This document shows positions 1-64,000 of a DNA stretch of 64,000 bases, piece by piece. A model generated the notes under the pieces. That model was not told where the DNA came from. It saw nothing but the letters and a program-made list of their open reading frames with translations, and searched no databases. The stretch is from Clostridium sp. MB40-C1 (GTDB lineage Bacteria; Bacillota; Clostridia; Clostridiales; Clostridiaceae), in the NCBI RefSeq assembly GCF_030913655.1, contig NZ_CP133189.1, forward strand, positions 248,001 through 312,000, written 5' to 3'. Numbering within the stretch: the stretch's first letter is position 1; every line of letters starts with the position of its first letter. The translations under genes were made by a program, and so were the position numbers.

Positions 1-599
1 TTTTGGGGAAAAAGTTTCCGGATAATTCATCAGACGCATATCTTTTGTTAACTTTTGATGGAAACACTTCAGAACAAGTGGAAGCAGACTATGAAACAGT
101 TGCTAATTTATGCTTAGAAGAAGGTGCATTAGATGTATTCATAGTTGATACAGACGAAAGAAAGGAATCAGTATGGTCAGCGAGAGGGGCTTTCCTTGAG
201 GCAATTAAGGCATCTACAACAGATATGGATGAATGTGATGTTGTAGTACCAAGAAACAGGGTTGCAGAATTTATAAAATATACTCATGATTTAGAAAAAG
301 AGTTTGATGTGAGGATACCAAGCTTTGGACATGCTGGAGATGGAAATTTACATGTATACATCTGTAAAGACAATTTAAGTGATGAAGATTGGAAAAAGAA
401 ATTAAAAGAAGTATTTGAATGTATGTATAAAAAATCAGAGGAATTAAAAGGACTAGTATCAGGAGAACACGGTATAGGATATGCTAAGAGAGAATTTATG
501 TTTCATCAATATGGAGAAGAATATATAAGAATTATGAAAGGAATCAAAGGAGTATTTGATCCTAAAAACATATTAAACCCAGGAAAGGTTTGTCAGTAA
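1..599 (+). CDS. lctD: FAD-linked lactate dehydrogenase (LctD/GlcD type), 3' part only
   Basis: This is the C-terminal 198-199 residues of a GlcD/LctD-type FAD oxidase; the 5' part lies before the window. The TTG at position 3 is an internal Leu codon, not a start, as shown by alignment with the complete paralogue at 5695-7092. The two differ at about 16 of 198 residues (about 92 percent identity). The conserved GHAGDGNLH and [12 protein letters not shown] motifs of the FAD-oxidase C-terminal domain are intact and the gene ends normally in TAA. It oxidises a 2-hydroxy acid, most likely lactate, together with an Etf pair. Its presence upstream of a second permease-Etf-dehydrogenase set suggests a tandem duplication whose first half is mostly off the window. 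Confidence 0.9.
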
Positions 600-608
600 A
601 TATAACAT

Positions 609-651
609 AAAAGAACTAGTGTAAAGAGGGAACTTACACTAGTTCTTTTAT
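609..651 (+). terminator. Rho-independent terminator after first lctD copy
   Basis: A perfect 15-bp stem (610-624 with 634-648, arm AAAGAACTAGTGTAA) closes a 9-nt loop and is followed by a short T-containing tail. It starts 10 nt after the lctD stop. Confidence 0.8.
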
Positions 652-671
652 ATGGGAGGGGTATATAACAT

Positions 672-803
672 ATGTTTGCAACCATTAAAACGGTAAAAGT
701 AAAAGTATATGAGCAAGTTATATTAAAAAAAGAAAATGATGAAGAAATTTTACATTTGTTAATAGTTCTACAATTTAAATGCGGAAGACAAAATGGAGAC
801 TAG
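672..803 (+). pseudogene. Possible remnant of a GntR/FadR-type lactate regulator
   Basis: A 43-codon frame (ATG 672, TAG 801) with a good upstream GGGAGGGG. Its first residues (MFATIKTVKVKVYEQVI) look like the N-terminus of FadR-subfamily GntR regulators, which often start with an F-x-x-I-K...K-V-Y-E-Q-V pattern before the helix-turn-helix. After about 17 residues the similarity is lost and the frame ends, so no DNA-binding domain is present. Lactate permease operons in clostridia are often preceded by such a regulator, so a truncated leftover from the duplication is a reasonable reading. A chance small ORF cannot be excluded. Confidence 0.35.
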
Positions 804-1048
804 TTTCTAATATTTAGGTATAGCTAAGTTTTAAATCTATCTAAAGAATTAGGAATTTATTTTTTTATAAATGGCGCATGTGTATATACAATAAAGTACT
901 TAAAGTTTGATAAATAACTAACTAATATAAAAAAATATACAAATTGAACTTTAAGAAAAAAAAATATTTTGCAAAAATATTGTAATACTACAGGTTTAGG
1001 AACTGGTTGTTATATGTAATAAAAAGTAAAATGTTAATAAAATAACTA

Positions 1049-1107
1049 TTGTGGAAATATTAAGAATTGTGTGATAATATTTAACTGACAGTAAGATCAT
1101 CAGACCA
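1049..1107 (+). promoter_or_regulatory. Candidate lldP promoter with downstream GntR-like operator
   Basis: TTGTGG (1049-1054) and GATAAT (1073-1078) are spaced 18 bp. Just downstream, 1095-1107 reads GATCATCAGACCA, an imperfect palindrome (G-TC....GA-C) with the GACCA half-site typical of FadR-subfamily GntR operators. The leader from about 1085 to the lldP start at 1178 is untranslated. This is pattern matching only. Confidence 0.35.
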
Positions 1108-1177
1108 ATTAGTGTTAAAAAATGTAGCTACATTTTGCCTAAAAGAAAACAAAATAAGGTAAAAGAGGTGTAAGTGT

Positions 1178-2833
1178 ATGTTAGCACTAATAGCATTAAT
1201 ACCCATTATTTTAGTAGGTGTTTTGATGATAAAGTTTGATTTGCCATCTACTAAGGCAATGCCTGTCGGTTTTTTTTCATCTATGATATTAGCAGCTATA
1301 TTTTGGAAAATGCCAGGGAAATGGATAGGAGCAGCAACTATAACAGGAGCTATAAATACAATAGATATATTGCTTATAGTATATGGAGCACTACTTATTC
1401 TTCAAATAATGAAGAAAAGTGGAGGGGTAGATGGAATAGCTCATTCAATGGCGTCTGTATCTACTGACAGAAGAGTTCAAGTTATTATAATAGGATTTTT
1501 AATGGGTGCGTTTTTTGAAGGAGCAGCAGGCTTTGGAACACCAGCAGCAGTAGCAGCTCCGCTACTTGTAGGATTAGGATTTCCACCATTAGTAGCAGCA
1601 ATGGTAGCTTTAATAGGAAATAGTGCGCCAGTAACTTTTGGTGCAGCAGGGACTCCGATAATAGGAGGATTTGCTAATTTAAAAACTATGGTGGAAGCTG
1701 GGGGATTTAATGGAGATTTCACAACCTTTTTAGCTAATGTAGGTGGTTTTGCAGGAATACTACATTTTTTAGCAGGTTCATTTGTTCCACTTGCTATGGT
1801 TTGTTCTATGACACTAGTTGTTGATAAGAGTATTAAGAAGGGGTTGGAGGCACTACCATTAGCTTTATTTGGTGGTTTAGTTTTTACTGTACCTGAAGTG
1901 TTGATTTCAAACTTTGTAGGACCAGAACTCCCATCACTACTTGGTGCTTTAATAGCAATTCCAGTGTTTATAGGGGCAATAAAAAAGGGATTTTTTGTGC
2001 CAAAAACTAGTTGGAATTTTAAACCACATGATGAATGGGAAGAAGATTGGGAAGGTGAAGTTGCAGCAATGCAATCTGACTTACAATCTAAAAATATTAT
2101 GAGTTCAGGAAAAGCATGGGCTCCATATATTTTAATAGGTGTATTGCTTTTATTAGGTAGATTGAAATGGATAGGACTTACTCCTATATTAAAATCATGG
2201 GATGTATCATGGAATAACATTTTAGGAACATCTTTATCAAGAGGAATAACACCTCTTTATAATCCAGGTGTTATTCCATTTATGTTAGTTGCGTTAATAA
2301 TACCATTTATGCATGGATTAGATAAAAAAGAGGCAGCAAGTTGTTGGAAAGAAACTTTAAAACAAGTAAAACCGTCAGCTATAGCATTATTTTTTGCATT
2401 AGGAATGACTTATATAATGATGAATGCAGGAGCAGCAGCAAAAGCAGATTCAATGCTTATAGTAATAGCTAAGACAGCAGCGAATTTTGCAGGAAAAGGA
2501 TGGTATATATTAGCACCAATAGTTGGTATATTAGGAGCATTTATATCGGGAAGTTGTACTGTATCGGATATTATGTTTGGTGGGCTTCAATTTAGTGCTG
2601 CAAAACAAATAGGAATACCTGTAACACCTATAATTGCACTTCAAACAATAGGTGGGGCAGCAGGTAATATGATATGTGTACACAATGTAGTAGCAGCATT
2701 GACAACAGTTGGGCTTATTGGCAAGGAAGGTAAGATTATGAAAAATAATGTTAAGATTGCATTAGCTTATGGAATTTTTACAGGTATATGTGCAATGATT
2801 ATTGCAAACGTATTCATGAAGAATATATTTTAA
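1178..2833 (+). CDS. lldP: L-lactate permease
   Basis: A 551-residue polytopic membrane protein of the LctP/LldP family (lactate/glycolate:H+ symport). It shows many hydrophobic helices, the family's glycine/alanine-rich stretch around residues 110-165 (FFEGAAGFGTPAAVAAPLL, then GNSAPVTFGAAGTP) and the C-terminal GSCTVSDIMFG and GGAAGNMICVHN motifs. Length is typical. The ATG at 1178 follows AAAGAGGTG at a proper distance. It sits upstream of etfB-etfA-lctD, so it most likely imports the lactate oxidised by that complex. The gap to etfB (540 bp) has been widened by a repeat element, so the downstream genes may need their own promoter. Confidence 0.93.
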   Translation: MLALIALIPIILVGVLMIKFDLPSTKAMPVGFFSSMILAAIFWKMPGKWIGAATITGAINTIDILLIVYGALLILQIMKKSGGVDGIAHSMASVSTDRRVQVIIIGFLMGAFFEGAAGFGTPAAVAAPLLVGLGFPPLVAAMVALIGNSAPVTFGAAGTPIIGGFANLKTMVEAGGFNGDFTTFLANVGGFAGILHFLAGSFVPLAMVCSMTLVVDKSIKKGLEALPLALFGGLVFTVPEVLISNFVGPELPSLLGALIAIPVFIGAIKKGFFVPKTSWNFKPHDEWEEDWEGEVAAMQSDLQSKNIMSSGKAWAPYILIGVLLLLGRLKWIGLTPILKSWDVSWNNILGTSLSRGITPLYNPGVIPFMLVALIIPFMHGLDKKEAASCWKETLKQVKPSAIALFFALGMTYIMMNAGAAAKADSMLIVIAKTAANFAGKGWYILAPIVGILGAFISGSCTVSDIMFGGLQFSAAKQIGIPVTPIIALQTIGGAAGNMICVHNVVAALTTVGLIGKEGKIMKNNVKIALAYGIFTGICAMIIANVFMKNIF

Positions 2834-2846
2834 TAATTTATATAAA

Positions 2847-3110
2847 TGAGAAAATTCCATAATTGAAAAATATATAACTCCATGCAAGTTTCATTGTTCA
2901 CTGCTTCGAAAATTTTTCTTATCAAGGTTAGGAATAAGCTTAAAATGTAGTAAAAGACAAATTTTAAGGCGCTGCTCACAATAAACAGGATTCTTGACTT
3001 CAGGTGGAGTTTTTGCTCCAACTGAAGGTTAGAAACCGTTATCCAGGGTTGTAAACATCGGACAAAACTTGCATTCCATATTTTGAATTTGTAATTATGC
3101 AATTTGCTCA
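2847..3110. repeat. R1 fold-back repeat, copy 1 (with internal insertion)
   Basis: One of five R1 copies. The ends are TGAGNAAATTNCATAATT and its complement. Inside, an arm GCAAGTTTCATTGTTCACTGC is mirrored further on by sequence from 2968 (AAGGCGCTGCTCACAATAAA) and 3064 (AAACTTGC). The loop keeps the family's GAATAA..TTAAAATGTAG. This copy is longer than the others because about 78 bp (2985-3062) interrupts the right arm. It lies between lldP and etfB and holds no credible gene. Confidence 0.8.
2985..3062. other. 78-bp insertion inside R1 copy 1, with its own hairpin
   Basis: Compared with the other R1 copies, the right arm is interrupted between CACAATAAA and AAAACTTGC. The inserted DNA holds a 12-bp stem (2998-3009 with 3016-3027, CTTCAGGTGGAG and CTCCAACTGAAG, two mismatches) and ends in ACATCGGAC. 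No other copy of the hairpin was found in the window. Confidence 0.55.
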
Positions 3111-3122
3111 AATATAAAGACG

Positions 3123-3150
3123 TACTAGGAATTGAAATATATTCCTAGTA
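3123..3150. other. Short hairpin upstream of etfB
   Basis: A perfect 10-bp stem TACTAGGAAT / ATTCCTAGTA with an 8-nt loop. There is no T-run after it, so it is not a clear terminator. The rest of 3111-3373 shows nothing else recognisable apart from the etfB ribosome binding site GGAGG. Confidence 0.35.
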
Positions 3151-3373
3151 TATCTAATGTAATTAATTTGTAAAGAATATAGTATATATGGGTAATAAAG
3201 GTTTTAAACTAAATAAAAGGTACAAAGTAGTCATTTGAGGTGGGGTTTTAGTTAAGATTAGATAAATATGATTATGATATAGAAGGTATTAGCTGAAACT
3301 CTACTTATTTATAAATAACTGGTAAGGTCATAGTACCAGGGGATTAAATAAATATTAAAATGGAGGAGCAGAA

Positions 3374-4162
3374 ATGGAGATTTTGGTTTGTATTAAACAG
3401 GTACCAGGAACTACAAAAGTTGAGGTCGATCCAGTTACGGGAGTATTAAAAAGAGATGGAATTGATTCAAAGATGAATCCCTATGATTTGTTTGCATTAG
3501 AGACGGCTTTTAGAATTAGAAAAGAGAAAGGTGGAAAAGTCAATGTTATTACTATGGGGCCACCACAAGCAAAAGATATTATAAAAGAGGCATACATGAT
3601 GGGCGCAGACGAAGGAACTCTTTTATCGGATAGAAAATTTGCTGGAGCCGATGTACTTGCTACTGCGTATACACTTTCACAAGGAGTTAAAATGACAGGA
3701 AATCCTGAACTTATAATCTGTGGAAAACAAACAACAGACGGAGATACAGCTCAAGTTGGACCGGAGATTGCTGAATATTTAGGAATACCCCATGTAGCTA
3801 ATGTAAGAAAAATAATAGAAGTAGGAAGCAAAACAATAACTGTAGAAATGGATATGGCAGAGACTGTTGAAGTACAAGAGATAGAATATCCTTGTTTAAT
3901 AACTGTGGAGAAAGATATTTATACCCCAAGATTACCATCTTATAAGATTAAGTTAGATACACAGGATAGGAAAATAAATTTATTTAGTTTGAATAATTTT
4001 GAAGACAAAAATGAAAAACATTATGGACTTAATGGTTCAGCAACTCAAGTTGAAAGAATATTCCCTCCAGAGGTTAACACAGACAAAGAGTTATGGGAGG
4101 GAACAGGAGAAAATTTAAGAGATAGGTTATTTGAGAAGTTAAAAGATATGAAATTTGTTTAG
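3374..4162 (+). CDS. etfB: Electron transfer flavoprotein beta subunit (lactate dehydrogenase complex)
   Basis: A 262-residue EtfB/LctB: it starts [20 protein letters not shown], has the family signature region around residues 110-135 ([23 protein letters not shown]) and normal length. It forms the flavin- and nucleotide-binding heterodimer with EtfA. Next to the ferredoxin-type EtfA and LctD it matches the LctBCD organisation of Acetobacterium woodii, where the complex couples lactate oxidation by NAD+ to consumption of reduced ferredoxin (confurcation). The ATG follows TGGAGGAG. The 150-bp gap to etfA has no obvious feature, so the genes are probably cotranscribed. Confidence 0.93.
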
Positions 4163-4312
4163 AAAAATATATGTTAATTTCTAATTTATTATATAGAAAA
4201 TTATTAAGAATTAAAGTTTGGAAGACATGGTTAGCATATTAAAATTTTAAAGTGAACAATAATATATTATTGTGAAATAAAAAGAGCTTTAAAGTAAAGA
4301 GGAGGATGAGAA

Positions 4313-5530
4313 ATGGGAAAGTTAGTAATTCATGAAGAGAAATTAAATAAAGAAATTATAGAAAAATTAGTTGATATATGTCCATTTAATGCTATAGAAG
4401 AAAAAAATGAAAAAATAGAAATTACAGCAGGATGTAAGATGTGCAAATTGTGTGTTAAAAAGGGGCCAGAAGGGGTAATTGAATTTGTAGAAGATGAAGA
4501 AATACAGATAGATAAAGACAAGTGGAATGGTATTGCGGTTTATGTAGACCATGTTCAAGGTAGAGTACATCCAGTAACATATGAACTTATAGGAAAAGGA
4601 AGAGAGCTTGCAGCTAAAATAAACCATCCAGTTTATTGTGTTTTTATAGGTCATAATATAAAAGATAAAGCAGAAGAATTACTGCACTATGGCGTAGACG
4701 AAGTTTTTGTATATGATTATGAGGAGTTAAAAGATTTCCGAATAGAGCCATATACAGCGGCTTTTGAAGATTTTATAACTAAAGTTAAACCATCTTCAAT
4801 TTTAGTTGGAGCAACAACAGTAGGAAGATCTTTAGCTCCAAGAGTAGCAGCTAGGTTTAGTACAGGATTAACTGCTGATTGTACAGTTTTGGATATGAAA
4901 GAAAATACTGATTTAGTTCAAATAAGACCTGCTTTTGGTGGTAACATAATGGCTCAAATTATTACTACAAATGCAAGACCACAGTTCTGTACAGTAAGGT
5001 ATAAAATTTTTACAGCTCCTGAGAGAGAAGAAAATGTAAAGGGCAAGATCACAATATGTGAAACAAATAGAGAAAGATTTGCTTCAAAGATTAAGGTGCT
5101 GGAAGTAACTAAGAAAGAAAAAGAAATGAGTATATCTGAGGCTGAAGTAATTGTAGCAGCAGGTAGAGGAATTAAGTCTGAAAAAGATATGCAACTTATT
5201 CAAGAACTTGCAGATCTTCTAGGTGGACAAATAGCAGGAACAAGACCTCTTGTTGAAGCAGGATGGATAGATCCAAGACAGCAGATAGGATTAAGTGGAA
5301 GAACAGTAAAACCTAAAATTATAATTACTTGTGGAATACAAGGTTCTGTTCAATTTGTAGCAGGAATGAAAAATTCAGATTGTATAATCTCAATAAATAA
5401 GGATCCAAATGCATCAATATTTAATGTTTCTCATTATGGATTAGTAGGGGATTTGTATGAAATTATACCTGGATTAATTGAAAAGATAAAAACTTGTGGA
5501 AATTTATCAGAGGCAGCAGCGTCAATTTAG
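4313..5530 (+). CDS. etfA: Electron transfer flavoprotein alpha subunit with N-terminal [4Fe-4S] domain
   Basis: A 405-residue EtfA/LctC. Residues 20-60 add a ferredoxin-like segment with Cys23, Cys41, Cys44 and Cys47 (ICPFNA...CKMCKLC), enough for one [4Fe-4S] cluster. This extension is typical of Etf proteins in bifurcating or confurcating dehydrogenases and absent from classical EtfA. The C-terminal third carries the FAD-binding signature (LGGQIAGTRPLVEAGWIDPRQQIG, then INKDPNASIFNVSHYGLVGD). The start is supported by GAGGAGGATGAGAA. It is followed after 164 bp by lctD. Role: passes electrons between LctD flavin, NAD+ and ferredoxin. Confidence 0.93.
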   Translation: MGKLVIHEEKLNKEIIEKLVDICPFNAIEEKNEKIEITAGCKMCKLCVKKGPEGVIEFVEDEEIQIDKDKWNGIAVYVDHVQGRVHPVTYELIGKGRELAAKINHPVYCVFIGHNIKDKAEELLHYGVDEVFVYDYEELKDFRIEPYTAAFEDFITKVKPSSILVGATTVGRSLAPRVAARFSTGLTADCTVLDMKENTDLVQIRPAFGGNIMAQIITTNARPQFCTVRYKIFTAPEREENVKGKITICETNRERFASKIKVLEVTKKEKEMSISEAEVIVAAGRGIKSEKDMQLIQELADLLGGQIAGTRPLVEAGWIDPRQQIGLSGRTVKPKIIITCGIQGSVQFVAGMKNSDCIISINKDPNASIFNVSHYGLVGDLYEIIPGLIEKIKTCGNLSEAAASI

Positions 5531-5690
5531 TAACCAGATACTAGATGCCAGTAACCAGTAGAGTAGCTAGAGGTTAGACGCTAGGTGGTTGGGATTTTCT
5601 GTGAAACAGAAAATTAGTTATATTAATTATTGGAAATTGGCAACTAGTTACTAAAAAGCTAGTGATTAATAAGTAAAACGGGGAGGTTTT
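5531..5690. repeat. CTAG/TTAG-rich low-complexity spacer with a small hairpin
   Basis: The spacer between etfA and lctD is built from repeated CTAG, AGTAACCAGT and GCTAG words. It contains a 9-bp stem ATTTTCTGT/ACAGAAAAT at 5594-5614. Similar CTAG-rich spacers occur at 33628-33880, 41340-41500 and 54122-54160. No gene is seen. Confidence 0.5.
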
Positions 5691-5694
5691 AAGG

Positions 5695-7092
5695 ATGGAA
5701 TATAATAAAATAGATGCTAAAGATATTAAATTTATAAAAGAAATAGTTGGTATAGATAATATATTTGTAGGAGAAGAAATAAGTGAAGATTATAGCCATG
5801 ATGAATTAGGCGGAATAAGTCACATGCCAGATGTACTAGTAAAAGTACATTCAGCAGAAGAAGTTTCAAAAATAATGAAACATGCATATGAAAATACTAT
5901 TCCAGTTGTAGCAAGAGGTTCAGGTACAGGACTTGTAGGAGCATCAGTTCCAATCCATGGTGGAATAATGGTAGATTTAACAGAAATGAATAACATTTTA
6001 GAACTAGATGAAGAAAACTTAACACTTACAGTAGAACCAGGGGTGCTCCTTATGGAGATTGGAAAATTTGTAGAGGAACATGACTTTTTTTATCCACCAG
6101 ATCCAGGTGAAAAGAGTGCTACAATAGGAGGAAATATAAGTACCAATGCAGGTGGAATGAGAGCAGTTAAATATGGTGTAACAAGAGATTATATAAGAGG
6201 ACTTGAAGTTGTACTACCAACAGGAGAAATATTGAATTTAGGTGGAAAAGTAGTTAAAAATAGTTCGGGGTACAGTATAAAAGATTTAATAATAGGTTCA
6301 GAAGGAACTCTTGGAGTAATTACAAAGGCTATTCTTAAGTTATTACCACTACCAAAGAAGTCAATAAGTTTGTTAATTCCATTTTCTAATTTTGATAAAG
6401 CTATAGAAATGGTACCTAAAATTATAAAATCAAAGGCAATACCAACAGCTATAGAATTTATGACAAGAGATACTATACTTTCAGCAGAAGAGTTTTTAGG
6501 AAAGAAATTCCCAGATAATTCATCAGATGCATATCTTTTATTAACTTTTGATGGAAATACTACAGAACAGGTAGAGGCAGACTATGAAACAGTTGCTAAC
6601 CTATGCTTACAAGAAGGGGCACTAGATGTATTTATAGTTGATACAGATGAAAGAAAAGAATCAGTGTGGTCAGCAAGAGGAGCTTTTCTTGAGGCGATTA
6701 AGGCATCTACAACAGATATAGATGAATGTGATGTTGTAGTACCAAGAAACAAAGTAGCAGAATTTATAAAATATACTTATGAGTTAGAAAAAGAGTTTGA
6801 TGTAAGAATACCAAGCTTTGGACATGCAGGAGATGGAAACTTACATGTGTATATTTGTAAGGATAATTTAAGTGATGAAGAGTGGGAAAAGAAAACAAAA
6901 GAAGTGTTCCAGTGTATGTATAGAAAATCGGAGGAAATGCATGGGCTAGTATCAGGAGAACATGGAATTGGATATGCTAAGAGAGAGTTTATGTTTCACC
7001 AATATGGAGAAGAATATGTAAGAATCATGAAAGAAATTAAAAAAGTATTTGACCCTAAAAACATACTAAATCCAGGAAAAGTTTGTCAATAG
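5695..7092 (+). CDS. lctD: FAD-linked lactate dehydrogenase (LctD/GlcD type)
   Basis: A 465-residue FAD-binding oxidase, full length for the GlcD family. The PCMH FAD-binding domain shows [20 protein letters not shown] near residue 75 and [21 protein letters not shown] near residue 140. The C-terminal domain has GHAGDGNLH (about 376-384) and [11 protein letters not shown] (about 420-430). With EtfB/EtfA it should form a lactate:NAD+ oxidoreductase driven by reduced ferredoxin, as known for LctBCD. Start ATG after GGGGAGG. It is about 92 percent identical over the last 198 residues to the partial gene at 1-599. D-2-hydroxyacid substrates other than lactate are possible; the adjacent lactate permease favours lactate. 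Confidence 0.92.
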
Positions 7093-7161
7093 AAAACAAT
7101 AAAAGAGAATAATTAGTTTATATTGTTGAAAAATACTAGTAAAAGATTATTTTTCACTGAA

Positions 7162-7260
7162 GGGGCTATCTTGAAATAGAAAATAACATGATATATTAAA
7201 TGTTTTTTTAGATTGAAACATGAATATATTGTTGTTGAATTTATTTTGAGATAGCTTTTT
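7162..7260 (+). terminator. Long imperfect hairpin ending in a T-run after lctD
   Basis: GGCTATCTTGAAATA (7164-7178) pairs with TTATTTTGAGATAGCT (about 7240-7255), followed by TTTTT. About 60 nt lie between the arms. A hairpin of the same GGCTAT type with a long loop ends ptsG (60261-60372). Confidence 0.5.
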
Positions 7261-7379
7261 ATTGTTACAAATGAAGTAATTATAAGTAAGTTATAGATTT
7301 AAATGGACTTATAGAAGAAATAACACCACATCTATTATATATAAATACATTTAAGTAAATTATTTACAAAAATAGAATG

Positions 7380-7417
7380 AAATTTACTATAAATAACTGG
7401 TTATTTATAGTAAATTT
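7380..7417. terminator. Perfect 18-bp hairpin with 2-nt loop
   Basis: 7380-7397 and 7400-7417 are exact complements (arm AAATTTACTATAAATAAC, loop TG). It lies downstream of the minus-strand DUF4397 gene and could terminate it, but no strong T-run follows on that strand. Confidence 0.45.
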
Positions 7418-7469
7418 GTTATAATAAGAATAGAGTTTATATATTAGTAGATTCTATTTTATAAATATA

Positions 7470-8102
7470 TTAAAATTTAATATAAGTATTCCCATCAAGA
7501 GGAATTAAAACTTGGAGAGGAGGTTTATCTCCCAGTAAACCAACTGCATAAATTGTATAAAATCTATTTCCCTTTAGTCTTATATTCGGTATAGTTAAAG
7601 CTATTTTGTCTGTCCCAGTTGGTCTGGCTTGTATTGTGTATGTGCCAGGATCTACAGCTATATAATTTGTTAAATCTTCAAATCCTACATTTTCAAAAAG
7701 TATTTTTCCATTAGGAAGTGTTATGTCTACTCGTGGAGTATTTGGAGATAAGTGACCAAATCTAACATAAGCTTTATTTTCTATTTGAGGTATTATAGGG
7801 TCTACAAAAGGCATAAGACGTATATTTGCTAATTTATTGATAGCAGCTACAGTATATATAGTCTCAGGTTCAAGAATTAAATTAGTATTTATAACAGGAT
7901 TTATGGTCTTACCACTAGAGAATATTTTAATATTATATCTTCCAGGAGGAACTTGTAAGTACTCTGTAAAACCTTTATAGGGTAGGTTTTTAGCTATTAA
8001 ATTTCCATTTGCATAAACATCTACAGGAGGTGCATCTGGAGATGCATGAAGAATCCTGATAAAAGATTTCATGTTGGTTCTAAAATAAGGATAAAAATAC
8101 AT
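7470..8102 (-). CDS. DUF4397 domain protein (two repeats)
   Basis: About 210 residues, made of two DUF4397-like beta repeats: one from about residue 14 (SFIRILHASPDAPPVDVYANG) and a second from about residue 112 (AYVRFGHLSPNTPRVDITLPNG). Both keep the R-x-x-H-x-S-P-x-x-P-x-V-D core. No signal peptide or membrane segment is visible, so it may be cytoplasmic or, in a spore former, a spore-layer protein; that is a guess. The frame is open from a GTG at 8114, but that GTG lies inside the ribosome binding site AAAGGTG, so ATG 8102 is preferred; a later ATG (MKSFIRIL) is also possible. Function unknown. Confidence 0.8.
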   Translation of the reverse strand: MYFYPYFRTNMKSFIRILHASPDAPPVDVYANGNLIAKNLPYKGFTEYLQVPPGRYNIKIFSSGKTINPVINTNLILEPETIYTVAAINKLANIRLMPFVDPIIPQIENKAYVRFGHLSPNTPRVDITLPNGKILFENVGFEDLTNYIAVDPGTYTIQARPTGTDKIALTIPNIRLKGNRFYTIYAVGLLGDKPPLQVLIPLDGNTYIKF

Positions 8103-8244
8103 GAATTTTGTCACCTTTCATAATTATTTTACATAGTATAGGGTATGATATATGCATAAAATTAGTGAATAAATATTTTATATTTAAGAATTTTGGCTAG
8201 GGAAATAAGTTTAAAGTATGGTAATGGTTTAGGGGGAATATAAG

Positions 8245-9135
8245 TTGAAACATATAGACAGGATAAGAGGTGGATTGTTTGGAGCAGCTTGCGGAGATGC
8301 CTTGCATAGGTGTTTAAAAAACATCAGAAATAAGAAAATATATAAAGGATCCATAAATGATATTAAGCAATACTATTTAGTTTATGGAGATGGAAAAATT
8401 ACTGATGATACAAGAATGATGATTGCTATTGCAAAAAGTGTAATAGAGTCTCCAGAAGATCCTATTGATTTAATGGGAAAACGGTTTATAGAAATACATT
8501 ATAATAATCCTATAAATTTAGGATTGACTATAAGAGTAGCCATTGGTGAATATGAAAAATGCAAAGATTGGAAAAAGGCAGCTTTAAAAACTCACTTAAG
8601 ATTAGGAGGAAGAAGCGAAGGAAATGGAACATTAATGAGAACTATACCAATAGCTTTGTATTACGATGATGTCCATAAAATGATAAATATTACAAAAAAA
8701 CAGTCGAATTTAACTCATTATAGCAGAAATGCTTCAGAAGCATGTATCTTTTATAATATACTAGCTTATAGCTATGTAAGAGGTGAGGATAAATATGAAG
8801 CTTTTATAAATAATGTTAAAAGATTTCCTGAATATGAAGATATACTAGATAAGGGAGAAAATAGTTTTACTAAAACGGGATGTGCGGTAGATACTTTAAA
8901 GTGCTCTTTATGGTGTCTTTTAAATACAGAATCTTATGAAGAAGCAATTATAAAGGCTATAAATGTTTATGATAACAAAGATACTGTAGCAACAATAGCA
9001 GGTGGAATTGCAGGAGTCTATTACGGATATAATGCTATAGAGAAGACATGGAAACAAAATTTAGCTATTAAAGAAGAATTGTTAAATATAAGTGATAGAT
9101 TTTGGTTAAATAATAATGTATATTTAACACAATAA
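8245..9135 (+). CDS. ADP-ribosylglycohydrolase family protein
   Basis: A 296-residue DraG/ARH-like all-alpha protein. It shows the N-terminal GxxxGDAL motif (GLFGAACGDALH), the metal-ligand motif TDDT (residues 53-56), the central GNGTLMRTIPIAL segment and the C-terminal DTVATIAGGIAG. These enzymes remove ADP-ribose from proteins or small molecules using two Mg ions. In the usual C-terminal D-x-D-T motif, the first Asp is replaced: the sequence is D243-N-K-D-T247, with an Asp one position earlier, so metal binding may be altered. The TTG start is supported by AGGGGG 8 nt upstream. It stands just before the SbcD-like gene (34-bp gap), but no functional link is known. Confidence 0.85.
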   Translation: MKHIDRIRGGLFGAACGDALHRCLKNIRNKKIYKGSINDIKQYYLVYGDGKITDDTRMMIAIAKSVIESPEDPIDLMGKRFIEIHYNNPINLGLTIRVAIGEYEKCKDWKKAALKTHLRLGGRSEGNGTLMRTIPIALYYDDVHKMINITKKQSNLTHYSRNASEACIFYNILAYSYVRGEDKYEAFINNVKRFPEYEDILDKGENSFTKTGCAVDTLKCSLWCLLNTESYEEAIIKAINVYDNKDTVATIAGGIAGVYYGYNAIEKTWKQNLAIKEELLNISDRFWLNNNVYLTQ

Positions 9136-9169
9136 GCTTATAAACATAAAAAACTTAAGGAGATTGTAG

Positions 9170-10528
9170 ATGGATAACTTAAAGAAAAGTAAATTTAAAT
9201 TTATTCATGCAGCAGATATTCATCTTGGAAGTATTATTCATGCTACTTGTGGTGAAATAAGAGAGATTGATACTATATTCAAATATGGGGTATACAAAGC
9301 GTTCAATAATATATGTGAATTTGCTATTAAAACCAAAGTAGATTTTATATTACTCTGTGGAGATGTATATGATAGAGAAAGCAGGACTGTTAGAGCAGCA
9401 GAAATTTTTCATAATGAATGTAAAAGATTAAATGAAAATAATATAAATGTATATATAATAAGGGGGAATCATGATCCTATAGGTAAGTCAGAAGAATTAT
9501 TTAATTTACCAGATAATGTTTATATATTTGACAATGAAAAGACAGAAAATTTTGAAATGAACAAAGATGATAATTTTATAGCTAGAATAGTTGGACAATC
9601 CTATAAAGGAAAATGGGAAGGAAGAAAAGTATTTCAAAATTATATTGTTGAGGATAATTCTTCTTATAACATTGCTTTGCTTCATACTCAATTAGAACCC
9701 CAAAATAATAATTATTTGCCTTGTAGTTCTAAGGAATTAATTAAGAATAAAAACATAAATTATTGGGCTTTGGGACATATCCACAAGTGTAGAATAATAA
9801 ATGAGAAATCACCTGTTATAGTATACCCAGGAATTCCTCAGGGGAGAGATATAGGAGAAAAAGGAATAGGAGGATGTTTGTTAGTAGAGGTTATGGAAGA
9901 TTATTCTACAAACCTTTCGTTTGTACCAACTTCTTCAGTAATATGGGAAAAGATTATTGTAGATATAAATGATTACAATAATCTTGAAAATTTAAATGAT
10001 TTAGAAGAGGTTTTAGTAGAAAAAAGTGAATTAGTATTAAATAGTCAGGTAGAAGTACCAGAAAATCTAGAAAGTACTTATCCCCCATCACAATTATTAA
10101 AAGGATATGTAGTTCAATGGGATATACAAGGTAGAGGAAAGATAAATGAAGTTTTAAGAGAAGATAAAGAAAATATAATAGATTATCTTAGACAAACATT
10201 AAATGAACGGTTTGTACAAAAAGAAAAGTTTTTGTATACAGATTCTATAGAAATAAATACTAAAAAGGCGTTTAAGGACTTAGAAAAGTTTAAAGAGAAT
10301 ACATCTATATGTAATGAAATTAATAGTATAATAGAAAGTATTTCACAAGATGAAGAATTGAAAAAAGAATTCATTAAAAGTTTTGGAAATGTATTTGAGA
10401 AGAAGTATGATATTGAGGATATTAATCAGGAGAAGATTCAACTTGATGAGGAAATAATAGAAGAGATCATAAATGAGGCAAGGGAGATTGTGCTGGAAAA
10501 ATTAATTGAAAAAGGTGAACAGTTTTGA
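9170..10528 (+). CDS. SbcD-like DNA repair metallophosphoesterase (YhaO type)
   Basis: A 452-residue calcineurin-like phosphoesterase of the SbcD/Mre11 superfamily. The motifs appear in order: D16-x-H18 (HAADIHLGS), GDVYDR (about 64-69), GNHDP (about 99-103), LLHTQLEP and LGHIHKC, which supply the two-metal site. The C-terminal half is the capping/ATPase-binding region. It overlaps the downstream SbcC-like gene by 4 bp (TTGA), so the two are translationally coupled and should form a nuclease-ATPase complex acting on DNA ends. The arrangement resembles Bacillus yhaO-yhaN more than sbcD-sbcC. Start ATG after AAGGAG. Confidence 0.88.
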   Translation: MDNLKKSKFKFIHAADIHLGSIIHATCGEIREIDTIFKYGVYKAFNNICEFAIKTKVDFILLCGDVYDRESRTVRAAEIFHNECKRLNENNINVYIIRGNHDPIGKSEELFNLPDNVYIFDNEKTENFEMNKDDNFIARIVGQSYKGKWEGRKVFQNYIVEDNSSYNIALLHTQLEPQNNNYLPCSSKELIKNKNINYWALGHIHKCRIINEKSPVIVYPGIPQGRDIGEKGIGGCLLVEVMEDYSTNLSFVPTSSVIWEKIIVDINDYNNLENLNDLEEVLVEKSELVLNSQVEVPENLESTYPPSQLLKGYVVQWDIQGRGKINEVLREDKENIIDYLRQTLNERFVQKEKFLYTDSIEINTKKAFKDLEKFKENTSICNEINSIIESISQDEELKKEFIKSFGNVFEKKYDIEDINQEKIQLDEEIIEEIINEAREIVLEKLIEKGEQF

Positions 10529-13311
10529 GGATAAAAAGAATAAGCATAAGGGATTTTGGAATATTCAGAGAAGAAAAAATTGAAAATTTAAATAGTAATA
10601 TAGTTATAATTGGTGGATATAATAGAGCTGGAAAATCAACTTTTATGGAAATCCTAAGATGTATTGGATTTGGATTTTTAAAAGAAGAACGACTTTCTTC
10701 TGTCAATATTGAATATGATGTAAATTGTGATATAGAAAATCAAAATAAAGATTTATTTAATATAGAGATAAAAGGCAATAGACAACCAATTGTTAAAAAT
10801 ATAAATACAAAAGAAGAGGTTTTAATTAATGACATTTATAATTTAGATTATTTTACATATAAACAGATTTTTACAATAAGTTTGGACGAGCTACAAAATT
10901 ATAGTGTTAAGAATTCTAAAGAGTTAAATAATATGTATACTGTGTTGTTAGGAGCAGGATTTAAAGAAATAGCACAAATCCCTGAGGTTATAAAAGAATT
11001 AAACAAAGAAGCTTCTAAAATAGGAGGTAAAAATGGAAACCCTACTACTGCACAATTTAAAGAGAAAAATAAAACTATAAAAAAAGGTCTTGAACTTAGA
11101 AAAAAAGCTTTGAATGAAGTAGAAGAATATTATAAAACTTTAAAAGAATTGGATAAAATACAGAATAATATTAAAGTAGAAGAAAGCAATTTAAAAAATC
11201 TAGATAAGAAAATAAATACTATTCAATATATTAAAAATAATTTTAAAAAATATTTGAGGATACAAGAAATACAATCTAAATTATACACTTTACAGCAAAG
11301 CAATGAAATTAAGAAAATTAATCATGGAAGCATAGAAAGATTAGTTAATTTAAAAGAAGAATATGAAGACGTTTTACATGAATATGAAGAAAAAGTGTTG
11401 ATTTTTCGGCATAATACAAAAGAGGATATTAATTTTAAGAACAGGCTTATTAATTGGGAAGAACAGATATATAATGTTTTTAATAATATATCTGGGATAA
11501 AAGAAAAAATAAGAAATTATGAAGAACTAGAAAAAAATTGTATAGAAAAGAGAAATTATATAAGTAAAGAAATGTCTAAAATAAATGAAGAATGGATTGA
11601 TGATTTTAATAAAATAAAGAATATAAAAACAGACATTTTAAGTTTGGATAATATAAATGGGACTATAGATAATTATAATCATCTAGTATATGAAAAAAAT
11701 TTAATTAATAATGAGATATCCACTTTAACTACTAATAAAGAATTAATTAAAGAGTCTAAAATGAAAAATAAGGTTTCAGATTTAAATAATATAATTAAAA
11801 AATACTTCTTTATTTCTATTTTAATTGTTATATTTGGATTAACAATATCTTTTGTTAACTATAAAGTGGGTATTGCATTGATAATATCGGGTTTGATTTT
11901 AGGTGGAGTATACTCTGTAATTATATATAGTTCTACTAAAGAAAATAAAATTAATGAGGGTATGGAAAGCAACATAGATAATATAAATTATAAGCTTAAG
12001 TTAAAAACTGAAAAATATAAAACTATATGCAATAATATAGAAAGCAACGAAAAGAAGATACAAAGTTTTAAAGAATTATTGAATCTTAAAAAAGATATAT
12101 CTGGGGAAATTCTAAAAGAATATTTTAAAATAGTAAAAAACATAAAAAATGAGATTGTTAGTTTAGAATCCATGATAAGTAGAGCAATAGGTCAAAAAAA
12201 AGAAATAAATAGTGAGCTTGATTGTATAAATAAATTGATCTCTTTATTTAATGATAAATATAAAGAAAAAGTAAATATTAAGCCAGAAGATTTTTCACAA
12301 AACATTGAAGTGAAGTTCAACTATATTGAAAAGCTAAGAAACTATGTTGAGTTAGCAGAAAAAATAAATATTATTGAACATAAAAAGGGTCGGTTAGAGG
12401 AAAAAATATTAAATTTAATAGGAGATAAATATAAAGATAATATTCTAAATGGAATAGATGAGTATATTGATTTTAATAAAAAATATAAGGAAATTTTAGA
12501 GTTAAAAACAGAGAAAGATATGTTAGATAATATTATAAAATCTTCTCTTGATAATGAGTCTTTTAGAAATTATGAAGAATTATTTAAAAAATATAGCTCT
12601 TATTCACAAGTAGAAGAAGAATATGGAGAGAAACAAAGAGAATTTCAAAGTACAAAAGACAAGATAGAATCATTGAAAGGAGTTCGGCAAGAATTACAAT
12701 ATAAATCAAGTGTTTTAAGAACTACAGAAAAGCTAGAAGAGGCAGGTACATATATTAATGAAGGTAGAAAGGAATTAAAGATGCTTGCTAAGAAATATGC
12801 GGCATTAAAGGCATCTGAATATATTTTACAAAAACTTCAAGGGAGTTTTATAGAAAATAAAAAGGATACCTTATTAAAGGGGGCTAGTGAATATTTATCT
12901 TTTATAACAAAAGGTGAATATAAGGATATTGTTCCACCAGATAACTTGTTAAGTTTAGACTTTAAAACTATGCTACAGGATGGAAAAATTAAAGAAAATC
13001 CTGATATTTTAAGCAGGGCAACTAAAGAACAGTTATTTTTATCTGTGAGATTAAGTAGAATAAAGGAAATTGAGCCTCATTTACCTGTAATTTTGGATGA
13101 CTCTCTTGTGAATTTTGATGAGAACCACACTAAACAGGCTCTAAAAATATTGTTGCAGATGTCTAGTACAAATCAAATTTTTATAACAACATGTCATCCG
13201 CAGTTAGTAGAATATGTTGGAGATTTATCTTCGAAAGTTCAATATTTAAAACTTGAAAAAGGAAAATTTAGTGTATCTAGTAAAGAAAAACTTGTAAAAT
13301 ATTTGAGTTAA
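10525..13311 (+). CDS. SbcC/RecN-like coiled-coil ATPase with membrane hairpin (YhaN type)
   Basis: A 928-residue SMC-like ATPase. Walker A is GGYNRAGKST (about residues 31-40). Long Lys/Glu-rich coiled coils occupy roughly 170-420 and 480-760. The C-terminal half-site has an ABC-like signature (LSRATKEQLFLSVRLSRI) and Walker B (LPVILDDSLVNFD). At about residues 426-470 two hydrophobic helices separated by a short turn sit where SbcC has its zinc hook, a feature of YhaN-type proteins; no CxxC hook is seen. The TTG start overlaps the SbcD-like stop and is preceded by AAGGTG. Probable partner of the upstream phosphoesterase in DNA-end processing, perhaps at the membrane. Confidence 0.85.
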   Translation: MRIKRISIRDFGIFREEKIENLNSNIVIIGGYNRAGKSTFMEILRCIGFGFLKEERLSSVNIEYDVNCDIENQNKDLFNIEIKGNRQPIVKNINTKEEVLINDIYNLDYFTYKQIFTISLDELQNYSVKNSKELNNMYTVLLGAGFKEIAQIPEVIKELNKEASKIGGKNGNPTTAQFKEKNKTIKKGLELRKKALNEVEEYYKTLKELDKIQNNIKVEESNLKNLDKKINTIQYIKNNFKKYLRIQEIQSKLYTLQQSNEIKKINHGSIERLVNLKEEYEDVLHEYEEKVLIFRHNTKEDINFKNRLINWEEQIYNVFNNISGIKEKIRNYEELEKNCIEKRNYISKEMSKINEEWIDDFNKIKNIKTDILSLDNINGTIDNYNHLVYEKNLINNEISTLTTNKELIKESKMKNKVSDLNNIIKKYFFISILIVIFGLTISFVNYKVGIALIISGLILGGVYSVIIYSSTKENKINEGMESNIDNINYKLKLKTEKYKTICNNIESNEKKIQSFKELLNLKKDISGEILKEYFKIVKNIKNEIVSLESMISRAIGQKKEINSELDCINKLISLFNDKYKEKVNIKPEDFSQNIEVKFNYIEKLRNYVELAEKINIIEHKKGRLEEKILNLIGDKYKDNILNGIDEYIDFNKKYKEILELKTEKDMLDNIIKSSLDNESFRNYEELFKKYSSYSQVEEEYGEKQREFQSTKDKIESLKGVRQELQYKSSVLRTTEKLEEAGTYINEGRKELKMLAKKYAALKASEYILQKLQGSFIENKKDTLLKGASEYLSFITKGEYKDIVPPDNLLSLDFKTMLQDGKIKENPDILSRATKEQLFLSVRLSRIKEIEPHLPVILDDSLVNFDENHTKQALKILLQMSSTNQIFITTCHPQLVEYVGDLSSKVQYLKLEKGKFSVSSKEKLVKYLS

Positions 13312-13345
13312 TTATTATTATATCATAATTTATTTTAGAATATAT

Positions 13346-13395
13346 TTTCAAAAATTGTTGAGTTCGTATAATTTTGAAAACAATTCTAAATTTAT
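13346..13395. repeat. R3 fold-back repeat, partial copy
   Basis: ATTGTTGAGTTCGTATAAT and the following AAAACAATTCTAAATTTA match one arm of the longer R3 copy at 42054-42252. The other arm is missing. The rest of 13312-13535 is A/T-rich with nothing else recognised. Confidence 0.5.
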
Positions 13396-13535
13396 GATTT
13401 ATGGCGAAGTCTAAATTGAGGATTAAGTATGTGAAGTTTAAATTTTAAAGTATGTATATTTACTTAAGTAGGTTTAAGTACTAAAATGTAGTAATATAAC
13501 CTAATTAAAATTTATATATTGAGTAAATTATATAA

Positions 13536-13716
13536 TTGAGGAAATTCCATAATTAACAATTCTAAATGCGAAATGCAAATTTCATTGTGGATAGAGTCTT
13601 AAAAATTCTCTTTTACTATGTTTTGAGTTTATTCTGGACCTAAAAATAGAAATTTTCGAAGCAGTAAACAATGAAACTTGCCTGTAGCTATAGGATTTTG
13701 GAATTATGCAATTAAC
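13536..13716. repeat. R1 fold-back repeat, copy 2 (reverse orientation)
   Basis: Ends TTGAGGAAATTCCATAATTA and GAATTATGCAATTAA. The inner arm CGAAGCAGTAAACAATGAAA is the reverse complement of the arm in copies 1, 3 and 5, so this copy is inverted. The loop (reverse strand) carries the conserved AGAATAAACTCAAAACATAG. It lies 60 bp before the M29 aminopeptidase gene. Confidence 0.8.
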
Positions 13717-13777
13717 TTATATTAGTAAGTGGCATTAGGGACAAGACAAAAATAAAGCTATTATAGGAGGAAGAAAT

Positions 13778-14893
13778 ATGGCAGATCAAAGACTTAATAA
13801 ATTGGCAAAGCTATTAGTTAATTATTCAGCTGAGGTTAAAGAGGGAGATTTTGTATTAGTGCAATGTGATGAAATTGCTGAGCCATGGATGGTTGAAGTT
13901 GTAAAAGAGGCTATAAAAGCAGGTGCTCATGTAGAAACTATTTTAGATTCTCATGAAACAGAGCAAATTAAATTGAGGTATAGTAGTGAAGAACAACTTC
14001 AAGAAGAAAACTTTATGCAAAAAATAATGTTAGAAAAGGCAGATGTATGGCTTACTGCATGGGGTACAAAAAATACTAAGGCAAACTCTAATATTGATTC
14101 AAAAAAGATTCAATTGAAAACTAAAGGAGCAGCAAGTTGGAGAAAGATATACTCTGATAGGACTGGGGATGGAAGTTTAAGATGGTGTGGAACTCAGTTT
14201 CCAACTTATGCAGATGCGCAAGAAGCTAGTATGAGTCTTTCAGAATATGAAGATTTCGTATATGGTGCTGGACTTTTGAATTGCGAAGATCCAGTAGTAG
14301 AATGGAAGAAAGTAAGTGCTTACCATGAAAAATGGATAAAATATCTAGATAAGAAAAAAGAATTACATATAATATCAAAAGGAACAGATATAAAAGTTAA
14401 AATTGAGGGTAGAAAGTGGATAAATTGTGATGGAAAAGTTAACTTCCCTGATGGAGAAATTTTCACATCACCAGTAGAAGATGGAATTAACGGATACATT
14501 ACTTTTAGCTTCCCAGGAATATATGCAGGAAAAGAAATCGAAGGAATTAAATTAGAAGTTAAAGATGGGAAAGTAGTAAAAGCTACTGCTGAAAAAGGAG
14601 AAGACTTATTAAAAACTTTACTTGAGACGGATGAAGGAGCATCAAGATTTGGAGAAGTAGCTATAGGAACTAACTATGGCATTAAAAACTTTACAAGGAA
14701 TATGCTCTTTGATGAGAAAATAGGTGGAACTATACACATGGCTATAGGAGATTCTATGCCTGAAGCTGGTGGGAAAAATAAATCGGTCATTCATTGGGAT
14801 ATGCTTTGTGATATGAGAAATGGTGGAGAAATATATGCTGATGGAGAACTATTTTATAAAGATGGCAAACTTATAGAAGAAATATTAAAATAA
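13778..14893 (+). CDS. M29-family aminopeptidase (AmpS/PepS/AmpT type)
   Basis: A 371-residue metallo-aminopeptidase. The N-terminal alpha/beta domain starts ADQRLNKLAKLLVNYSAEVKEGDFVLVQ. The C-terminal domain carries the M29 metal and catalytic residues within FGEVAIGTNYGI, IGGTIHMAIGDSMPEAGG and SVIHWDMLCDMRNGG. It releases N-terminal residues from peptides in the cytoplasm. It is somewhat shorter than the 400-415 residues of many members, with no obvious gap. Start ATG after GGAGGAAG. Its TAA overlaps the first bases of the large structured element at 14892-15545. Confidence 0.9.
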   Translation: MADQRLNKLAKLLVNYSAEVKEGDFVLVQCDEIAEPWMVEVVKEAIKAGAHVETILDSHETEQIKLRYSSEEQLQEENFMQKIMLEKADVWLTAWGTKNTKANSNIDSKKIQLKTKGAASWRKIYSDRTGDGSLRWCGTQFPTYADAQEASMSLSEYEDFVYGAGLLNCEDPVVEWKKVSAYHEKWIKYLDKKKELHIISKGTDIKVKIEGRKWINCDGKVNFPDGEIFTSPVEDGINGYITFSFPGIYAGKEIEGIKLEVKDGKVVKATAEKGEDLLKTLLETDEGASRFGEVAIGTNYGIKNFTRNMLFDEKIGGTIHMAIGDSMPEAGGKNKSVIHWDMLCDMRNGGEIYADGELFYKDGKLIEEILK

Positions 14894-15545
14894 TGTTGTG
14901 ACGTAATGAATAACGGCAGAAGAATAGGTTTTTCTAAATACATGTAGTTTATCCATTAAACCTTCAGCACGCAAAGAAGTACTAAAGGCGTAGCCTTCTA
15001 AAAATCCTACCCTCACTATGCGTCATTCATGACGCAGTTCGGCTGCAGGAGTCCATTTCTGCAATTACGGATTTTTAGAATTCTACACCTTAAGTACTTC
15101 TAATTGCTACTTCAAAGTTTAATCGGCTAACTACATATATAAGAAAACCTTATTCCTATGCCTTGATTTTTCATGAATAATACAGTTTAAAATGTATATT
15201 TGGGAGAAGAGGACTACTAAAAGATGATTTTCCTCCTAACGTCAGAAAATCTTTAAACTAAACTGTTTTTTCAGACTTTTAGCGGTAGTATGTATGTTTA
15301 TTCAGTATTTTATAGCAACTATCTTTTAATCTTAAGTTAAGAGATGACTCCCATAAGCTATCGCTTTTAAGAGCTTACCAGCTCTTTTGTTTAAGTCAAA
15401 AACAAAGCTCATAATGAAAAATTAAATTTTCATTATGAGCTTATTCTTTTACTTAATTCAAAGATTTTATGACATTAGGAAGAAAATCAACCTCTCCTAG
15501 TATTTAGTACCTGATTCTTAGAAAAATGTTGCGTCACAACATTTT
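14892..15545 (-). mobile_element. Large hairpin-rich dispersed element, copy A (654 bp, inverted relative to copy B)
   Basis: Read on the minus strand, this region matches 50716-51515 along most of its length. The ends are imperfect inverted repeats (AATGTTGTGACG and its complement). In order on the minus strand come a terminal palindrome ATGTTGTGACGCAACAT, a GATTTTCTTCC..GTCATAAAATC hairpin, a CATAATGAAAA hairpin (15410-15442), a GAGCTGGTAAGCTC hairpin, a variable middle, a second GATTTTCTGAC hairpin (15226-15251) and a 248-nt cruciform (14915-15162). No reading frame or transposase is present. It fills the whole space between the ampS stop and the metS stop. Whether it is a mobile element, an RNA gene or both is not known. 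Confidence 0.7.
14915..15162 (-). ncRNA. Structured core of copy A with two covarying hairpins
   Basis: On the minus strand the outer arms (GGCATAGGAATAAGGTTTTCT and, at the other end, AAAAACCTATTCTTCTGCC) pair and enclose a long imperfect helix of about 85 bp. At the apex are two hairpins: 15045-15062 (minus strand GCAGAA-ATGGAC-TCCTGC) and 15019-15036 (TGCGTC-ATGAAT-GACGCA), joined by AGCCGAACT. Compared with copy B the stems are changed pairwise while the joining sequence is constant. A structured RNA is the simplest reading; transcription is not shown. Confidence 0.5.
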
Positions 15546-15563
15546 TCATTTGCAAATTAACAA

Positions 15564-15677
15564 TTAATTACTTTCAGAGTAGTTGTCTTTTTTCATTGAA
15601 ATTATTAGAGTAGTCAATAATCCTCCCCAAAGTACGGTTGCACCTATACCGAAAAATATCATTGCGCTTACTGTCAT
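15564..15677 (-). CDS. MetS-like small subunit of NSS amino-acid transporter
   Basis: A 37-residue protein: a short N-terminus, one hydrophobic helix with glycines (IFFGIGATVLWGGLLTTLII), then a charged tail. It begins 17 nt after the NSS transporter stop on the same strand, with its own GAGGTG ribosome binding site. Such one-helix partners (MetS, methionine/alanine import small subunit) are known to accompany bacterial NSS transporters such as MetP. The pairing, position and length make this a confident call by context. The exact substrate is unknown. Confidence 0.8.
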   Translation of the reverse strand: MTVSAMIFFGIGATVLWGGLLTTLIISMKKDNYSESN

Positions 15678-15693
15678 ATTTATCACCTCATTT

Positions 15694-17187
15694 TTATTCA
15701 TTTTTTAAATTAATATTATCTCTCCATGGTTGTTTACTTATTAAGATTGCACCTATAATTCCTATTAAAATAATTCCCCATCCATAGACTAATAATGCTG
15801 GTAAATGGTATCCACCATAAGGTGTACGCATTTCCGTAATAAGACTTTGTGCCAAAATGAAAGTTAAAACAATTGGATTTACACATTTAATAATTACATC
15901 CCACCATTTGCCTATTCTATAATAAGATACTGAATTTGTATGGTCACGAATTGTTTTAGGTTTTATAATCCATCCAACTAAAATAGTTTCTAGTAATCCA
16001 ACTACAACTATTCCATAATTATTAATAAAGTTATCCATAATATCTAGTAGGTATAACCCTGCTCTAGTAGCGAAGGAAATACTTATAAGAAAGCCTACAA
16101 ATAAAATTCCTGTTACTACTTTTTTACGTTCCCATCCTGTTTTATCTATTATTGCTGAGGAGATTGCTTCAACTAAGGATACTGCTGATGTTAATCCTGC
16201 AAATATCAAGCAAGTAAAGAATAATACAGATAATATGTTTCCCCATGTTCCCATTACTGAAAATACTTTAGGAAATGCTATAAATGCAAGACCTATGCCA
16301 CTAGATACCACTTTATCAACAGCTACTCCTTGATTTGTTGCCATAAAGCCAAGTATTGCAAAAACTCCGATTGCAGATAAAAATTCAAATCCACAATTAG
16401 CAAAAGCAGTCATGAATGCACTATTATTTATATCTGTTTTTTTAGGAAGATAACTAGAATAAGTCATCATAATTCCTGTAGCTATACTTAATGAAAAAAA
16501 CACTTGTCCATATGCTGCAATCCAAACCTTAGGATCTTTAACTTTCTGCCAATCTGGTGTAAATAGTGTGTTTAGACCTAAAGAAGCGCCTTCTAGAGTT
16601 ACTCCCTTTATTACTATAATTATCATTATTATCAATAGAGTTGGCAATAATATTTTGCTTAATTTTTCAATTCCGGCTTTTATCCCTTTATAACATATAA
16701 ACCAGTTAATTAACCAAATTAAAGTTATTCCTATTAGTATTGGAACAATTATACCTCCAAATTCAAAAGGTGATGATGATAATTTTAATACTTCATTGTA
16801 AAAATAGTTGTTAGTGTCATTTCCCCATAATTTTTTAAAGCTTAATGTTAAGTACTTCATAGCTAAACTCAAAATCATTGAATAATATGACAAAATTATA
16901 ACTGCGCTAATTATAGGCCACCAACCAAGCCACTCCCATTTTTTATTTGCTCTTGCTATTGCTAGTGGTGTTGAACCTCTAAATTTATGACCCATTCCAT
17001 ATTCAAGAATTAATAGAGGTATTCCTGCGGTGAATATAGCGAAAAAATATGGAATTAAGAAAGCACCACCTCCATTTGAATAAGCTACATAAGGAAATCT
17101 CCATATATTACCTAATCCTACAGCAGAACCAATAGCTGCAAGTAGGAACCCTGCTTTTGTTCCCCATTGTTCTCTGGATTTTTTCAT
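15694..17187 (-). CDS. Sodium-dependent amino-acid transporter, NSS family (LeuT fold)
   Basis: A 497-residue, about 12-helix membrane protein. The NSS signature is near the N-terminus: WGTKAGFLLAAIGSAVGLGN followed by IWRFPYVAYSNGGGAF, which includes the unwound TM1 sodium/substrate region. It also has the expected TM6 (QVFFSLSIATGIMMTYSSYL) and TM8 regions. It couples Na+ influx to uptake of amino acids such as Leu, Met, Trp or Ala. Start ATG after AGGAGG. It is followed by the MetS-like subunit and preceded by about 360 bp of leader carrying a leucine-rich leader peptide and two tandem terminators, which suggests control by charged tRNA-Leu and hence branched-chain amino-acid uptake. Confidence 0.93.
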   Translation of the reverse strand: MKKSREQWGTKAGFLLAAIGSAVGLGNIWRFPYVAYSNGGGAFLIPYFFAIFTAGIPLLILEYGMGHKFRGSTPLAIARANKKWEWLGWWPIISAVIILSYYSMILSLAMKYLTLSFKKLWGNDTNNYFYNEVLKLSSSPFEFGGIIVPILIGITLIWLINWFICYKGIKAGIEKLSKILLPTLLIIMIIIVIKGVTLEGASLGLNTLFTPDWQKVKDPKVWIAAYGQVFFSLSIATGIMMTYSSYLPKKTDINNSAFMTAFANCGFEFLSAIGVFAILGFMATNQGVAVDKVVSSGIGLAFIAFPKVFSVMGTWGNILSVLFFTCLIFAGLTSAVSLVEAISSAIIDKTGWERKKVVTGILFVGFLISISFATRAGLYLLDIMDNFINNYGIVVVGLLETILVGWIIKPKTIRDHTNSVSYYRIGKWWDVIIKCVNPIVLTFILAQSLITEMRTPYGGYHLPALLVYGWGIILIGIIGAILISKQPWRDNINLKNE

Positions 17188-17242
17188 TTTCTATTCCTCC
17201 TAAATGATTTATCTAAATTTTTGAAATATTAATATTTATAAA

Positions 17243-17323
17243 TAAAAAAGTCCCATAGTTTATACTACGAGACTTTTTTACCTAGGATATTACAAAAGTC
17301 CCATAGTTTATCTATGGGACTCG
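17243..17323 (-). terminator. Two tandem terminators in the NSS transporter leader
   Basis: On the minus strand the first hairpin (17298-17321) is AGTCCCATAG-ATAAA-CTATGGGACT followed by TTTG. The second (17246-17277) is GTCTCGTAG-TATAAA-CTATGGGAC followed by TTTTTTA and pairs fully if G-U pairs are allowed. They are near duplicates and lie between the leader peptide and the transporter start. Confidence 0.8.
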
Positions 17324-17350
17324 ATTTATTTCAATGCAAATAATTAGCCA

Positions 17351-17424
17351 CCATAGATGCAAAACGCCTGTTTTGGCGATTGCATCTATAGTAGTATGTA
17401 ACGTATCTATATTTGCAATCGCTA
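17351..17424 (-). promoter_or_regulatory. Alternative stems of a probable transcription attenuator
   Basis: Minus-strand segments in order: 1 (17408-17424, GCGATTGCAAATATAG), 2 (17375-17391, CTATAGATGCAATCGCC), 3 (17351-17368, GGCGTTTTGCATCTATGG). Segment 2 can pair with 1 (9 bp) or with 3 (about 16 bp). Segment 3 also contains ATCTATGG, which is complementary to CCATAGAT in the 5' arm of the first terminator (17310-17317). This gives the 1:2, 2:3, 3:4 set of exclusive structures of a classical attenuator. Confidence 0.65.
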
Positions 17425-17490
17425 TCTTAAGTTAGCTAATAAGAGTAGATTATTCAATTTTGAAATAAACATATTAATTTTAATATTCAT
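17422..17490 (-). CDS. Leucine-rich leader peptide (22 aa)
   Basis: ATG at 17490 with a strong AGGAGG 6 nt upstream; TAG at 17424-17422. The second half reads NNLLLLANLR, with four leucines in a row encoded CTA CTC TTA TTA; two of these codons (CTA, CTC) are poorly used in such an A/T-rich genome. The stop codon abuts attenuator segment 1. It is too short to be a normal protein. By analogy with leu and ilv leaders, the ribosome would sense charged tRNA-Leu here. It is transcribed from the promoter at 17520-17548. Confidence 0.7.
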   Translation of the reverse strand: MNIKINMFISKLNNLLLLANLR

Positions 17491-17519
17491 AATAATCCTC
17501 CTCTTGGTAATTTTAAATT

Positions 17520-17548
17520 ATGATATCATACTATTTTAATAATGTCAA
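17520..17548 (-). promoter_or_regulatory. Sigma-A promoter for leader peptide and NSS transporter
   Basis: On the minus strand TTGACA (17548-17543), 17-bp spacer, TATCAT (17525-17520) preceded by TGA (extended -10). This would start RNA about 20-25 nt before the leader ribosome binding site. Confidence 0.75.
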
Positions 17549-17678
17549 TACAGTTCAAAAAATAACATAGAAAAATAAAGTATTCTAAATTATATTAAAG
17601 AATAAAATAAGGGTCATTTTCATAAAATATATAAAATATGCATAGAATGTAATTTAAAAATTTTTAAGGAGGATGATC

Positions 17679-18473
17679 ATGAAAAAATTTTTATATTTAG
17701 TACTTTATATTTTAGAATATATTGTTATATATTTTTTAGTGCAAACAGTAGTTAATGTTTTTATTATATGGAGTATGAGAAAGGATGTTGGTATACAAAA
17801 TATAGATAAAATGGTATCTAACTGCAGTTTCAAGGTACTACCATTAGTAATATTAATGACATTTGGAATATATTATTTATTATTTAAATTAAAAGGAGAA
17901 AATTTAATTAAATATTGTGATTTTAATAATAAGTTAAAGAAAAAGTATATTATGTCAATAGTTTTGTTAACTATCGGATTTAGTTTAGTTGTGGCATCTA
18001 TGGCAGAGCTAGGAGGGGATATATATAATATTAGAAAAGATAGTTTTTTAGAGCTTATAGCATTATTGATTTTTATTCCTGTTTTTGAAGAAATATTATT
18101 TAGAGGGATAATATTTAATAAATTTAGAGAAAATATTGATTTGTTTTCAGCAGTGATAATTCAAGCTGTTATATTTGGAGGATTTCATGGAGCTATTTTC
18201 CAAATAGTTTACACTTCAATTTTAGGAATTATAACTGCACTTATTTATACATGGAGTGATTCAATATGGGCAGCTATACTTACTCATGGAATATTTAATA
18301 TATGTGGATTGATTATACTTCCTAGTGCATTAAATATTTCAAAAAATATTATGAGGTTTTCTGTACCTATTTATGGGGTAGCAGGAGCTTTAATTTTATT
18401 ATTTAGCTTTAGAAAATTTTATAGAATAACAAGACCTAGAAAACCATTTAATAGTTTTTTTACTGAGCTTTAA
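17679..18473 (+). CDS. CPBP-family intramembrane metalloprotease
   Basis: A 264-residue, multi-helix membrane protein of the CPBP (Rce1/Abi) family. It has EEILFRG (Glu137-Glu138...Arg142), FGGFHG (His170) and HGIFN (His203, Asn207), the residues that bind the catalytic metal. It starts with a hydrophobic helix (FLYLVLYILEYIVIYFLV). ATG 17679 is preferred over ATG 17673 because AGGAGG ends at 17672. Members act in prenyl-protein processing, bacteriocin self-immunity or signalling. No bacteriocin gene is adjacent, so the role is open. Confidence 0.88.
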   Translation: MKKFLYLVLYILEYIVIYFLVQTVVNVFIIWSMRKDVGIQNIDKMVSNCSFKVLPLVILMTFGIYYLLFKLKGENLIKYCDFNNKLKKKYIMSIVLLTIGFSLVVASMAELGGDIYNIRKDSFLELIALLIFIPVFEEILFRGIIFNKFRENIDLFSAVIIQAVIFGGFHGAIFQIVYTSILGIITALIYTWSDSIWAAILTHGIFNICGLIILPSALNISKNIMRFSVPIYGVAGALILLFSFRKFYRITRPRKPFNSFFTEL

Positions 18474-18498
18474 AATATGGTTGTATTCTAAATGGACT

Positions 18499-18582
18499 TT
18501 GGATATGTTTTAATGAAAACATGAATTCACATAATTTTAAATTTTTATTATAATGAATTCAGTAATTCAAAACATATCCTTA
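18499..18582. repeat. R3 fold-back repeat, short copy
   Basis: TTGGATATGTTTTAAT and ATTCAAAACATATCCTTA form terminal arms, and GAATTCACATAAT pairs with ATTATAATGAATTC inside. It is related in its outer arm to the right end of the copy at 42054-42252. Confidence 0.5.
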
Positions 18583-18650
18583 GGTTTATTATAAAATGGT
18601 TTAGAGTATATTGTTATATTCAAAATATATTCTTGAGTATTAAAAATTGT

Positions 18651-18685
18651 TTGACAATTATATTGATATATTGTAATATATCAAT
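18651..18685 (+). promoter_or_regulatory. Promoter with overlapping palindromic operator for the ArsR gene
   Basis: TTGACA (18651-18656), 17-bp spacer, TAATAT (18674-18679). A palindrome ATTGATATATT-GT-AATATATCAAT (18662-18685) covers the spacer and -10 box. An ArsR dimer bound here would block RNA polymerase, so autorepression of the ArsR-reductase operon is likely. Confidence 0.7.
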
Positions 18686-18714
18686 ATATCAATATAATTT
18701 ATGAGGTGAAAAAA

Positions 18715-18996
18715 TTGGATAATAATTTTGAAAAATATAATGAGATAGCCGAGTTATTAAAAATATTAGCTCACCCTGTTCGATTATGTATAGTTAGAGG
18801 ATTACTTGAAAAAGGAAATTGTAATGTAAGCACAATGCAGCATTGCCTTGACATTCCACAACCTACAGTTTCAACTCATCTTCAAAAATTAAAAACTGCA
18901 GGAATAATAGAAGGTGAACGTAAAGGATTAGAGGTAAGTTATAAATTATGCAGTGATAAAGTAGTTAAACTTATAAATTTATTATTTGAAGATTAA
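18715..18996 (+). CDS. ArsR/SmtB-family repressor, possible persulfide sensor
   Basis: A 93-residue winged helix protein: LAHPVRLCIVRGLLEKG, then the recognition region IPQPTVSTHLQKLKTAGII and the wing GERKGLEVSYKL. Cysteines are at 25, 36, 44 and 79. The TTG at 18715 is preferred as start because the upstream in-frame GTG (18706) is part of the ribosome binding site GAGGTG. It sits 89 bp before a four-module sulfur-transfer reductase in the same orientation, as BigR/SqrR-type sulfide-responsive ArsR proteins do. A persulfide-sensing role is therefore inferred from context and the cysteines; a metal sensor is the alternative. Confidence 0.85.
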   Translation: MDNNFEKYNEIAELLKILAHPVRLCIVRGLLEKGNCNVSTMQHCLDIPQPTVSTHLQKLKTAGIIEGERKGLEVSYKLCSDKVVKLINLLFED

Positions 18997-19085
18997 ATGA
19001 TATTTTAAGAAATGGTTTATGATCTATAATTTAAAATAAAAACTGAGGATTAAACTATAAGCAAAACTGTGGAGGTAATGATATT

Positions 19086-21536
19086 ATGAATAAAAAAGTG
19101 TTAATTATTGGAGGGGTCGCTGGAGGAGCTTCTGCTGCTGCAAGACTTAGAAGATTAGATGAAAACACTGAAATTATTTTATTTGAAAGAGGAAGTCATA
19201 TATCTTTTGCTAATTGCGGCCTTCCTTACTATATAGGAGGATCAATTCAAGAGAGAGAAAATCTTTTAGTATCTACTCCTGAGGATATGAAAGATAAATT
19301 TAATATAGATGTAAGAATTAAAAGTGAAGTTGTAAATATAGACACTGATAAAAAAGAAGTTACTGTTAATAATTTTGACAAAGGAACTTATACAGAAAAA
19401 TATGATTATTTAATATTATCCCCTGGAGCTAAGCCAATAAAACCTAGTATCTCTGGAATAGAAAGTAAAAACATATTTACTTTAAGGAATATGGAAGATA
19501 CGGATAAAATTAAAGAGTATGTAAGTAAAAATAAATTAGATTCAGCTGTAGTTATTGGCGGAGGATTTATAGGAGTTGAGATGGCTGAAAATCTAAATGA
19601 AATTGGTGTTAAAGTTACTTTAGTTGAGGCAGCTTCTCATATACTTGCTCCTTTTGATGAGGATATGGTTACTATAGCTGAAAAAGAGCTTCAAGACCAC
19701 AATATTAATTTAGTTTTAGATAATGGAGTTAAATCTTTTACTGATAAAGAAAATAAAATAGATGTTCTTTTAAATGATGATACAGAATTAATAGCTGATA
19801 TAGTTATATTAGCTATAGGAGTAACACCAGATGTGAGCTTTTTGAAAAATACTTTATTAGAATTTGGACCTAAAGGTCATATTATAGTAAATGAAAATTT
19901 AGAAACTAATATTAAAGATGTTTATGCTGTTGGAGATGCTGTAGAAGTTGTTGATTTTATAAATGGTCAAAAAACAGCTGTTCCTTTGGCAGGACCTGCT
20001 AATAAACAAGGAAGAATAGCAGCAGATAATATTTGTGGAATAAAAACGACTTATAAGGGAACTCAAGGTACTTCTATACTAAAAGTATGTGATCTTACTT
20101 GTGCAGCCACAGGGAATAATGAAAGAATCCTTAAGAAGAACAATATATCTTATAAGATTATATATGTTTATCCTCAAAGTCATGCTTCTTACTATCCTGG
20201 TGCCACTCCAATAACATTAAAGTTGATTTTTAATGGTGAAGGCAGAATATTAGGTGCACAAGCTATTGGCTATGAGGGCGTAGATAAAAGAATAGATGAT
20301 ATAGCAACAGTTATAAGATTAAAAGGTTCTGTAACTGATTTAACAGAATTAGAATTAAGTTATGCACCACCTTATTCTTCTGCTAAAGATCCTGTGAATA
20401 TAGCTGGATATTATGCTGAAGATATATTAACAGAGAAATCAGAAGTTATACTTCCAAGAGAAATAAAGAATAGAGATAAAGAGTCTACAATAATTTTGGA
20501 TGTTAGAACAGACCTAGAGCGAGAAAATGGAGCTATAGAAGGAGATATTCATATTCCTCTTCAACAATTAAGAGGTAGGTTAAATGAGTTAGATAAAAAC
20601 AAGGAAATATGGGCATATTGCCAAATTGGTCTTAGAGGTTATATAGCTGAAAGATTACTAAAACAAAAAGGATTTAAGGCAAAGAATATTACAGGAGGCT
20701 ATAAACAATTTATGGCAGAAAAATTTAAACCTAAGAAGATAAATCATTCTGAAAAAATGATTGCTAGTATAGAAAATCCTAAAATAAGCAATGGAATAGT
20801 TAAAAATTTAGATGCTTGTGGGTTAAGCTGTCCTGGTCCATTAATGAGAGTTAAGGCTGCAGTAGATGAATTAAAACCTGGTGATACTTTAAATGTATCG
20901 GCTTCTGATCCAGGGTTTTATGAAGATATAAAAGCTTGGTGCAGAAAAACAAATACAGAGCTTTTAGGTTTAAACAAAGAAAAAGGTATAATTAAAGCTT
21001 CTTTAAAGAAGTGTGAAAAAGATGTATCTTCATCGATACAAGAAACAGCAGTTTCTACGAACACTAAAGATTCTCAAACTATGGTTGTATTTAGTGGTGA
21101 CTTAGATAAAGCAATAGCTTCATTTATAATAGCTAATGGTGCTGCTGCTATGGGCAAAAAAGTCACTATGTTCTTTACATTTTGGGGAATAAATATTATT
21201 AGAAAAAATGAACATGTTCCAGTTAAAAAGAATTTTATTGAAACAATGTTTGGAAAAATGATGCCAAGAGGAAGTGAAAAGTTAAAATTATCAAATATGA
21301 ACATGGGTGGAATGGGTGCTAAAATGATCAAAGGCATAATGAAAAAACACAATGTACATTCCTTGGAAGAACTCATACAATCAGCTATTGACAATGGAGT
21401 TGAAATAGTTGCATGCCAAATGTCTATGGAACTTTTAGGATTAAGAAAGGAAGAATTAATAGATAATGTTAAGCTGGCAGGTGTAGGTTACTACCTTGGA
21501 GAAGCTGATCAATCTAATATAAATTTATTTATATAA
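19086..21536 (+). CDS. CoA-disulfide/persulfide reductase fused to rhodanese, TusA and DsrE domains
   Basis: An 816-residue fusion. Residues 1-450 form the FAD/NAD(P)H oxidoreductase of the CoADR/Npsr family (IIGGVAGGASAAARLRRLDE; redox Cys44 in FANCGLPYY; second FAD motif VYAVGDAVEV). Residues 465-555 form a rhodanese domain with active Cys512 (CQIGLRG). Residues 570-645 form a TusA-like domain with Cys578 and Cys582 (CGLSCPGPLMRVKA). Residues 660-816 form a DsrE2-like domain with Cys777 (VACQMSMELLG). It would pass sulfane sulfur between domains and reduce CoA-persulfide or polysulfide. It is probably cotranscribed with, and controlled by, the upstream ArsR regulator. Confidence 0.92.
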   Translation: MNKKVLIIGGVAGGASAAARLRRLDENTEIILFERGSHISFANCGLPYYIGGSIQERENLLVSTPEDMKDKFNIDVRIKSEVVNIDTDKKEVTVNNFDKGTYTEKYDYLILSPGAKPIKPSISGIESKNIFTLRNMEDTDKIKEYVSKNKLDSAVVIGGGFIGVEMAENLNEIGVKVTLVEAASHILAPFDEDMVTIAEKELQDHNINLVLDNGVKSFTDKENKIDVLLNDDTELIADIVILAIGVTPDVSFLKNTLLEFGPKGHIIVNENLETNIKDVYAVGDAVEVVDFINGQKTAVPLAGPANKQGRIAADNICGIKTTYKGTQGTSILKVCDLTCAATGNNERILKKNNISYKIIYVYPQSHASYYPGATPITLKLIFNGEGRILGAQAIGYEGVDKRIDDIATVIRLKGSVTDLTELELSYAPPYSSAKDPVNIAGYYAEDILTEKSEVILPREIKNRDKESTIILDVRTDLERENGAIEGDIHIPLQQLRGRLNELDKNKEIWAYCQIGLRGYIAERLLKQKGFKAKNITGGYKQFMAEKFKPKKINHSEKMIASIENPKISNGIVKNLDACGLSCPGPLMRVKAAVDELKPGDTLNVSASDPGFYEDIKAWCRKTNTELLGLNKEKGIIKASLKKCEKDVSSSIQETAVSTNTKDSQTMVVFSGDLDKAIASFIIANGAAAMGKKVTMFFTFWGINIIRKNEHVPVKKNFIETMFGKMMPRGSEKLKLSNMNMGGMGAKMIKGIMKKHNVHSLEELIQSAIDNGVEIVACQMSMELLGLRKEELIDNVKLAGVGYYLGEADQSNINLFI

Positions 21537-21539
21537 TAG

Positions 21540-21602
21540 GTATGTTTAAAAAATTTGTTGAGTTTATATAATTTCAAAAAGAGCATTCTTTTAAAACTGA
21601 AC
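21540..21602. repeat. Partial R3 arm plus half of a TTTTAAAAC hairpin repeat
   Basis: TTGTTGAGTTTATATAATTTC resembles the R3 arm. It is followed by CATTCTTTTAAAACTGAACC, which matches the right half of the hairpins at 42268-42305 and 44717-44754. Confidence 0.4.
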
Positions 21603-21669
21603 CATATATAAAATTAGTATTTAGTAATGGATTTTATCAAATAAGAGATTAAAACAAAAATTAGTATAA

Positions 21670-21715
21670 AAAAGAATCATATAGAAACTTTTAAAAGTTT
21701 CTATATGATTCTTTT
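21670..21715. terminator. Bidirectional terminator between the reductase and dacF
   Basis: A perfect 46-nt palindrome (arms of 23 nt, AAAAGAATCATATAGAAAC...) gives an A-start/T-end hairpin usable from both sides of these convergent genes. Confidence 0.85.
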
Positions 21716-21719
21716 AGTT

Positions 21720-23051
21720 TTAAAATCTTCTTCTACGTCTTCTGTTGCTATTTCTTGAAATAGCTTTTACGAGTAAAGTAATTAATAGAATAACAACAAC
21801 AACAGCACCAACTAAACCTATATATAAGAGAATGTTTTGTTTTACAATACTTCCTGAAGAGATAGTTGGATATAATTCATATTTTTTTATTGCATTTCTT
21901 TCTTTAATCACAAGATTACCAGCACTAGTATCTTTATCAAGCTTACCAACTTTCAAATTAGAAAATTCAAAATCTGTTTTTGCTTCTGCTTTATTAATGT
22001 CATTATCATAATATTCTACGTCTTTTTTTACTACTAAAGGTACTTGAATTTCTTTTTCAGGTCCTATAAATTTAAGAGGTTTATATTTTAAAGTTACTTT
22101 TTTTACTTCAGTATTTGCTTTGTATAAAGGAACCCTTTTAGCAGCGTAACTCCAATTTATTATTTTAGCCATATCATTAAATACATATGTATCTTTAGCA
22201 TCATAAAGAGACTTCATTACAACACCGCAAAGCTTTCTTCCGTCTTTTTCAAATATAGCTACAAGACATCTTCCGGATTTTGATGTATAACCTGTTTTAC
22301 CTCCAATACAAACAGCATTAGATGCAGGTTGTTGATTTAAATCTATTCCTGTTTTGTCAGCTAATGCAGTATCTATTTTGGTTCCAAGTAATTTATTTCT
22401 ATTTGTTATGTAAGCAATTGTTCCATTAGAAATTTCAATTTTGTCTTGTTTGATATTCATTACTTTTTTAACCCATGGATTTTTGTAAGCTTCTTTAGCT
22501 ATTACGCTTAAATCGTAAGCTGAAGTATAATGATTATTTATTCCATTATCTAATCCATTAGGAGTTACAAAATGAGTGTTTTTTAAACCAAGTTGTTTTA
22601 TTTTATTATTCATCATTTCTTCAAACTTCTCAGGAGTTCCACCAACACTCTCAGCTATCATGTATGCAGCATCATTTGCTGAGAAAAGTAAAAGTGATTT
22701 CATTACATCATCAGCAGTCATTGTATCATTAGTTGTGATTTTGCTTTTTCCAACTAAATCATATAAAGCATACTGAGGTTGTTTTGCAGCTGTTGGAGTA
22801 TATTTAATGATGTCTGTAGGTTTTTTGTTCTCTGCAAATAACAATGCTGTTAAAAGTTTTGTAGTACTTGCAGGATACATTGGAGATTCATCTATGCCTT
22901 TTGCATATATAATTTCTCCAGTTTCAACATCGATTACTATGCCAGTTTTACCATATATATGTGGTAAATCAGCATTAGCTGCAAATGCGTTAATAGAGAA
23001 TACTAGTAAAAAAGTTAAAGTCAATAATAAAGTTGATAATTTACGTCTCAA
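21720..23051 (-). CDS. dacF: Serine-type D-Ala-D-Ala carboxypeptidase (PBP5/DacF-like)
   Basis: A 443-residue secreted, membrane-anchored peptidoglycan carboxypeptidase. It has a signal peptide (about residues 1-25, ending NAFAANA), SxxK motif S62-T-T-K65, SxN motif in LLFSANDAAYM, KTG in IGGKTGYTSKSG, a beta-rich C-terminal domain, and a final transmembrane helix (LLYIGLVGAVVVVILLITLL) followed by an Arg-rich cytoplasmic tail. It removes the terminal D-Ala of stem peptides. The TTG start is supported by AGGAGA 8 nt upstream; the nearby ATG is out of frame. The clear C-terminal helix differs from the amphipathic anchor of PBP5. The symbol dacF is by family resemblance only. Confidence 0.9.
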   Translation of the reverse strand: MRRKLSTLLLTLTFLLVFSINAFAANADLPHIYGKTGIVIDVETGEIIYAKGIDESPMYPASTTKLLTALLFAENKKPTDIIKYTPTAAKQPQYALYDLVGKSKITTNDTMTADDVMKSLLLFSANDAAYMIAESVGGTPEKFEEMMNNKIKQLGLKNTHFVTPNGLDNGINNHYTSAYDLSVIAKEAYKNPWVKKVMNIKQDKIEISNGTIAYITNRNKLLGTKIDTALADKTGIDLNQQPASNAVCIGGKTGYTSKSGRCLVAIFEKDGRKLCGVVMKSLYDAKDTYVFNDMAKIINWSYAAKRVPLYKANTEVKKVTLKYKPLKFIGPEKEIQVPLVVKKDVEYYDNDINKAEAKTDFEFSNLKVGKLDKDTSAGNLVIKERNAIKKYELYPTISSGSIVKQNILLYIGLVGAVVVVILLITLLVKAISRNSNRRRRRRF

Positions 23052-23347
23052 GATTCATCTCTCCTACTTATAATTTTAATATAGATTTTAAACCTATTTT
23101 AGTATACCATTTAAGTATATATAGAACAACTATAAAAGACTTTACAAATTAAACAAAATTTAAGTAATATTTGTGGGAATTTATGAAACCTTCCCTTGAA
23201 ATCAAGAATGTTGTTTATTAAAAAAAGTAAAATTATATCTAAATTTAAGTATAATAATATTGTTCAATTAAGTAGAAATTTTAATTTGATGTTTAATAAA
23301 GTATCTTATAATTTAATGCTTAGTAATTTTGTTTTGGAGGGTTATAA

Positions 23348-23953
23348 ATGGAAAAAATCAAAAAAATATTTAGTGATAGAGTAGGAAAACCTATAGGAAA
23401 ATATAGAAAAAGTGCAGTAATGATTTTATTATCTGAGGAAAAGGGTGAATATTATATATTATTTGAGAAAAGGGCATTAACATTGAAAAGTCAGCCTGGA
23501 GATATTTCTCTTCCAGGAGGAGCTATAGAAGAAAAAGAAACTCCACAGGAAGCAGCTATAAGAGAATGTATGGAGGAATTAAATATTAAAAAAGAACAAA
23601 TAGATATAATTGGACCTATGGATTATTTTATAAGTCCTTATAATACAATTATATATCCTTTTGTAGGTGAGGTTAAAACTGATAAAATTAACCCTAATAA
23701 AGATGAAGTAGATCATGTTTTTAAAGTGCCTCTTAGATATTTTATGGAAAATCAACCTGATTGTCATATTATGGATATAAAACCTAAATTAAAACAGGAT
23801 TTTCCTTTTGAACTTATAGAAGGAGGCAGAGATTATAAGTTTTCTAGTGGAAAGATAAATCAGTATTTTTATTTATATAATGATTATGTAATATGGGGAT
23901 TTACAGCACGTATAATTAAGAGTTTTATAGATATTATAAAAGAAAATAGGTAG
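23348..23953 (+). CDS. Nudix hydrolase, CoA pyrophosphatase type
   Basis: A 201-residue Nudix protein. The Nudix box is GGAIEEKETPQEAAIRECM followed by EELNI (about residues 57-80; G-x5-E-x7-REU-x-EE-x-x-U). Upstream of it LTLKSQPGDISLPGG matches the extra motif of NudL/CoA pyrophosphatases. Likely cleaves CoA or its derivatives to 4'-phosphopantetheine and 3',5'-ADP. Start ATG after GGAGGG. It stands alone, with a promoterless-looking A/T-rich 296-bp upstream region where nothing further was recognised. Confidence 0.88.
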   Translation: MEKIKKIFSDRVGKPIGKYRKSAVMILLSEEKGEYYILFEKRALTLKSQPGDISLPGGAIEEKETPQEAAIRECMEELNIKKEQIDIIGPMDYFISPYNTIIYPFVGEVKTDKINPNKDEVDHVFKVPLRYFMENQPDCHIMDIKPKLKQDFPFELIEGGRDYKFSSGKINQYFYLYNDYVIWGFTARIIKSFIDIIKENR

Positions 23954-23963
23954 TGTTTATTTG

Positions 23964-24007
23964 GACTATAAATGAGTTTGTGTAAATTCACAAGCTCATT
24001 TATAGTC
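23964..24007 (+). terminator. Terminator after Nudix gene
   Basis: A 19-bp stem (23964-23982 with 23989-24007, one G-T mismatch), a 6-nt loop, followed by TTTTAT. Confidence 0.85.
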
Positions 24008-24115
24008 TTTTATCCTATATCTAAGCATTTTAATACTCCTATCTTATTTAAAGTGGAACATTAGAATGATTAGAGATCGGATAAAATTAATTTTGAGGCA
24101 ATCTTTTGGTAGCTT

Positions 24116-25462
24116 TTAGTAATCTAATGTAGGTTCACTAACTTTGTTTATAACAATTACCCCATCATATTGATCCTTAGGTACAAACATCATAGACATT
24201 GGACTGATTATTTCAGAAGTCATTCCATCTTCTGCTGCAAATATAGGATTAAACATCCATGAATTAGAACTGTTTTCAGATTTATGTTTTGATAAATCTA
24301 CAAATGTACAGTTATAACCACTTTTTATAATGACATTTTCAAGACTTCCTTTTGGCATAGGGGGTATATCGAATGGTTTTAAAGTAGTTATAGTAGTGGC
24401 TTTACCACTGTTCATATAAAAGCCTAAAACATATCCTTTATCTTTAAACTTGGAATTAAGTAACTCCCCCATACTGGTAAAACTATTTATCCATTTACCG
24501 TGTTCTTTTGTAAGTATTTTGGATGTGTTTTTAGCCAAATGGTCATTGTGAGCCCATAAAATTACCTTTTTACCTGGGTATAAGACCTTTGTTATCCATT
24601 CTACGTTTTCAGCCATTAGCTTATCTCTAAATTCGTAACTATTTATATTATCTAACATCATCATTTCAACCAATTGTAATCTTCCACCTATAGTCTTTTT
24701 AATTATATCGATAATATGTGGGTTTTTAGGATAAAATCCTGAAATTTTGAATTTATTATGATTAACAAAAGTTAATAATTTTTCGTATTTTGGTTGATAT
24801 TTGTTTTTTACCTTTAGTAATTCATCAGAGTGTTTATATGAATCGTCTAAACCATACTTATTTATTATTGAATAGGCATCTTTTAGATATGATGATTCAA
24901 AATTGAGGTATTCTTTTGCATAATTTTTATCTAATTTATAAAGTAGTTTAAACATAAATATTGAAAAATATCCACTAGTAGGTTGCATATCATAACCAGC
25001 TAAATAAAGAGGACTTTGAGTTTTACTTTGTGCTTTTATATAGTTAAATAAACTAAGAGTTTCTTTTGAGTGCCATATAGGGAAAATTGAATTTTCCATC
25101 ATTTGTTTTGGCGTTAATGAATTAACATCTTCATATACTGCACTACATTCACCTATACCAGATTCAAATGCAATTACATCAAATCCAAGGTATTGGTGTA
25201 AATATTTTATAATTCGTGTTTTCATAGAGCTATATTCTCCAACCCTATGGAAATTTTCACCAAGAGATACCACTGTCTTATCTTTTAATATAGGTTTTAA
25301 AAATTCTAAATCCTTATAGTCAGTTGATGTAAGTGATTTTATTTCTGTTGCATCTGATTTTGATAATTCATAGGTACATGCTGACACTGTTACTGGGTTA
25401 AAAAAAATTGTGGCTGATAAAATAACTGGTATAGCTTTGAGTAACAATTTAGTTGTTTTCAT
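24116..25462 (-). CDS. Erythromycin-esterase-family lipoprotein
   Basis: A 448-residue member of the EreA/B superfamily. The N-terminal signal ends in a lipobox-like V-S-A-C29, so it is probably a membrane-anchored lipoprotein. Family residues are visible: LGENFHRVGEY (His72, Glu76), AFESGIGE (Glu100) and ILWAHNDHLAKN. The superfamily includes macrolide esterases, but most members in non-resistant bacteria are of unknown substrate, so resistance should not be assumed. The frame is open further upstream, but ATG 25462 follows AAGGGGGAA and gives the proper signal peptide. R1 copy 3 ends 31 bp upstream of the start, so the promoter must lie in or beyond that repeat. Confidence 0.85.
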   Translation of the reverse strand: MKTTKLLLKAIPVILSATIFFNPVTVSACTYELSKSDATEIKSLTSTDYKDLEFLKPILKDKTVVSLGENFHRVGEYSSMKTRIIKYLHQYLGFDVIAFESGIGECSAVYEDVNSLTPKQMMENSIFPIWHSKETLSLFNYIKAQSKTQSPLYLAGYDMQPTSGYFSIFMFKLLYKLDKNYAKEYLNFESSYLKDAYSIINKYGLDDSYKHSDELLKVKNKYQPKYEKLLTFVNHNKFKISGFYPKNPHIIDIIKKTIGGRLQLVEMMMLDNINSYEFRDKLMAENVEWITKVLYPGKKVILWAHNDHLAKNTSKILTKEHGKWINSFTSMGELLNSKFKDKGYVLGFYMNSGKATTITTLKPFDIPPMPKGSLENVIIKSGYNCTFVDLSKHKSENSSNSWMFNPIFAAEDGMTSEIISPMSMMFVPKDQYDGVIVINKVSEPTLDY

Positions 25463-25493
25463 TAAAAATTCCCCCTTAAATTTTTTATATACA

Positions 25494-25628
25494 TGAGAAA
25501 CTTGCATAATTTGCAAACTGCATAGCTACATGCAAGTTTCATTGTTTACTGCTTCGAAAATTTGAAGGCGCTGTTCACAGCAAAACTTGTATTTCGCATT
25601 CTAAGTTTTTAATTATGCAATTTCCTCA
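25494..25628. repeat. R1 fold-back repeat, copy 3 (internally deleted)
   Basis: Ends TGAGAAACTTGCATAATT and AATTATGCAATTTCCTCA; inner arms GCAAGTTTCATTGTTTACTGC and GGCGCTGTTCACAGC. The loop and the CTCTTT/AAAGAG part of the stem are missing: GAAAATTT joins directly to GAAGGCG, as if the hairpin tip was deleted between short AAATTT repeats. It occupies the space upstream of the esterase-like gene. Confidence 0.8.
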
Positions 25629-25764
25629 CATACATAATAAAATGAATTTATAAAGAATTTATAAGGAAAGTAATATATTGATTCATTTAATCTTTTAATA
25701 AAAAATAACTACTAAGGGTAAAGTAATCTCAAATAGATAAATTAGAAAGTGGGGATAGTTTTAC

Positions 25765-27003
25765 ATGAAGAAAAAAGTTATTGTTTTGGTAACTAAAATA
25801 TTATTAGTATGTTTAACATTGGGATTAATTAGCTCATTTGTATTAGAATTTAGAGTAAAAGCTATTGAATTAACGGATCAAAAAGAAAATTTAGTAGAAG
25901 AAATATTAAAAAATAAGCCTAATGTTTTTGGAGATATACTTAAAGAACCTGATAAGTATGAAGTGCAAATTTTGTATACTCAAATAGATAGGGATTCTAA
26001 TAACAAACCTTCTTTTAAATCTTTTAAATATAGAGTAGATAAGGACAAATATTTTTATCCAGCAAGTTCTGTAAAACTTTCTGCTTGTGTTTTAGCTTTA
26101 GAAAAATTAAATAATTTGGGTATAGATAAAAATACACCTTTAATAATTGAAAAAGGGAGAGAGTCTCAAAGTGAAGCATATAAGGATAGCACATCAGAAT
26201 CTAATATTCCTACTATAGCGAATTATATTAAAAAAGTGTTGGTAGCTAGTGACAATGATGGATTTGATAGATTGTATGAATTTTTAGGTCAAGAATACTA
26301 TAATGAAACACTTTGGCAAAAAGGATATAAAGATGTCCTTATATTACATAGACTAGGAAATCCTATGAGTTTAGAGGAAAATAGATACACAAATCCCATG
26401 AAGTTTTATAATAAAGATAAAATTATACATAATCAGCCTATGTTATACAATAGTAAAGATTATAAAAATAATATTACAGATATGAAAAAAGGAAAAGGGT
26501 ATAAGAGTGGAGGAAGGTATATAAACGAGCCGAAAGATTTTTCAAAATCTAATTATTTTTCTATAGAATGTTTGCAAGAAGTTCTAAAATCTATTGTTTT
26601 TCCAGAGGCACTAACAGAAGAAAAACGATTTAATTTAAAAAAAGAAGACTATGAATTTTTAAAAAAACATATGTGTATGCTTCCAAGAGAGTGTAATAGT
26701 CCTAAGTATAATTTAAAGGATAGTTATGGAAAGTACTTTATGTTTGGTGATAGCAATGATAAGATTCCTGAAAATATAAAAATATATAATAAGATTGGAT
26801 GTGCTTATGGATATTTAATAGACAATGCTTACATAGTTGATAAAAATAAGGGCATAGAGTTTTTACTCACAGGGGTAATATGTTCAAATAAAAATCAGAT
26901 TTTAAATGATGAAAAATATGAATATTATACTGTTGGTATGCCTTTTTTATCAAGCTTAGGAAGAGAAATTTATAAATATGAAGAGAGTAGGAAAAAAGCA
27001 TAA
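25765..27003 (+). CDS. Secreted serine hydrolase, class A beta-lactamase-like
   Basis: A 412-residue protein with an N-terminal hydrophobic signal or anchor (VIVLVTKILLVCLTLGLISSFV). The active-site motifs of the class A beta-lactamase/DD-peptidase fold are in order: S101-S-V-K104 (PASSVKLSACVLALEKL), S162-D163-N164, and K343-I-G345 in place of KTG/KSG. It is longer than typical beta-lactamases (about 270-300 residues) and has an irregular third motif, so another serine hydrolase or non-catalytic role is possible. Start ATG after GTGGGGA. It ends at a strong terminator. Confidence 0.8.
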   Translation: MKKKVIVLVTKILLVCLTLGLISSFVLEFRVKAIELTDQKENLVEEILKNKPNVFGDILKEPDKYEVQILYTQIDRDSNNKPSFKSFKYRVDKDKYFYPASSVKLSACVLALEKLNNLGIDKNTPLIIEKGRESQSEAYKDSTSESNIPTIANYIKKVLVASDNDGFDRLYEFLGQEYYNETLWQKGYKDVLILHRLGNPMSLEENRYTNPMKFYNKDKIIHNQPMLYNSKDYKNNITDMKKGKGYKSGGRYINEPKDFSKSNYFSIECLQEVLKSIVFPEALTEEKRFNLKKEDYEFLKKHMCMLPRECNSPKYNLKDSYGKYFMFGDSNDKIPENIKIYNKIGCAYGYLIDNAYIVDKNKGIEFLLTGVICSNKNQILNDEKYEYYTVGMPFLSSLGREIYKYEESRKKA

Positions 27004-27011
27004 TGAAAGAA

Positions 27012-27060
27012 ATTGAGTTCATATAATTATTATTACGATTATATGAACTCAATATTTTTT
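27012..27060. terminator. Terminator between serine hydrolase and membrane protein genes
   Basis: A 16-bp stem (27012-27027 with 27038-27053, arm ATTGAGTTCATATAAT) followed by TTTTTT on the plus strand; the opposite strand offers A/T tracts for the convergent gene. Confidence 0.85.
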
Positions 27061-27410
27061 TAAATAGATTCAGGCTCTTTTTTCTTAAGTACTATAAAGA
27101 TTATTGAAAGAACTATAACTGCCAAGTATATAAAGAAGTAAATTATATTTATTAGCCTTGTTTTGTAGAAAAACTTTATATATATAAATAAAATTAAGGA
27201 CAATACACACCAAAAAGCGGATATGTAAGACATTAGGTTATTTCTTTTTTTCCAAGTATCAGGATCTTTCATAGTACCTATTATTTTTTCTTTTTCGTTT
27301 CCTTCAGATTCAGTTTTAACCATTAGTACTTTAAAGTATATAAAAAACATTAGAGAGATTACAAAAACTCCTAAGAAAAGATATGATAAAGAAAAACTAG
27401 TTATTTTCAT
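27060..27410 (-). CDS. Hypothetical membrane protein (116 aa)
   Basis: Not recognised. Three hydrophobic helices: residues 8-28 (SYLFLGVFVISLMFFIYFKVL), about 62-80 (AFWCVLSLILFIYIKFF) and about 87-108 (IIYFFIYLAVIVLSIIFIVL). A charged loop (KTESEGNEKEKIIGTMKDPDTWKKRN) joins the first two and a Lys/Glu tail ends the protein. Start ATG after GGAGGTG. It lies 68 bp downstream of the MATE gene on the same strand and may be cotranscribed with it. Confidence 0.65.
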   Translation of the reverse strand: MKITSFSLSYLFLGVFVISLMFFIYFKVLMVKTESEGNEKEKIIGTMKDPDTWKKRNNLMSYISAFWCVLSLILFIYIKFFYKTRLINIIYFFIYLAVIVLSIIFIVLKKKEPESI

Positions 27411-27478
27411 TGTAAAGTAACACCTCCAATAGTGGCATTACTTTTATTATGTCCTGATATAAAAAAATAATTATAAAA

Positions 27479-28846
27479 TTATTTATAAGATAATTCTATA
27501 GTATTCAAAGTGTTTTTATAGAAAATAGTAAATGATATAATAGTTACTATTGAGCCTACTATATCTGCTATGGGTTCTGCTAATAATACTGAAAATAACT
27601 TATCTTTCATAAATAATGGAAGTATAAATATAAGTGGTATTAACAATACTATTTTCCTAAGCAATGCTAATTTAAGAGATGACTTTGCTTGTCCTAAGGC
27701 TAAAAACGTTTGTTGACAGGCTAGTTGTGCACCAAATATACCAATACCTGCAAAGTATATTCTTATACTCCAAGAAGTAATTGTTACAAGTTCAGGTTTG
27801 TTGTTAAATATGCTTACAAATAGTTTTGGAAACAACATTAAAGATCCCCACATAATAATTGTATAGGAAATACAGCATATTATTAACAATCTGAATGTAC
27901 TTTTCACTCTTCCTATTTTTTTTGCACCAAAATTATAGCTTATAATAGGTTGAGCTCCTTGTGTTAATCCAAGGACTGGAAGAATTATTATTTGCATAAT
28001 ACTACTCATTATAGTCATTGCGCCCACAGCTAAATCACCACCATAGGTTTGCAATTTACTATTTAAAAATATAAGCACTAAGCTTTCTGTGGATTGCATT
28101 ATGAAAGGTGAAATACCTAAAAGTATAATAGATAAAACTACTTTTTTATTTGGAACTATATATTTTTTTCTTATTTTAATTGTACTTTTCTTTCCTAAAA
28201 GGAAAAATAATACCCATATAGCGGATATACATTGAGATATAATAGTAGCTATGGCAGCTCCTTTAACTCCTAAATTTAATACAAATATAAATATTGGATC
28301 TAAAATTATATTTATAAGGGCACCAATCATTACTGTAATCATTCCTGTTTTTGCAAATCCTTGAGTATTTATAAAGGGATTCATTCCTAATGCTATTAAA
28401 ACAAACAAAGTTCCAATAAGATATATTGTTAAATAATCTTCAGCAAATCCAATAGTTGAATTACTTGCTCCAAATTTCCAAAGAATAGAATCTTTAAATA
28501 TTAAAAATACTATAGTTAATATAATCGATAATATAACCATAACTGAAAAACTATTACTCATAATTTTTTCAGCTCCATCATTGTCATTTTCCCCCATTTT
28601 AATAGCAGCAAGAGGGGCGCCACCCATTCCTACCAAAGCACTAAAAGCTGAAATTATTATAATAATAGGAAAGGCAACTCCCACTCCTGCCATAGCTAGT
28701 GCTCCATTTTGCATTCTTCCTATAAATATTCTATCTACTATGTTATAAAGTACATTTACTATCTGTCCAATTATAGCTGGTGTTGCCAGTTTAAACAACA
28801 GTTTTTTTACATTATCACTTCCTAAATTAGTTGATTCTTTACTCAT
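27479..28846 (-). CDS. MATE-family multidrug/cation exporter
   Basis: A 455-residue, 12-helix MATE protein. Its two homologous halves are visible: LFKLATPAIIGQIVNVLYNI...DRIFIG near the N-terminus and a second half beginning near SIILLGISPFIMQS, with LGLTQGAQPIISYNFGAKK typical of the second bundle. It exports cationic compounds with Na+ or H+. ATG after AAAGGAGAG. It is in the same direction as and downstream of the TetR regulator at 29349-29975, now separated from it by two repeat elements (R2 copy 1 and R1 copy 4). Confidence 0.92.
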   Translation of the reverse strand: MSKESTNLGSDNVKKLLFKLATPAIIGQIVNVLYNIVDRIFIGRMQNGALAMAGVGVAFPIIIIISAFSALVGMGGAPLAAIKMGENDNDGAEKIMSNSFSVMVILSIILTIVFLIFKDSILWKFGASNSTIGFAEDYLTIYLIGTLFVLIALGMNPFINTQGFAKTGMITVMIGALINIILDPIFIFVLNLGVKGAAIATIISQCISAIWVLFFLLGKKSTIKIRKKYIVPNKKVVLSIILLGISPFIMQSTESLVLIFLNSKLQTYGGDLAVGAMTIMSSIMQIIILPVLGLTQGAQPIISYNFGAKKIGRVKSTFRLLIICCISYTIIMWGSLMLFPKLFVSIFNNKPELVTITSWSIRIYFAGIGIFGAQLACQQTFLALGQAKSSLKLALLRKIVLLIPLIFILPLFMKDKLFSVLLAEPIADIVGSIVTIISFTIFYKNTLNTIELSYK

Positions 28847-28883
28847 GAGATTCTCTCCTTTATGTGGAATTTTGTAAGTTATA

Positions 28884-29143
28884 ACTCAACTTTCGCAGCA
28901 AAGAAGTAAATGCAGATATAAAATATATATTGCTATAAACCACTTCACTTCACAAAGTAATTTTAAGTCCTAAAAATGTATCATTACTAAAAAAATCAAA
29001 CTCGTCAATACTCAAACATGATTTTTTCTTAACGTAATAATACATTTTTAAAACAAGAATTACTAATTGCTTCTTCAAATGGTTTCTACGCAATATATAT
29101 TTCATATCTGTTTCAGGCTATTTGTGTTCTGCGAAAGTTGAGT
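28884..29143. repeat. R2 fold-back repeat (MITE-like), copy 1, 260 bp
   Basis: Terminal inverted repeats ACTCAACTTTCGCAG / CTGCGAAAGTTGAGT. The two halves are imperfect inverted copies of each other along about 130 bp. A/T-only direct repeats (TATA) border it. It is about 96 percent identical (about 9 differences in 260) to 36025-36284. No coding frame is credible. It sits between tetR and the MATE gene. Confidence 0.85.
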
Positions 29144-29186
29144 TATAATATTAAAATAGAGATTGTTTAACTAAAATTTATTAGAT

Positions 29187-29368
29187 TGAGGAAATTCCAT
29201 AATTATATAAATATATAACTTCAAGCGAGTTTTATTGTCCACTGTTTCCAAAATTTCTCTTTTAGGGCTAGAATAAACTAAAAATATAGTGAAAGAGAAA
29301 TTTTAAGGCACTGTGCACAATTAAACTTGCATTACGTATTTTGATTTTTTAATTATGAAAGTTTCTCG
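29187..29368. repeat. R1 fold-back repeat, copy 4 (overlaps tetR 3' end)
   Basis: Ends TGAGGAAATTCCATAATTA and TAATTATGAAAGTTTCTCG; inner arms GAGTTTTATTGTCCACTG and CACTGTGCACAATTAAACTTGC; loop AGAATAAACTAAAAATATAG. The right end supplies the stop codon and last six codons of the tetR gene. Confidence 0.85.
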
Positions 29369-29975
29369 ATTTAGTAATATAGAAACCGTTCACTAGTTCC
29401 AAAATAAATTTAGTGTTTTCAGTAATTTGATTTAGATATTGGTTGCATAGTACAAAAGTTGTAGTAATAATACTTAGTACTAATTTTTCCCTTTCATCAT
29501 CTTCGAGTTTTATTTTGTATTTATCCTCCAATTCTTTTGATAATTTTTTTAAATGAATCATTAAGCTATCTTGTATGAATTTAGTAAATTCATTTTCTGA
29601 TGAGTTTTTTATTTTATTTGTAGTAGAAATGTCTTTTAAGGCCATTTCTTGTATTTTAAATATCTGTCGTCCAATTCCATTCCTTCGGTTAAGTTCATTA
29701 AATATGCTTTTAAAAAATAATTCTAATTTTTTTTCTACATTATAATTAGAATTAGTTACTTCTTTGAGGATAGAGAAAGTTTTATCCCAGCTATATTTTA
29801 AAACACTTATAAATAAGTGATCTTTATTGGAATAATAATTATATATAGTACCTACTGATATGTTTAAATCTTTTGCAATTTTACGCATACTAACTTCAGA
29901 ATAAGAGCTATGTATGAATTTTTTTTCAGCACAATCTAGTATTTTTTTTTCTAAACCATCATATTGCTTGGGCAT
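29349..29975 (-). CDS. TetR-family regulator
   Basis: A 208-residue TetR protein. The N-terminal helix-turn-helix reads KKFIHSSYSEVSMRKIAKDL then NISVGTIYNYYSNKDHLFISVL. The C-terminal ligand domain is variable. Start ATG after AAAGGAGAT. Two palindromic sites flank its -10 box. The MATE gene lies downstream, so it probably represses itself and the exporter and is released by an exported compound. The last residues (SRNFHN) and the stop codon are encoded by the end of R1 copy 4, so the original C-terminus has been replaced or trimmed. Confidence 0.9.
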   Translation of the reverse strand: MPKQYDGLEKKILDCAEKKFIHSSYSEVSMRKIAKDLNISVGTIYNYYSNKDHLFISVLKYSWDKTFSILKEVTNSNYNVEKKLELFFKSIFNELNRRNGIGRQIFKIQEMALKDISTTNKIKNSSENEFTKFIQDSLMIHLKKLSKELEDKYKIKLEDDEREKLVLSIITTTFVLCNQYLNQITENTKFILELVNGFYITKSRNFHN

Positions 29976-30006
29976 TGTAATAAGTATCTCCTTTAAAATA
30001 AATTAC

Positions 30007-30053
30007 TGAACGGTGTTCAATAAGATTATAATGAATAGTGTTCAATAAGTCAA
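30007..30053 (-). promoter_or_regulatory. tetR promoter with two TetR operators
   Basis: On the minus strand TTGACT (30053-30048), 17-bp spacer, TATAAT (30030-30025). The palindromes TGAACGGTGTTCA (30007-30019) and TGAATAGTGTTCA (30032-30044) are 25 bp apart centre to centre, one in the spacer and one downstream of the -10 box. This is a typical autorepression layout. Confidence 0.75.
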
Positions 30054-30143
30054 TATAGTTAATAGAATTATAATAACTTGTTGTAGTTATATATCAAATA
30101 TAAATGGGTATTATATACAAAAGTTTAAGAGTTATTAAAATTC

Positions 30144-30172
30144 TTGCTATTAGAATAGTATGTCTGTATAAT
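30144..30172 (+). promoter_or_regulatory. Promoter for the ECF operon
   Basis: TTGCTA (30144-30149), 17-bp spacer, TATAAT (30167-30172), followed within 15 nt by the riboswitch-like leader. Confidence 0.6.
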
Positions 30173-30179
30173 ATATGTG

Positions 30180-30275
30180 AAATAATAAGCGATAAGTATA
30201 AATTACATAAGGGAATGTGTTTTGAATCCACATTAGCTTTGCCCGAGCTCTCCATGCTCGGATTTTTACTTGTAT
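30180..30275 (+). ncRNA. Cobalamin-riboswitch-like leader with terminator
   Basis: 30209-30245 reads AAGGGAATGTG, TTTTGAATCCAC, ATTAGCTTTGCCCG. This matches the conserved core of cobalamin riboswitches (aGGGAAt ... gAATCC ... aGCtGCCCg), including the L4/P5/P6 layout, but the usual 3' GCCACTG box is not seen, so it would be a short or variant class. It runs into a terminator hairpin CCGAGC-TCTCCAT-GCTCGG (30244-30262) with ATTTTT. The downstream genes are a probable corrinoid transporter, which supports the call. The remaining 30276-30362 has only a small hairpin and the ecfT ribosome binding site. Confidence 0.55.
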
Positions 30276-30362
30276 AGGGAATTATCTAGTGTAAGGGTTT
30301 AGTATTAAATTCAAACTACTTTATTTTTGAAGTAGAAAATTACCTAATATAAGGAGGCAATA

Positions 30363-31223
30363 ATGGATAAGGTGCCTTTGAAATTGCATGTGATGACTGT
30401 TTGCATAATAGTGGCAGTATTAATGATTATTATTTTTTTTACTAATAATCCAATTATTTTATTTTCCGTGTTTATTTACTGTAGTATAGTTTTTATGTAT
30501 ACAAGGAATAAGGATAAGTTAGTAAATGGTTTTATTTATTTTATACCTTTCTTATTTGTTTCTGTAATAATAAATTTTTTATTTATAACAGAAGGAAAAA
30601 TAATTTTGTTTCAGATAAGTGATAAAGTATTTACTTTAGAATCATTAATATATGCTTTGATATTTTCTTTTAAACTTCTTTTGATAATTTATATATTTAT
30701 GATTTTAAATATTTTAATTGATTCGGATAATGCAATTTCTTTTTTTTCTAGTAAAATACCTAAGACGACTTTACTTATAATGATAGGAATAAAGTTCTTT
30801 CCTATAATGAAGGATAGAATTAATAGTTTAAAAAATACTTATACAATAAGAGGAGTAGAATTTAACAGTAAAAGCTTGAAAGAAAAAATTTCAGCTTATG
30901 TACCTGTTTTTTCAATATTATTAGAAAACTCACTAGAAGGTGCTTTTGATATAGGGGAAGCTGCTTATGTTAGAGGTTTTCTAAGTAGTACAAGAACTAT
31001 ATATGACAAGCAAAAATTTCAATACAAAGACTACATTTTATATGCTGAATGTGTTGTTACTGTAATATTTAGTATAATATTTAAGATATATAGTTTTTTT
31101 GAGTTTGATATTTATGGAGGTATTAATATTAACAAAGCTATAAATATAGAAGTTATAAGTATTTTTATAAGTATTTTGGTTATAGGATTTACAAGTGTTT
31201 TTAAAGTAAATAGAATGGAGTAG
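30363..31223 (+). CDS. ecfT: ECF transporter transmembrane component EcfT
   Basis: A 286-residue EcfT with about 5-6 membrane helices. The coupling region contains the two short Arg-Gly motifs that contact the ATPases: TIRGVEF (about 161-167) and YVRGFLS (about 201-207). In ECF transporters EcfT joins two ATPases to a substrate-specific S component. Start ATG after AAGGAGG. The next gene starts 4 nt after its stop, so they are cotranscribed. Confidence 0.88.
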   Translation: MDKVPLKLHVMTVCIIVAVLMIIIFFTNNPIILFSVFIYCSIVFMYTRNKDKLVNGFIYFIPFLFVSVIINFLFITEGKIILFQISDKVFTLESLIYALIFSFKLLLIIYIFMILNILIDSDNAISFFSSKIPKTTLLIMIGIKFFPIMKDRINSLKNTYTIRGVEFNSKSLKEKISAYVPVFSILLENSLEGAFDIGEAAYVRGFLSSTRTIYDKQKFQYKDYILYAECVVTVIFSIIFKIYSFFEFDIYGGININKAINIEVISIFISILVIGFTSVFKVNRME

Positions 31224-31227
31224 TTAA

Positions 31228-32838
31228 ATGAAATATATAAATATAAGCAACTTGAACTACTATTATCCTAGAAGTAACTTTAAGGCTTTGAATAATATAA
31301 ACTTAACTATTAATAGAGGAGAAATAGTATTTATTGCAGGAAAATCAGGTTCGGGCAAATCCACTTTGGCTAAATGTATTTCAGGATCTATACCTAATTT
31401 TTATGGAGGAAAGATATCAGGGGAAATAACTATCAATGATCTTTCTATTCATAAAATAAGCGATAGTGATAGAAGTAAAGAGATTACTATGGTTTTTCAA
31501 GATCCAGAAAGACAACTTCTTATGAATAAAGTTCACAGAGAAATAGCATTTGGTTTGGAAAATATAGCTGTAGAAACAAAGAATATAAAGAGAAGGGTAT
31601 TTGAAGCACTTCAGTTCTCTAACATTTTAGACTTAGCATATAGAGACATATCCACTTTATCAGGAGGAGAAAAGCAGAAGGTAGCTATTGCTTCAGCTAT
31701 AGCTTATTTACCTCGATGTATAATTTTGGATGAACCTATATCACAATTAGATCCTCCAGCGGCAGAAGAAATTATAAAGTTAATAAAAAAGGTAAATGAA
31801 GAACTTGGAATTACAATAATAGTAATTGAGCAAAAAATAGATAAATGGTTTGATATAGCAGATAGAATATTAATAATGAAAGAAGGAAGTATAGTTTTTA
31901 GTGGAGATAAAAAAAATTTATATGATACTGAGGACAAGTATATAAGAGATTTTCTTCCTTCATACATGAAATTTTCTAAATTTATAGGTATGGATAAAAT
32001 GCCTTTAAGTTTTAAAGAGGCAAGATTAAAAATAGAGGAGTTAGGTTTTAATCTAATGGAAAGAAAAAGAAAAAGTATTAATTTTTCAAATATACTTATT
32101 CAAATTAAAAAACTGACCTGTGGTTATGAAAATGTATCAGTTTTAAAAGATGTTAGTTTAGATATAAAAGAAGGAGAATTTGTAAGTATATTAGGAGCAA
32201 ATGGATCAGGTAAAAGTACTTTGTTAAAGACTATAATGGGATTTATAAAATACAATGGAAGCATAAAAGTTTTAGAGGAAGAGGTAAAGAAAATTAAAAC
32301 AAGAAATATATCTAAGAAAATAGGATATGTTTCTCAGAATCCCAATGATTATATTTCTAAAGATACAGTATATGACGAATTGAAATTTACATTAGATAAC
32401 TATGGCATAAAAGATTGTGAAATTATAGATGAAACATTAAAGAAATTAGATATCTATGAAATTAGGGATAAGAACCCTAGAGATATAAGTTCAGGAGAAA
32501 GACAAAGAGTTGCAATTGCATCTATTTTAGTGATGAAACCTAAAATTTTAATATTAGATGAACCTACTAGAGGACTAGATTATAATGTTAAAATAAAGCT
32601 AGGTAAAATTTTAAAAGATTTAAACAATAAAGGAACTACTATAATTATGGTAACTCATGATATAGAATTTGCAGCTAAATACTGTACAAAGTTTACTCTT
32701 ATGTTTAATGGAGAAATAGTATGTTGTGGGAATGATGAGGATGTTTTAGGAGAAGGTATATATTATACTACTGAAATTAATAAATTAGTTAGAAATAAAA
32801 ATCCTAAAATATTTACTTTAGATGATGTTTTTAAGTAA
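31228..32838 (+). CDS. Fused ECF ATPase (EcfA-EcfA')
   Basis: 536 residues containing two complete ABC ATPase domains. Domain 1 has Walker A GKSGSGKST (38-46), signature LSGGEKQKVAIAS, Walker B CIILDEPISQLDP. Domain 2 has Walker A GANGSGKST (323-331, Lys329), signature ISSGERQRVAIAS, Walker B ILILDEPTRGLD. Many ECF systems use two separate genes; here one chain supplies both. It energises uptake through EcfT and the S component encoded next. Both domains keep all catalytic motifs, so both should hydrolyse ATP. Confidence 0.92.
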   Translation: MKYINISNLNYYYPRSNFKALNNINLTINRGEIVFIAGKSGSGKSTLAKCISGSIPNFYGGKISGEITINDLSIHKISDSDRSKEITMVFQDPERQLLMNKVHREIAFGLENIAVETKNIKRRVFEALQFSNILDLAYRDISTLSGGEKQKVAIASAIAYLPRCIILDEPISQLDPPAAEEIIKLIKKVNEELGITIIVIEQKIDKWFDIADRILIMKEGSIVFSGDKKNLYDTEDKYIRDFLPSYMKFSKFIGMDKMPLSFKEARLKIEELGFNLMERKRKSINFSNILIQIKKLTCGYENVSVLKDVSLDIKEGEFVSILGANGSGKSTLLKTIMGFIKYNGSIKVLEEEVKKIKTRNISKKIGYVSQNPNDYISKDTVYDELKFTLDNYGIKDCEIIDETLKKLDIYEIRDKNPRDISSGERQRVAIASILVMKPKILILDEPTRGLDYNVKIKLGKILKDLNNKGTTIIMVTHDIEFAAKYCTKFTLMFNGEIVCCGNDEDVLGEGIYYTTEINKLVRNKNPKIFTLDDVFK

Positions 32839-32934
32839 AATTAGAAATGCAAAATATGTTGAAGTATTAGAATGGCTAGACATCGGATAAACAGAATTCT
32901 TAGGAGTTATAAAATATAAATGAGGATAATTAAT

Positions 32935-33621
32935 ATGAGGAAAATTAGCATAGGTGTTGCAATAAGTACGTTGATAATCCTTGTGGTTTTCAGTGTAAAA
33001 TTTGCTAACAGTAAAAATTTAGGTATATTAATTACTTTAGGGGTAGTATTAACATTATTTTTTAGTTACTTTTATTTTGAAAAAAGTTCTATGGGAACTA
33101 AGGAGATAGCATTAATAGCAACCCTAGGTTCTTTTGCAGCAGTTTGTAGAGTACCGTTTGCTATTATTCCAAATGTACAGCCAACTACTTTTTTAGTGGC
33201 TATTTCAGGGCTTGTATTTGGAAGTTATGAAGGGTTTTTAGTTGGAAGTTTAGCAGCTTTTATATCTAATATTTTTCTTGGACAGGGGCCATGGACCCCA
33301 TGGCAGATGATGGCATGGGGTATAGTTGGAGCTATTTCTGGATTAATAGGTAAGACAAATAAAAAAATTTCTAGTGAAAAGTTTTCAGTTATATGTTTTG
33401 CGTATGGAATTTTATTTGGATGGATTACAAACTTATGGTTTATTGTAAGTGGTTTAAAAATAATAAATATAAAAACAATAATAGCAGCTAACTTAACATC
33501 TCTAACTTTGGATATAATGCATGCAGGAGGAAATTTTATATTTTGTATTATATTTTTTGATAATATTTACAAAGTATTATTTAGATTTAAACAAAAGTTA
33601 GAAATTACTTACTTAGAATAG
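32935..33621 (+). CDS. ECF transporter S component, probable corrinoid specificity
   Basis: About 228 residues with 7-8 hydrophobic helices. ALIATLGSFAAVCRVPFAIIP and LGQGPWTPWQMMAWGIVGAI are features of S components of the CbrT-like group (cobalamin). ATG 32935 is preferred (GAGGAT 7 nt upstream); the in-frame ATG at 32920 is the alternative. Context supports corrinoids: a cobalamin-riboswitch-like leader before ecfT and two DUF4430 proteins downstream. Substrate assignment remains an inference. Confidence 0.8.
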   Translation: MRKISIGVAISTLIILVVFSVKFANSKNLGILITLGVVLTLFFSYFYFEKSSMGTKEIALIATLGSFAAVCRVPFAIIPNVQPTTFLVAISGLVFGSYEGFLVGSLAAFISNIFLGQGPWTPWQMMAWGIVGAISGLIGKTNKKISSEKFSVICFAYGILFGWITNLWFIVSGLKIINIKTIIAANLTSLTLDIMHAGGNFIFCIIFFDNIYKVLFRFKQKLEITYLE

Positions 33622-33627
33622 TATCAT

Positions 33628-33672
33628 TAGGTGCTAGGTGCTAGGTGCTAGGTGCTAGGTGCTAGGTGCTAG
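33628..33672. repeat. Tandem heptamer repeat TAGGTGC, 6.4 copies
   Basis: Six exact TAGGTGC units and a partial seventh, starting 7 nt after the S-component stop. A short microsatellite, probably slippage-prone. Confidence 0.95.
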
Positions 33673-33680
33673 AAAATGAT

Positions 33681-33880
33681 GATTTTCTTCATGTGGTCAG
33701 AAAATCTTCCAAAGAGAATCGGTAGTTGCTAATGGCTAATCACTAAAAGAGCTACAAAAGCTTTTAAATAAAAGTGTTTAGCGACTAGAGATTAGATATT
33801 ACAGAGAAAAAGAGAATCGGTAGTTGCTAGTCACTAATCGTTAAAAGAACCACAAAGGTATTTAGCAACTAGAGATTAGG
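33681..33880. repeat. Hairpin and duplicated 70-85 bp unit before the DUF4430 gene
   Basis: 33681-33706 (GATTTTCTTCATGTGGTCAG...AAAATC) is the same hairpin type found twice in each copy of the large element at 14892 and 50716. Next come two diverged direct copies of a CTAG-rich unit (33711-33796 and 33808-33880), each starting AGAGAATCGGTAGTTGCTA and ending ACTAGAGATTAG. No gene is seen in 33622-33946. Confidence 0.65.
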
Positions 33881-33946
33881 GATTAAAAAATAAAATTAAT
33901 CAGTGTAGTAGATATTACACTATGTATTAAAGGGAGTGATGTAATA

Positions 33947-35761
33947 ATGAAAAAAAGCAATTGTGGAAGAATCAGGGCAATGAGTTTTGTTTTATTGTTT
34001 ACTTTTTTTATAACCCAAGGAATACTAGGGAATTTTACAAAAGTAAAAGCTGTAGAAAATATTTCAGTGGAAGTGTTGGTTGAGAGCCACAACAAGGTTT
34101 TAACATTAGATAAAGCTAATAAAAACAATGCATATGAAGCATTAAAAGAAGTGCTAGATAAGAATAATATAAAAATAGAAGCCCAAGATAGTCAGTATGG
34201 TAAATATATTTCTTCTATAGCAGATGTGAAAGCAGGTAAATTTGGTGGATATGATGGATGGCTTTATGCAGTCTATAGAGATGGGAAATATGAAAATATA
34301 ATGACTTCTATTGATGGATTTACTTTGAAAAATGGAGATAAACTTATAGTATATTATGGAGATATGGGTACTTTGCTTGCAAACAAAATTCAGTATTCTA
34401 CAAAAGAAGCTAACAAAGAGTTAACTATATCTTTAAATAATTATTATGAGGATTGGCAAACTAAAAAAGAAATTGTTCAACCAATAAAAGGAATACAAGT
34501 TAAATTAGATGGAAAATCAGTAACTTTAGATGAAAATAAAATTTATGTAAAAGAAGGACTTGATAAAGGAGAACATTCATTACAATTAATAGATTTTAGA
34601 GAAGATAAATGCCCATTAGTAGTAAACGATACTATAAAATTCAAATTAGAAGAAACAGCAGAAATTCCAGGAAATAATAAAGATGAAGATTCTACAGGGA
34701 ATATAAATGCTTCAATAGATATAGATAAGGAAATTGCTATCCTTTCAAAATATATAACTAAATCAGAAAAATATGATTTATGGGCTGAAATTAGTATGAA
34801 TAAATTAGGTATAAAACCTAACGATAAATTTATAAATAGCAGAAATCAATATATAGAGGATAATGCTAAAGAAATAGTTAAAAATGGAACGGAAGATTTT
34901 ACCAATATAGAATTAGAAAAATTAATGATGACTTTAGTAAATAGTGGATATAATCCAAGCAGTTTTCAAGGACATGATTTAGCAAAAGATTTATATAATA
35001 GAGATTTAAAAGATTATTTAATTAATGATAAAGTGTTTGCTCTTATAGCATATGATTATTGTAATATAGATAATAAATATAATATAAATAGAGATAAATT
35101 AATTCAATCTTTATTGAGTAGTAAACTTTCTTATAAATTTGAAGACAAAGATATAGTAGGATGGGCTTTTTATGGCGATAAAATTGACCCTGACATGACA
35201 GCAATGGTAATAACAGCTTTATCTAAATATTATAATAGCAACTCAAAAGTAAAAGAAACTGTGGATAAAGCTATAAAAACTTTAGCTTATTTTCAAAATG
35301 AAAATGGATATATACAAAGCAATTATGGTATATCAAGTGAAACATTATCAACAGTTATTGTAGGATTGAAATCTATAGGGATAGATGTTGAAAAGGGAGA
35401 ATTTGCAAAGAATAAAGGAAATCTTCTTTCAACACTAGTGTCATTTAAAGATGATAATGGGGTATACAAACATCTTCTCCAAGATAAAAATGGTAATTAT
35501 ATGTCTTCTGAACAAGCTTTAAGAGCGTTAATAGCTATTAAAGAATCAAAAGGAGAAAAATACAATTATTACAGTAATAATATAAAAACTGAAAATTTAA
35601 GAGAATATACTTTAGAAGAAAGTATTGCAAAAGATCAAGACTTAAAACAGCTTCCTAAGACAGGGAGTTTAGTGGATACTAATGTATTAATTGGTTTAGG
35701 AATATTATTTATTTTATTAGGAGTGTCATTACAATTAAGAAGTAGAAGGAAAATTAACTAA
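33947..35761 (+). CDS. LPXTG-anchored surface protein: DUF4430 plus alpha/alpha toroid (corrinoid-capture candidate)
   Basis: 604 residues. A signal peptide spans 1-35 (hydrophobic SFVLLFTFFITQGIL). A DUF4430 domain (about 37-125, with FGGYDGWLYAVYRDG) is related to the C-terminal beta domain of transcobalamin and intrinsic factor. A second small beta domain follows (about 140-215). About 245-545 is a repeated helical region of terpenoid-cyclase/intrinsic-factor toroid type (DPDMTAMVITALSKY, SSETLSTVIVGLKSIG, SSEQALRALIAI). Sortase motif LPKTG is at 569-573, then a membrane helix and RSRRK tail. It holds both domain types of human intrinsic factor, in reverse order. Downstream of an ECF transporter with a cobalamin-type leader, it probably captures corrinoids at the wall. 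RBS AGGGAGTG. Confidence 0.85.
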   Translation: MKKSNCGRIRAMSFVLLFTFFITQGILGNFTKVKAVENISVEVLVESHNKVLTLDKANKNNAYEALKEVLDKNNIKIEAQDSQYGKYISSIADVKAGKFGGYDGWLYAVYRDGKYENIMTSIDGFTLKNGDKLIVYYGDMGTLLANKIQYSTKEANKELTISLNNYYEDWQTKKEIVQPIKGIQVKLDGKSVTLDENKIYVKEGLDKGEHSLQLIDFREDKCPLVVNDTIKFKLEETAEIPGNNKDEDSTGNINASIDIDKEIAILSKYITKSEKYDLWAEISMNKLGIKPNDKFINSRNQYIEDNAKEIVKNGTEDFTNIELEKLMMTLVNSGYNPSSFQGHDLAKDLYNRDLKDYLINDKVFALIAYDYCNIDNKYNINRDKLIQSLLSSKLSYKFEDKDIVGWAFYGDKIDPDMTAMVITALSKYYNSNSKVKETVDKAIKTLAYFQNENGYIQSNYGISSETLSTVIVGLKSIGIDVEKGEFAKNKGNLLSTLVSFKDDNGVYKHLLQDKNGNYMSSEQALRALIAIKESKGEKYNYYSNNIKTENLREYTLEESIAKDQDLKQLPKTGSLVDTNVLIGLGILFILLGVSLQLRSRRKIN

Positions 35762-35777
35762 AACTTTAATTTCTGAC

Positions 35778-35959
35778 TGAGAAAATTACATAGTTCCATA
35801 AGTACATAACTTCATGCAAGTTTTATTATTCACTGCTTCGAAAATTTCTCTTTTTAGGGTCAGAATAAACTCAAAACATAGGGAAAGAGAAATTTTAAGG
35901 CGTTATTCACAATAAAGCTTATATTACGTATTTGAAGTTTTAATTATGTAATCTCCTCA
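35778..35959. repeat. R1 fold-back repeat, copy 5
   Basis: Ends TGAGAAAATTACATAGTT and AATTATGTAATCTCCTCA; inner arms GCAAGTTTTATTATTCACTGC and AAGGCGTTATTCACAATAAAG; stem TTTCTCTTT/AAAGAGAAA; loop AGAATAAACTCAAAACATAG. It starts 17 bp after the DUF4430-toroid gene and is the best-preserved copy. Confidence 0.85.
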
Positions 35960-36024
35960 ACTATAAATAGCCCTATAATTTATTTTTTATGAATTACGGG
36001 GCAAATTAAATTAGTTATGTTTTT

Positions 36025-36284
36025 ACTCAACTTTCGCAGGAAAGAAGTAAATGCAGATATAAAATATATATTGCTATAAACCACTTCACTTCGCAAAGTA
36101 ATTCTAAGTCCTAAAAATGTATCATTACTAAAAAAATCAAACTCGTTAATACTCAAACATGATTTTTTCTTAACGTAATAATACATTTTTAGAACAAGAA
36201 TTACTAATTGCTTATTCAAATGGTTTCTACGCAATATATATTTTATATCTGTTTTAGGCTATTTGTGTTCTGCGAAAGTTGAGG
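36025..36284. repeat. R2 fold-back repeat (MITE-like), copy 2, 260 bp
   Basis: Same termini and length as 28884-29143, about 96 percent identical. It is bordered by TTTTT on both sides (GTTTTT|ACTCAAC and GAGG|TTTTTA), consistent with a short A/T target duplication. It lies between the two DUF4430 genes. Confidence 0.85.
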
Positions 36285-36346
36285 TTTTTATAAATAAAAT
36301 TCATTAGATTAATTGATTGTATATATATGTTTAAGAGGTGAAATGC

Positions 36347-37063
36347 ATGAAAAAAAAATTAAAATTGATTGTAGTAATGATTGCTTTATGTATAAGTGTA
36401 ATATTAGGAGTTAAGCACTATCAAAGTAATATTAATGAATCAAAAGATAATAAAAACAGTATAGTTTTAGAGAATTATGAGATAAATAAACAGGAACAGA
36501 ATGGAAATTCTTTTAAAACTGAAATTAAACATGAAGAAAAAAAAGAAGAGAAAAAAGATGTAGTAGAGAATAATAAAAGTAGTAAAGTTGAAACTAAAGA
36601 GAATCCTAAAAGTCAATCAAATAATAGTTCAAAACAGCAAAGTAAGAATACTATAGTAAAACAAACAAGTAAAGAACAAAGAAATAGTAATCAAGTAGGT
36701 AACAAAGAAACAGACAGTAATAAAACAAATAATAAAGAAGTTCAGCAAATAAAAAATGTTTTAATAAAAGATGAAGTAAGTGGAAAAGTAATAGGAAATA
36801 TTTATTGTAATTCAGAAAATAGAAGTGTAGCAGATGTTACTATAGAGGTTTTGAATAAAATGGGTATAAGGTATAAAGCAGTAGGAAGTGGGGATACAAT
36901 ATATTTTTCTTCAATAGATGGAATAAAAGAAAGATCTCAAGGTCCTTTAAGTGGGTGGTGTTATTATGTAAATGGAAGCAAGCCACCAGTAGGGGCTGGG
37001 TCATATAAATTGAAAAAAGGAGAAAAGATTCAGTGGATATTTAAAAAAGATGGAGTGAATTAG
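36347..37063 (+). CDS. Membrane-tethered DUF4430 protein
   Basis: 238 residues. An N-terminal anchor/signal helix (LKLIVVMIALCISVILGV), then about 100 residues of Lys/Asn/Ser/Glu/Gln-rich disordered linker, then a C-terminal DUF4430 domain (about 140-238, GPLSGWCYYVNGSKPPVGAG and KKGEKIQWIF). There is no sortase or lipobox motif, so it is probably held by its N-terminal helix with the domain at the end of a flexible stalk. It resembles the beta domain of transcobalamin-type proteins and follows the LPKTG DUF4430 protein. A hand-over role from wall to transporter is a reasonable guess. The ATG is preferred because the in-frame GTG 9 nt upstream is part of GAGGTG. Confidence 0.82.
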   Translation: MKKKLKLIVVMIALCISVILGVKHYQSNINESKDNKNSIVLENYEINKQEQNGNSFKTEIKHEEKKEEKKDVVENNKSSKVETKENPKSQSNNSSKQQSKNTIVKQTSKEQRNSNQVGNKETDSNKTNNKEVQQIKNVLIKDEVSGKVIGNIYCNSENRSVADVTIEVLNKMGIRYKAVGSGDTIYFSSIDGIKERSQGPLSGWCYYVNGSKPPVGAGSYKLKKGEKIQWIFKKDGVN

Positions 37064-37166
37064 TGAAATATTTAGAACTTATTAAATAAAATAATGAAAA
37101 CCTATTCAATTTTTACATATTTTGGTTTATAATATAGTTACAAATGTAAAGTGGGGGGATATTATA

Positions 37167-37400
37167 ATGTCAAAATGTCCATTTTTATCAACAGATGATA
37201 ATAAGGTTAATTGTTTTAAAGAATGTTTACTTCATGAATATGAGAATGATAATGGGGAATGTCCGTTTAAAGCTAGTTTAGAAAACATGGAATATAATGG
37301 AACTTTTTTTAATAAATATAAGGAATTTGAAGAAGATAGTTGTAATGTGTTAGAGGAGATATATAGAGAAAATAATTTTTTAGAAATTTTTCAAATTTAA
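37167..37400 (+). CDS. Small Cys-containing hypothetical protein (77 aa)
   Basis: Not recognised as a named family. It starts MSKCPFLSTDDNKVNCFKEC and later has GECPFKAS, giving two CPF motifs and about five cysteines in the first half, with an acidic second half. No signal peptide or helix for the membrane. The CPF...C...C...CPF spacing could bind a metal or iron-sulfur cluster, which is a guess. The ATG at 37167 follows GGGGGG; the open frame reaches 45 nt further upstream without a ribosome binding site. A terminator follows directly. Confidence 0.65.
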   Translation: MSKCPFLSTDDNKVNCFKECLLHEYENDNGECPFKASLENMEYNGTFFNKYKEFEEDSCNVLEEIYRENNFLEIFQI

Positions 37401-37440
37401 AAAGCAGAGAAAATACCTTTCATCTCTGCTTTTTGTTTTT
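37400..37440. terminator. Bidirectional terminator between the small Cys protein and pncB
   Basis: An 11-bp stem AAAAGCAGAGA / TCTCTGCTTTT (37400-37410 with 37423-37433) then TGTTTTTT; T-rich on both strands. Confidence 0.8.
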
Positions 37441-37443
37441 TTA

Positions 37444-38919
37444 TTATTTATAAAGGTCAGAATATTGATTTAATAAATCTTGTTTTAGATTCCATAACCT
37501 CCTTGATAAATCTACATAATAAGTATGAGGATTTTCAAATCGTAACACTTCTTCCCATAATTTATTTGTCTCTTCTTTTGCAAAGTTTTGAATTTCTTTA
37601 ACAGAAGGACTTTCATAACATGGAATACCTTTATCAAAGATTTGTACCATTAATTCTTTAGCGTAATAATTTGTTAGCTTTTTCTTCTTCCATGTATGCA
37701 CTGGATCAAATATCTCAAGAGGCATTGAATCGTCAATTGTTTCATTATTTAAACATATTAAATCTGCAGTAGCCTTATTTGAGCATTTATCAAATAATCT
37801 ATAGATTTTTTTAAAACCAGGATTTGTTATTTTTTCTTCATTTTCACTTATTTTTATTTTTGGAATTACTTCCTCATCTTTTTCTACCGCAACTAGTTTG
37901 TAAACGCCTCCAAAGACTGGTTCTGATCTTGCTGTAATAAGACGTTCGCCTACTCCAAAGCTATCAATTTGAGCTCCTTGACTTAATACATCAGTTATTA
38001 TATGTTCATCTAAAGAATTAGAAATTACAATTTGAACATCAGAATATCCAGCTTCATCTAAAAGGGCTCTACATCTTTTAGTTAAATAAGTTATATCTCC
38101 ACTGTCTATTCTGATTCCTTTTGGTCTGTATCCCATAGGTTTTAAAACTTCATCAAAAACTTTTATAGCGTTAGGAATACCTGATTTTAAAACATTATAT
38201 GTGTCTACTAAAAGAAGACAATTATCAGGATAAGTTTGAGCCCACGCTTTGAAAGCTTCATATTCCGTTGGAAATAGTTGTATCCAGCTATGAGCCATGG
38301 TTCCAGAAGCAGGAATTCTAAACATTTGCTCAGCTATTGTACATGCTGTTGCAGAACATCCGCCTATAATAGCAGAACGAGCACCATAAATAGCACCATC
38401 ATAACCTTGAGCACGTCTTGAACCGAATTCCATTACAGGTCTTCCTTCAGCTGCTCTACAAATTCTATTTGCTTTGGTTGCAATTAGTGTTTGATGGTTT
38501 ATTGTTAAAAGTATCATAGTTTCAACAAATTGAGCTTGAATAATAGGACCTCTTACACTAACTAAAGGTTCACCAGGAAATACTGGATTACCTTCTGGAA
38601 TAGCCCAAACATCACATTCAAATTTAAAGTTTTTTAAATAGTGTAGAAATTCATCTGAAAAAGCATTTTTACTTTTTAAATATTCTATATCTTCTTCTGT
38701 AAATTTCAAATTAGCTAAGTAGTCTATTAATTGTTGAACTCCTGACATGATGCAGTAACCACCGCCATCAGGAACTCTTCTAAAGAACATATCAAAGTAA
38801 GCTATTTTATCTCCAACGTTATTGTCTAAGTAACCATTTCCCATTGTTAACTCATAAAAGTCAACTAACATTGTAAGATTTCTACCATTTTTAATATTCA
38901 GAAAATCACTATTGGTCAT
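37444..38919 (-). CDS. pncB: Nicotinate phosphoribosyltransferase
   Basis: A 491-residue PncB of the long Firmicute type. It makes nicotinate mononucleotide from nicotinate and PRPP (NAD salvage). Motifs: LVDFYELTMGNGYL at the N-terminus, EFGSRRAQG (substrate/PRPP region), GTMAHSWIQLFPTEYEAF with the conserved His-Ser, LLLVDTYN and GIRIDSGD. RBS AGAGGGG before ATG 38919. Transcribed alone, toward the terminator at 37400-37440. The 264-bp upstream region shows no clear operator. Confidence 0.93.
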   Translation of the reverse strand: MTNSDFLNIKNGRNLTMLVDFYELTMGNGYLDNNVGDKIAYFDMFFRRVPDGGGYCIMSGVQQLIDYLANLKFTEEDIEYLKSKNAFSDEFLHYLKNFKFECDVWAIPEGNPVFPGEPLVSVRGPIIQAQFVETMILLTINHQTLIATKANRICRAAEGRPVMEFGSRRAQGYDGAIYGARSAIIGGCSATACTIAEQMFRIPASGTMAHSWIQLFPTEYEAFKAWAQTYPDNCLLLVDTYNVLKSGIPNAIKVFDEVLKPMGYRPKGIRIDSGDITYLTKRCRALLDEAGYSDVQIVISNSLDEHIITDVLSQGAQIDSFGVGERLITARSEPVFGGVYKLVAVEKDEEVIPKIKISENEEKITNPGFKKIYRLFDKCSNKATADLICLNNETIDDSMPLEIFDPVHTWKKKKLTNYYAKELMVQIFDKGIPCYESPSVKEIQNFAKEETNKLWEEVLRFENPHTYYVDLSRRLWNLKQDLLNQYSDLYK

Positions 38920-39183
38920 ATCTTTCCCCTCTACTTTTAAAGTATATATGAATTTAACTAAGTGTAACTTATCTGATATGAAGTTTTAAGCTTTCTATCA
39001 GTTTAAATTCATTAATTTAGTTACAGTAGGCATTAATAAATCTATTTTAATACCTAAACTAAATTATTACAACTACTTAAACATTATTTTATTCATTAAG
39101 GTGCAAAAATACTCATCTTATGACTATAATAGAGTAATGTGTATATAATGTAAGATAATGAATCAAGTAAGAAGGGGAGTACA

Positions 39184-41343
39184 ATGAGTATAGTAGAAGA
39201 ATTTTGTAGTCTTAGAGATAAGATAATAGAAAAGAGATATAAAAATTTAAATAATCAGCAGATAGAAGCTGTTTTAAATAGTGATAGAAATCTAGCATTA
39301 ATAGCTTGTCCTGGAGCAGGAAAAACTACTACACTTATTAGAAAAGTGGACTATTTAGTTAATTTTGGAAATGCGTATAAAACAAAAATAGTTCCTGAGA
39401 ATATTTCTAATCAAGATATATCTTTTTTGAAAAAATATTTATGTGAAGATTTTATTAATGATAGAATAGAATATTTATTAAGGTACAATTCTATCTCACC
39501 TAATAATATTATTATAATAACTTTTACTAGAGCAGCAGCTCTAACCATGAAAGAAAGATATAAACAAATGAATAAAGTTGGAAGTCCTTTTTTTGGAACT
39601 TTCCATGGATTGTTTTATAAGATTTTAAATAGACATTATGGAAAGATTAATATAATAGATAGCAATACAGCATATAGATTAATTAAAAATGTTTTAGCTA
39701 CTTACTTAGATGAAATCAGTGATGAAAAAGTAAAGGAAACAATTAATGCCATTTCATTTTACAAAACAAACAATATAAGTATGGAAGAATTTAATCCTAG
39801 TATGGATAAAAATGTATTTATACAATGTTACAAAACTTATGAAGAGTATAAAAAGGAAAAAAAATTATTAGATTTTGATGATCTTCAAATTAAATGCAGA
39901 GATTTATTCGGAGAAAATAAACATATTTTAAATGGATATAGAAGACTTTTTAAGTACATTTTAGTGGATGAATTTCAAGATTGTGATGAAATGCAAATAG
40001 ATATCTTAAAATTTTTCAATGATAGTCATATTTTTGCAGTAGGAGATGAAGATCAATGTATATATTCTTTTAGAGGTGCTAAGCCAGAGTGTTTAGTAGG
40101 CTTTGAAGATCATTTTAAAGAAGGAAAAAAACTTTATCTTGGTAGAAATTACAGGTGTCCTGAAAATGTAGTTCAAATATCTAATAATTTAATTAAAAAT
40201 AATATTATGAGAAATAATAAAGACATATGTGCTGAAAAAATAGATAGGCCTAAAATCAGTATCTTAAACCATAGAGATGAAAATATTCAGGCAGAGAATG
40301 TATCATTAAATATAATAAAGTTAAAACAAATAAATAAATATGAGTATTCTAATAATGCAATATTGTATAGAACTAATATTGAAAGTAGAAGTGTAATTGA
40401 TTGTTTTATAAGGAAGGGAATTCCTTTCAAGTTATTAGATAAACAGTATAATTTTTTTGAACATTTTATATGTAGGGATATTTTGTCTTATCTAAAATTG
40501 AGTATAGATAAGGGAGATAGAGAAAGTTTCCTTAGAATAATAAATAAACCTTTTAGATATATAAGTAAAATAAATATTGAGAAAGTTAAGAGAAGTCCAG
40601 ATAATAAGGATTGTTTTGAAGCTTTAAAAAATGTAGAAGATATACCTGTATTTCAACTTAAAGATATAGATAAATTAAAAAAAGATATACAAAATTTAAA
40701 TAAGATGTCCTTAAGTGGAGCAGTGAATTTTGTATTAAATGATTTGAAATACTACAATTATTTAAAACAATACAGCAAAAAATTTAAGATGGATATAAAG
40801 GAACTAGAAGAAATAGTTGATGAATTTAAGTCTTCTTTGCAAGAATATAGAACAATTATAACATTTTTATCTCATGTAGAAGAAGTAAAAGAAACAATTA
40901 AAAATAAGCCTATTGAAGAAAAAGATGCAGTGATACTTAGTACAATACATGGAGTTAAAGGAATGGAATTTAAAAATGTGTTTATAATAAACTGCAATGA
41001 AGAAAATATTCCTCATGTAAATAGTATGGATAAAAATATTGAAGAAGAAAGAAGACTTTTTTATGTTGGCATTACAAGAACTATAGAAAATTTATGGCTT
41101 TCTACATGTAGCAATATAAGAGGAAAGAATAAAACCGTATCTCGATTTATAGAGGAATGTAACTTAGCTTCAGTATTAAATGAAGAATTTAAAACTGGAG
41201 ATAGAATACTTCATAAAACTTTTGGAATAGGAGAAGTTAATTATATAGATAATAAGAAGATAGAAATAAAATTTACTGATGAAATAATAAGGGCTTTTGA
41301 TCCTATGATTCTCTATAATAATGGGCTTATAGAGAGGTGCTAG
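39184..41343 (+). CDS. UvrD/PcrA-like superfamily 1 DNA helicase
   Basis: 719 residues with all SF1A helicase motifs: Q-motif NNQQIEAVL, Walker A ACPGAGKTTTLIRK (about 39-52), Ia IITFTRAAALTMKERY, II LVDEFQDCDEMQ, III GDEDQCIYSFRGA, IV LGRNYRCPENV, V STIHGVKGMEFKNVF, VI EERRLFYVGITR. The C-terminal 60 residues hold the GDRILHKTFGIGEV region found at the end of PcrA-type proteins. Length is typical. Acts in DNA repair or removal of blocks to replication. Start ATG after AAGGGGAG. Confidence 0.92.
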   Translation: MSIVEEFCSLRDKIIEKRYKNLNNQQIEAVLNSDRNLALIACPGAGKTTTLIRKVDYLVNFGNAYKTKIVPENISNQDISFLKKYLCEDFINDRIEYLLRYNSISPNNIIIITFTRAAALTMKERYKQMNKVGSPFFGTFHGLFYKILNRHYGKINIIDSNTAYRLIKNVLATYLDEISDEKVKETINAISFYKTNNISMEEFNPSMDKNVFIQCYKTYEEYKKEKKLLDFDDLQIKCRDLFGENKHILNGYRRLFKYILVDEFQDCDEMQIDILKFFNDSHIFAVGDEDQCIYSFRGAKPECLVGFEDHFKEGKKLYLGRNYRCPENVVQISNNLIKNNIMRNNKDICAEKIDRPKISILNHRDENIQAENVSLNIIKLKQINKYEYSNNAILYRTNIESRSVIDCFIRKGIPFKLLDKQYNFFEHFICRDILSYLKLSIDKGDRESFLRIINKPFRYISKINIEKVKRSPDNKDCFEALKNVEDIPVFQLKDIDKLKKDIQNLNKMSLSGAVNFVLNDLKYYNYLKQYSKKFKMDIKELEEIVDEFKSSLQEYRTIITFLSHVEEVKETIKNKPIEEKDAVILSTIHGVKGMEFKNVFIINCNEENIPHVNSMDKNIEEERRLFYVGITRTIENLWLSTCSNIRGKNKTVSRFIEECNLASVLNEEFKTGDRILHKTFGIGEVNYIDNKKIEIKFTDEIIRAFDPMILYNNGLIERC

Positions 41344-41580
41344 GGAAGCAATGGATAATCATTAGTCCCTAATTCATAAAACCCTAAAAATAAATGTTTT
41401 TATGAAAGTAACAAATAGCCAACAAGTAATTATTAAAAGAAAAATAAGAGTTTTATAAACGTAGAATTTAGCTACTAGGGATTAGGAATTAGTCACTAAT
41501 AATAAAATAGAATATTATTAATTTGTAAAACATAAAATAATATGTGATATACTATTTTTTTATATAAACATATAATAATG
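41344..41580. repeat. CTAG/TTAG low-complexity spacer
   Basis: Contains ATCATTAGTCCCTAATTC, GCTACTAGGGATTAGG and AATTAGTCACTAAT, the same word set as the spacers at 5531 and 33711. No gene is seen. Confidence 0.45.
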
Positions 41581-41609
41581 TTGACATATTTATTATAAAT
41601 GTGTTAAAT
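41581..41609 (+). promoter_or_regulatory. Promoter for the 97-aa hypothetical gene
   Basis: TTGACA (41581-41586), 17-bp spacer, TTAAAT (41604-41609). The RNA would have a leader of about 60 nt. Confidence 0.5.
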
Positions 41610-41674
41610 TATCATTAAGGTAGTGGGCGTAAAGTATTGTTTTTAATATAATATTTTATAAGGAGTTGTGCAAT

Positions 41675-41968
41675 ATGGTACCGTTTAAAAAGATGTGGGA
41701 AGATGCTTTCGGAATAATCTCAAAGGATGAAGTTGAAGACATATATATAGTAGAAAAATACAGCACTGGATTTGTTATAGAAGAAGAAGGAATAACTAAG
41801 TTTATTACAAAAGATGATTTTGTAGATTTTTGGTGCAGAATGTTGTGTTTCAAAGAATTTTCTAAGGAAGATGCAAATAAACAAGATAAGTTTAAATATG
41901 TTTATCATGTAGTTAAAAAGCTTCCTTATATAAAAGAGAATTCGGGAGTTTTACAATTAGTAGACTAA
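41675..41968 (+). CDS. Hypothetical protein (97 aa)
   Basis: Not recognised. Soluble, acidic, with a central KYSTGFVIEEEGITKFITKDDF segment of beta character and a helical C-terminal half (VYHVVKKLPYIKENSGVLQLVD). Start ATG 41675 follows AAGGAG with 9-nt spacing; the TTG 9 nt upstream overlaps that site. It has its own promoter and terminator, so it is a single-gene unit. Confidence 0.7.
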   Translation: MVPFKKMWEDAFGIISKDEVEDIYIVEKYSTGFVIEEEGITKFITKDDFVDFWCRMLCFKEFSKEDANKQDKFKYVYHVVKKLPYIKENSGVLQLVD

Positions 41969-42025
41969 TGACTTATTTGCAAGTGTTTTGTTGAATAAAG
42001 TAGAATAATATTATATAATTTTAGT

Positions 42026-42056
42026 AAGCTCATATTCTAAGAATATGAGCTTTTAT
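42026..42056 (+). terminator. Terminator after the 97-aa gene
   Basis: A 12-bp stem AAGCTCATATTC / GAATATGAGCTT with a 3-nt loop, followed by TTAT. Confidence 0.8.
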
Positions 42057-42338
42057 ATTATGCTATGTTTTAATAAATTACTAAATTCGTATAATTTCAA
42101 AAACAATTCTAAATTTAGTTTAAGCAATATGGCTAAAATTTCATAACTCGTATAACTCAAACAATGAAATTTCTTAACGCTCAATTACCTAAACTAAATA
42201 AGAATTGTAACTTTTCATTATAATGAACTCAACAATTTAAAACATATCCTTAGGACTACTAAATGAAGTTTTAAAAGAGTGTAAAAAACAACATTCTTTT
42301 AAAACAGAATTATATATTATGCTATGTTTTAATAAATT
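42054..42338. repeat. R3 fold-back repeat, long copy, flanked by 26-bp direct repeats
   Basis: 42054-42079 and 42313-42338 are identical over 26 bp (TATATTATGCTATGTTTTAA...). Between them, 42080-42252 folds back: ACAATTCTAAATTTAGTTTA pairs with TAAACTAAATAAGAATTGT, and the outer arm TAAATTCGTATAAT faces TTATAATGAACTC. A separate hairpin follows at 42268-42305. No gene is seen in 41969-42378. Confidence 0.55.
42268..42305. other. GTTTTAAAA hairpin upstream of the FtsA-like gene
   Basis: Arms GTTTTAAAAGAGTGT and ACATTCTTTTAAAAC (one G-T pair) with an 8-nt loop, followed by AGAAT. The same hairpin type lies downstream of the gene at 44717-44754. Confidence 0.6.
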
Positions 42339-42378
42339 GTTGATTTTATATTAAGTTTTATAAAGAGGGAGATAGAAT

Positions 42379-44709
42379 ATGGATTTACTTAATATTAATC
42401 CTAAAGATGTGATCTTTGCTTTAGATATAGGAACACGTTCTATTATAGGAACAGTTGGTATGATAAAAGATAAAAAATTTAATGTTATTTGTGACAAATA
42501 TATAGAACATGAAGAAAGAGCAATGGTAGATGGTCAAATTCATGATATTAATTTAGTAGCATCTACTGTTAGAAAAGTAAAAAAGGAATTGGAAAAAGAA
42601 ATTAATATACCATTAGAAGAAGTTGCAATAGCTGCAGCAGGAAGGTTTTTAAGAACAGTAGAAGTTAAAGTAGATCTTGATATAGATGAAAGTAAAGAAA
42701 TAGATAAAGAAATTATCAGAAGTCTAGAATTAACAGGGGTAAAAAGAGCCGAAGAAGAAGTGAATAAGAGTACAAAAGGTAAACTTTATTGTGTGGGGTA
42801 TAGTGTTAAAAATTATTATTTAAATGGATATGTAATCTCTAATTTGATATCTCAAAAAGGAGATAAAATTTCTGCAGATCTGATAGTTACATTTCTTCCG
42901 AGATCAGTTGTAGATAGTCTTTATTCAGTAATGGAAAAGGTAGACTTAAAGGTAAATAATTTAACTTTAGAACCTATAGCGGCTATAGAAGCTGTTATTC
43001 CTAAAAAATTAAGACTTTTAAATTTAGCATTAGTAGATGTAGGGGCAGGTACATCAGATATAGCTATAAGTAGTAACAATGCCATAAGTGCTTATGGAAT
43101 GGTACCTGTAGCAGGAGATGAAATTACTGAATGTATAGTGCAAAGCTACTTAGTGGATTTTAATACAGCTGAGGATATAAAAAGACAATGTTCTTGTAAT
43201 GATGTTGTAAAATATACAGATATATTAGGAATGGAGAATGAGGTTGCTTCTGATCAAATAATAAAGACTATAAATCCATTTACACAAAAGTTATGTAATG
43301 AAGTTGCGAATAAAATTGTAGAACTAAATGGAGGCAAAGCGCCTAATGCTGTATTTTTAGTTGGAGGAGGAGCTCATACTCCAAATTTCAAAGATTTTTT
43401 AGCGGAAAAATTAAATTTACCATATGAAAGAATAGCTATAAAAGGTAGAGATGCAGTTATAGATTGTATAACAGAGGATAATACTCTTGGAAGTATTGGT
43501 GTTACGGTTATAGGTATTGCTCTTATTAGAATAAAGCAATCAGGTACTGATTTTATAAATGTAACTTTAAATGATGAAGTTATAAGCCTTTTTAATTCAC
43601 ATAAGCATACAGTTATGGATGCTATGATACAAGCAGGAATCAATCATAAAATGCTTATGGCTAAGAACGGAAAGAATATTAGATTCTTATTAAATGGTAT
43701 AAAAAGAGTGGCTTTTGGAAGCTTTGGGAAAGGTGCAGTAATAAAGGTAAACGATGTAGAGGCTAATATAGATAGTAGTATAGGAGAAGGAGATAATATA
43801 GAAATTATTTTTGCAAAGGACGGAAAAGAAGCTTCTCCAAAATTAATTGAATATGTAAAAAAGATAAATTCTTTAAGTTTTTATTTGAATGATGTAATTC
43901 ATAATTTAGATCCAGTTGGATTTATAAACAAGGAAATTGTAGATATGGAACAAATTATAAAAGAAGGAGATGAGGTTGAAATTACCTTTCCTTCTACTTT
44001 AGGAGAATATATTAAATATTATGAAATAGATAAAGAGCAATATATATATTCTTTAAAAGATAAAGAAATCTCTAAAGATTACATTATAAAAGAAGGAGAT
44101 AGAATATATAAGAGAAAAGTTGAGTATATAAATAATGAAGAGATCAACGTAAATGAAAATAAGATTGATAAAAATGACGTTAATGAAAATAACATTAATT
44201 ATATAAATGAAGAAAATAAGATACAACATGTAGAAGAATTGTCCCAAAATAACTTTAATAATACTAGTACATTTATGAAAACACATATTGGTAATGAACA
44301 TACTGTTGAAAATTCAGATGATCAAGTGGGAATAGATAACGCAAAAGAAGATGATAATAATATATACATTGAAAAAAAAATAGAAGATATAAATGAAAAA
44401 GATATAAATGAAAAAGAAGATAATAATGAGTTAATTTCAAAAGAATTTGATGAGGAAAATATAAAGGAACAAAAAAAAAATACAGATGAACAAAAAGATT
44501 ATAACTACATAAAAGTTATTGTAAATGATAAGACTGTAGTTTTAGAGGGAAAACAAGAATATATTTTTATAGATATATTCTCAAAAATTCAATTTGATTT
44601 ATCTGTGGCAAGGGGTAAACTAATACTTACTTTAAATGATAAAAAAGCAGGCTATTATGATAAGCTAAAAAATGGAGATGTAATAAGAGTATATTGGGAT
44701 GTAGTATAA
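42379..44709 (+). CDS. FtsA-like actin-fold ATPase with long C-terminal extension
   Basis: 776 residues. Residues 1-390 carry the actin/FtsA ATPase motifs: VIFALDIGTRSIIGTVGMI (phosphate 1), LALVDVGAGTSDIAIS (phosphate 2) and AVFLVGGGAHTPNFKDFL (adenosine). Residues 400-595 look like repeated small beta domains (for example RFLLNGIKRVAFG, VNDVEANIDSS), about 595-715 is Asn/Glu/Asp/Lys-rich and probably disordered, and the last 60 residues form another small beta domain (IKVIVNDKTVVLEGKQEYIF). FtsA itself is about 420 residues, so this is an enlarged relative of unknown role, possibly a membrane or cell-division scaffold. Start ATG after AGAGGGAG. Confidence 0.82.
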   Translation: MDLLNINPKDVIFALDIGTRSIIGTVGMIKDKKFNVICDKYIEHEERAMVDGQIHDINLVASTVRKVKKELEKEINIPLEEVAIAAAGRFLRTVEVKVDLDIDESKEIDKEIIRSLELTGVKRAEEEVNKSTKGKLYCVGYSVKNYYLNGYVISNLISQKGDKISADLIVTFLPRSVVDSLYSVMEKVDLKVNNLTLEPIAAIEAVIPKKLRLLNLALVDVGAGTSDIAISSNNAISAYGMVPVAGDEITECIVQSYLVDFNTAEDIKRQCSCNDVVKYTDILGMENEVASDQIIKTINPFTQKLCNEVANKIVELNGGKAPNAVFLVGGGAHTPNFKDFLAEKLNLPYERIAIKGRDAVIDCITEDNTLGSIGVTVIGIALIRIKQSGTDFINVTLNDEVISLFNSHKHTVMDAMIQAGINHKMLMAKNGKNIRFLLNGIKRVAFGSFGKGAVIKVNDVEANIDSSIGEGDNIEIIFAKDGKEASPKLIEYVKKINSLSFYLNDVIHNLDPVGFINKEIVDMEQIIKEGDEVEITFPSTLGEYIKYYEIDKEQYIYSLKDKEISKDYIIKEGDRIYKRKVEYINNEEINVNENKIDKNDVNENNINYINEENKIQHVEELSQNNFNNTSTFMKTHIGNEHTVENSDDQVGIDNAKEDDNNIYIEKKIEDINEKDINEKEDNNELISKEFDEENIKEQKKNTDEQKDYNYIKVIVNDKTVVLEGKQEYIFIDIFSKIQFDLSVARGKLILTLNDKKAGYYDKLKNGDVIRVYWDVV

Positions 44710-44716
44710 AAAGGAA

Positions 44717-44754
44717 GTTTTAAAATAGTGTAAAAAGTAACACTATTTTAAAAC
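44717..44754. other. GTTTTAAAA hairpin downstream of the FtsA-like gene
   Basis: Perfect 15-bp arms GTTTTAAAATAGTGT / ACACTATTTTAAAAC with an 8-nt loop, 8 nt after the stop. There is no T-run, so it is not a clear terminator; it may be an RNA-processing or repeat element. It shares sequence with 42268-42305. Confidence 0.6.
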
Positions 44755-44784
44755 AGAACCAATAAATAAAATGGGGGCACAAGA

Positions 44785-45954
44785 ATGGACTTTTTAAATA
44801 TGGCAAAAGGGATACAAAATGAATTAATTTCAATAAGAAGAGATTTTCATATGCATCCTGAATTAGACTTTGATTTAAATAGAACTGTAGAAAAAGTAAA
44901 AGAATTTTTAGATAAAGAAGGAATAGAGTATTTTGAAACATCTAAAAAAGGTATCTGTGGAATAATAAGAGGAAATGACTCAAAAACAATAGGAATAAGA
45001 GCAGATATGGATGCTCTTCCTATGGATGAAAAAAGAGAATGTGATTATTCATCTAAGGTTAGCGGAAGAATGCATGCTTGCGGCCATGATGTACATACTA
45101 CAGTATTACTTGGAACAGCAAAAATATTAAATAGTATGAAGGATAAGTTAAAAGGTAATGTAAAATTATTTTTTGAACCAGCGGAAGAAACGACAGGTGG
45201 AGCTATTCACATGATAGAAGAAGATGTTTTAAATAATCCTAAAGTGGATGCAGTTATAGGTCTTCATGTGGAGCCTAATATAAAATGCGGTAAAATAGGT
45301 ATTAAAAGAGGAGTAGTTAATGCGGCATCAAATCCATTTAATATTAAAATAAAAGGAAGGGGAGGACATGGGGCTTATCCTCATAGTACTATAGATCCAA
45401 TAGTTATAAGTGCCAATGTTATTACAGCTATTCAATCTATAGTTAGCAGAGAAATACCTCCAACTGATCCTGCAGTTATAACTATAGGTTCTATTCATGG
45501 AGGAACTACCCAAAATATAATACCAGATGAAGTTGAGATTTCTGGAATTATGAGAACTATGACTTTAGAGCATAGGGAATATGTAAAAAAGAGAATTGTA
45601 GAACTAACTAAGGGGATTTGTGAATCCATGAGAGGTAGCTGTGAAATAAATATACAAGAAAGTTATCCTTGTCTTTATAATAATGACGATGTAGTAGATA
45701 TATTAAAAAAATCTGGGGATGAAATTTTAGGAGAAGAAAATATAGTAATACTTGAGAAACCAACTATGGGAGTTGAGAGTTTTGCTTATTTTTCACTAGA
45801 AAGACCTTCAGCTTTTTACTATTTAGGTACAGGAAATAAAGAGAAAGACACAGAATACCCTTTGCATAGTAGCTATTTTGATGTAGACGAAGATAGTATA
45901 ATTAATGGAGTTATGGTTAATTGCAAGACAGTAATAAACTTTCTTAACAATTAA
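44785..45954 (+). CDS. M20-family amidohydrolase (N-acyl amino acid / hippurate hydrolase type)
   Basis: 389 residues. Family motifs: RRDFHMHPELDFD at the N-terminus, IGIRADMDALPMDE, MHACGHDVHTTVLLG (metal ligands Cys/His), FFEPAEETTGGAIHMIEE (catalytic Glu), VIGLHVEP, and the dimerisation domain around GRGGHGAYPHSTIDP. It hydrolyses N-acyl amino acids or peptides in the cytoplasm. Start ATG after TGGGGGC. Follows the FtsA-like gene by 75 bp. Confidence 0.9.
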   Translation: MDFLNMAKGIQNELISIRRDFHMHPELDFDLNRTVEKVKEFLDKEGIEYFETSKKGICGIIRGNDSKTIGIRADMDALPMDEKRECDYSSKVSGRMHACGHDVHTTVLLGTAKILNSMKDKLKGNVKLFFEPAEETTGGAIHMIEEDVLNNPKVDAVIGLHVEPNIKCGKIGIKRGVVNAASNPFNIKIKGRGGHGAYPHSTIDPIVISANVITAIQSIVSREIPPTDPAVITIGSIHGGTTQNIIPDEVEISGIMRTMTLEHREYVKKRIVELTKGICESMRGSCEINIQESYPCLYNNDDVVDILKKSGDEILGEENIVILEKPTMGVESFAYFSLERPSAFYYLGTGNKEKDTEYPLHSSYFDVDEDSIINGVMVNCKTVINFLNN

Positions 45955-46068
45955 TAAATGAATTGTTCATTGCTAATTCAAGTTAGTTGATATATAATTC
46001 TTTATGTTGTTTTACGTTAGCGCAACTATTATTTATTATTATGCTGTGCAATATTTTGGAGGTAAAAA

Positions 46069-47037
46069 ATGAGAATAGAGATTGGAACAAATGAAGCTGG
46101 ACAGAGAATAGATAAATTTGCAAGAAAATGGCTAAATGATGTGCCTTTAGGAGCTATATTTAAAGGGATAAGAAAAGGGGATATAAGAGTTAATGGAAAA
46201 AAAATAAAGCAAAACTACTTTCTAGATGAGGGAGATATTGTAGAAGTTAAATATATCAATTCAAATGCAGAAGCTAGAGGTGAAAAACTTAATTTCCAGC
46301 AAGTAGATTATAGTGGAATGAAGATTACATATGAAGATGAAAACATGGTTATTGTAGAAAAATGGCCTGGAGTTTTAGTTCATTCAGATAAAAGAATAGG
46401 AGAACCAACCTTAACAGATTATGTACTTACTTACTTATACCAGAAAGATGATTATGATCCAGGAAAAGAAATAACTTTTACTCCTGCTCCATGTAATAGG
46501 TTAGATAGAAATACTTCTGGTTTAGTCATATTTGGCAAAAACTATCAAAGTTTAAAAATGCTAAATGAAATGATAAGAGAAAGACATATAAATAAATATT
46601 ATTATGCTCTTGTTAAAGGAAAAATAAAAGATGGATATTATGAAGCATATATTTCTAAAGATGTTCAAAATAATATATCTAAGGTTTATGATAATGAACA
46701 GCCGGATGCAAAAAAGATAGCTATGGAAGTAAAGGTAATAGATACTGTAGGAAGTTATTCTTTTTTAGAGCTTGACTTGATAACTGGAAGAAGCCATCAA
46801 TTAAGAGCTCATCTTGCTCATCTTGGAAACTATATAATTGGGGATGACAAGTATGGAAATAAAAAATTAAATAGCTTTTTTAATAATAAATATGGGTTGA
46901 ATTATCAATTTTTATATGCCTATAAACTTATCTTTAAAGATTGTCCTGAAGAATTAGCTTATTTAGAAAACAAGACTATTGTAGAAACTATGCCGCCGAT
47001 ATTTAAGAGAATAAAAAATGATGCGTTAAAGTTTTAA
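46069..47037 (+). CDS. RluA-family RNA pseudouridine synthase
   Basis: 322 residues. Residues 1-65 form an S4 RNA-binding domain (AGQRIDKFARKWLNDVPLG, GDIRVNGKKIKQNYFLDEGD). The catalytic domain has NRLDRNTSGLVIFGK with the catalytic Asp, and the later LITGRSHQLRAHLAHLG motif. It would convert a specific uridine in rRNA or tRNA to pseudouridine (RluC/RluD group). Start ATG after GGAGGT. Confidence 0.92.
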   Translation: MRIEIGTNEAGQRIDKFARKWLNDVPLGAIFKGIRKGDIRVNGKKIKQNYFLDEGDIVEVKYINSNAEARGEKLNFQQVDYSGMKITYEDENMVIVEKWPGVLVHSDKRIGEPTLTDYVLTYLYQKDDYDPGKEITFTPAPCNRLDRNTSGLVIFGKNYQSLKMLNEMIRERHINKYYYALVKGKIKDGYYEAYISKDVQNNISKVYDNEQPDAKKIAMEVKVIDTVGSYSFLELDLITGRSHQLRAHLAHLGNYIIGDDKYGNKKLNSFFNNKYGLNYQFLYAYKLIFKDCPEELAYLENKTIVETMPPIFKRIKNDALKF

Positions 47038-47082
47038 GTTTTATTTAGAATTGTTAAATTTACACGGGGGAGTAGTATTATT

Positions 47083-48699
47083 ATGAAAAGACAATCAACA
47101 ACCAAGGGTTTTGCTATATTATCAGCTGCCAGTATGATTGTAAAAGTATTATCCTTACTTTATATACCGTTTTTGGTTAATGTTATTGGCACACAGGGAT
47201 GGGGAATATATTCCTCTGCATATCAGATTTACGCATTTGCATATGTTCTTACAAACTCTGGTATACCTATTGCTATATCAAAATCAGTATCAGAGTATAT
47301 GGCGTTACAAAGATATAAGGATGCAGTAAAAAGCTTTAAGATAGCTAGGCTATTAATGCTTGTTATAGGATCTATTATGGCTGTACTCATGTTTATTTTA
47401 GCAGGACCTATAGCAAAAGCAACTAATAGTGAAAGTGCAAAACTAGCTATAATGGCATTAGCACCTACTATTTTTATAACATCCATAGTATCTACATATA
47501 GGGGATATTTTCAAGGAAGAGGAAATATGACACCTACTGCAATTTCACAGGTCATAGAGCAAGTATTAAATACTATTTTTACACTTGTATTTGCTGCTTT
47601 ACTTTTGAAATATGGAATAGAAGCTGCTTGTGCAGGGGGAACTATAGGTACTGCTATAGGTTCCTTAGGTGCTATGATATATTTAATAGTTGTTTATGAA
47701 AAAAATAAGAAAATAGTTGTACCTAAAGGATATAAGAATATAAAACATCCAACACATTCTAATAAGTTAATATTAAAAAAAATAATTTATTATGGTCTTC
47801 CAATAGTTATATGTGTAGGCTTACAGAATGTTGGAGAAATAGTAGATTTAGCTATTGTTAAAAGCAGACTTTTACATGGAGTAGGTTTTTCTCAAAAATT
47901 AACAGATATTAAATTCGGAGTGTTTAGACAATATAGACAACTTTTAGGTGTACCGATTGCATTAGTTTCAGCACTATCAGCTTCAGTACTTCCATCACTA
48001 TCTGGAACTTTTGCACTTAAAGATAAAAAGGAACTAGAAAGTAAGATAAGTAATACGTTTAGGTTATGTCTTCTTGTTGCAATACCTTCAGCAGTAGGAC
48101 TTTCTGTATTAAGTAACCCAATTTTTAAGTTACTTTTCCCTAATTCACAAGAGGGATGGCAGCTTTTACTTTTAGGCTCTATAGTTTTGGTATTAACTTC
48201 TATAGTTCAAATTCAAATTACAATACTTCAAAGTATAAGTAGATTATATGTATCTACATTTTTTATGATACTTGGAGTTGCAGGTAAGATAGTTGCTAAC
48301 TATTTCTTTGTTGGAATACCTAAAATAAATATTACAGGTGCAGTATTTGGAAATATGGTATGTTTTACAATTCCTCTTGTATTAAATTATATTTTCATAA
48401 ATAAATCATTGAAAATAAAAATGAAGATACTTAATCATGCTATAAAACCATTAATTTCATCTGCCTTAATGGGAATAATGGCTTACGGATCTTATTTAGG
48501 ATTAAGTGTTTTACTTACACACTTTATAAGTGGATTTTGGAACAATGCTATTTCTTGTATTTCAGCTATAGGTATAGGTTCATTTGCATATATGTATGGA
48601 CTAGCATTAACAGGAGGAATAACTCAAAATGATTTTAAGATTTTACCAGGTTCTATCAGAAGACTGGTTCCAAAGGTTATTAAAAAGAAAATAAAGTGA
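47083..48699 (+). CDS. MOP-superfamily polysaccharide/lipid flippase (SpoVB/MurJ-like)
   Basis: 538 residues with about 14 membrane helices. Starts KRQSTTKGFAILSAASMIVK; the YIPFLVNVIGTQGWGIYSSAYQIYAF segment, and GIPIAISKSVSEYMALQRY are typical of the SpoVB-like MOP exporters of Firmicutes. Basic Lys-rich C-terminus. Probably flips a lipid-linked cell-wall precursor. ATG after CGGGGGAG. A convergent paralogue (spoVB) lies just downstream. Confidence 0.88.
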   Translation: MKRQSTTKGFAILSAASMIVKVLSLLYIPFLVNVIGTQGWGIYSSAYQIYAFAYVLTNSGIPIAISKSVSEYMALQRYKDAVKSFKIARLLMLVIGSIMAVLMFILAGPIAKATNSESAKLAIMALAPTIFITSIVSTYRGYFQGRGNMTPTAISQVIEQVLNTIFTLVFAALLLKYGIEAACAGGTIGTAIGSLGAMIYLIVVYEKNKKIVVPKGYKNIKHPTHSNKLILKKIIYYGLPIVICVGLQNVGEIVDLAIVKSRLLHGVGFSQKLTDIKFGVFRQYRQLLGVPIALVSALSASVLPSLSGTFALKDKKELESKISNTFRLCLLVAIPSAVGLSVLSNPIFKLLFPNSQEGWQLLLLGSIVLVLTSIVQIQITILQSISRLYVSTFFMILGVAGKIVANYFFVGIPKINITGAVFGNMVCFTIPLVLNYIFINKSLKIKMKILNHAIKPLISSALMGIMAYGSYLGLSVLLTHFISGFWNNAISCISAIGIGSFAYMYGLALTGGITQNDFKILPGSIRRLVPKVIKKKIK

Positions 48700-48774
48700 T
48701 TTTGAAATATATTATTTAGAGTATTAAGCTAAACTTTAGAAGATATTGTTTAAATTCTTTTAAAACAGATATTA

Positions 48775-48818
48775 CAATAAAAAAAGAAAGTGTCAATAAA
48801 CACTTTCTTTTTTTATTG
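48775..48818. terminator. Bidirectional terminator between the two flippase genes
   Basis: An 18-bp stem (48775-48792 with 48801-48818, arm CAATAAAAAAAGAAAGTG) with T-runs on both strands. Its 3' arm overlaps the last codons of the minus-strand spoVB gene. Confidence 0.85.
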
Positions 48819-50319
48819 TTTTGTTTATAACAAAATATAATAAGAAAAATAATAAGAATCCCATAAAAATTAATATTACTGTTTTAAATTTAAAGAATGT
48901 ATTTGGAATTAAAAAGTTTATAATATTTAAAGAAAAATAGACCAAAAGGCTTATAAGAATATCTATAAATATTTCTTCAAGGGAGAAGTTTATGTAAAGC
49001 TTCTTTTTTATTTCATACATATTCATAATTAAGCTTGTTATAGAAGTAATAGTGAGGCTTAATCCATAACCTAATATATTTATTGAAGGAATAGACGTTA
49101 AAACATATAAAAGAATAACTTCCTCAATAGACATAATTATAGAATTCCTAAGAAGAACTCCTTGTTTACCTAGTCCATTTAATATGCTAAAAGTAGTAGC
49201 AGCTGTATAAGAGAATGGGGCACAAATTGCTGCAACTTTTATATAAAGGGTTAAGTCTTCTCGTGCAAAGAATAGCTTTCCAAGTAAATTAGGAATACTA
49301 AAACAAATTATAAGGGTAGATATTCCTAATAAAAAAGAAATTTTCAATACATCCCTTATCCTGGATTCTAAATTAAAGTAGTCTTTTTTTTCTAAGGTTT
49401 CTGCTAAATCTGGAATCAAAACTATAGACATAGAAGTAACTATAATTAATGGGAAAAATATAATTGTTAAAGCCATCCCAGAAAATTTACCTATCATCTC
49501 TAGAGCTGTAGTGTGAGTAAAACCAGCAATTAAAAGCCTTCTAGGTAATATTAATGTTGAAATAGCAGAAAGGGCAGTTGATAAAAAACCATTGACACAT
49601 AAAGGCACTGCCATAATTAAAATATTAAATAATAATTGAGCACGTCCTTCTTTGGAAAAATTAGTGTTTGATATTTTTATGTCTTTGTTCTTATTTAATC
49701 TGTAAAAAATATATAAAAGAATAAAACTTATGAATTCTCCAGCAGACAAAGCTCCATATACTACAGATACTGTGCCTTGAATTTCTTTATGTGGAAGAAC
49801 TCTTATTGCTAAAATGGTTACAGCTATTCTAACTGTTTTTTCTAAAATATCTATTATAGAAGGTATGTTTACTCTAGAAGTTCCGTAAAAATATCCTTTT
49901 ATAATAGAAGATAGAGATAAGAAGATTAAAGCTGGACATATGAAAATAAGGCTTTGAAGGCTTCTAGTGTCTTTTATTATATTTATGCTTATGTATCTTG
50001 AATTCATAAATACAAATATAACTATAAGTAAAGACCAAATAAAATCAAATACAAGAGAAATATGAACAGATTTATGCAAACTTACATAATCATCTCTACC
50101 TTGATACAAGGATGATTCTTTTGATAATGCTGTCATCATACCTCCACAAGTAAGACAAGCAAATAAATCATATATAGGCATTATCAATGCATAAAGTCCC
50201 ATACCTTCTGCGCCAAGTTCCCTTGATAATATTATGGAAAATACAAATTTCAATACGCCTGTAGTGGAATTTGAAATTGTAAGCAGTATAGAATTTTTTA
50301 AAAAATTATCTTTTTTCAC
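48793..50319 (-). CDS. spoVB: Stage V sporulation protein B-like flippase
   Basis: 508 residues, 12-14 membrane helices. Starts with FLKNSILLTISNSTTGVLKF, followed by ELGAEGMGLYALIMPIYDLFACLTCGGM, typical for SpoVB. Needed in Bacillus for spore cortex peptidoglycan synthesis, where it handles lipid-linked precursors. The C-terminal Lys-rich end (NKTIKKESVY) is encoded inside the shared terminator. It is divergent in sequence from the neighbouring 47083-48699 protein, so it is not a recent duplicate. ATG at 50319; the ribosome binding site is weak (GAGGTAGC). Confidence 0.88.
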   Translation of the reverse strand: MKKDNFLKNSILLTISNSTTGVLKFVFSIILSRELGAEGMGLYALIMPIYDLFACLTCGGMMTALSKESSLYQGRDDYVSLHKSVHISLVFDFIWSLLIVIFVFMNSRYISINIIKDTRSLQSLIFICPALIFLSLSSIIKGYFYGTSRVNIPSIIDILEKTVRIAVTILAIRVLPHKEIQGTVSVVYGALSAGEFISFILLYIFYRLNKNKDIKISNTNFSKEGRAQLLFNILIMAVPLCVNGFLSTALSAISTLILPRRLLIAGFTHTTALEMIGKFSGMALTIIFFPLIIVTSMSIVLIPDLAETLEKKDYFNLESRIRDVLKISFLLGISTLIICFSIPNLLGKLFFAREDLTLYIKVAAICAPFSYTAATTFSILNGLGKQGVLLRNSIIMSIEEVILLYVLTSIPSINILGYGLSLTITSITSLIMNMYEIKKKLYINFSLEEIFIDILISLLVYFSLNIINFLIPNTFFKFKTVILIFMGFLLFFLLYFVINKTIKKESVY

Positions 50320-50538
50320 AGATAGCTACCTCGATTAATTAGTAACATTAATAATTATGAGAATAAAGGGTATTATATTCTTATAATTATTAGATGTAAT
50401 ATTTATAAAGTTTTTTTATTTTATAAATACTAGGTTTAAAATGAAAATTCGAAATATTATTGCAATTTATTGTTATATGATTTATATTTAAAGAAATAAG
50501 GTAATTCAAAAAATGAAAACGTTTAAAGGGGGATTGTT

Positions 50539-50712
50539 ATGGTTAAGAAAGATAATAGTACAATTGTATATTTTAGCGGTTTTTTAGTTACAGTATTAGG
50601 ATTTCAAATAGGCATAGCAATACCCATACTAAGTAGAATACAGACTCTTATACTTATGGTTATAGGGTGTGGCATTATGACTATAGGAATTATAATGCCA
50701 GATGAAGAATAG
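50539..50712 (+). CDS. Small membrane protein (57 aa)
   Basis: ATG 50539 after AAAGGGGG; TAG 50710. Two hydrophobic helices (IVYFSGFLVTVLGFQIGIAIP and about IQTLILMVIGCGIMTIGIIM) and a short acidic end PDEE. Family not recognised. The large structured element copy B starts 4 nt after its stop codon, and its first palindrome could act as the gene's terminator. Confidence 0.65.
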   Translation: MVKKDNSTIVYFSGFLVTVLGFQIGIAIPILSRIQTLILMVIGCGIMTIGIIMPDEE

Positions 50713-50715
50713 AAA

Positions 50716-51515
50716 AATGTTGCGTCGCAACATTATTATAGAGATTAATGAACAGAGAATAGTGAATAGTAAAGGAAGATTTTCTTCCTAGTGTCAGAAA
50801 ATCTTTAAACTAAGTAAAAATAAGAGCATAATGAAAAATCAATTTTTCATTATGCTCTTTGTCGTTAGGCTAAGTAAAAGAGCTGATAAGCTCTTAAAAG
50901 CGGTAGCTGGGGGAAATATTACTAAATTTTAGATTAAGTATTTTTATTTATAGTATATTCTGAACATAATAAGATAAATGTTAAGCCGGAGGCTGTAATA
51001 AGTTTTAATATTAAAGTAATATTATTGATACTGAGAATATAGATAGATTTGTGTACTTTAAAATACTATTTATATCATTACAGTATTATATATTATAAAC
51101 CTTTTAATTTTAAATACTGATGGTTTGTTTTAAAGTAACTTTCTATTTAGTTTTAAGATTTTCTGACATAAGGAAGAAAATCATCCTTTAGTCTTCCTCT
51201 TCTCCCCAGTATACATATTAAACTATATTACTTATAAAGAAACTAAGGCATAGGAATAAGGTTTTCTTATATATGTAGTTAGCCAATTAAACTTTGAAGT
51301 AGCAACTAGAAATACTTAAGGTGGAGGTTTCTAAAAATGCGTAATTGTCGGAACGGACTCCGACAGCCGAGCTGGGGAATGGACTCCCCATAGTGAGGGT
51401 AGCATTTTTAGAAAAATACACCTTTAGTATTTCTTTGCGTGATGAAGGTTTAATGGATAACTACATATATTTAGAAAACCTATTCCTATGCCGTTACTCA
51501 TTCCGTCGTAATATT
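50716..51515 (+). mobile_element. Large hairpin-rich dispersed element, copy B (800 bp)
   Basis: Homologous over most of its length to the reverse complement of 14892-15545. It begins with palindrome AATGTTGCGTCGCAACATT and ends with the related ATTCCGTCGTAATATT. Internal hairpins: 50778-50803 (GATTTTCTTCC...GTCAGAAAATC), about 50822-50860 (GAGCATAATGAAAA / TTTTCATTATGCTC), about 50878-50895 (AGAGCTGATAAGCTCT), and 51157-51182 (GATTTTCTGAC...GAAAATC). The middle (about 50925-51150) is longer than in copy A and unrelated by eye. The cruciform core is 51247-51492. No gene or transposase is present; one 65-codon frame inside is a by-product of the cruciform. Confidence 0.7.
51247..51492 (+). ncRNA. 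Structured core of copy B with two covarying hairpins
   Basis: GGCATAGGAATAAGGTTTTC at the left pairs with AAAACCTATTCCTATGCC at the right, enclosing a long imperfect helix. At the apex are hairpin 1 (51347-51364, GTCGGA-ACGGAC-TCCGAC) and hairpin 2 (51373-51390, TGGGGA-ATGGAC-TCCCCA), joined by AGCCGAGC. Both loops share A-Y-G-G-A-C. The stems differ from copy A by compensatory changes. It is a candidate structured RNA; expression is not shown. Confidence 0.5.
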
Positions 51516-51586
51516 CTTCTAATATGTATTATATATAATTAATGTGGTAATATAATAACTATAAAAAATACTTAGGAGTGATTTAT

Positions 51587-51973
51587 GTGAATAAAAAACA
51601 AATAGTAGAATATTTGAGTGATAATGGAGTTGATGAGATAGAGGAAATAAAATCAAAGGAAGATACTTTGGTATTAAGATTTTATTATTATTATGATGAG
51701 ATAGAAATTGCAGCTGCTGAAAATTATGCGGTAGAAGAAAGTGAAGAAGAGGAAGAAGAAAAATGGAGAGATGACTTTTATATACCTTATTTAATAGATA
51801 TAGCAGAAGACAATGTGGGAGAAATAATAGAAGAGATTTGTGAGGAATTTGATTTAGTTGGAGAGTTTGTTTCTAGAGGAATAGATGATGAGGAAGAGAA
51901 TAATGAATTTATAGTAGCTTTTTCAAAAAACGATATAGATATAGAAAATATTATAGAAGAGTTAGAAATCTAG
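51587..51973 (+). CDS. Hypothetical acidic protein (about 128 aa)
   Basis: Not recognised. Very acidic (run of EESEEEEEEKWRDDF around residue 50) with an alternating Ile/Glu pattern, probably soluble. The frame is open from GTG 51578, but that codon overlaps the ribosome binding site AGGAG, so GTG 51587 is the likely start. It lies 18 bp before the flavodoxin-like reductase gene and is probably cotranscribed with it. Confidence 0.7.
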   Translation: MNKKQIVEYLSDNGVDEIEEIKSKEDTLVLRFYYYYDEIEIAAAENYAVEESEEEEEEKWRDDFYIPYLIDIAEDNVGEIIEEICEEFDLVGEFVSRGIDDEEENNEFIVAFSKNDIDIENIIEELEI

Positions 51974-51991
51974 CATTTGGTGGTGAATAGT

Positions 51992-52540
51992 TTGAAGACC
52001 TTAATATTTACAGCTTCCCCTAATAAAGAAGGAAATACCGAAGTTATGGTAAAAGCTTTTTTAGATAAATTAACAGGGGAATTTAATATAATTAATTCAT
52101 ATAATGTGAATGTTAAGCCATGTATTGATTGTAAATTTTGTTATTCAAATGAAGGAGAATGTTCTATAAAAGATGATATGACAAAAATTTATAAATTAAT
52201 AGAAGAAAGCGATAACATAGTTGTTTTTTCGCCTATGTATTTTGCTTCTTATCCAGGGACATTTAAGAATATTATAGATAGGACTCAGATTTATTGGAGT
52301 AAAAATCATATATTAAACGTCAAAGAAAATAAGAAAAGAAGAGGGGTACTATTTATAAATGCTGGAAGTGAATGGGAAGGCATGTTTAATCATATGGAAA
52401 AGATGTTTAAATATTTTATGAAAGGTTTGAATGGAAAATTATTATATAAATTATATATATCAAATACAGATAATTTTTCTGTAAAAGAAAACGAGGAAAT
52501 TATTAAAAAAATATATAATATTGCTAAAAAAATAAGTTAA
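51992..52540 (+). CDS. Flavodoxin-like NAD(P)H-dependent FMN reductase family protein
   Basis: About 182 residues. The N-terminal flavodoxin fold starts LIFTASPNKEGNTEVMVKAFL, the FMN phosphate loop. PCIDCKFCYSNEGECSIKDDM is the Cys-rich segment of this subfamily, and VVFSPMYFASYPGTFKNIIDR is the second flavin-contact motif. It likely reduces a small substrate or transfers electrons through FMN. TTG 51992 is preferred as start: TGGTGG lies 7 nt upstream, whereas the open frame extends only five codons further. The Cys residues could be a metal or iron-sulfur site as in related iron-sulfur flavoproteins, but the spacing is short. Confidence 0.85.
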   Translation: MKTLIFTASPNKEGNTEVMVKAFLDKLTGEFNIINSYNVNVKPCIDCKFCYSNEGECSIKDDMTKIYKLIEESDNIVVFSPMYFASYPGTFKNIIDRTQIYWSKNHILNVKENKKRRGVLFINAGSEWEGMFNHMEKMFKYFMKGLNGKLLYKLYISNTDNFSVKENEEIIKKIYNIAKKIS

Positions 52541-52573
52541 GCACAGGTTTGTAAAAAGACTTGTGCTGTATTT
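52540..52573 (+). terminator. Terminator after the FMN reductase gene
   Basis: Arms AGCACAGGT / ACTTGTGCT (52540-52548 with 52559-52567, one mismatch) followed by GTATTTTTT. The convergent Spo0E-like gene ends right beside it. Confidence 0.7.
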
Positions 52574-52574
52574 T

Positions 52575-52778
52575 TTAAGCAATATATTCATAAGTATTTT
52601 TGCTAATATTATTATTTTTTAATTTATTATATTCATTTAAATACTTGTCCAATTGTTGGCTTACACTAACAACTATTTCATTTGTGGGTTCAAGGTTAAT
52701 CAGCAAATGATTAAGTATATCTCTTATGAATTCTATTTTGTATTCTATAAAAATCACTAAAGATTCATTGTTTTTCAT
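52575..52778 (-). CDS. Spo0E-like aspartyl-phosphate phosphatase
   Basis: 67 residues, two predicted helices. The second helix region has VSVSQQLDKYLNEYNKL, matching the Spo0E-family signature S-Q-x-L-D....Y. Members dephosphorylate the sporulation regulator Spo0A-P, so this would delay entry into sporulation. Slightly longer than the usual 50-60 residues at the N-terminus. Start ATG after GGAGAT. Confidence 0.8.
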   Translation of the reverse strand: MKNNESLVIFIEYKIEFIRDILNHLLINLEPTNEIVVSVSQQLDKYLNEYNKLKNNNISKNTYEYIA

Positions 52779-53153
52779 TTTATGATCTCCTTTCTATGGT
52801 GTAGTTATATTTTAACAAATTTTTGAAAAGATGTGAAGAAATTTTTATATCTATATTAGTACAAAACTAACTATTAAAAGTTAAAATAATACATAAATTA
52901 TTTATAAACACTTTTTTTAAAGGGAAACAGGAGACATAGAGTATTCTATTTACATAAAATGTAATTATTAGTTTTTTTATTATGTATAAATTTAAAAAAC
53001 TAATAAATATATCAAAACGTTATACAATAATCTTGTATAAATAGATATATGTGATATAATATTTAACGTAATATGTATGCATTATTATATTTTGATTGTA
53101 TTTAATTTAATAATATTGGAATTATTATACTGAAATATGGTGGAGGTTAACAT
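52779..53153. other. Intergenic region upstream of glpX
   Basis: About 375 bp, very A/T-rich. Apart from the glpX ribosome binding site (GGTGGAGG) no repeat, operator or RNA structure was recognised. Confidence 0.5.
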
Positions 53154-54122
53154 ATGATTAATACAGATGTAGCTATGGGTTTAGTTAGAGTTACTGAAGC
53201 TGCTGCTCTTAGAGGAGCTAAGCTTATGGGAAGAGGAGATAAAAATGCTGCAGACCAAGAAGCTGTTAATGGTATGCAAGATGCGTTTAATATGATGCCT
53301 ATTAGAGGTGCAGTTGTTATCGGAGAAGGGGAAATGGATGAAGCTCCAATGCTTTATATAGGACAGAAGGTAGGATTAGGACATGACGATATGCCTGAAA
53401 TGGATATAGCAGTTGATCCTATTGATGGGACAATCCTTATAGCTAAAGGATTACCTAATTCAATAGCTGTAGTTGCCATGGGACCTAAAGGTAGTCTTCT
53501 ACACGCTCCAGATATGTATATGAAGAAAATAGCTGTTGGTGAAGGAGCAAGAGGTGCTATAGATATTAAAAAATCACCAAAAGAAAATATAATCAATGTT
53601 GCTAAAGCTTTAAATAAAGATGTTACGGATTTGACAGTTATTGTTCAAGAAAGAGATAGACATGATTACATTGTAGAACAAGCAAGAGAAGTTGGAGCAA
53701 GAGTAAAATTGTTTGGTGAAGGTGATGTAGCAGCTATTTTAGCGTGTGGATTTGAAGATACTGGAATAGATTTAATGATAGGAACTGGTGGAGCTCCTGA
53801 AGGAGTAATAGCAGCAGCAGCTATTAAATGTATGGGTGGAGAAATGCAGGCTATACTTGAACCACATACTGAAGAAGAAAGAGAAAGATGCATTAATATG
53901 GGAATAGAAGATCTTAATAAAGTGCTTACTATAGATGATTTGGTAAAATCAGATGATGTTTACTTTGCTGCTACAGCTTTAACAGATTGTGATTTATTAA
54001 AGGGTGTAGTATATTCTAAGAATGATAAAGCAAAAACTCATTCAATTGTTATGAGATCTAAAACAAGAACTATTAGATTTGTTGAAGCAGTACATCATGT
54101 AGATAGGACTTGTTTGTTATAG
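53154..54122 (+). CDS. glpX: Fructose-1,6-bisphosphatase class II
   Basis: 322 residues. GlpX motifs: DQEAVNGMQDAFN, VVIGEGEMDEAPMLYIGQ (metal/phosphate site), DIAVDPIDGTILIAKG (catalytic Asp-Pro-Ile-Asp-Gly-Thr), and DLMIGTGGAPEGVIAAAAI. It dephosphorylates fructose-1,6-bisphosphate in gluconeogenesis, which fits growth on lactate and amino acids. It stands alone with its own terminator, near hprK. Confidence 0.94.
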   Translation: MINTDVAMGLVRVTEAAALRGAKLMGRGDKNAADQEAVNGMQDAFNMMPIRGAVVIGEGEMDEAPMLYIGQKVGLGHDDMPEMDIAVDPIDGTILIAKGLPNSIAVVAMGPKGSLLHAPDMYMKKIAVGEGARGAIDIKKSPKENIINVAKALNKDVTDLTVIVQERDRHDYIVEQAREVGARVKLFGEGDVAAILACGFEDTGIDLMIGTGGAPEGVIAAAAIKCMGGEMQAILEPHTEEERERCINMGIEDLNKVLTIDDLVKSDDVYFAATALTDCDLLKGVVYSKNDKAKTHSIVMRSKTRTIRFVEAVHHVDRTCLL

Positions 54123-54242
54123 AAGCTATAGATATTAGTAACCAGTTTATAATGACTAGTAGTAGAAGGTTTCCTGTTCTGTAGAAAATATCAAACTAGG
54201 TTATGTTTTAGAATTAGATATTTGGAATATAATTTTAAATTT

Positions 54243-54293
54243 AAACAATAGAAGCTAATGAAAAAATTAATTTTTCATTAGCTTCTATTGTTT
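54243..54293. terminator. Terminator after glpX
   Basis: A perfect 23-bp stem (54243-54265 with 54271-54293, arm ...GAAGCTAATGAAAAA) with a 5-nt loop. The inner part (TAATGAAAAA) is shared with hairpins inside the large element (about 15410 and 50830). The spacer before it (54122-54240) has CTAG-type words. Confidence 0.75.
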
Positions 54294-54602
54294 AATAAAA
54301 AAATATTTTTATTAAACAACAAGATCATTAAAAAATGTAGTTACAAAAAAAATTTATGGTTTACTCCTATGAAATTTGCTTAAACATAGATATTTTGTGA
54401 ATTTATATTTAATTATATTGAAATGTAACATTATTTTAACATTTTTATGTTTTAAGTTATGGATAAATGGTTGAGGATATTGTAAAATATATAAATAAGA
54501 ATTACATAAGTAGTTATTAATACTATTTTGCTAAGGGTAAACTAAAGTTAAGATGGTATTAGTGAATATAGTCATGAAACTTTAGAAGAGAGAGGAAAAT
54601 AA
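54294..54602. other. Intergenic region upstream of hprK
   Basis: About 310 bp. A/T-rich; nothing recognised apart from the hprK ribosome binding site (AGAGAGGA). Confidence 0.45.
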
Positions 54603-55520
54603 ATGGCAATATCAGTTGAAAAATTAGTTGAAGAATTAGAACTTGAAGTATTAGTTGAAGGTAAAAAAACTTCACAATTAAAGACAAGTGATATAAATAG
54701 ACCAGGACTTCAGTTTGCTGGTTATTATAGTTATTTTGCAAATGAGAGAATTCAAATAGTAGGTATGGCAGAATGGAGTTTTCTTGAAACAATGCACCTT
54801 GAAGTTCTAAAAAAGAGAATGAAAAAATTTTTTAAATTTGAAACTCCATGTGTAATTATAGCAAGAGATTTAGAACCTCACAAAGAGTGTATAGAATATG
54901 CAAAGTTAAATGAGAGGTGGATTCTTAGAACTAAATTACTTACTACTCAACTTGTAACAAAATTAAAAAATTATCTTGATGCAGAGTTAGCACCTGAAAC
55001 TAGATTACATGGTGTATTAGTAGATGTATATGGTATTGGTATTTTGATAACAGGAGAAAGTGGAATAGGCAAAAGTGAAACTGCCCTTGAACTTATAAAA
55101 AGGGGACATAGACTTGTAGCAGATGACGCTGTTGATATTAAAGAAATAGATGGAAATTTAGTAGGAACAGCACCTTATATAACTTCAGGAATGATGGAAG
55201 TTAGGGGAATGGGAATAATTGACGTTCCAGCTTTATACGGATTAAGTTCTATATTAAAACAAAAGACCATAAATTTTGTTATATATTTAGAACAGTGGAG
55301 GTCAGAACAAAATTATGACAGGCTAGGTATTGATGGGGAGTACTTAGAAATATTAAATATTCCAATTAAGAAAATAACTGTGCCTATAAGACCTGGAAGA
55401 AACATAGCAGTTATAATAGAAGCAGCAGCAGCCAATTATAGATATGGATTACATTCTAAAATATCTCCAGTAGAAACTATAGATAGAAGAATGGAAGAGA
55501 TGTTTAGGAATGAAGAATAA
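54603..55520 (+). CDS. hprK: HPr(Ser) kinase/phosphorylase
   Basis: 305 residues. P-loop GESGIGKS (151-158) with ETALELIKRGHRLVADDAVD after it, and the HprK signature MEVRGMGIIDVPALYG. It phosphorylates HPr at the regulatory serine in response to fructose-1,6-bisphosphate and so drives CcpA-dependent catabolite repression. GlpX, which consumes that metabolite, and a cre site before the glucose PTS gene lie in the same region. It overlaps the next gene by 11 bp. Confidence 0.94.
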   Translation: MAISVEKLVEELELEVLVEGKKTSQLKTSDINRPGLQFAGYYSYFANERIQIVGMAEWSFLETMHLEVLKKRMKKFFKFETPCVIIARDLEPHKECIEYAKLNERWILRTKLLTTQLVTKLKNYLDAELAPETRLHGVLVDVYGIGILITGESGIGKSETALELIKRGHRLVADDAVDIKEIDGNLVGTAPYITSGMMEVRGMGIIDVPALYGLSSILKQKTINFVIYLEQWRSEQNYDRLGIDGEYLEILNIPIKKITVPIRPGRNIAVIIEAAAANYRYGLHSKISPVETIDRRMEEMFRNEE

Positions 55521-56058
55521 GAAGGAGATAAGAGATTATATAAAAATAAAGCGAAATGAATTAAAAACAGAAGAAAAAAATAAATTTGATAAATGTATAT
55601 TCAATAAACTTATAGAAAGCCAAGAATATATTAATGCTACAAATATTTTTATATATGTAAGTTTTCAAGGTGAAGTGGATACTTATGAAATCATTAAGCA
55701 TGCGTTTAAAAATCATAAACGTGTATATGTACCTAAAGTTATTTCAAAAAAATTTGGGATGAAAGCTGTTGAGATAAAAGATTTAAAGGACTTAAAAGTG
55801 GGTGTCTGTGGTATTTATGAGCCTGATAGCTTTGATAATGCTGTAGGTGAAAATATTATAGAATTAGTAATAGTACCAGGAGTAGCTTTTGATTTATCAG
55901 GTGGAAGAGTTGGATATGGGGGCGGATTTTATGATAGATTTCTTAAAAAATTAAATCCAAATGCCACTAAAATTGCTTTGGCTTATGATTTTCAACTTAT
56001 GAATGAGATTGTAATAGAAGAGCATGACATAAAGGTAGATAGAATAATAACCAATTAA
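55510..56058 (+). CDS. 5-formyltetrahydrofolate cyclo-ligase
   Basis: 182 residues. N-terminal basic helix (KNKKEIRDYIKIKRNELKT) for ATP/folate binding, FIYVSFQGEVDT, and the C-terminal signature VPGVAFDLSGGRVGYGGGF followed by YDRFL. It converts 5-formyl-THF to 5,10-methenyl-THF using ATP. The start overlaps the hprK end by 11 bp (ATGAAGAATAAG), suggesting translational coupling. Folate genes pabABC lie 6 kb downstream. Confidence 0.92.
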   Translation: MKNKKEIRDYIKIKRNELKTEEKNKFDKCIFNKLIESQEYINATNIFIYVSFQGEVDTYEIIKHAFKNHKRVYVPKVISKKFGMKAVEIKDLKDLKVGVCGIYEPDSFDNAVGENIIELVIVPGVAFDLSGGRVGYGGGFYDRFLKKLNPNATKIALAYDFQLMNEIVIEEHDIKVDRIITN

Positions 56059-56197
56059 AAAGTAAAAACTAAGTTTGATATTAAATGAATGTTTAATTTA
56101 AAACATTTATTTTAGGCAAAGTGTTAGAATAAATTTATGATATAATGGATAATGTATGCAAATACAGTACATAATAACAAAAATAGGGGGAAACATT

Positions 56198-57604
56198 ATG
56201 GAAAAAGAAAAAAGTTTAGAAAAAAAATATGAATACGCATGGAACAAGTATACTAAGGAAGATTTAGAAAAGGTATTTGAGTTAAATGATAGATATATAG
56301 ATTTTATGTCTAAATGCAAGACAGAAAGAGAATGTGTAAATGAATTTATATTAATGGCAGAAAAAGAAGGCTATAGAAATTTACAAGATATAATAAAGGA
56401 AAATGGTAGTTTAAAATGTGGAGATAAAGTTTATGCAAATAATATGGGGAAAACTTTAGCCATGTTTGTAATAGGAGAAAAAGCATTAGAAAATGGTATG
56501 ACAATATTAGGAGCTCATGTAGATTCTCCAAGATTAGATTTAAAACAGAATCCATTGTATGAAGATACTGATTTAGCTTTATTAGATACACACTATTATG
56601 GGGGTATTAAAAAATACCAATGGGTAACATTACCTCTTGCAATACATGGTGTTATGATTAAAAAAGATGGAACTAAAGTAAATGTAGTTATAGGAGAAGA
56701 TAAAGACGATCCAGTAGTAGGTATTTCAGATTTACTTGTTCACTTATCAGCGGATCAACTTCAAAAGAAGTTAGCTAAAGGAATTGAAGGAGAAGACTTA
56801 AATATACTAGTTGGAAGTATTCCATTAGAAGATAAAGAAGCTAAAAATAGAGTTAAACAAAATATATTAAAGATATTAAATGAAAAATATGATATAGATG
56901 AAGAAGACTTTGTATCAGCAGAGCTTGAAGTAGTTCCAGCAGGTCCTGCAAGACATTATGGACTTGATAGAAGCATGGTTATGGCTTATGGTCATGATGA
57001 TAGAGTATGTTCATTTACGTCTTTTGAAGCAATGTTAAAAATAGAAAAACCATCAAAGACATGTGTAACTTTATTAGTTGACAAAGAAGAAGTTGGAAGT
57101 ATTGGTGCTACAGGAATGCACTCTAGATTTTTTGAAAATACAGTTGCAGAAGTTATAAGTTTATGTGGAGATTATAGTGAATTGAAGGTAAGACGTGCTC
57201 TTACAAATTCTAAAATGCTTTCATCAGATGTAAGTGCTGCTTATGATCCAAATTATCCATCAGTAATGGAAAAAAGAAATTGTGCTTATTTTGGAAAAGG
57301 TATAGTATTTAATAAATACACTGGAGCAAGAGGAAAATCAGGTTGTAATGATGCTAATCCAGAATACATAGCTGAAATAAGAGCTATCATGGAAAAACAC
57401 AATGTATCATGGCAAACTGCAGAACTTGGAAAAGTAGATCAAGGTGGTGGTGGCACTATTGCTTATATACTTGCTGAATATGGCATGGAAGTTATAGATT
57501 GTGGTGTTGCTGTTCAAAACATGCATGCTCCATGGGAAGTTGTATCTAAAGCAGATGTATATGAAACAATGAGAGGATATTATGCATTTTTACAAGAAGC
57601 TTAA
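56198..57604 (+). CDS. M18-family aminopeptidase
   Basis: 468 residues, full length for the M18 family. Metal and active-site motifs: LGAHVDSPRLDLKQNPLYED (His), YGHDDRVCSFTSFEA (Asp), VDKEEVGSIGATGMHS (Glu-Glu) and VQNMHAPWEVVSKADVYET (His). Di-zinc dodecameric peptidase acting on peptides in the cytoplasm. ATG 56198 is preferred as start: AGGGGGA lies 8 nt upstream, and the extra 14 codons to an upstream ATG do not resemble the family. Confidence 0.93.
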   Translation: MEKEKSLEKKYEYAWNKYTKEDLEKVFELNDRYIDFMSKCKTERECVNEFILMAEKEGYRNLQDIIKENGSLKCGDKVYANNMGKTLAMFVIGEKALENGMTILGAHVDSPRLDLKQNPLYEDTDLALLDTHYYGGIKKYQWVTLPLAIHGVMIKKDGTKVNVVIGEDKDDPVVGISDLLVHLSADQLQKKLAKGIEGEDLNILVGSIPLEDKEAKNRVKQNILKILNEKYDIDEEDFVSAELEVVPAGPARHYGLDRSMVMAYGHDDRVCSFTSFEAMLKIEKPSKTCVTLLVDKEEVGSIGATGMHSRFFENTVAEVISLCGDYSELKVRRALTNSKMLSSDVSAAYDPNYPSVMEKRNCAYFGKGIVFNKYTGARGKSGCNDANPEYIAEIRAIMEKHNVSWQTAELGKVDQGGGGTIAYILAEYGMEVIDCGVAVQNMHAPWEVVSKADVYETMRGYYAFLQEA

Positions 57605-57690
57605 TTAAGGGTTGATACAACTAGCTTTGAAGGTGTTTTAAGGTTGTAAAAATGAAACAATGATTTTTTTAAATGGATAATAATAAATAA

Positions 57691-57735
57691 AGTTCAGATA
57701 AAGATAGTACTTTATCTGAACTAAATTTTATTTTA
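57691..57735 (+). terminator. Terminator after the M18 aminopeptidase gene
   Basis: A 13-bp stem AGTTCAGATAAAG / CTTTATCTGAACT with a 6-nt loop, followed by AAATTTTATTTT. Confidence 0.75.
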
Positions 57736-57748
57736 CGGAGATGTTATA

Positions 57749-57886
57749 GTGGAAAAAATTTTTCAGTATTTAAATAATCCGAACAATAAAGAAAAAATAT
57801 ACATATTTTTTGTAGTTGTAGGTTTAGGATTAATAACTAAAACAATAAAAAGAATCATGGACGAAATAAAAAGAAAAAATGATTAA
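57749..57886 (+). CDS. Small single-helix membrane protein (45 aa)
   Basis: GTG start 57749 with GGAG 8-12 nt upstream; TAA 57884. Charged N-terminus (EKIFQYLNNPNNKEK), one helix (IYIFFVVVGLGLITKTI), basic C-terminus (KRIMDEIKRKND). Family not recognised. It stands alone between the aminopeptidase and the ptsG leader. Confidence 0.5.
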   Translation: MEKIFQYLNNPNNKEKIYIFFVVVGLGLITKTIKRIMDEIKRKND

Positions 57887-57975
57887 TTATTTTGAAAAAA
57901 TATAATTGAAGTAGAAATATATGATAGTTTAATTACATATTTCTATTTGAAACGTATATTGTTATTAAAAAGATA

Positions 57976-58017
57976 TTGAAAACCAGTTTTTTAGATGCTA
58001 TAATGAAAACGTAGACA
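57976..58017 (+). promoter_or_regulatory. ptsG promoter with overlapping cre (CcpA) site
   Basis: TTGAAA (57976-57981), 17-bp spacer, TATAAT (57999-58004). The sequence 58003-58017 (ATGAAAACGTAGACA) fits the cre consensus WTGNAANCGNWNNCW at every defined position and overlaps the -10 box and start point. CcpA binding here would block initiation. Confidence 0.7.
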
Positions 58018-58043
58018 ACTTATAATACTAACGTATTCGTATT

Positions 58044-58074
58044 ATGCGTGTTACTGATTCGATCAGGCAAGGCA
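58044..58074 (+). promoter_or_regulatory. Ribonucleic antiterminator (RAT) for a GlcT/LicT-type protein
   Basis: GTGTTACTGATTCGATCAGG followed by CAAGGCAT has the RAT layout of BglG/GlcT-family targets (GTTACTG...CAGGCAA). Its 3' side overlaps the 5' arm of the terminator, so binding of the antiterminator protein prevents terminator folding. No glcT gene is in the window. Confidence 0.8.
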
Positions 58075-58181
58075 TGTTCAATGGTTAGGCATAAGGATGT
58101 TTATATTTGTTTATACTAATTTTATATTATTAGTTTAGGCAAATATAAACAACCTTGTACTAGCATTGATCATGTCTTTTA
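58067..58181 (+). terminator. RAT-controlled leader terminator before ptsG
   Basis: AAGGCATGTTCAATGGTTAG...AAGGATGTTTATATTTG (from 58069) pairs with CAAATATAAACAACCTT...AGCATTGATCATGTC (to about 58176) and ends in TCTTTT. It is a long interrupted stem whose beginning is shared with the RAT. Confidence 0.7.
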
Positions 58182-58231
58182 TTTTGCAAAAAAATAGTTA
58201 AAAAATAAAAGATTATGAAAGGAGAAAAATT

Positions 58232-60256
58232 ATGTTTAAAAAGTCATTTGGTATTTTACAACAAGTAGGTAAAGCTTTAATGCTTCCAGTAGCTTTACTT
58301 CCTGCTGCTGGATTATTGCTTGCTTTTGGTACGTTATTTCAAGGAGAACAATTTTTAGGTGCTGTTCCAGCAGCAAATGTTGTTTGGTTTCAACAATTGG
58401 CTAGTGTTATGGCACAAGCAGGAGGTATTATATTTAGTAATCTTTCTTTGATATTTGCAGTAGGTGTTGCAGTTGGTTTATGTGATGGAGATGGGGTTGC
58501 AGGAATAGCAGCTATTGTTGGATTTTTAATTATGAATGTTACTATGGGTATATTTGCTCATATTACTCCAGAAGTCTTAGCTACAAAAAATCCGGCATAT
58601 GCTAGTGTTTTAGGCATACCTACTCTTCAAACAGGTGTTTTTGGTGGTATTATAATTGGTATATTGGCAGCACAAATATATAAAAAATACTATAACATAG
58701 AATTGCCACCTTATTTAGGATTTTTTGCGGGAAAAAGATTTGTTCCAATAGCTACATCGGTTTTTGCACTTATATTAGGAATTATAATGGTATTTGTTTG
58801 GCCACCAATTCAAGGAGGGTTAAATTTATTTTCTCAAAACATGGTTTATGCAAATAAAACTGTATCAGCATTTGTGTTTGGAGTAATTGAACGTTCTTTA
58901 ATCCCATTTGGATTGCATCATATTTTTTATAATCCATTTTGGTTCCAATTTGGTGAATATGTAAATAAAGCAGGTAATATAGTTAATGGTGATAACTTAA
59001 TCTGGTTTGAACAGTTAAAGGATGGAGTTCCATTTACTGCAGGTACATTTATGACCGGTAAATTTCCATTCATGATGTTTGGACTTCCAGCAGCAGCTCT
59101 TGCAATGTACCATGAAGCAAGACCAGAAAAGAAAACACTTGCAGCTGGTATATTAGCATCTGCAGCATTAACTTCTTTCTTAACGGGAATTACAGAACCA
59201 CTTGAGTTCTCATTTTTATTTGTAGCACCAGTTTTATTTGGAATACATTGTTTGTTTGCTGGGTTATCATTTATGCTAATGCATATATTAAATATTAAAA
59301 TAGGTATGACATTTTCAGGTGGTGTAATTGACTTTATTATGTTTGGTATAGTTCCAAACCGTACTCCATGGTATTTAGTAATTGTAGTTGGATTAGGATT
59401 CTCTGTATTATATTATTTTGGATTCCGTTTTGCAATAAGAAGATGGAATCTCATGACTCCAGGACGTGAAGCAGATGTGGCATCTACAACAAATGTAAAA
59501 TTAAAAGGATCTGAACTTGCAGAAGGAGTATTAAAAGCTTTAGGTGGAAAAGAAAATATAGCTAAGTTAGATGCTTGTATAACTAGACTTCGTGTAAGTG
59601 TAAATGATATTAAAAATGTAGATAAAGAGGGATTAAAAGAATTAGGTGCTTCTGGTGTTATGGAAATAGGAAATAACATACAAGCTATTTTTGGACCAAA
59701 GTCAGATCAATTAAAGAACCAAATAAAAGATGTAATAGCAGGAAGAGTACCAACAGCGAAAATAGAAGAAGAAGTCAAAGAAGTTGTTGTTAAGATAGCA
59801 AAAAATGATGAGTTTGTAGCTCCAATAGAAGGTAAGATTTTAGAATTAGCAGAAGTTCCTGATGCAGTATTTTCACAAAAATTAATGGGCGACGGATTTG
59901 CTATGTATCCAGAAAATGGAGAAGTAGTTTCACCTGTAGATGGAACAATAACTACATTATTTCCAACAAAACATGCTATTGGAATAACTGCAGATAATGG
60001 TCTTGAATTATTAATTCACTTTGGTATTGATACTGTAAATCTTAAGGGAGAAGGATTTGAAGCTCTTATAAATCAAGATGATAAAGTTAAAGCTGGTCAA
60101 TCGATACTTAAGGTCAATTTAGATGAAGTGAAAGATAAGGTTCCATCAATTATTACTCCAATTATATTTACAAATTTAGCCGAGGATAAAAAACTTTCAG
60201 TTGAATTTGGTAAGAAAGTAAATCGTGGAGAAAAAGGATTTTTAACTATAAAATAA
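58232..60256 (+). CDS. ptsG: PTS glucose-type EIICBA transporter
   Basis: 674 residues with domains C-B-A. EIIC (1-400) has LMLPVALLPAAGLLLAFG, IERSLIPFGLHHIFYNPFW and LTGITEPLEFSFLFVAP. EIIB (about 420-500) has the phospho-cysteine motif LDACITRLRVSV. EIIA (about 530-674) has AMYPENGEVVSPVDGTI and LLIHFGIDTVNLKGEGF with the phospho-histidine. It takes up and phosphorylates glucose (or a related hexose) and also regulates the antiterminator. Start ATG after GAAAGGAG. Controlled by CcpA (cre) and by RAT-dependent antitermination. Confidence 0.93.
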   Translation: MFKKSFGILQQVGKALMLPVALLPAAGLLLAFGTLFQGEQFLGAVPAANVVWFQQLASVMAQAGGIIFSNLSLIFAVGVAVGLCDGDGVAGIAAIVGFLIMNVTMGIFAHITPEVLATKNPAYASVLGIPTLQTGVFGGIIIGILAAQIYKKYYNIELPPYLGFFAGKRFVPIATSVFALILGIIMVFVWPPIQGGLNLFSQNMVYANKTVSAFVFGVIERSLIPFGLHHIFYNPFWFQFGEYVNKAGNIVNGDNLIWFEQLKDGVPFTAGTFMTGKFPFMMFGLPAAALAMYHEARPEKKTLAAGILASAALTSFLTGITEPLEFSFLFVAPVLFGIHCLFAGLSFMLMHILNIKIGMTFSGGVIDFIMFGIVPNRTPWYLVIVVGLGFSVLYYFGFRFAIRRWNLMTPGREADVASTTNVKLKGSELAEGVLKALGGKENIAKLDACITRLRVSVNDIKNVDKEGLKELGASGVMEIGNNIQAIFGPKSDQLKNQIKDVIAGRVPTAKIEEEVKEVVVKIAKNDEFVAPIEGKILELAEVPDAVFSQKLMGDGFAMYPENGEVVSPVDGTITTLFPTKHAIGITADNGLELLIHFGIDTVNLKGEGFEALINQDDKVKAGQSILKVNLDEVKDKVPSIITPIIFTNLAEDKKLSVEFGKKVNRGEKGFLTIK

Positions 60257-60260
60257 TTAG

Positions 60261-60372
60261 AAAAAACGAGGCTATTGCACTAATAATAAATCCTACAACA
60301 TATTGTGTTGAATTTAAGCTTTCAAAACAGTATATTGTATGTAAATTTCTTAATGCGACAGCCCCGTTTTTT
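60261..60372 (+). terminator. Terminator after ptsG with long loop
   Basis: AAAAAACGAGGCTATTGCA (60261-60279) pairs with TGCGACAGCCCCGTTTTTT (60354-60372) using two G-U pairs; about 74 nt lie between. Similar to the hairpin after lctD. Confidence 0.65.
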
Positions 60373-60470
60373 ATAAATTAGGTTGTTTCATAAGTTAATT
60401 TATTATAGCAAAATAAATATAAAATAATTCCGCAGTTAGAATTACTTTGGAGTTATAAAACTACATCTAT

Positions 60471-61310
60471 TTAACAGTAAGAATCAATATCGTCTAAAAA
60501 CTTTTGTAAATCTTTACCTTTTAGTACAGAGTCGCCAATATATCCATGTTTTTCATCACTTTTATCTAATCCATGGTAGTCAGAACCACCAGTTATAAGT
60601 TTGTTATATTTTATGCATAGTTCTCTAAATTTTTTTTCTTCATAAGGTTTATTTAATGGATAAATACCTTCAATTCCATCAAAGTCATATTTCATAATGT
60701 CTTCTATTTTAGATTTATTTATAAGGGTTGGATGTGCTAATGATACAAATGCATTTACAGATTTTAGAATATTTAGACCCTCTTCTATACTTATATTTTT
60801 ATTAGGAACATATGCAGGACTTTCATTTCCAATGATATTATTAAAAATGTAGTTCCAGTCGTAAGGGTATCCAGCTTCAATTATAGCTTTGGCAATATGC
60901 GGTCTTGCTATAATTCCATTATTACTACTTAGTATTTTTTCATAATTAACTATTATATTAAAAAATTTTTTCAAATTATGTACTATTGTCTCTGCTCTTT
61001 TTATCCTATGTTCTTGAAGTTCAATAAGATAGTTTTGAAAATTAGGAGAATTATAATTATTTTCTTTAAAGTAGCCTAATAAGTGAATACTTTCACTATT
61101 ATGCCTTGTAGTAAGTTCGATACCTGGAATGACTTCTATTCCTATTTCCGATCCTTTTTTTATTCCTTCCTCTAAACCACAAGTATTATCATGATCCGTT
61201 ATGGCTATAATATCTAATCCTATTTTTTTAGCTAATGTTACTAATTCACTTGGTGTTGATTTGCCATCAGATGCGGTAGTATGATTATGCAGATCAGCTT
61301 TTTTATACAT
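60471..61310 (-). CDS. PHP-domain phosphoesterase
   Basis: 279 residues. PHP metal-binding motifs: ADLHNHTTASDGKSTPSEL (H-x-H and Asp), IAITDHDNTCG, GIELTT, LAHPTL and the final GGSDYHG. These trinuclear-metal proteins hydrolyse phosphoesters; the short stand-alone type (YciV/TrpH-like) includes 3',5'-nucleotide phosphatases and RNases. Start ATG after CGAGGTG. It is convergent with ptsG. Confidence 0.9.
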   Translation of the reverse strand: MYKKADLHNHTTASDGKSTPSELVTLAKKIGLDIIAITDHDNTCGLEEGIKKGSEIGIEVIPGIELTTRHNSESIHLLGYFKENNYNSPNFQNYLIELQEHRIKRAETIVHNLKKFFNIIVNYEKILSSNNGIIARPHIAKAIIEAGYPYDWNYIFNNIIGNESPAYVPNKNISIEEGLNILKSVNAFVSLAHPTLINKSKIEDIMKYDFDGIEGIYPLNKPYEEKKFRELCIKYNKLITGGSDYHGLDKSDEKHGYIGDSVLKGKDLQKFLDDIDSYC

Positions 61311-61648
61311 ATTTTCACCTCGTTTTTTAAATAAGGTTGTACTAAAGGATAACTATATTAATTTAGTATATATTAAAATCTTTATTTAATCAAAAATTTA
61401 TTTTTATTGTCAGAATGATTCTTAAAAGCATAGTGAAAAAATTTCTCAAGATATATCCTTCAAAAAGGTTTTGATATAATAGAACTAATTTTTATTTATT
61501 TTATATCTAACTTTAGAATATAGCAAAATTTTACTTAAAACCAATACCTCTGTTTATTAGCTAATCTTATTTATAATATGGCTTTAGTTAAAAAACTGTT
61601 TTTAGAGATATATGTTATATTATATTAATGGAAAGAAGGAATGTAGAT
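61311..61648. other. Intergenic region upstream of the pab operon
   Basis: About 340 bp of A/T-rich DNA. It must hold the divergent promoters of the PHP gene and pabA, but no convincing -35/-10 pair, operator or RNA structure was found by eye. Confidence 0.4.
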
Positions 61649-62221
61649 ATGATTTTAATGATAGATAATTATGATTCATTTGTATATAATCTAGTTCGGT
61701 ATCTTGAAGAACTAGGAGAAAAAGTTTGTGTATACAGAAATGATAAAATTACCATTAAAGATATAGAGAAGATAAGTCCAGAAGGTATAATAATATCCCC
61801 AGGACCAAAAGATCCTAAAGATACAGGGAGTTCAGTAGAAATAATAAAAAAATATAAAGGGAAAATCCCTATTTTAGGGATATGTCTTGGACATCAAGCT
61901 ATAGGGTATGCTTTTGGTGGTAATATAGTAAAGGGCAATAAACCTATGCATGGGAAAATATCAGAAGTATTTCATAATGGAAAAGGTGTATTTGAAAATA
62001 TAAAAAATCCTTTGAAGGTTACAAGATATCATTCTTTGATTGTTGATAAAGATAGTTTGCCTAAGTGTTTTTCTATAACTTGTGAGACAAAGGATGGAGT
62101 TATTATGGGAATTATGCACAAGGAGTATGATATAGAAGGAGTTCAATTTCATCCAGAAGCAGAGCTTACAGAAGAAGGACATAAAATTCTAAAAAACTTT
62201 ATTAAGAGGTGTAGAAAATGA
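61649..62221 (+). CDS. pabA: Aminodeoxychorismate synthase, glutamine amidotransferase subunit
   Basis: 190 residues, class I glutamine amidotransferase. MIDNYDSFVYNLVRYLEELG at the start, oxyanion segment IISPGPKDPKDTG, nucleophile in ILGICLGHQAIGYAFGG, and the His-Glu pair in VQFHPEAELTEEG. It supplies ammonia to PabB. ATG 61649 is preferred over ATG 61628, which overlaps the AAAGAAGGA ribosome binding site. TrpG is the close alternative, but pabB and pabC follow, so folate synthesis is favoured. It overlaps pabB by 4 bp (ATGA). Confidence 0.9.
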   Translation: MILMIDNYDSFVYNLVRYLEELGEKVCVYRNDKITIKDIEKISPEGIIISPGPKDPKDTGSSVEIIKKYKGKIPILGICLGHQAIGYAFGGNIVKGNKPMHGKISEVFHNGKGVFENIKNPLKVTRYHSLIVDKDSLPKCFSITCETKDGVIMGIMHKEYDIEGVQFHPEAELTEEGHKILKNFIKRCRK

Positions 62222-63585
62222 TAAATCCTTTAATGAAAGAAATTACTACAGAACTTGATTCTTTTAGTATATATTCAATATTTAAAAATGAAAAAGAAAG
62301 TATATTTTTAGACAGTGGAATGGATAGAGAAACATTAGGAAAGTATTCTTTTATAGGGTTAAATCCTTTTATAACATTTAAATCAAAAAACAGTGTATGC
62401 TTTTTGAATGGCAAACAGTATAAGGGAGATGCTTTTGAAGAATTAAAAGAGATTATGAAAAAATATAAATTTATGAATCATACTAAATTACCCTTTGTAG
62501 CAGGGGGAATGGGATATTTTTCTTATGACGTAGGAAGAAAAATAGAAAGCTTACCTAATTATGCAAAAGAGGATATAGACATACCTGATTGTTATTTTAA
62601 TTTTTATGACAATGTTATTATAATAGATCATGTAAATGATAAAGTATATATATCAGCTCTAGGAATATTACAAAATAAGGATAAAAGTATTGAAATTATA
62701 GAGAAGAAAATATTAAAAGGTGAAAGAGTTAGTATATCAGAAGTTAATAATTATGATAAAATTGAGTTTAAATCTAATTTTACAAAAGATGAATACATAG
62801 ATTGTGTAGAAAAGGTTAGAGATTACATAGAAAAAGGAGATATATACATAACGAATTTAACTCAAAGATTTAATTGTAAAATTGAAAAAGAACCTTATGA
62901 GATATATAAGGTTTTAAGAGGCATAAATCCAGCTCCTTTTGCAGCTTACATGAAATTAGAAGATTTTAGTATAGTATGCTCGTCTCCTGAGAGATTCCTT
63001 CAAATTAAAAATGGAATTGTAGAAACAAGGCCTATAAAAGGAACTCGTCCCAGAGGTAAAAATGAGGAAGAAGATTTAATCAACAAAAATGAGCTTTTAA
63101 ATAGTGAAAAGGATAAATCAGAACTTTTGATGATTGTTGATCTTGAGAGAAATGATTTAAGTAAGGTTTGTAAACCTAATTCTGTTAAGGTTACAGAACT
63201 ATTTAAATTAGAAGAATATAGTACAGTATATCATTTAGTATCTACAATAATAGGAGAACTTAAAGATGATTCCACTTCAATAGATTGTGTTAAAGCTTGT
63301 TTCCCTGGTGGCTCTATAACAGGGGCACCTAAGATACGCTCTATGGAAATAATAGATGAATTAGAGAAAGTTAGAAGAAATATTTATACTGGCTCTATAG
63401 GATATATAGGATTTGATAATAGTTTAGATTTAAATATTGTTATAAGAACAATATTTATAAAAGATAATGAAGCCTACATAGGAGTAGGTGGGGGCATAAC
63501 TTGGGAATCAGATTCTTTAGCAGAATATGAGGAAACATTGGACAAAGCTAAAGCATTGTTTAGAGCAATAGAGAATATTGATTAG
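62218..63585 (+). CDS. pabB: Aminodeoxychorismate synthase component I
   Basis: 455 residues, chorismate-binding (anthranilate synthase I/PabB) family. PFVAGGMGYFSYDVGRKIE, GDIYITNLTQRF, ICSSPERF-type segment (SIVCSSPERFLQIKNG), ETRPIKGTRPRGKNEEED, DLERNDLSKVC and PGGSITGAPKIRSMEIIDEL, ending GVGGGITWESDSLAEYEET. It makes 4-amino-4-deoxychorismate with PabA ammonia. The ITNLTQRF and PIKGT segments are those of PabB rather than TrpE (which has a feedback-Trp site near the N-terminus that is not obvious here). Confidence 0.92.
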   Translation: MINPLMKEITTELDSFSIYSIFKNEKESIFLDSGMDRETLGKYSFIGLNPFITFKSKNSVCFLNGKQYKGDAFEELKEIMKKYKFMNHTKLPFVAGGMGYFSYDVGRKIESLPNYAKEDIDIPDCYFNFYDNVIIIDHVNDKVYISALGILQNKDKSIEIIEKKILKGERVSISEVNNYDKIEFKSNFTKDEYIDCVEKVRDYIEKGDIYITNLTQRFNCKIEKEPYEIYKVLRGINPAPFAAYMKLEDFSIVCSSPERFLQIKNGIVETRPIKGTRPRGKNEEEDLINKNELLNSEKDKSELLMIVDLERNDLSKVCKPNSVKVTELFKLEEYSTVYHLVSTIIGELKDDSTSIDCVKACFPGGSITGAPKIRSMEIIDELEKVRRNIYTGSIGYIGFDNSLDLNIVIRTIFIKDNEAYIGVGGGITWESDSLAEYEETLDKAKALFRAIENID

Positions 63586-63609
63586 ATACTATAAAAGCGG
63601 GGTGATTTT

Positions 63610-64000
63610 TTGATAATAGTTAATGGTGAAGTTTTAAATGAAAATAGTATAGAATTAGATAGTGGATTTTTATTGGGAAAGGCATTATTTGAAACTATTC
63701 TACTTAAAGATAAACCTATTTTTTTTAAGGAGCATTTAGAAAGAATAAATGAAGGACTTTTAAAAATTGGTTTAAAGACACAAATTTCTGAAGAATATTT
63801 TATAAACAATATTAATAATGTTGGATGGAAAAATTGTGCAGTGAAATTAACAGTAAGCGAAAAAAATATTGTTTTTACTAAAAGGGAGATAGGTTATAAA
63901 GAAAAGGATTATGTTAATGGATTTAAAATTAAGTTAAGCCATATTTATAGAAATCCTAAGTCTCATTTTACATATTTAAAATCTGTAAATTATATAGATA
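63610..64000 (+). CDS. pabC: 4-amino-4-deoxychorismate lyase, N-terminal part (cut by window end)
   Basis: The TTG start 63610 follows GGGGTG; 130 codons are present and the frame is open at the window end. IIVNGEVLNENSIELDSGFL then GKALFETILLKDKPIFFKEH followed by LERINEGLLKIG is typical of class IV PLP enzymes (PabC/IlvE fold). The catalytic Lys comes later, off the window. It cleaves 4-amino-4-deoxychorismate to 4-aminobenzoate and pyruvate, the step after PabAB. It starts 24 nt after the pabB stop, completing a pabABC operon. Confidence 0.88.
   Translation, partial: MIIVNGEVLNENSIELDSGFLLGKALFETILLKDKPIFFKEHLERINEGLLKIGLKTQISEEYFINNINNVGWKNCAVKLTVSEKNIVFTKREIGYKEKDYVNGFKIKLSHIYRNPKSHFTYLKSVNYID

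Follow-up and report, generated by a model that had tools for sequence, protein, structure and literature searches.

A leucine-codon leader of an NSS transporter gene in Clostridium sp. MB40-C1 as a probable member of a leader-peptide attenuator family with exchangeable codons in Bacillota and Fusobacteriota

Introduction

On the minus strand of Clostridium sp. MB40-C1, a short ORF with four consecutive leucine codons lies between a promoter-like site and a gene encoding an amino-acid transporter of the sodium:neurotransmitter symporter (NSS) family, raising the question of whether translation of this ORF governs transcription of the transporter gene. Leader-peptide transcription attenuators are classically known from the proteobacterial trp, his, leu, and phe operons and operate as kinetic switches, and T-boxes are common amino-acid sensors in Firmicutes. 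In this study, the locus was analyzed within a window of 64,000 nucleotides (contig NZ_CP133189.1, positions 248,001 to 312,000), and its leader was compared with homologous leaders from other genomes.

Organization of the leader region

The features of the locus are compiled in Table 1. The promoter-like site, the AGGAGG, the 22-codon ORF, and its CTA CTC TTA TTA run, all proposed in an earlier sequence-only reading of this DNA, were recovered base by base on the minus strand; the AGGAGG, followed by an ATG and a conserved ORF, represents a translatable short ORF with a ribosome-binding site. The proposed stop codon abutting segment 1 and the competition among segments 1, 2, and 3 were upheld by direct reading and by an alignment of 21 leaders. 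Segment 3 is complementary to the 5' arm of the first terminator, as had been stated, over eight pairs, and two near-identical terminators indeed precede the transporter gene. The encoded protein matches the Pfam family PF00209 (NSS / SNF) with 389 bits, passing the gathering score of 27, as well as the NCBIfam family NF037979, and LeuT is among its solved relatives. The leader codons and the behavior of the family described below suggest leucine as the substrate of this transporter.

Table 1. Features of the leader and the downstream gene in the window (positions are those of the window; positions joined by a hyphen follow the minus strand unless ascending).
Feature	Position	Strand	Evidence	Details
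Candidate promoter TTGACA - 17 nt - TATCAT, TG before -10	17520..17548	-	Consensus match only	-35 TTGACA 17548-17543; -10 TATCAT 17525-17520; 11/12 consensus matches
Shine-Dalgarno AGGAGG of leader peptide	17497..17502	-	Direct reading	
Leader peptide ORF, 22 codons, MNIKINMFISKLNNLLLLANLR, stop TAG	17422..17490	-	Reading; C-terminal part kept in relatives	ATG at 17490; TAG at 17424-17422
Predicted regulatory run CTA CTC TTA TTA (Leu-Leu-Leu-Leu)	17437..17448	-	Direct reading	
Segment 0, 5' strand of P0	17431..17439	-	Family-wide covariation; weak in window	End of Leu run and two following codons; partner 17344-17352
Segment 1, pairs with segment 2	17409..17422	-	Reading, column-pair scan, pair counts	First base is the G of the stop codon (17422, its last base)
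Segment 2, partner segment 1 or segment 3	17376..17390	-	Column-pair scan, pair counts	
Segment 3, partner segment 2, segment 0, or terminator 1 5' arm	17344..17363	-	Scan, pair counts	
Terminator 1	17293..17322	-	Reading, column-pair scan, pair counts	Arms 17322-17312 (5') and 17306-17296 (3'), followed by a U-tract; segment 3 pairs with 17317-17310
Terminator 2, nearly identical to terminator 1	17244..17276	-	Reading, terminator scan, duplex energies	5' arm also able to pair with terminator 1 3' arm
NSS amino-acid transporter, 497 aa, predicted regulated gene	15694..17187	-	PF00209, NF037979	Start codon at 17187, downstream of both terminators

Conservation of the leader among NSS relatives

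For 80 NSS relatives taken from named genomes, 560 upstream bases were scanned per locus, and the same leader was found in 18 of them. The scan detected no such leader in the other 62, some of which have little upstream DNA. The leader carriers belong to Clostridium, Romboutsia, Faecalimicrobium, and Tissierella, and further include a Cetobacterium (Fusobacteriota), a Firmicutes MAG, and one contig labelled Lutibacter. In the relatives, the peptide terminates in LLL(L/V)A(N/D/E)L or a close form. The Cetobacterium run reads CTC CTA TTA CTG, compared to CTC TTA TTA TTA in several clostridia, meaning that the codons differ and the amino acids are the same; codon use in the 20 leaders of the Leu class comprised 38 TTA, 20 CTC, 7 CTA, 5 TTG, and 3 CTG. 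The comparison for Leu codons and stem covariation, by which the sequence-only reading could be judged, came out in its favor: the Leu run is kept with synonymous changes and the stems are kept with compensatory ones. In an Rfam scan of 20 leaderless NSS loci, no T-box or other known RNA was found in place of the leader; only purine riboswitches, located far downstream, were recorded there.

Mutually exclusive helices and covariation

The alignment used for the analysis of helices comprised 21 homologous leaders, 11 of the Leu class and 10 found with the Rfam model RF04312. In a scan of all column pairs, the top-ranking stacks were 1:2 (14 columns), 2:3 (12), the terminator (11), segment 3 with the 5' arm of the terminator (8), and a fifth helix, P0 (7). 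In P0, which was missing from the sequence-only reading, the last Leu codons and the bases behind them have the 3' half of segment 3 as their partner. Close behind P0 in score was a sixth stack, A/T-rich and seven columns long.

Pair counts were set against shuffled and slid controls, and both the paired cells and the covariation score of the 21-leader alignment exceeded every shuffle. For P0, 1:2, and the terminator together, 89.8% of the cells were paired, 20 of 32 pairs were changed on both sides, and the covariation score reached 0.429 versus 0.225 for the shuffled alignments. Helix 2:3 was paired in 95.6% of the cells and 3:terminator in 94.0%, the latter with only two pairs changed on both sides, a number that 381 of 500 shuffles also attained. 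A second alignment, enlarged to 103 distinct rows with seven antisense matches among them, had been fitted to P0, 1:2, and the terminator, with only 2:3 and 3:terminator being unfitted; these two helices were paired in 96.7% and 96.3% of the cells, respectively, and P0 in 87.5%, with 110 doubly changed cells versus 40.7 after shuffling. In the window leader, mutually exclusive helices end in an intrinsic terminator. Comparison of the leaders demonstrates the ORF, its codons, the helices, and their exclusivity, together with the match between codons and gene presented in the following sections.

Distribution of the leader family

A covariance model consisting of P0, 1:2, and the terminator was trained on the leaders and searched against three groups of genomes. 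Matches were obtained in 59 of 206 Clostridiaceae genomes (E ≤ 0.01), in 48 of 98 Fusobacteriia genomes (E ≤ 0.001), and in 31 of 299 Bacilli genomes (E ≤ 0.001), the matches in at least three of the latter being false. Seven matches (L124, L128, L129, L230, L256, L258, and L261) were judged false. Three duplicate rows (L039, L058, and L069) were dropped before the ORF survey; the counts of ORFs and genes also exclude 7 of 107 matches and L270 on the plus strand, which lie antisense to terminators. In the first ORF survey, a leader ORF was present at 96 of the 97 family loci examined, and a leader ORF with a codon run at 57 of the 60 loci examined in Bacilli and Fusobacteria; L214 has no leader ORF. 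The automated choice of the start codon is uncertain in members without a clear Shine-Dalgarno sequence. Of the 158 members having both an ORF and a downstream gene, 133 have a stop codon that ends no more than 2 nt from the start of segment 1, and a strict scan found no terminator in 21 of the 158 (11 Phe/Tyr, 8 His, and 2 Trp).

Attenuation of an NSS gene had initially been regarded as an unusual case. This view has to be revised, since leaders of this family, whose codons can be swapped, are widespread, and the one in the window is a single case among them rather than a peculiarity of one NSS gene. Most of this family is unannotated, because no Rfam model reached its gathering score over the leaders of members chosen to represent the Leu, Phe, Tyr, His, Pro, BrnQ, and ABC classes.

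Codon identity follows the downstream gene

Grouping of the members by downstream protein revealed a close correspondence with the codon run, the leader region being part of the covariance model, so that codon identity at its matches is not wholly independent. The 60 members with a downstream NSS gene divide into 20 with Leu, 19 with Phe, and 21 with Tyr codons. His codons precede 28 of the 29 genes of the tRNA-synt_His family (hisZ or hisS), the remaining member having no ORF, and all 21 genes for amino-acid binding proteins of family 3. Phe codons were found in front of all ten ABC permeases, Phe/Tyr codons in front of all six BrnQ-like genes, Pro codons in front of all five putP genes, and Tyr/Phe codons in front of all four aroE genes, and 23 members with a TrpX-like binding protein carry Trp or Phe/Tyr codons. 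One further member fell in no named downstream-protein group. Within the runs, synonymous codons vary (156 CAT and 38 CAC for His; 81 TAT and 20 TAC in the Tyr class).

In the tree of the NSS proteins, the Leu class forms one clade with a support of 100/100. Three label changes suffice for the three classes, compared to a mean of 28.7 after shuffling; the Phe class and the Tyr class need two changes each. Family-wide, the codon run matches the amino acid handled by the regulated gene, with leucine as the presumed substrate in the window.

This exchange of codons bears on an alternative in which the peptide itself, and not codon hunger, stalls the ribosome, as in nascent-peptide or ligand-induced arrest leaders like TnaC or the erm leaders. 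Relatives conserve the peptide end A-(N/D/E)-L that follows the Leu residues, and this end might act within the tunnel. However, the same architecture occurs with unrelated peptides in other classes (HHHHHR, YYFNYYR, NPTVPR, and WQNWRR), and the conservation of GC(T/C/A) and its neighbors is also explained by the P0 helix. Arrest by the peptide is therefore considered unlikely, even if it fares better than the explanations treated next.

Relationship to RF04312 and RF02863

No Rfam family was detected in the window at gathering score. Below this score, the leader matches RF04312, the ‘trpB motif’ (48.1 bits, cut-off 59), and RF02863, ‘Enterococcus sRNA 2410’ (38.2 bits, cut-off 61). RF04312 has been filed as a strong riboswitch candidate, with an attenuator being left open by its authors (Narunsky et al. 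2024, PMC11109978, as stated in the available part of the paper). Its P1 and P2 correspond to segments 2 and 3 and the terminator, with the antiterminator residing in the right shoulder of P1; in the window, 2:3 and 3:terminator 1 provide such a P1 hairpin, with terminator complementarity in its right shoulder. The available part of the same publication (PMC11109978) presents the motif without a leader ORF, segment 1, or P0.

Following this filing, the window leader could be a metabolite-binding riboswitch with an amino-acid-related ligand and an incidental small ORF, a reading which its sub-threshold match to RF04312 favors. Related members of the Trp class do reach the RF04312 cut-off, and the RF04312 model spans only segment 2 to the terminator, making it an independent test of the ORF. 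Nine matches above the cut-off were found in eight of the 299 Bacilli genomes, and each of the nine is preceded by a Trp-codon ORF with a Shine-Dalgarno sequence, ending 9 to 21 nt upstream of the motif. Eight of these ORFs contain two Trp codons (e.g., TWQNWRR) and one contains a single Trp codon (RWQSRHRR), whereas an ORF with at least two Trp codons occurred at only 52 of 21,390 random off-site positions of the same loci. Moreover, the codons follow the gene while the RNA core is constant, contrary to what a fixed aptamer predicts, and the motif's own authors did not commit themselves against an attenuator. The riboswitch was rejected and is considered very improbable for this leader.

RF02863, filed in Rfam as an sRNA gene, contains P0, 1:2, and a terminator in its model and differs from the window leader by Phe/Tyr instead of Leu codons. 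In the 299 Bacilli genomes, eight matches above the cut-off were obtained in seven genomes. All seven above-cut-off loci examined and three further loci below the cut-off encode a leader ending in (Y/F)YFSYF(R) with Phe/Tyr codons, and nine of the ten stop codons fall on one and the same position of the model; no Shine-Dalgarno sequence was found at two of the three below-cut-off loci. The leaders above the cut-off (...FYFSYFR or ...YYFSYFR) precede aroE or a gene for a TrpX-like binding protein. Both RF04312 and RF02863 hence appear to be members of the leader-peptide attenuator family.

Another explanation regards the structure as two constitutive terminators, which shield the gene from upstream transcription, combined with a chance small ORF. 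Both terminators are strong, with duplex energies of -16.6 (terminator 1) and -13.7 kcal/mol (terminator 2) in the window, but the leader has its own promoter-like site, the ORF is co-conserved with the stems, and the codons change with the gene, leaving very little probability for simple shielding. A T-box sensing uncharged tRNA directly, which would be in line with the frequency of T-boxes in Firmicutes and with the T-box of one NSS paralogue in the same genome, was also rejected and can be regarded as practically excluded, since RF00230 was absent from the window at gathering score and from the leader up to an E-value of 5; a match to a T-box or metabolite riboswitch would have spoken against the sequence-only reading, and no T-box or validated riboswitch family was matched.

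Proposed mechanism and folding simulations

Considering these results, the window leader very likely represents a ribosome-mediated transcription attenuator that senses the charging of Leu-tRNA and controls an NSS transporter, probably for leucine; the codons and the behavior of the family point to leucine as the signal at this locus. The order of events, the sensing of tRNA, the participation of terminator 2, and leucine as substrate are what we infer for the following scheme. With enough Leu-tRNA, the ribosome would reach the stop codon and cover segment 1, 2:3 would pair, and terminator 1 would form, stopping transcription. A ribosome stalled at the Leu run, some 20 nt upstream of segment 1, would also cover segment 0 and leave segment 1 free to take segment 2; segment 3, being without an upstream partner, would capture the 5' arm of terminator 1, and transcription would continue. 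The freed 3' arm of terminator 1 would then pair with the 5' arm of terminator 2, disarming this terminator, too. Without a ribosome, segment 0, i.e., the codons themselves, would hold segment 3 and the terminator would form, which is predicted for many relatives and not for the window. P0 thereby likely adds a ‘no ribosome = terminate’ state in many members and is weak in the window.

This scheme was examined by folding with ribosome masks: a ribosome stalled with the regulatory codons in its A site hides segment 0, and one at the stop codon hides the beginning of segment 1. When the complete window leader was folded at equilibrium, terminator 1 and 2:3 appeared in all three states. In an equilibrium snapshot of a transcript ended before the 3' arm of the terminator, with no order of formation imposed, the antiterminator probability in the window was 0.38 with no ribosome, 0.05 with a stalled ribosome, and 0.13 with a ribosome at the stop. 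Because the value is lower for the stalled ribosome than for the ribosome at the stop, thermodynamics alone gives no preference for readthrough on stalling in the window. For the family, the same snapshot gave a higher antiterminator probability for stalling than for the stop in 133 of 157 members (means of 0.48 and 0.19), with values above 0.5 in the stalled state in only 80 of 157.

Step-wise folding, in which the order of helix formation was forced, is the most assumption-laden version and alone supports the switch of the window: 1:2 reached 1.0 both without a ribosome and with a stalled one and 0.11 with a ribosome at the stop, the antiterminator formed given 1:2, and P0 was near zero. Across the family, at the point where segment 2 had just been made, 1:2 was formed (>0.5) in 152 of 157 members without a ribosome, in 152 of 157 with a stalled ribosome, and in 17 of 157 with a ribosome at the stop. 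Given 1:2, the mean pairing of segment 3 with the terminator arm in the 157 members was 0.85 for stalling versus 0.40 without a ribosome, the latter being lower because P0 holds segment 3 in 95 of the 157 untranslated cases. The stall-and-stop geometry of the sequence-only reading is thus supported by the conserved Leu run, the compensatory stems, and the step-wise folding, whereas the equilibrium folding of the window does not reproduce a switch. By analogy with the classical attenuators, we infer that the switch of the window would be kinetic.

Tandem terminators

The strict scan detected two or three terminators in 17 of the 20 Leu leaders. In the remaining three (L133, L135, and L137), terminator 1 retains the arm for segment 3, but its two arms form a poor duplex with each other (-8.8 to -10.9 kcal/mol), and its 3' arm has a good partner in the 5' arm of terminator 2 (-13.0 to -13.6 kcal/mol). 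These values are compatible with a domino in which the capture of terminator 1 would free its 3' arm to disarm terminator 2; the domino is offered as a hypothesis, because near-copies pair crosswise anyway.

Comparison with known attenuators and significance of the family

The window leader shares with the proteobacterial trp, his, leu, and phe attenuators a short ORF with many copies of the regulatory codon, mutually exclusive stems, an intrinsic terminator, and the predicted sequence of stalling and readthrough. In contrast to these, segment 1 would be freed by stalling and not masked, and the codons double as segment 0, a strand able to hold segment 3. None of the Rfam families of proteobacterial leaders was among the matches of the leader up to an E-value of 5. 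In Firmicutes, comparative work has described His-rich leader peptides with terminator and antiterminator in front of his genes (Ashniev et al. 2022, PMC9413887; Naville and Gautheret 2010, PMC2965389); in the available parts of both papers, they are treated as separate lineage-specific elements. Some of the His members found here may be identical with these published leaders. According to the available part of the report by Kaiser and colleagues (2018, PMC5794164), the ilv-leu attenuator of S. aureus is a Gram-positive example whose response to Leu is backed by experiments, and it likewise combines a Leu-rich leader peptide with a terminator; it differs in controlling a biosynthetic operon and in that the proposed antiterminator pairs with the poly-U tail.

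The literature was searched in one open-access library. The ‘trpB motif’ occurred there in one paper only, and no paper was found for Fusobacterium together with leader peptide and attenuator or for ‘sRNA 2410’. Likewise, none of the hits listed for NSS genes dealt with an attenuator of such a gene, judged by title and abstract, and the searches of this library turned up neither a family uniting several amino acids and phyla nor a codon latch or a leader ORF for the trpB motif. The window leader is real, very probably functional, and belongs to a widespread family whose layout is new. In a wider sense, one attenuator family with exchangeable codons (Leu, Phe, Tyr, Trp, His, and Pro) probably spans Bacillota and Fusobacteriota. 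Its codons would be both the sensor and a strand of a latch helix locking the gene off without a ribosome, its tandem terminators would fall like dominoes, RF04312 and RF02863 would belong to it, and its codons would label the substrates of unassigned transporters.

If this is true, the orphan riboswitch candidate trpB motif, with more than 900 representatives by its authors' count (PMC11109978, available part), would be explained, the signal being tRNA charging read by the ribosome and not a ligand, and the Enterococcus ‘sRNA’ would have to be re-filed. The codon latch would make the old question of the role of an untranslated leader testable with point mutations. Furthermore, since the codons follow the gene, the leader would offer a sequence-based prediction of substrates for NSS, BrnQ-like, ABC, and SSF transporters, which is a hard annotation problem. 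Carriers of the BrnQ family with Phe/Tyr leaders are one example, and the ‘TrpX-like’ binding proteins are another: all eight binding proteins with Trp leaders exceeded the NCBI TrpX cut-off of 390 bits (436 to 625), whereas all ten tested of the 15 with Phe/Tyr leaders fell below it (269 to 384).

Codon Usage and Spacer Conservation in Leu-Class Leaders

The codon tally of the windows containing the 20 leaders with Leu codons upstream of NSS transporter genes (Leu class) yielded a CTC count of 20 across the class. CTC is expected to be an uncommon Leu codon in genomes as AT-rich as these, and it may be the Leu codon that is truly sensed in these leaders. The spacer between the last two terminators, ATCCTAGG, was nearly invariant among Leu-class leaders, including that of Cetobacterium.

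In Clostridium brassicae (L040), the leader and its gene were set apart by an insert of more than 200 nt, which lay downstream of terminator 2 and ahead of the NSS start and carried a repeat of roughly 100 nt in two copies. A Leu-class leader and an NSS gene with 84% identity were found on a contig labelled Lutibacter (Bacteroidota; L041), which is probably a clostridial contig or a mislabelled assembly.

Further Leaders and Predicted Substrates

In addition to the window's leader, two further members of the family were identified in the same genome, one of them preceding an NSS paralogue (see table below). A T-box (RF00230, 118.7 bits) was detected upstream of another NSS paralogue; this genome therefore combines two kinds of amino-acid sensor within one transporter family in one cell.

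Features of the Clostridium sp. MB40-C1 genome
Feature	Position	Strand	Sequence or context
Spacer between last two terminators	window 17273-17290	minus	ATATCCTAGGTAAAAAAG
CTC codon of the window's leader	window 17443-17445	minus	
Phe leader (L007/L130)	G000:C1:3422985-3423183		KKFFNNHFRLGLYM; upstream of NSS paralogue
VVFNSQF leader (L131/L168)	G000:C1:1206254-1206449		upstream of ABC permease gene, with second terminator
T-box	L004:979-1244		

Phe/Tyr leaders were also found upstream of carriers of the BrnQ family (branched-chain amino acids) at six loci (L152, L158, L160, L162, L174, and L177), suggesting that the predicted substrates of these members are aromatic amino acids. FYFSYFR leaders lacking a clear Shine–Dalgarno sequence preceded TrpX-like binding proteins in genomes of approximately 2.0–2.2 Mb (L241 and L245–L253). 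Those tested among these proteins scored below NCBI's TrpX cut-off (390 bits), which suggests a role linked to Phe/Tyr instead of Trp.

Follow-up and report, generated by a model that had tools for sequence, protein, structure and literature searches.

A probable CbrT-type corrinoid capture-and-import locus with transcobalamin-like surface proteins in Clostridium sp. MB40-C1

In Bacteroides, the surface proteins BtuG and BtuH capture vitamin B12 and deliver it to a transporter; they belong to the Gram-negative outer membrane, work with TonB transport and have folds other than those described below. Gram-positive bacteria are without the outer membrane that carries BtuB, and how they trap scarce corrinoids on the outer side of the membrane is, to our knowledge, little described. 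Genes like W2 (below) may already fall under a SEED label, "additional lipoprotein component of predicted cobalamin ECF transporter". The closest described transporter is ECF-CbrT of L. delbrueckii (structure 6fnp), for which B12 transport was demonstrated according to the available text of PMC5997447; the name CbrTUV is already in print, as the accessible parts of PMC6722938 and PMC8123684 indicate. A study of corrinoid starvation in Dehalobacter describes, in its available part, transporters of the BtuFCD and CbiMNQO types (PMC4285132). In animals, transcobalamin, intrinsic factor and haptocorrin pair an alpha/alpha toroid with a DUF4430-type beta domain, and DUF4430 sits at the C-terminus of the TCN proteins (PMC4350170, passages available).

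We analysed a window of 64,000 nt from Clostridium sp. MB40-C1 (NZ_CP133189.1, assembly GCF_030913655.1, positions 248,001–312,000 of the forward strand), and all coordinates below are positions in this window. The locus spans 30180–37063, with every gene on the + strand. An EcfT transmembrane component (30363..31223; Pfam CbiQ, E 3.1e-8) is followed by EcfAA', two fused ECF ATPases in a protein of 536 aa (31228..32838; two ABC_tran stretches, NCBIfam ECF_ATPase_1 E 1.8e-117), and by an S component (32920..33621). Two surface protein genes lie downstream. W1 (33947..35761) carries a signal peptide, a DUF4430 domain (about residues 57–138), a beta linker domain, an alpha/alpha toroid (about residues 256–555) and an LPKTG wall anchor; W2 (36338..37063) has an N-terminal membrane anchor, a polar stalk and a C-terminal DUF4430 domain. 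Pfam, NCBIfam and AlphaFold thus bear out all five genes listed in the earlier note that preceded this work. The gaps between the genes hold repeats and an inverted-repeat element.

A profile of 22 orthologues of the S component, searched against the PDB, found CbrT (6fnp_A) at E 2e-17, the next match being 4hzu_S at E 0.064, and EcfT and ECF ATPases accompany the S component (Pfam, NCBIfam). The locus shares with CbrTUV the S family, EcfT, the ECF ATPases and the B12 context, as far as the available text of PMC5997447 describes them. The two differ in layout: L. delbrueckii CbrT relies on a common ECF module and has the gene order nrdJ-cbrS-cbrT-pduO, whereas MB40-C1 has a dedicated module together with wall-anchored and tethered receptors. 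Import of riboflavin, haem or another tetrapyrrole has to be weighed, since Pfam's top label for the S component is the generic ECF-riboflavin family and an ECF transporter for haem has been reported (PMC7299338, available part). We consider such a substrate very unlikely, because CbrT stands far ahead of every other solved S component and the orthologous loci are preceded by cobalamin riboswitches. The closest solved homologue thus carries B12, and not the other substrate that the earlier note had named as counting against its reading. We conclude that, by its sequence, the protein is a predicted CbrT-type cobalamin transporter subunit, with homology to CbrT above that to other S components. 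In Lactiplantibacillus, a homologous cluster, a B12-dependent NrdJ and an adenosyltransferase all lie on one 37-kb plasmid.

The surface proteins were compared with the animal carriers domain by domain. The DUF4430 match of W1 (residues 62–138, E 2.9e-5) scores 24.9 bits and that of W2 (residues 167–236, E 2.6e-16) 60.2 bits, against a curated PF14478 cut-off of 23.8. W1 also matches the LPXTG anchor family PF00746 (E 4.4e-5, 23.8 bits, cut-off 20) and has the LPXTG motif, hydrophobic stretch and positive tail of a predicted sortase-anchored surface protein. W2 has a hydrophobic N-terminal anchor and a long polar linker; an ATG at 36347 is a likelier start than 36338. When the AlphaFold model of W1 was searched with Foldseek, its DUF4430 domain fell beside the transcobalamin beta domain (W1 model against transcobalamin 2v3n, E 2.2e-4; against the beta domain 5no0, TM 0.67 over 109 columns), and the toroid–DUF4430 unit of a related Paenibacillus locus (L116) matched 5no0 with TM 0.77 over 108 columns. 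The matches to complement C3/C5 at the top of the W1 structure list had TM values of 0.10–0.26 and were read as multi-domain noise. The sequence link is weak (DUF4430 profile against transcobalamin, E 0.033); searching the PDB with just the sequence of the W2 domain brought up no useful match, and Pfam Cobalamin_bind (PF01122) did not match W1, though it matched one of 14 toroid–DUF4430 relatives at E 0.0032. A solved bacterial domain with the same fold as that of W1 (TM 0.66), RUMGNA_00854 of Ruminococcus gnavus (3u7z), is labelled "putative metal binding protein", and its PDB listing gives no corrinoid role.

The toroid of W1, which Pfam leaves unnamed, was modelled by AlphaFold as the alpha/alpha toroid that the earlier note had described as that of intrinsic factor. 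The fold stands, but the specific attribution does not: terpene cyclases and prenyltransferases score equally or better. Two structure alignment lists (VIA-align) were dominated by the toroid: in one, squalene-hopene cyclase (Z 22.0) ranked above intrinsic factor 3kq4_A (Z 19.4, 338 aligned, rmsd 21.6), and the other had no transcobalamin among the 50 matches listed, which excludes nothing. Taken by itself, the toroid resembles intrinsic factor no more closely than it does terpene cyclases. These cyclases being its best neighbours in sequence and fold, with profile matches that cover only parts of them, and the DxDxT motif being conserved in it, the toroid could be a terpene-cyclase-like enzyme working outside the cell. 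It is, however, secreted and wall-bound, where prenyl substrates would not be expected, and in 67 of 77 loci it occurs alongside DUF4430 and a B12-type S component. We give an extracellular enzyme hardly any credence, and keep to a role in corrinoid capture. Across these 77 wider loci, DUF4430 is present in 75, the toroid in 68 and both in 67.

Domain order varies in the family. W1 has DUF4430 first and the toroid after it, the reverse of the animal carriers; the toroid-first order of animals occurs in some Bacilli and Caloramator loci (e.g. L113, L118 and L116). Reversal, which the earlier note had pointed out, therefore holds for W1 and not as a general rule, several arrangements being found. 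For the toroid–DUF4430 unit of L116, the best 15 PDB matches were all transcobalamin, intrinsic factor or haptocorrin, but the two-domain match has a global rmsd of about 22 Å, so that the likeness to the animal carriers holds for the domains and not demonstrably for their arrangement. W1 further differs from these carriers by its extra beta domain, its wall anchor and a toroid sequence nearer to cyclases; the likeness established here is one of folds, not of cobalamin contacts.

The genomic setting ties these domains to B12. In 20 chosen relatives, a sample selected by the locus and clustered, the cobalamin riboswitch RF00174 was found upstream of the operon in 19 and was absent in one. It lies 75–394 bp upstream of EcfT in 16 of them, 15 over the Rfam cut-off and one (G062) below it at 26.8 bits, and heads the operon in three more. 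With R1, a model built from 16 sister riboswitches, we found a riboswitch upstream of S in 65 of the 77 wider loci. In the same 20 genomes, 49 of 51 DUF4430 matches lie at most 15 kb downstream of a riboswitch, against 0.51 expected in this clustered, locus-selected sample; the remaining two both belong to C. brassicae. Eighteen loci with weaker S homologues (L155–L172, E 6.5e-20 to 9.4e-6) had been intended as a negative control, but 10 of them carry DUF4430, 4 the toroid and 9 a riboswitch, so they look like further CbrT-type loci and are unusable as a control.

The same data bear on whether W1 and W2, beside a corrinoid transporter, do other surface work such as adhesion or the binding of a B12-carrier protein of a host or neighbour. 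LPXTG anchors and the giant multi-toroid homologues that occur in the family would suit adhesins, and complement thioester domains, which share the toroid fold, appeared among the matches. Yet the 49 of 51 DUF4430 matches behind B12 riboswitches in the 20 genomes, the structural neighbourhood of DUF4430 (the cobalamin-binding beta domain of transcobalamin) and one ORF (L149) that joins S with a toroid and SLH-like repeats leave such a role a rather small chance. Capture of corrinoids by W1 and W2 is the reading we retain.

MB40-C1 itself departs from most of its relatives in the leader. The earlier note had seen a cobalamin-riboswitch-like leader there; what we found is a broken remnant rather than a working riboswitch. 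Rfam gave no RF00174 match over the gathering score in the 64-kb window and no cobalamin riboswitch at E≤10 in the leader or the whole MB40-C1 genome, and seven weak Rfam matches in the leader belong to chance families. With R1, the stretch 30201..30295 (+) scores 16.9 bits (E 6e-5, 421 bases searched, filters off). It retains the outer strands and one hairpin and is without the riboswitch core: CCCGCNACUG, CCACU, GGGAAGG and the B12 box. Judged from the sequence, it is a truncated or decayed riboswitch remnant. Within the leader, a terminator-like hairpin followed by ATTTTT lies at 30243..30261 (+; one found, 0.1 expected). The leader of C. brassicae resembles that of MB40-C1, with the terminator-like stem common to both. 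Ahead of the leader, a consensus scan placed a candidate sigma-70-like promoter, TTGCTA-17-TATAAT (30144..30172, +; 10/12 matches), weak evidence, with seven such sites in the scanned sequence where shuffled versions average 3.6.

Such a leader could signal a decaying locus, with a transporter on its way out that works poorly or not at all. In line with this, the riboswitch core is lost and none exists elsewhere in the genome, repeats and an inverted-repeat element occupy the gaps, and MB40-C1 has a single protein with a B12-binding domain (PF02310), in a radical-SAM-like frame, where C. brassicae has two. W2 is the fastest evolving of the five genes (dN/dS 0.43). Against this, all reading frames are intact, dN/dS is below 0.5 for all five genes and 0.09–0.27 relative to C. 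brassicae for EcfT, EcfAA', S and W1, the genome retains an adenosyltransferase, and this type of leader persists in two species. Decay is unlikely on balance, though the most serious of the alternatives. Because the riboswitch is broken here and absent genome-wide, and the genome yielded just a single protein of the B12-binding-domain type, the B12 need of MB40-C1 may be small.

From the CbrT homology, the riboswitch control of orthologous loci and the structure comparison, we consider it likely that the locus is a dedicated corrinoid capture-and-import system, a variant of the known CbrT-ECF transporter that brings extracellular receptors of its own. This retains the central idea of the earlier note, ECF uptake of corrinoids with transcobalamin-like surface proteins, without its working leader, generally reversed order and toroid specific to intrinsic factor. 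Building on the gene content, homology, co-occurrence and domain folds reported here, we infer that W1, fixed in the wall through its sortase anchor, and W2, on its stalk at the membrane, would bind corrinoid outside the membrane through their DUF4430 and toroid domains. They would concentrate it locally and hand it on to the CbrT-type S component, and the EcfT–EcfAA' motor would turn this component over for import. In most relatives, abundant B12 would lead the riboswitch to shut the operon; in MB40-C1 and C. brassicae, where the core is lost and the genes are intact, expression would no longer follow B12 by that route.

Our literature search, with most subscription journals outside its coverage, found no description of such a surface system. 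A widespread transcobalamin-like surface family tied to a B12 ECF transporter would supply Gram-positive bacteria with a capture step, would explain the still unnamed DUF4430, and would give the B12 carriers of animals a bacterial source or counterpart. One tentative proposal, which we hold to be possible but doubtful, is that these carriers (intrinsic factor, transcobalamin and haptocorrin) arose from bacterial two-domain CbrT-ECF receptors or go back with them to a shared B12-binding ancestor. If true, bacteria would already have used the two-domain B12 trap, with either domain order and in wall-anchored, tethered and S-fused forms.

The locus lies on the + strand after a divergent TetR gene and comprises five genes: EcfT (30363-31223), the fused ATPases EcfAA' (31228-32838), an S component (32920-33621), the LPKTG wall-anchored protein W1 with a DUF4430 domain and an alpha/alpha toroid (33947-35761), and the membrane-tethered DUF4430 protein W2 (36338-37063). 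Pfam/NCBIfam recognised EcfT, each half of the ATPase and, under a generic family, the S component, together with DUF4430 in W1 and W2 and the LPXTG anchor of W1, confirming the gene set proposed in the earlier note. By whole-genome search, DUF4430 occurs in this genome only in the W1 and W2 domains. A profile built from 22 orthologous S components matched 6fnp_A (CbrT of L. delbrueckii) in the PDB at E 2e-17, far ahead of the second match (0.064), which bears out the CbrT-like assignment. 6FNP is ECF-CbrT, reported to transport cobalamin and cobinamide (PMC5997447); such modules are published as CbrTUV (PMC6722938, PMC8123684), and PMC9306216 uses the names cbrT and cbrV. Since the S profile is closest to CbrT and the CbrTUV name is in print, the membrane part of the system belongs to a transporter type already described. 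SEED has a label for an 'additional lipoprotein component' of this transporter, which may already cover W2-like genes.

Structures were predicted for W1 and for a related toroid-DUF4430 unit. The W1 model (28 sequences; mean pLDDT 89.8, pTM 0.60) matched transcobalamin 2v3n in Foldseek (E 2.2e-4) and the beta domain of transcobalamin on its own (5no0; TM 0.67, rmsd 3.2), its matches also including intrinsic factor 3kq4, haptocorrin 4kki, complement proteins and cyclases. For a Paenibacillus toroid-DUF4430 unit (L116; 14 sequences, pLDDT 87.0, pTM 0.73), transcobalamin, intrinsic factor and haptocorrin filled ranks 1-15 (E 1.9e-10 to 1.3e-8), followed by farnesyltransferase (E 1.4e-5). Because its global rmsd to the carriers is ~22 A, the predicted domains match singly and in order, but not in mutual placement. 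The best PDB sequence match of the DUF4430 profile was transcobalamin, a weak one (E 0.033). The toroid, taken earlier as the intrinsic-factor fold, has terpene cyclases and prenyltransferases as its nearest sequences; among the 14 toroid-DUF4430 sequences, Pfam found Prenyltrans in 11 and Cobalamin_bind in one. What ties these proteins specifically to the animal carriers is therefore the DUF4430 domain, its pairing with a toroid and the B12 setting, rather than the toroid by itself.

The S component matched at E<=1e-5 in 82/194 genomes of the family. Co-occurrence with cobalamin riboswitches, suggested as a check, was found in 19 of 20 relatives chosen from the strong end of this match list, and hence picked for having the locus (RF00174; C. 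brassicae, G092, was the sole genome without it). The riboswitch lay 75-394 bp upstream of EcfT in 16/20, counting one of 26.8 bits (G062), under the 31.5 cut-off; in G106, G144 and G046 it came first in a longer operon. In these genomes, 49 of 51 DUF4430 matches fell <=15 kb downstream of a riboswitch on the same strand (~0.51 expected by chance), although the 51 form 23 contig-strand clusters in locus-selected genomes and are not independent tests.

Using the S alignment to scan genome contigs yielded 77 loci. They come from Clostridia, from Bacilli and, in a few cases, from actinobacterial and archaeal metagenome bins; 75 contain DUF4430, 68 the toroid and 67 both. A riboswitch preceded S in 65, at a median distance of 5.6 kb and in 24 of them within 3.3 kb; some of the other 12 are short contigs or operons that may extend past the sequence covered. 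The domain order described as reversed holds for W1, an LPXTG protein with DUF4430 ahead of the toroid, but the animal order (toroid-DUF4430) also occurs among the loci, as do giant proteins with several DUF4430 and toroids, and the two domains as separate proteins. One 699-residue frame in a Bacillota metagenome bin (L149:277-2376) joins an S component, an extracellular toroid and repeats that we read as SLH-like. Two lactobacillar plasmids also bear this gene set. The one from L. curvatus carries a toroid protein with LPXTG, DUF4430, EcfT, ATPase and S, with no riboswitch by R1, a model of 16 sister riboswitches. On L. plantarum pMF1298-5 the cluster shares the plasmid with B12-dependent NrdJ, an adenosyltransferase and cobS, and a 'fucose-binding lectin II' between S and DUF4430 (L174:12638-13690) matched the toroid model (E 7e-22). 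Five stretches with a riboswitch-linked CbrT-like S (L156, L159, L160, L162, L163) held no DUF4430 or toroid genes, and surface receptors may therefore be dispensable.

Neither the window nor its leader, the stretch before EcfT, held an Rfam cobalamin riboswitch; the whole genome had none at E<=10, and in a large search at E<=0.01 R1 matched nothing in the window. With filters off, R1 scored 16.9 bits at 30201-30295, a segment that retains the outer strands plus one hairpin but has lost the invariant core; the leader is riboswitch-like in that remnant only. The leader of C. brassicae is built alike. In the window's leader a terminator-like hairpin is still present (1 found, 0.1 expected). Short riboswitches at L106:7303-7390 and L110:7257-7340 (84-88 nt vs 138 model positions) keep the core and miss part of the aptamer, so shortening has occurred more than once.

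The genome encodes a BtuR/CobA-type adenosyltransferase (PduO-type: 0/7 genomes of the genus) and a single B12-binding-domain (PF02310) protein, which we read as radical-SAM-like (C1:2138214-2138570, L073); each of the six other genomes examined in the genus carries two to four, one of them always in a ~800-residue frame. A real possibility is that in this species the locus is decaying or works weakly. Against C. brassicae, dN/dS was 0.27 for EcfT, 0.21 for EcfAA', 0.09 for S, 0.19 for W1 and 0.43 for W2 (neighbouring NAPRT, 0.05), values by which selection maintains all five genes, W2 least. The S-W1 gap (33628-33892) contains TAGGTGC tandem repeats and two diverged 84-nt copies. The W1-W2 gap (35762-36346) spans ~580 bp vs 112 bp in C. 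brassicae (L033/L074); it contains nested inverted repeats, one of 24 nt at 36026/36260 and a perfect one of 21 nt at 36054/36231, which resemble a small element that has been inserted.

We consider it probable that the system serves corrinoid capture and import. W1 in the wall and W2 at the membrane would bind corrinoid via their DUF4430 and toroid domains and feed it to the S component, with EcfT-EcfAA' powering import; we infer the binding as well as the hand-over order and the substrate range. In the literature searched, the CbrT system is nowhere described with surface receptors resembling transcobalamin. The transporter is known, as is the link of DUF4430 to transcobalamins (PMC4350170); the surface-receptor variant of the CbrT system is, as far as that literature extends, new.

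What the first reader, a model, noticed from the sequence alone, without database searches (positions are those of the whole stretch)
51340..51396. Two apical hairpins that covary between the two copies of a large structured element
Seen directly: copy B has GTCGGA-ACGGAC-TCCGAC, linker AGCCGAGC, then TGGGGA-ATGGAC-TCCCCA. Copy A (minus strand of 15019-15062) has GCAGAA-ATGGAC-TCCTGC, linker AGCCGAAC, then TGCGTC-ATGAAT-GACGCA. Between just two copies, hairpin 1 shows two full compensatory pair swaps plus one single change, and hairpin 2 shows three full swaps. The linker and the flanking sequence (for example ATAGTGAGGGTAG) are almost unchanged. This is the pattern expected of selection on base pairing in an RNA, or of a mechanism that rewrites both arms together. 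Inference: an undescribed structured RNA, or variable identity tags on a dispersed element.
Basis: partly seen in the sequence, partly recalled or inferred. Interest (0 to 1): 0.87.

Follow-up and report, generated by a model that had tools for sequence, protein, structure and literature searches.

The report
CsrA-type twin-hairpin RNA on repeats
The two covarying hairpins are real and belong to a known but untested bacterial RNA family, TwoAYGGAY, whose loops look like docking sites for the regulator CsrA; here that RNA sits at the tip of a long palindrome scattered in about 33 copies through one clostridial genome.

Summary
The stems change freely, but both loops keep A-N-G-G-A. The sequence is not undescribed. 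A covariance model built from these copies reaches other genera, and Rfam RF01731 (TwoAYGGAY) hits the same loci: one copy in this genome passes the gathering score, and window copy A scores E = 0.009. Rfam puts RF01731 in the same clan (CL00106) as E. coli CsrB. A 2014 paper (PMC4333381) already predicted that TwoAYGGAY binds CsrA; I found no experimental test. The genome has three csrA genes. What I did not find described is the carrier: an almost fully palindromic dispersed repeat of about 300 bp, with about 33 apex-bearing copies here. Between two sister species the same sites hold different subfamilies, opposite orientations, a bare terminator-like hairpin, or a centre-deleted remnant. 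Rare mutations in individual copies show no G-U preference, so most copies look like decaying mobile-repeat insertions. The pairing constraint acts on the lineages that spread. CsrA binding, expression and the means of transposition are inferred.

The parts
51347..51364 (+). Apical hairpin 1 of copy B, hexaloop ACGGAC (ANGGAN)
   Evidence: Sequence; fold; covariation
51373..51390 (+). Apical hairpin 2 of copy B, hexaloop ATGGAC (ANGGAN)
   Evidence: Sequence; covariation
51329..51413 (+). TwoAYGGAY-type core of copy B: basal helix TTCTAAAAATGC/GCATTTTTAGAA, conserved GTAATT, linker AGCCGAGC and ATAGTGAGGGTAG, two hairpins
   Evidence: Model R1: 111.8 bits on this strand; minus-strand matches of similar copies score only about 19 bits
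51247..51492 (+). Near-perfect palindromic arms around the core
   Evidence: RNA fold -119.9 kcal/mol, z -14.2; DNA fold z -14.7
51218..51521 (+). Whole palindromic repeat (about 304 bp) from TTAAACTATATTACTTA to the right end TCGTAATATTCTTCTA; left edge approximate
   Evidence: Flank comparison of all copies
14996..15080 (-). Core of copy A (subfamily II stems), with one broken pair in hairpin 1 and a damaged hairpin 2 loop ATGAAT
   Evidence: R1 105.2 bits; RF01731 at 14964-15114, 30.7 bits, E 0.0091
14886..15190 (-). Whole palindromic repeat, copy A (edges approximate)
   Evidence: the orthologous site in G007 has only a short hairpin
50710..50740 (.). 31-bp palindrome at the left end of the composite repeat; terminator-like; also occurs alone elsewhere
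   Evidence: terminator scan
50770..51200 (+). Accessory multi-hairpin module to the left; absent from some copies and found without the core elsewhere
   Evidence: Fold; copies in G007, G003, G005; module alone in L153

Best explanation
The two hairpins are the paired GGA-loop hairpins of a TwoAYGGAY (RF01731) RNA. The stems only have to present an A-N-G-G-A loop, so their sequence drifts as long as both arms change together. A CsrA dimer most likely clamps the two loops, about 26 nt apart, on one RNA, so that the transcript titrates CsrA or holds it locally, as CsrB/RsmZ RNAs do. The RNA is carried at the tip of a palindromic, non-coding dispersed repeat. Shown here: the pairing constraint, the loop constraint, homology to RF01731, the shared Rfam clan with CsrB, copy number, and turnover at fixed sites. 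Inferred: transcription of this strand, CsrA binding, titration, and spread by a transposase acting in trans or by conversion between copies.
For: RF01731 hits the same loci, one above the gathering score, and copy A at E 0.009. Model R1 built from these copies finds the element in four other genera; RF01731 finds it in 21 of 226 genomes of the order. Loops across genera are AGGAC, AAGGAC, ATGGAC, ACGGAC, AGGAA, AAGGAA, AAGGAT on unrelated stems; E. coli CsrB repeats read CAGGAUG, CAGGACG, CAGGAAG. CsrB and RF01731 share clan CL00106. Loop positions 2 and 6 (the N positions) depart in 16 row-positions, the four motif positions in 6. Three csrA genes are present; the two whose proteins I read keep the residue aligned with E. 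coli Arg44. The same CsrA prediction was published (PMC4333381). In genome G097 one copy lies between flgL and fliW-csrA.
Against: No expression or binding data. Rare mutations in stems show no G-U excess over A-C (31 against 36, p 0.63), so single copies do not look like selected RNAs. Among copies between genes in the same direction, the GGA strand is more often antisense (28 against 12). Co-occurrence with csrA is not informative: 20 of 21 carriers against 187 of 226 genomes overall, and the exception is a 64%-complete genome. No strong promoter was found.
Confidence: 0.68

Rival explanations
1. A DNA-level palindromic mobile repeat (MITE-like). The hairpins matter as single-stranded DNA, for example for recognition during transposition, and no RNA function exists.
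For: Dispersed high copy number, no ORF conserved between subfamilies, palindromic arms with degenerate terminal repeats, sites at gene 3' ends, same-site turnover, empty or remnant sites in a sister species. Rare changes are equally G-U and A-C.
Against: Only one strand carries GGA loops, and their conservation across genera with loop length 5 or 6 and any stem fits CsrA sites closely. Several genomes carry only one detected copy. No transposase with these ends was identified.
Confidence: 0.22
2. Both arms are rewritten together by template switching or gene conversion inside the palindrome, so the covariation reflects a copying mechanism and not selection on pairing.
For: Several fixed swaps are double transversions (G-C to C-G, G-C to T-A) that do not pass through G-U. 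Subfamilies are exchanged between copies at fixed sites.
Against: It does not explain why the loops stay A-N-G-G-A while the stems turn over completely between genera, nor why stems of different genera share no sequence yet stay paired.
Confidence: 0.12
3. The twin loops bind something else, such as another GGA-binding protein or a complementary RNA.
For: No binding data exist (none found); loop conservation alone does not name the partner.
Against: The sequence rule, hexaloop geometry, paired arrangement and clan assignment all point to CsrA.
Confidence: 0.1

Closest known systems
TwoAYGGAY RNA, Rfam RF01731 (Weinberg et al. 2010, PMC2864571)
   Same: Two apical hairpins with AYGGAY-type loops in a closing helix; Clostridiales; detected at the same loci
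   Different: Window copies score below the gathering threshold; the repeat extends about 70 bp beyond the Rfam model on each side as a palindrome and is high-copy, which I did not find described
CsrB/RsmB (RF00018) and the RsmX/Y/Z RNAs
   Same: GGA-loop hairpins; CsrB is in the same Rfam clan CL00106; proposed to bind CsrA
   Different: CsrB is a single-copy gene with many GGA sites; here there are two sites per element in dozens of dispersed elements, with no proof of CsrA binding
Bacterial MITEs and palindromic repeats (for example RUP, Correia; from general knowledge)
   Same: Short, non-coding, inverted ends, TA at the ends, gene 3' ends, no own transposase found
   Different: Carries a conserved one-strand RNA motif shared across genera; target duplication not proven

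Membership tests
TwoAYGGAY RF01731 | Score at or above the gathering threshold (43 bits) | tested here: inconclusive
   One homologous copy in this genome 43.9 bits; copy A 30.7 bits, E 0.009; copy B no hit up to E 10. Copies A and B are about 85% identical.
TwoAYGGAY RF01731 | Two hairpins with AYGGAY/ANGGAN terminal loops inside a basal helix | tested here: met
   Copy A's second loop is damaged (ATGAAT).
TwoAYGGAY RF01731 | Homology through intermediates | tested here: met
   R1 built from these copies recovers RF01731 loci in other genera, for example G021:C315 and G010:C4.
CsrA-sequestering RNA (CsrB/RsmZ type) | ANGGA in hairpin loops | tested here: met
CsrA-sequestering RNA (CsrB/RsmZ type) | Binds CsrA and antagonises it | not testable with these tools
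   Needs binding and genetic assays
CsrA-sequestering RNA (CsrB/RsmZ type) | csrA in the same genome | tested here: met
   Three in G000; 20 of 21 carriers in the order
MITE | Terminal inverted repeats, no ORF, many copies | tested here: met
   the left terminal repeat is degenerate
MITE | Target-site duplication and clean empty sites | tested here: inconclusive
   Orthologous sites hold a short hairpin, a lone 31-bp palindrome, another module or a deleted remnant; no clean TA duplication shown
MITE | Related autonomous transposon | not tested
   No transposase seen at the ends examined, but no systematic search was made

The most novel reading that the evidence does not exclude
A transposable palindrome spreads a CsrA-binding RNA through clostridial genomes, so that up to about 33 mobile copies together (some 66 GGA hairpins) set the free CsrA level: a CsrB-like sponge that evolved as, or is used by, a selfish repeat in bacteria thought to control CsrA by FliW.
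Probability: 0.25. Interest if true: 0.82.

Novelty: new member of a known kind. Interest (0 to 1): 0.5.

Why it matters
It ties an unvalidated Rfam family to a concrete, multi-copy genomic element and makes the 2014 CsrA prediction directly testable outside the Gammaproteobacteria. If the RNA is expressed and binds CsrA, regulation of CsrA in clostridia would include a mobile RNA component. The Rfam model also misses most of the copies here, and its boundaries should be extended to the palindromic arms.

Tried and rejected
Rfam at gathering threshold on the window: nothing. Phage, plasmid and viral-contig searches: nothing; an exact-pattern scan of genome contigs: nothing. Ribozyme or riboswitch: no convincing Rfam match apart from RF01731. 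A short reading frame across the apex of copy B: rejected, because subfamily changes follow base pairing, not codons, and subfamily II lacks its ATG. Per-copy identity tags: rejected, because stems are shared by whole subfamilies. csrA co-occurrence as evidence: uninformative, because csrA is in 83% of the genomes. G-U against A-C asymmetry as proof of an RNA strand: no bias.

Full report
Observation. Copy B's element folds into one long imperfect stem from 51247 to 51492 with the two hairpins at its tip (RNA z -14.2, DNA z -14.7). The single change in copy A's first hairpin is a private broken pair; copy A's second loop (ATGAAT) is also damaged.

More copies. The element occurs throughout the 3.89-Mb genome. 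I fetched 33 copies with the apex plus a number of partial ones. A sister genome (G007) has 18 apex-bearing copies and two truncated ones. Six other genomes of the genus gave no DNA-level match, although a single RF01731 locus over the gathering score was later found in one of them, G003. Stem haplotypes include GTCGGA/TCCGAC, GTCAGA/TCTGAC, GCAGGA/TCCTGC, GCCGGA/TCCGGC for hairpin 1 and TGGGGA/TCCCCA, TGCGTC/GACGCA, TGGGAC/GTCCCA, TGGGAT/GTCCCA (G-U closed), GGGGC/GCCCC for hairpin 2.

Covariation. On 28 distinct copies the drawn structure pairs in 96.7% of cells (shuffled 85.9%; slid by 1-3 columns 39-50%) with a covariation score of 0.320 (shuffled 0.131, 0 of 500). On a tree built without the hairpin columns, both partners change on the same branch 22 times against 5.3 expected. 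Recombination between copies may inflate the number of events. The loops behave differently from the stems. Both keep A-N-G-G-A-N, with 16 departures at the two N positions and 6 at the four motif positions.

Identity. A covariance model of the 85-nt core (R1) finds the element in four further genera. There the stems share nothing with the window, yet the loops are again A(N)GGAN and the flanking words GTAA and GGTAG mostly remain. That led to Rfam RF01731, TwoAYGGAY. In this genome RF01731 gives 13 matches at E up to 1, one at 43.9 bits over the gathering score of 43; window copy A has E 0.009; copy B is missed. In the order, 21 of 226 genomes carry it, several in many copies: 15 matches in G010 at E up to 1, 11 in G108, 9 in G088 and 7 in G164 (its filters lose weak matches). 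Their cores too sit at the tips of long palindromes.

What the hairpins do. RF01731 is in Rfam clan CL00106, the clan of E. coli CsrB. Its loops match the CsrA site ANGGA and the CsrB repeats. PMC4333381 proposed in 2014 that TwoAYGGAY binds CsrA; of the papers held that name it, none I read reports a test. All carriers but one 64%-complete genome have csrA, but so do 83% of genomes overall. The most likely mechanism is a CsrA dimer clamping the two loops; this is inference.

What carries it. The repeat sits mainly at gene 3' ends: 34 of about 80 copies lie between convergent genes and only 3 between divergent ones. Many ends coincide with stop codons, because the terminal sequence TAGAAnAATGTTG supplies TAG or TAA. 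Comparing G000 and G007, the same site often holds another subfamily or the opposite orientation (L001/L039, L007/L043, L065/L031, L014/L041, L024/L034), or only a short hairpin (copy A's site), a lone 31-bp terminator-like palindrome, an accessory module, or a repeat with its centre deleted. These loci turn over repeatedly. Whether by fresh insertion or by conversion between copies is open.

Selection on which level. Rare non-pairing states over all stems are 31 G-U and 36 A-C, so single copies are not visibly maintained as RNA. The pairing and loop constraint is seen between subfamilies and genera. It therefore acts on lineages that spread, or on a few functional copies among many decaying ones.

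Limits. Organism names are hidden for the genomes used; a proteolytic Clostridium botulinum/sporogenes relative is my guess from genome size, not tested. No expression data were available. The ends of the repeat are set by comparison and are approximate on the left.

Noticed in passing
50710-50740; also L047:2337, L053:2043, L055:2068, L062:2081, L066:2020: A 31-bp palindrome TAGAAAAATGTTGCGACGCAACATTTTTCTA, terminator-like in both directions, occurs alone at gene 3' ends and as the end of larger repeats; its first bases often form the stop codon of the neighbouring gene.
   Followed up: partly
50741-51200; L153, L087, L093: An accessory repeat with heptamer runs (GAATAGTGAACAGAG or CCAGTAACCAGT types) and nested hairpins, symmetric and complete in sister species, often joined to the TwoAYGGAY palindrome here.
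   Followed up: partly
L096:1501-1586 (genome G097): A TwoAYGGAY copy lies between flgL and the fliW-csrA pair, antisense to them.
   Followed up: no
L001/L039, L007/L043, L065/L031, L023/L033: The same intergenic site carries the repeat in opposite orientation in two sister species.
   Followed up: partly
G000:C1:752159, 2561030, 2564073: Three csrA genes in this genome, where most relatives have one.
   Followed up: no
L034 core: Hairpin 1 reads GCCCCACTGGACTCCGAC, as if part of another stem had been copied in; a possible conversion tract.
   Followed up: no
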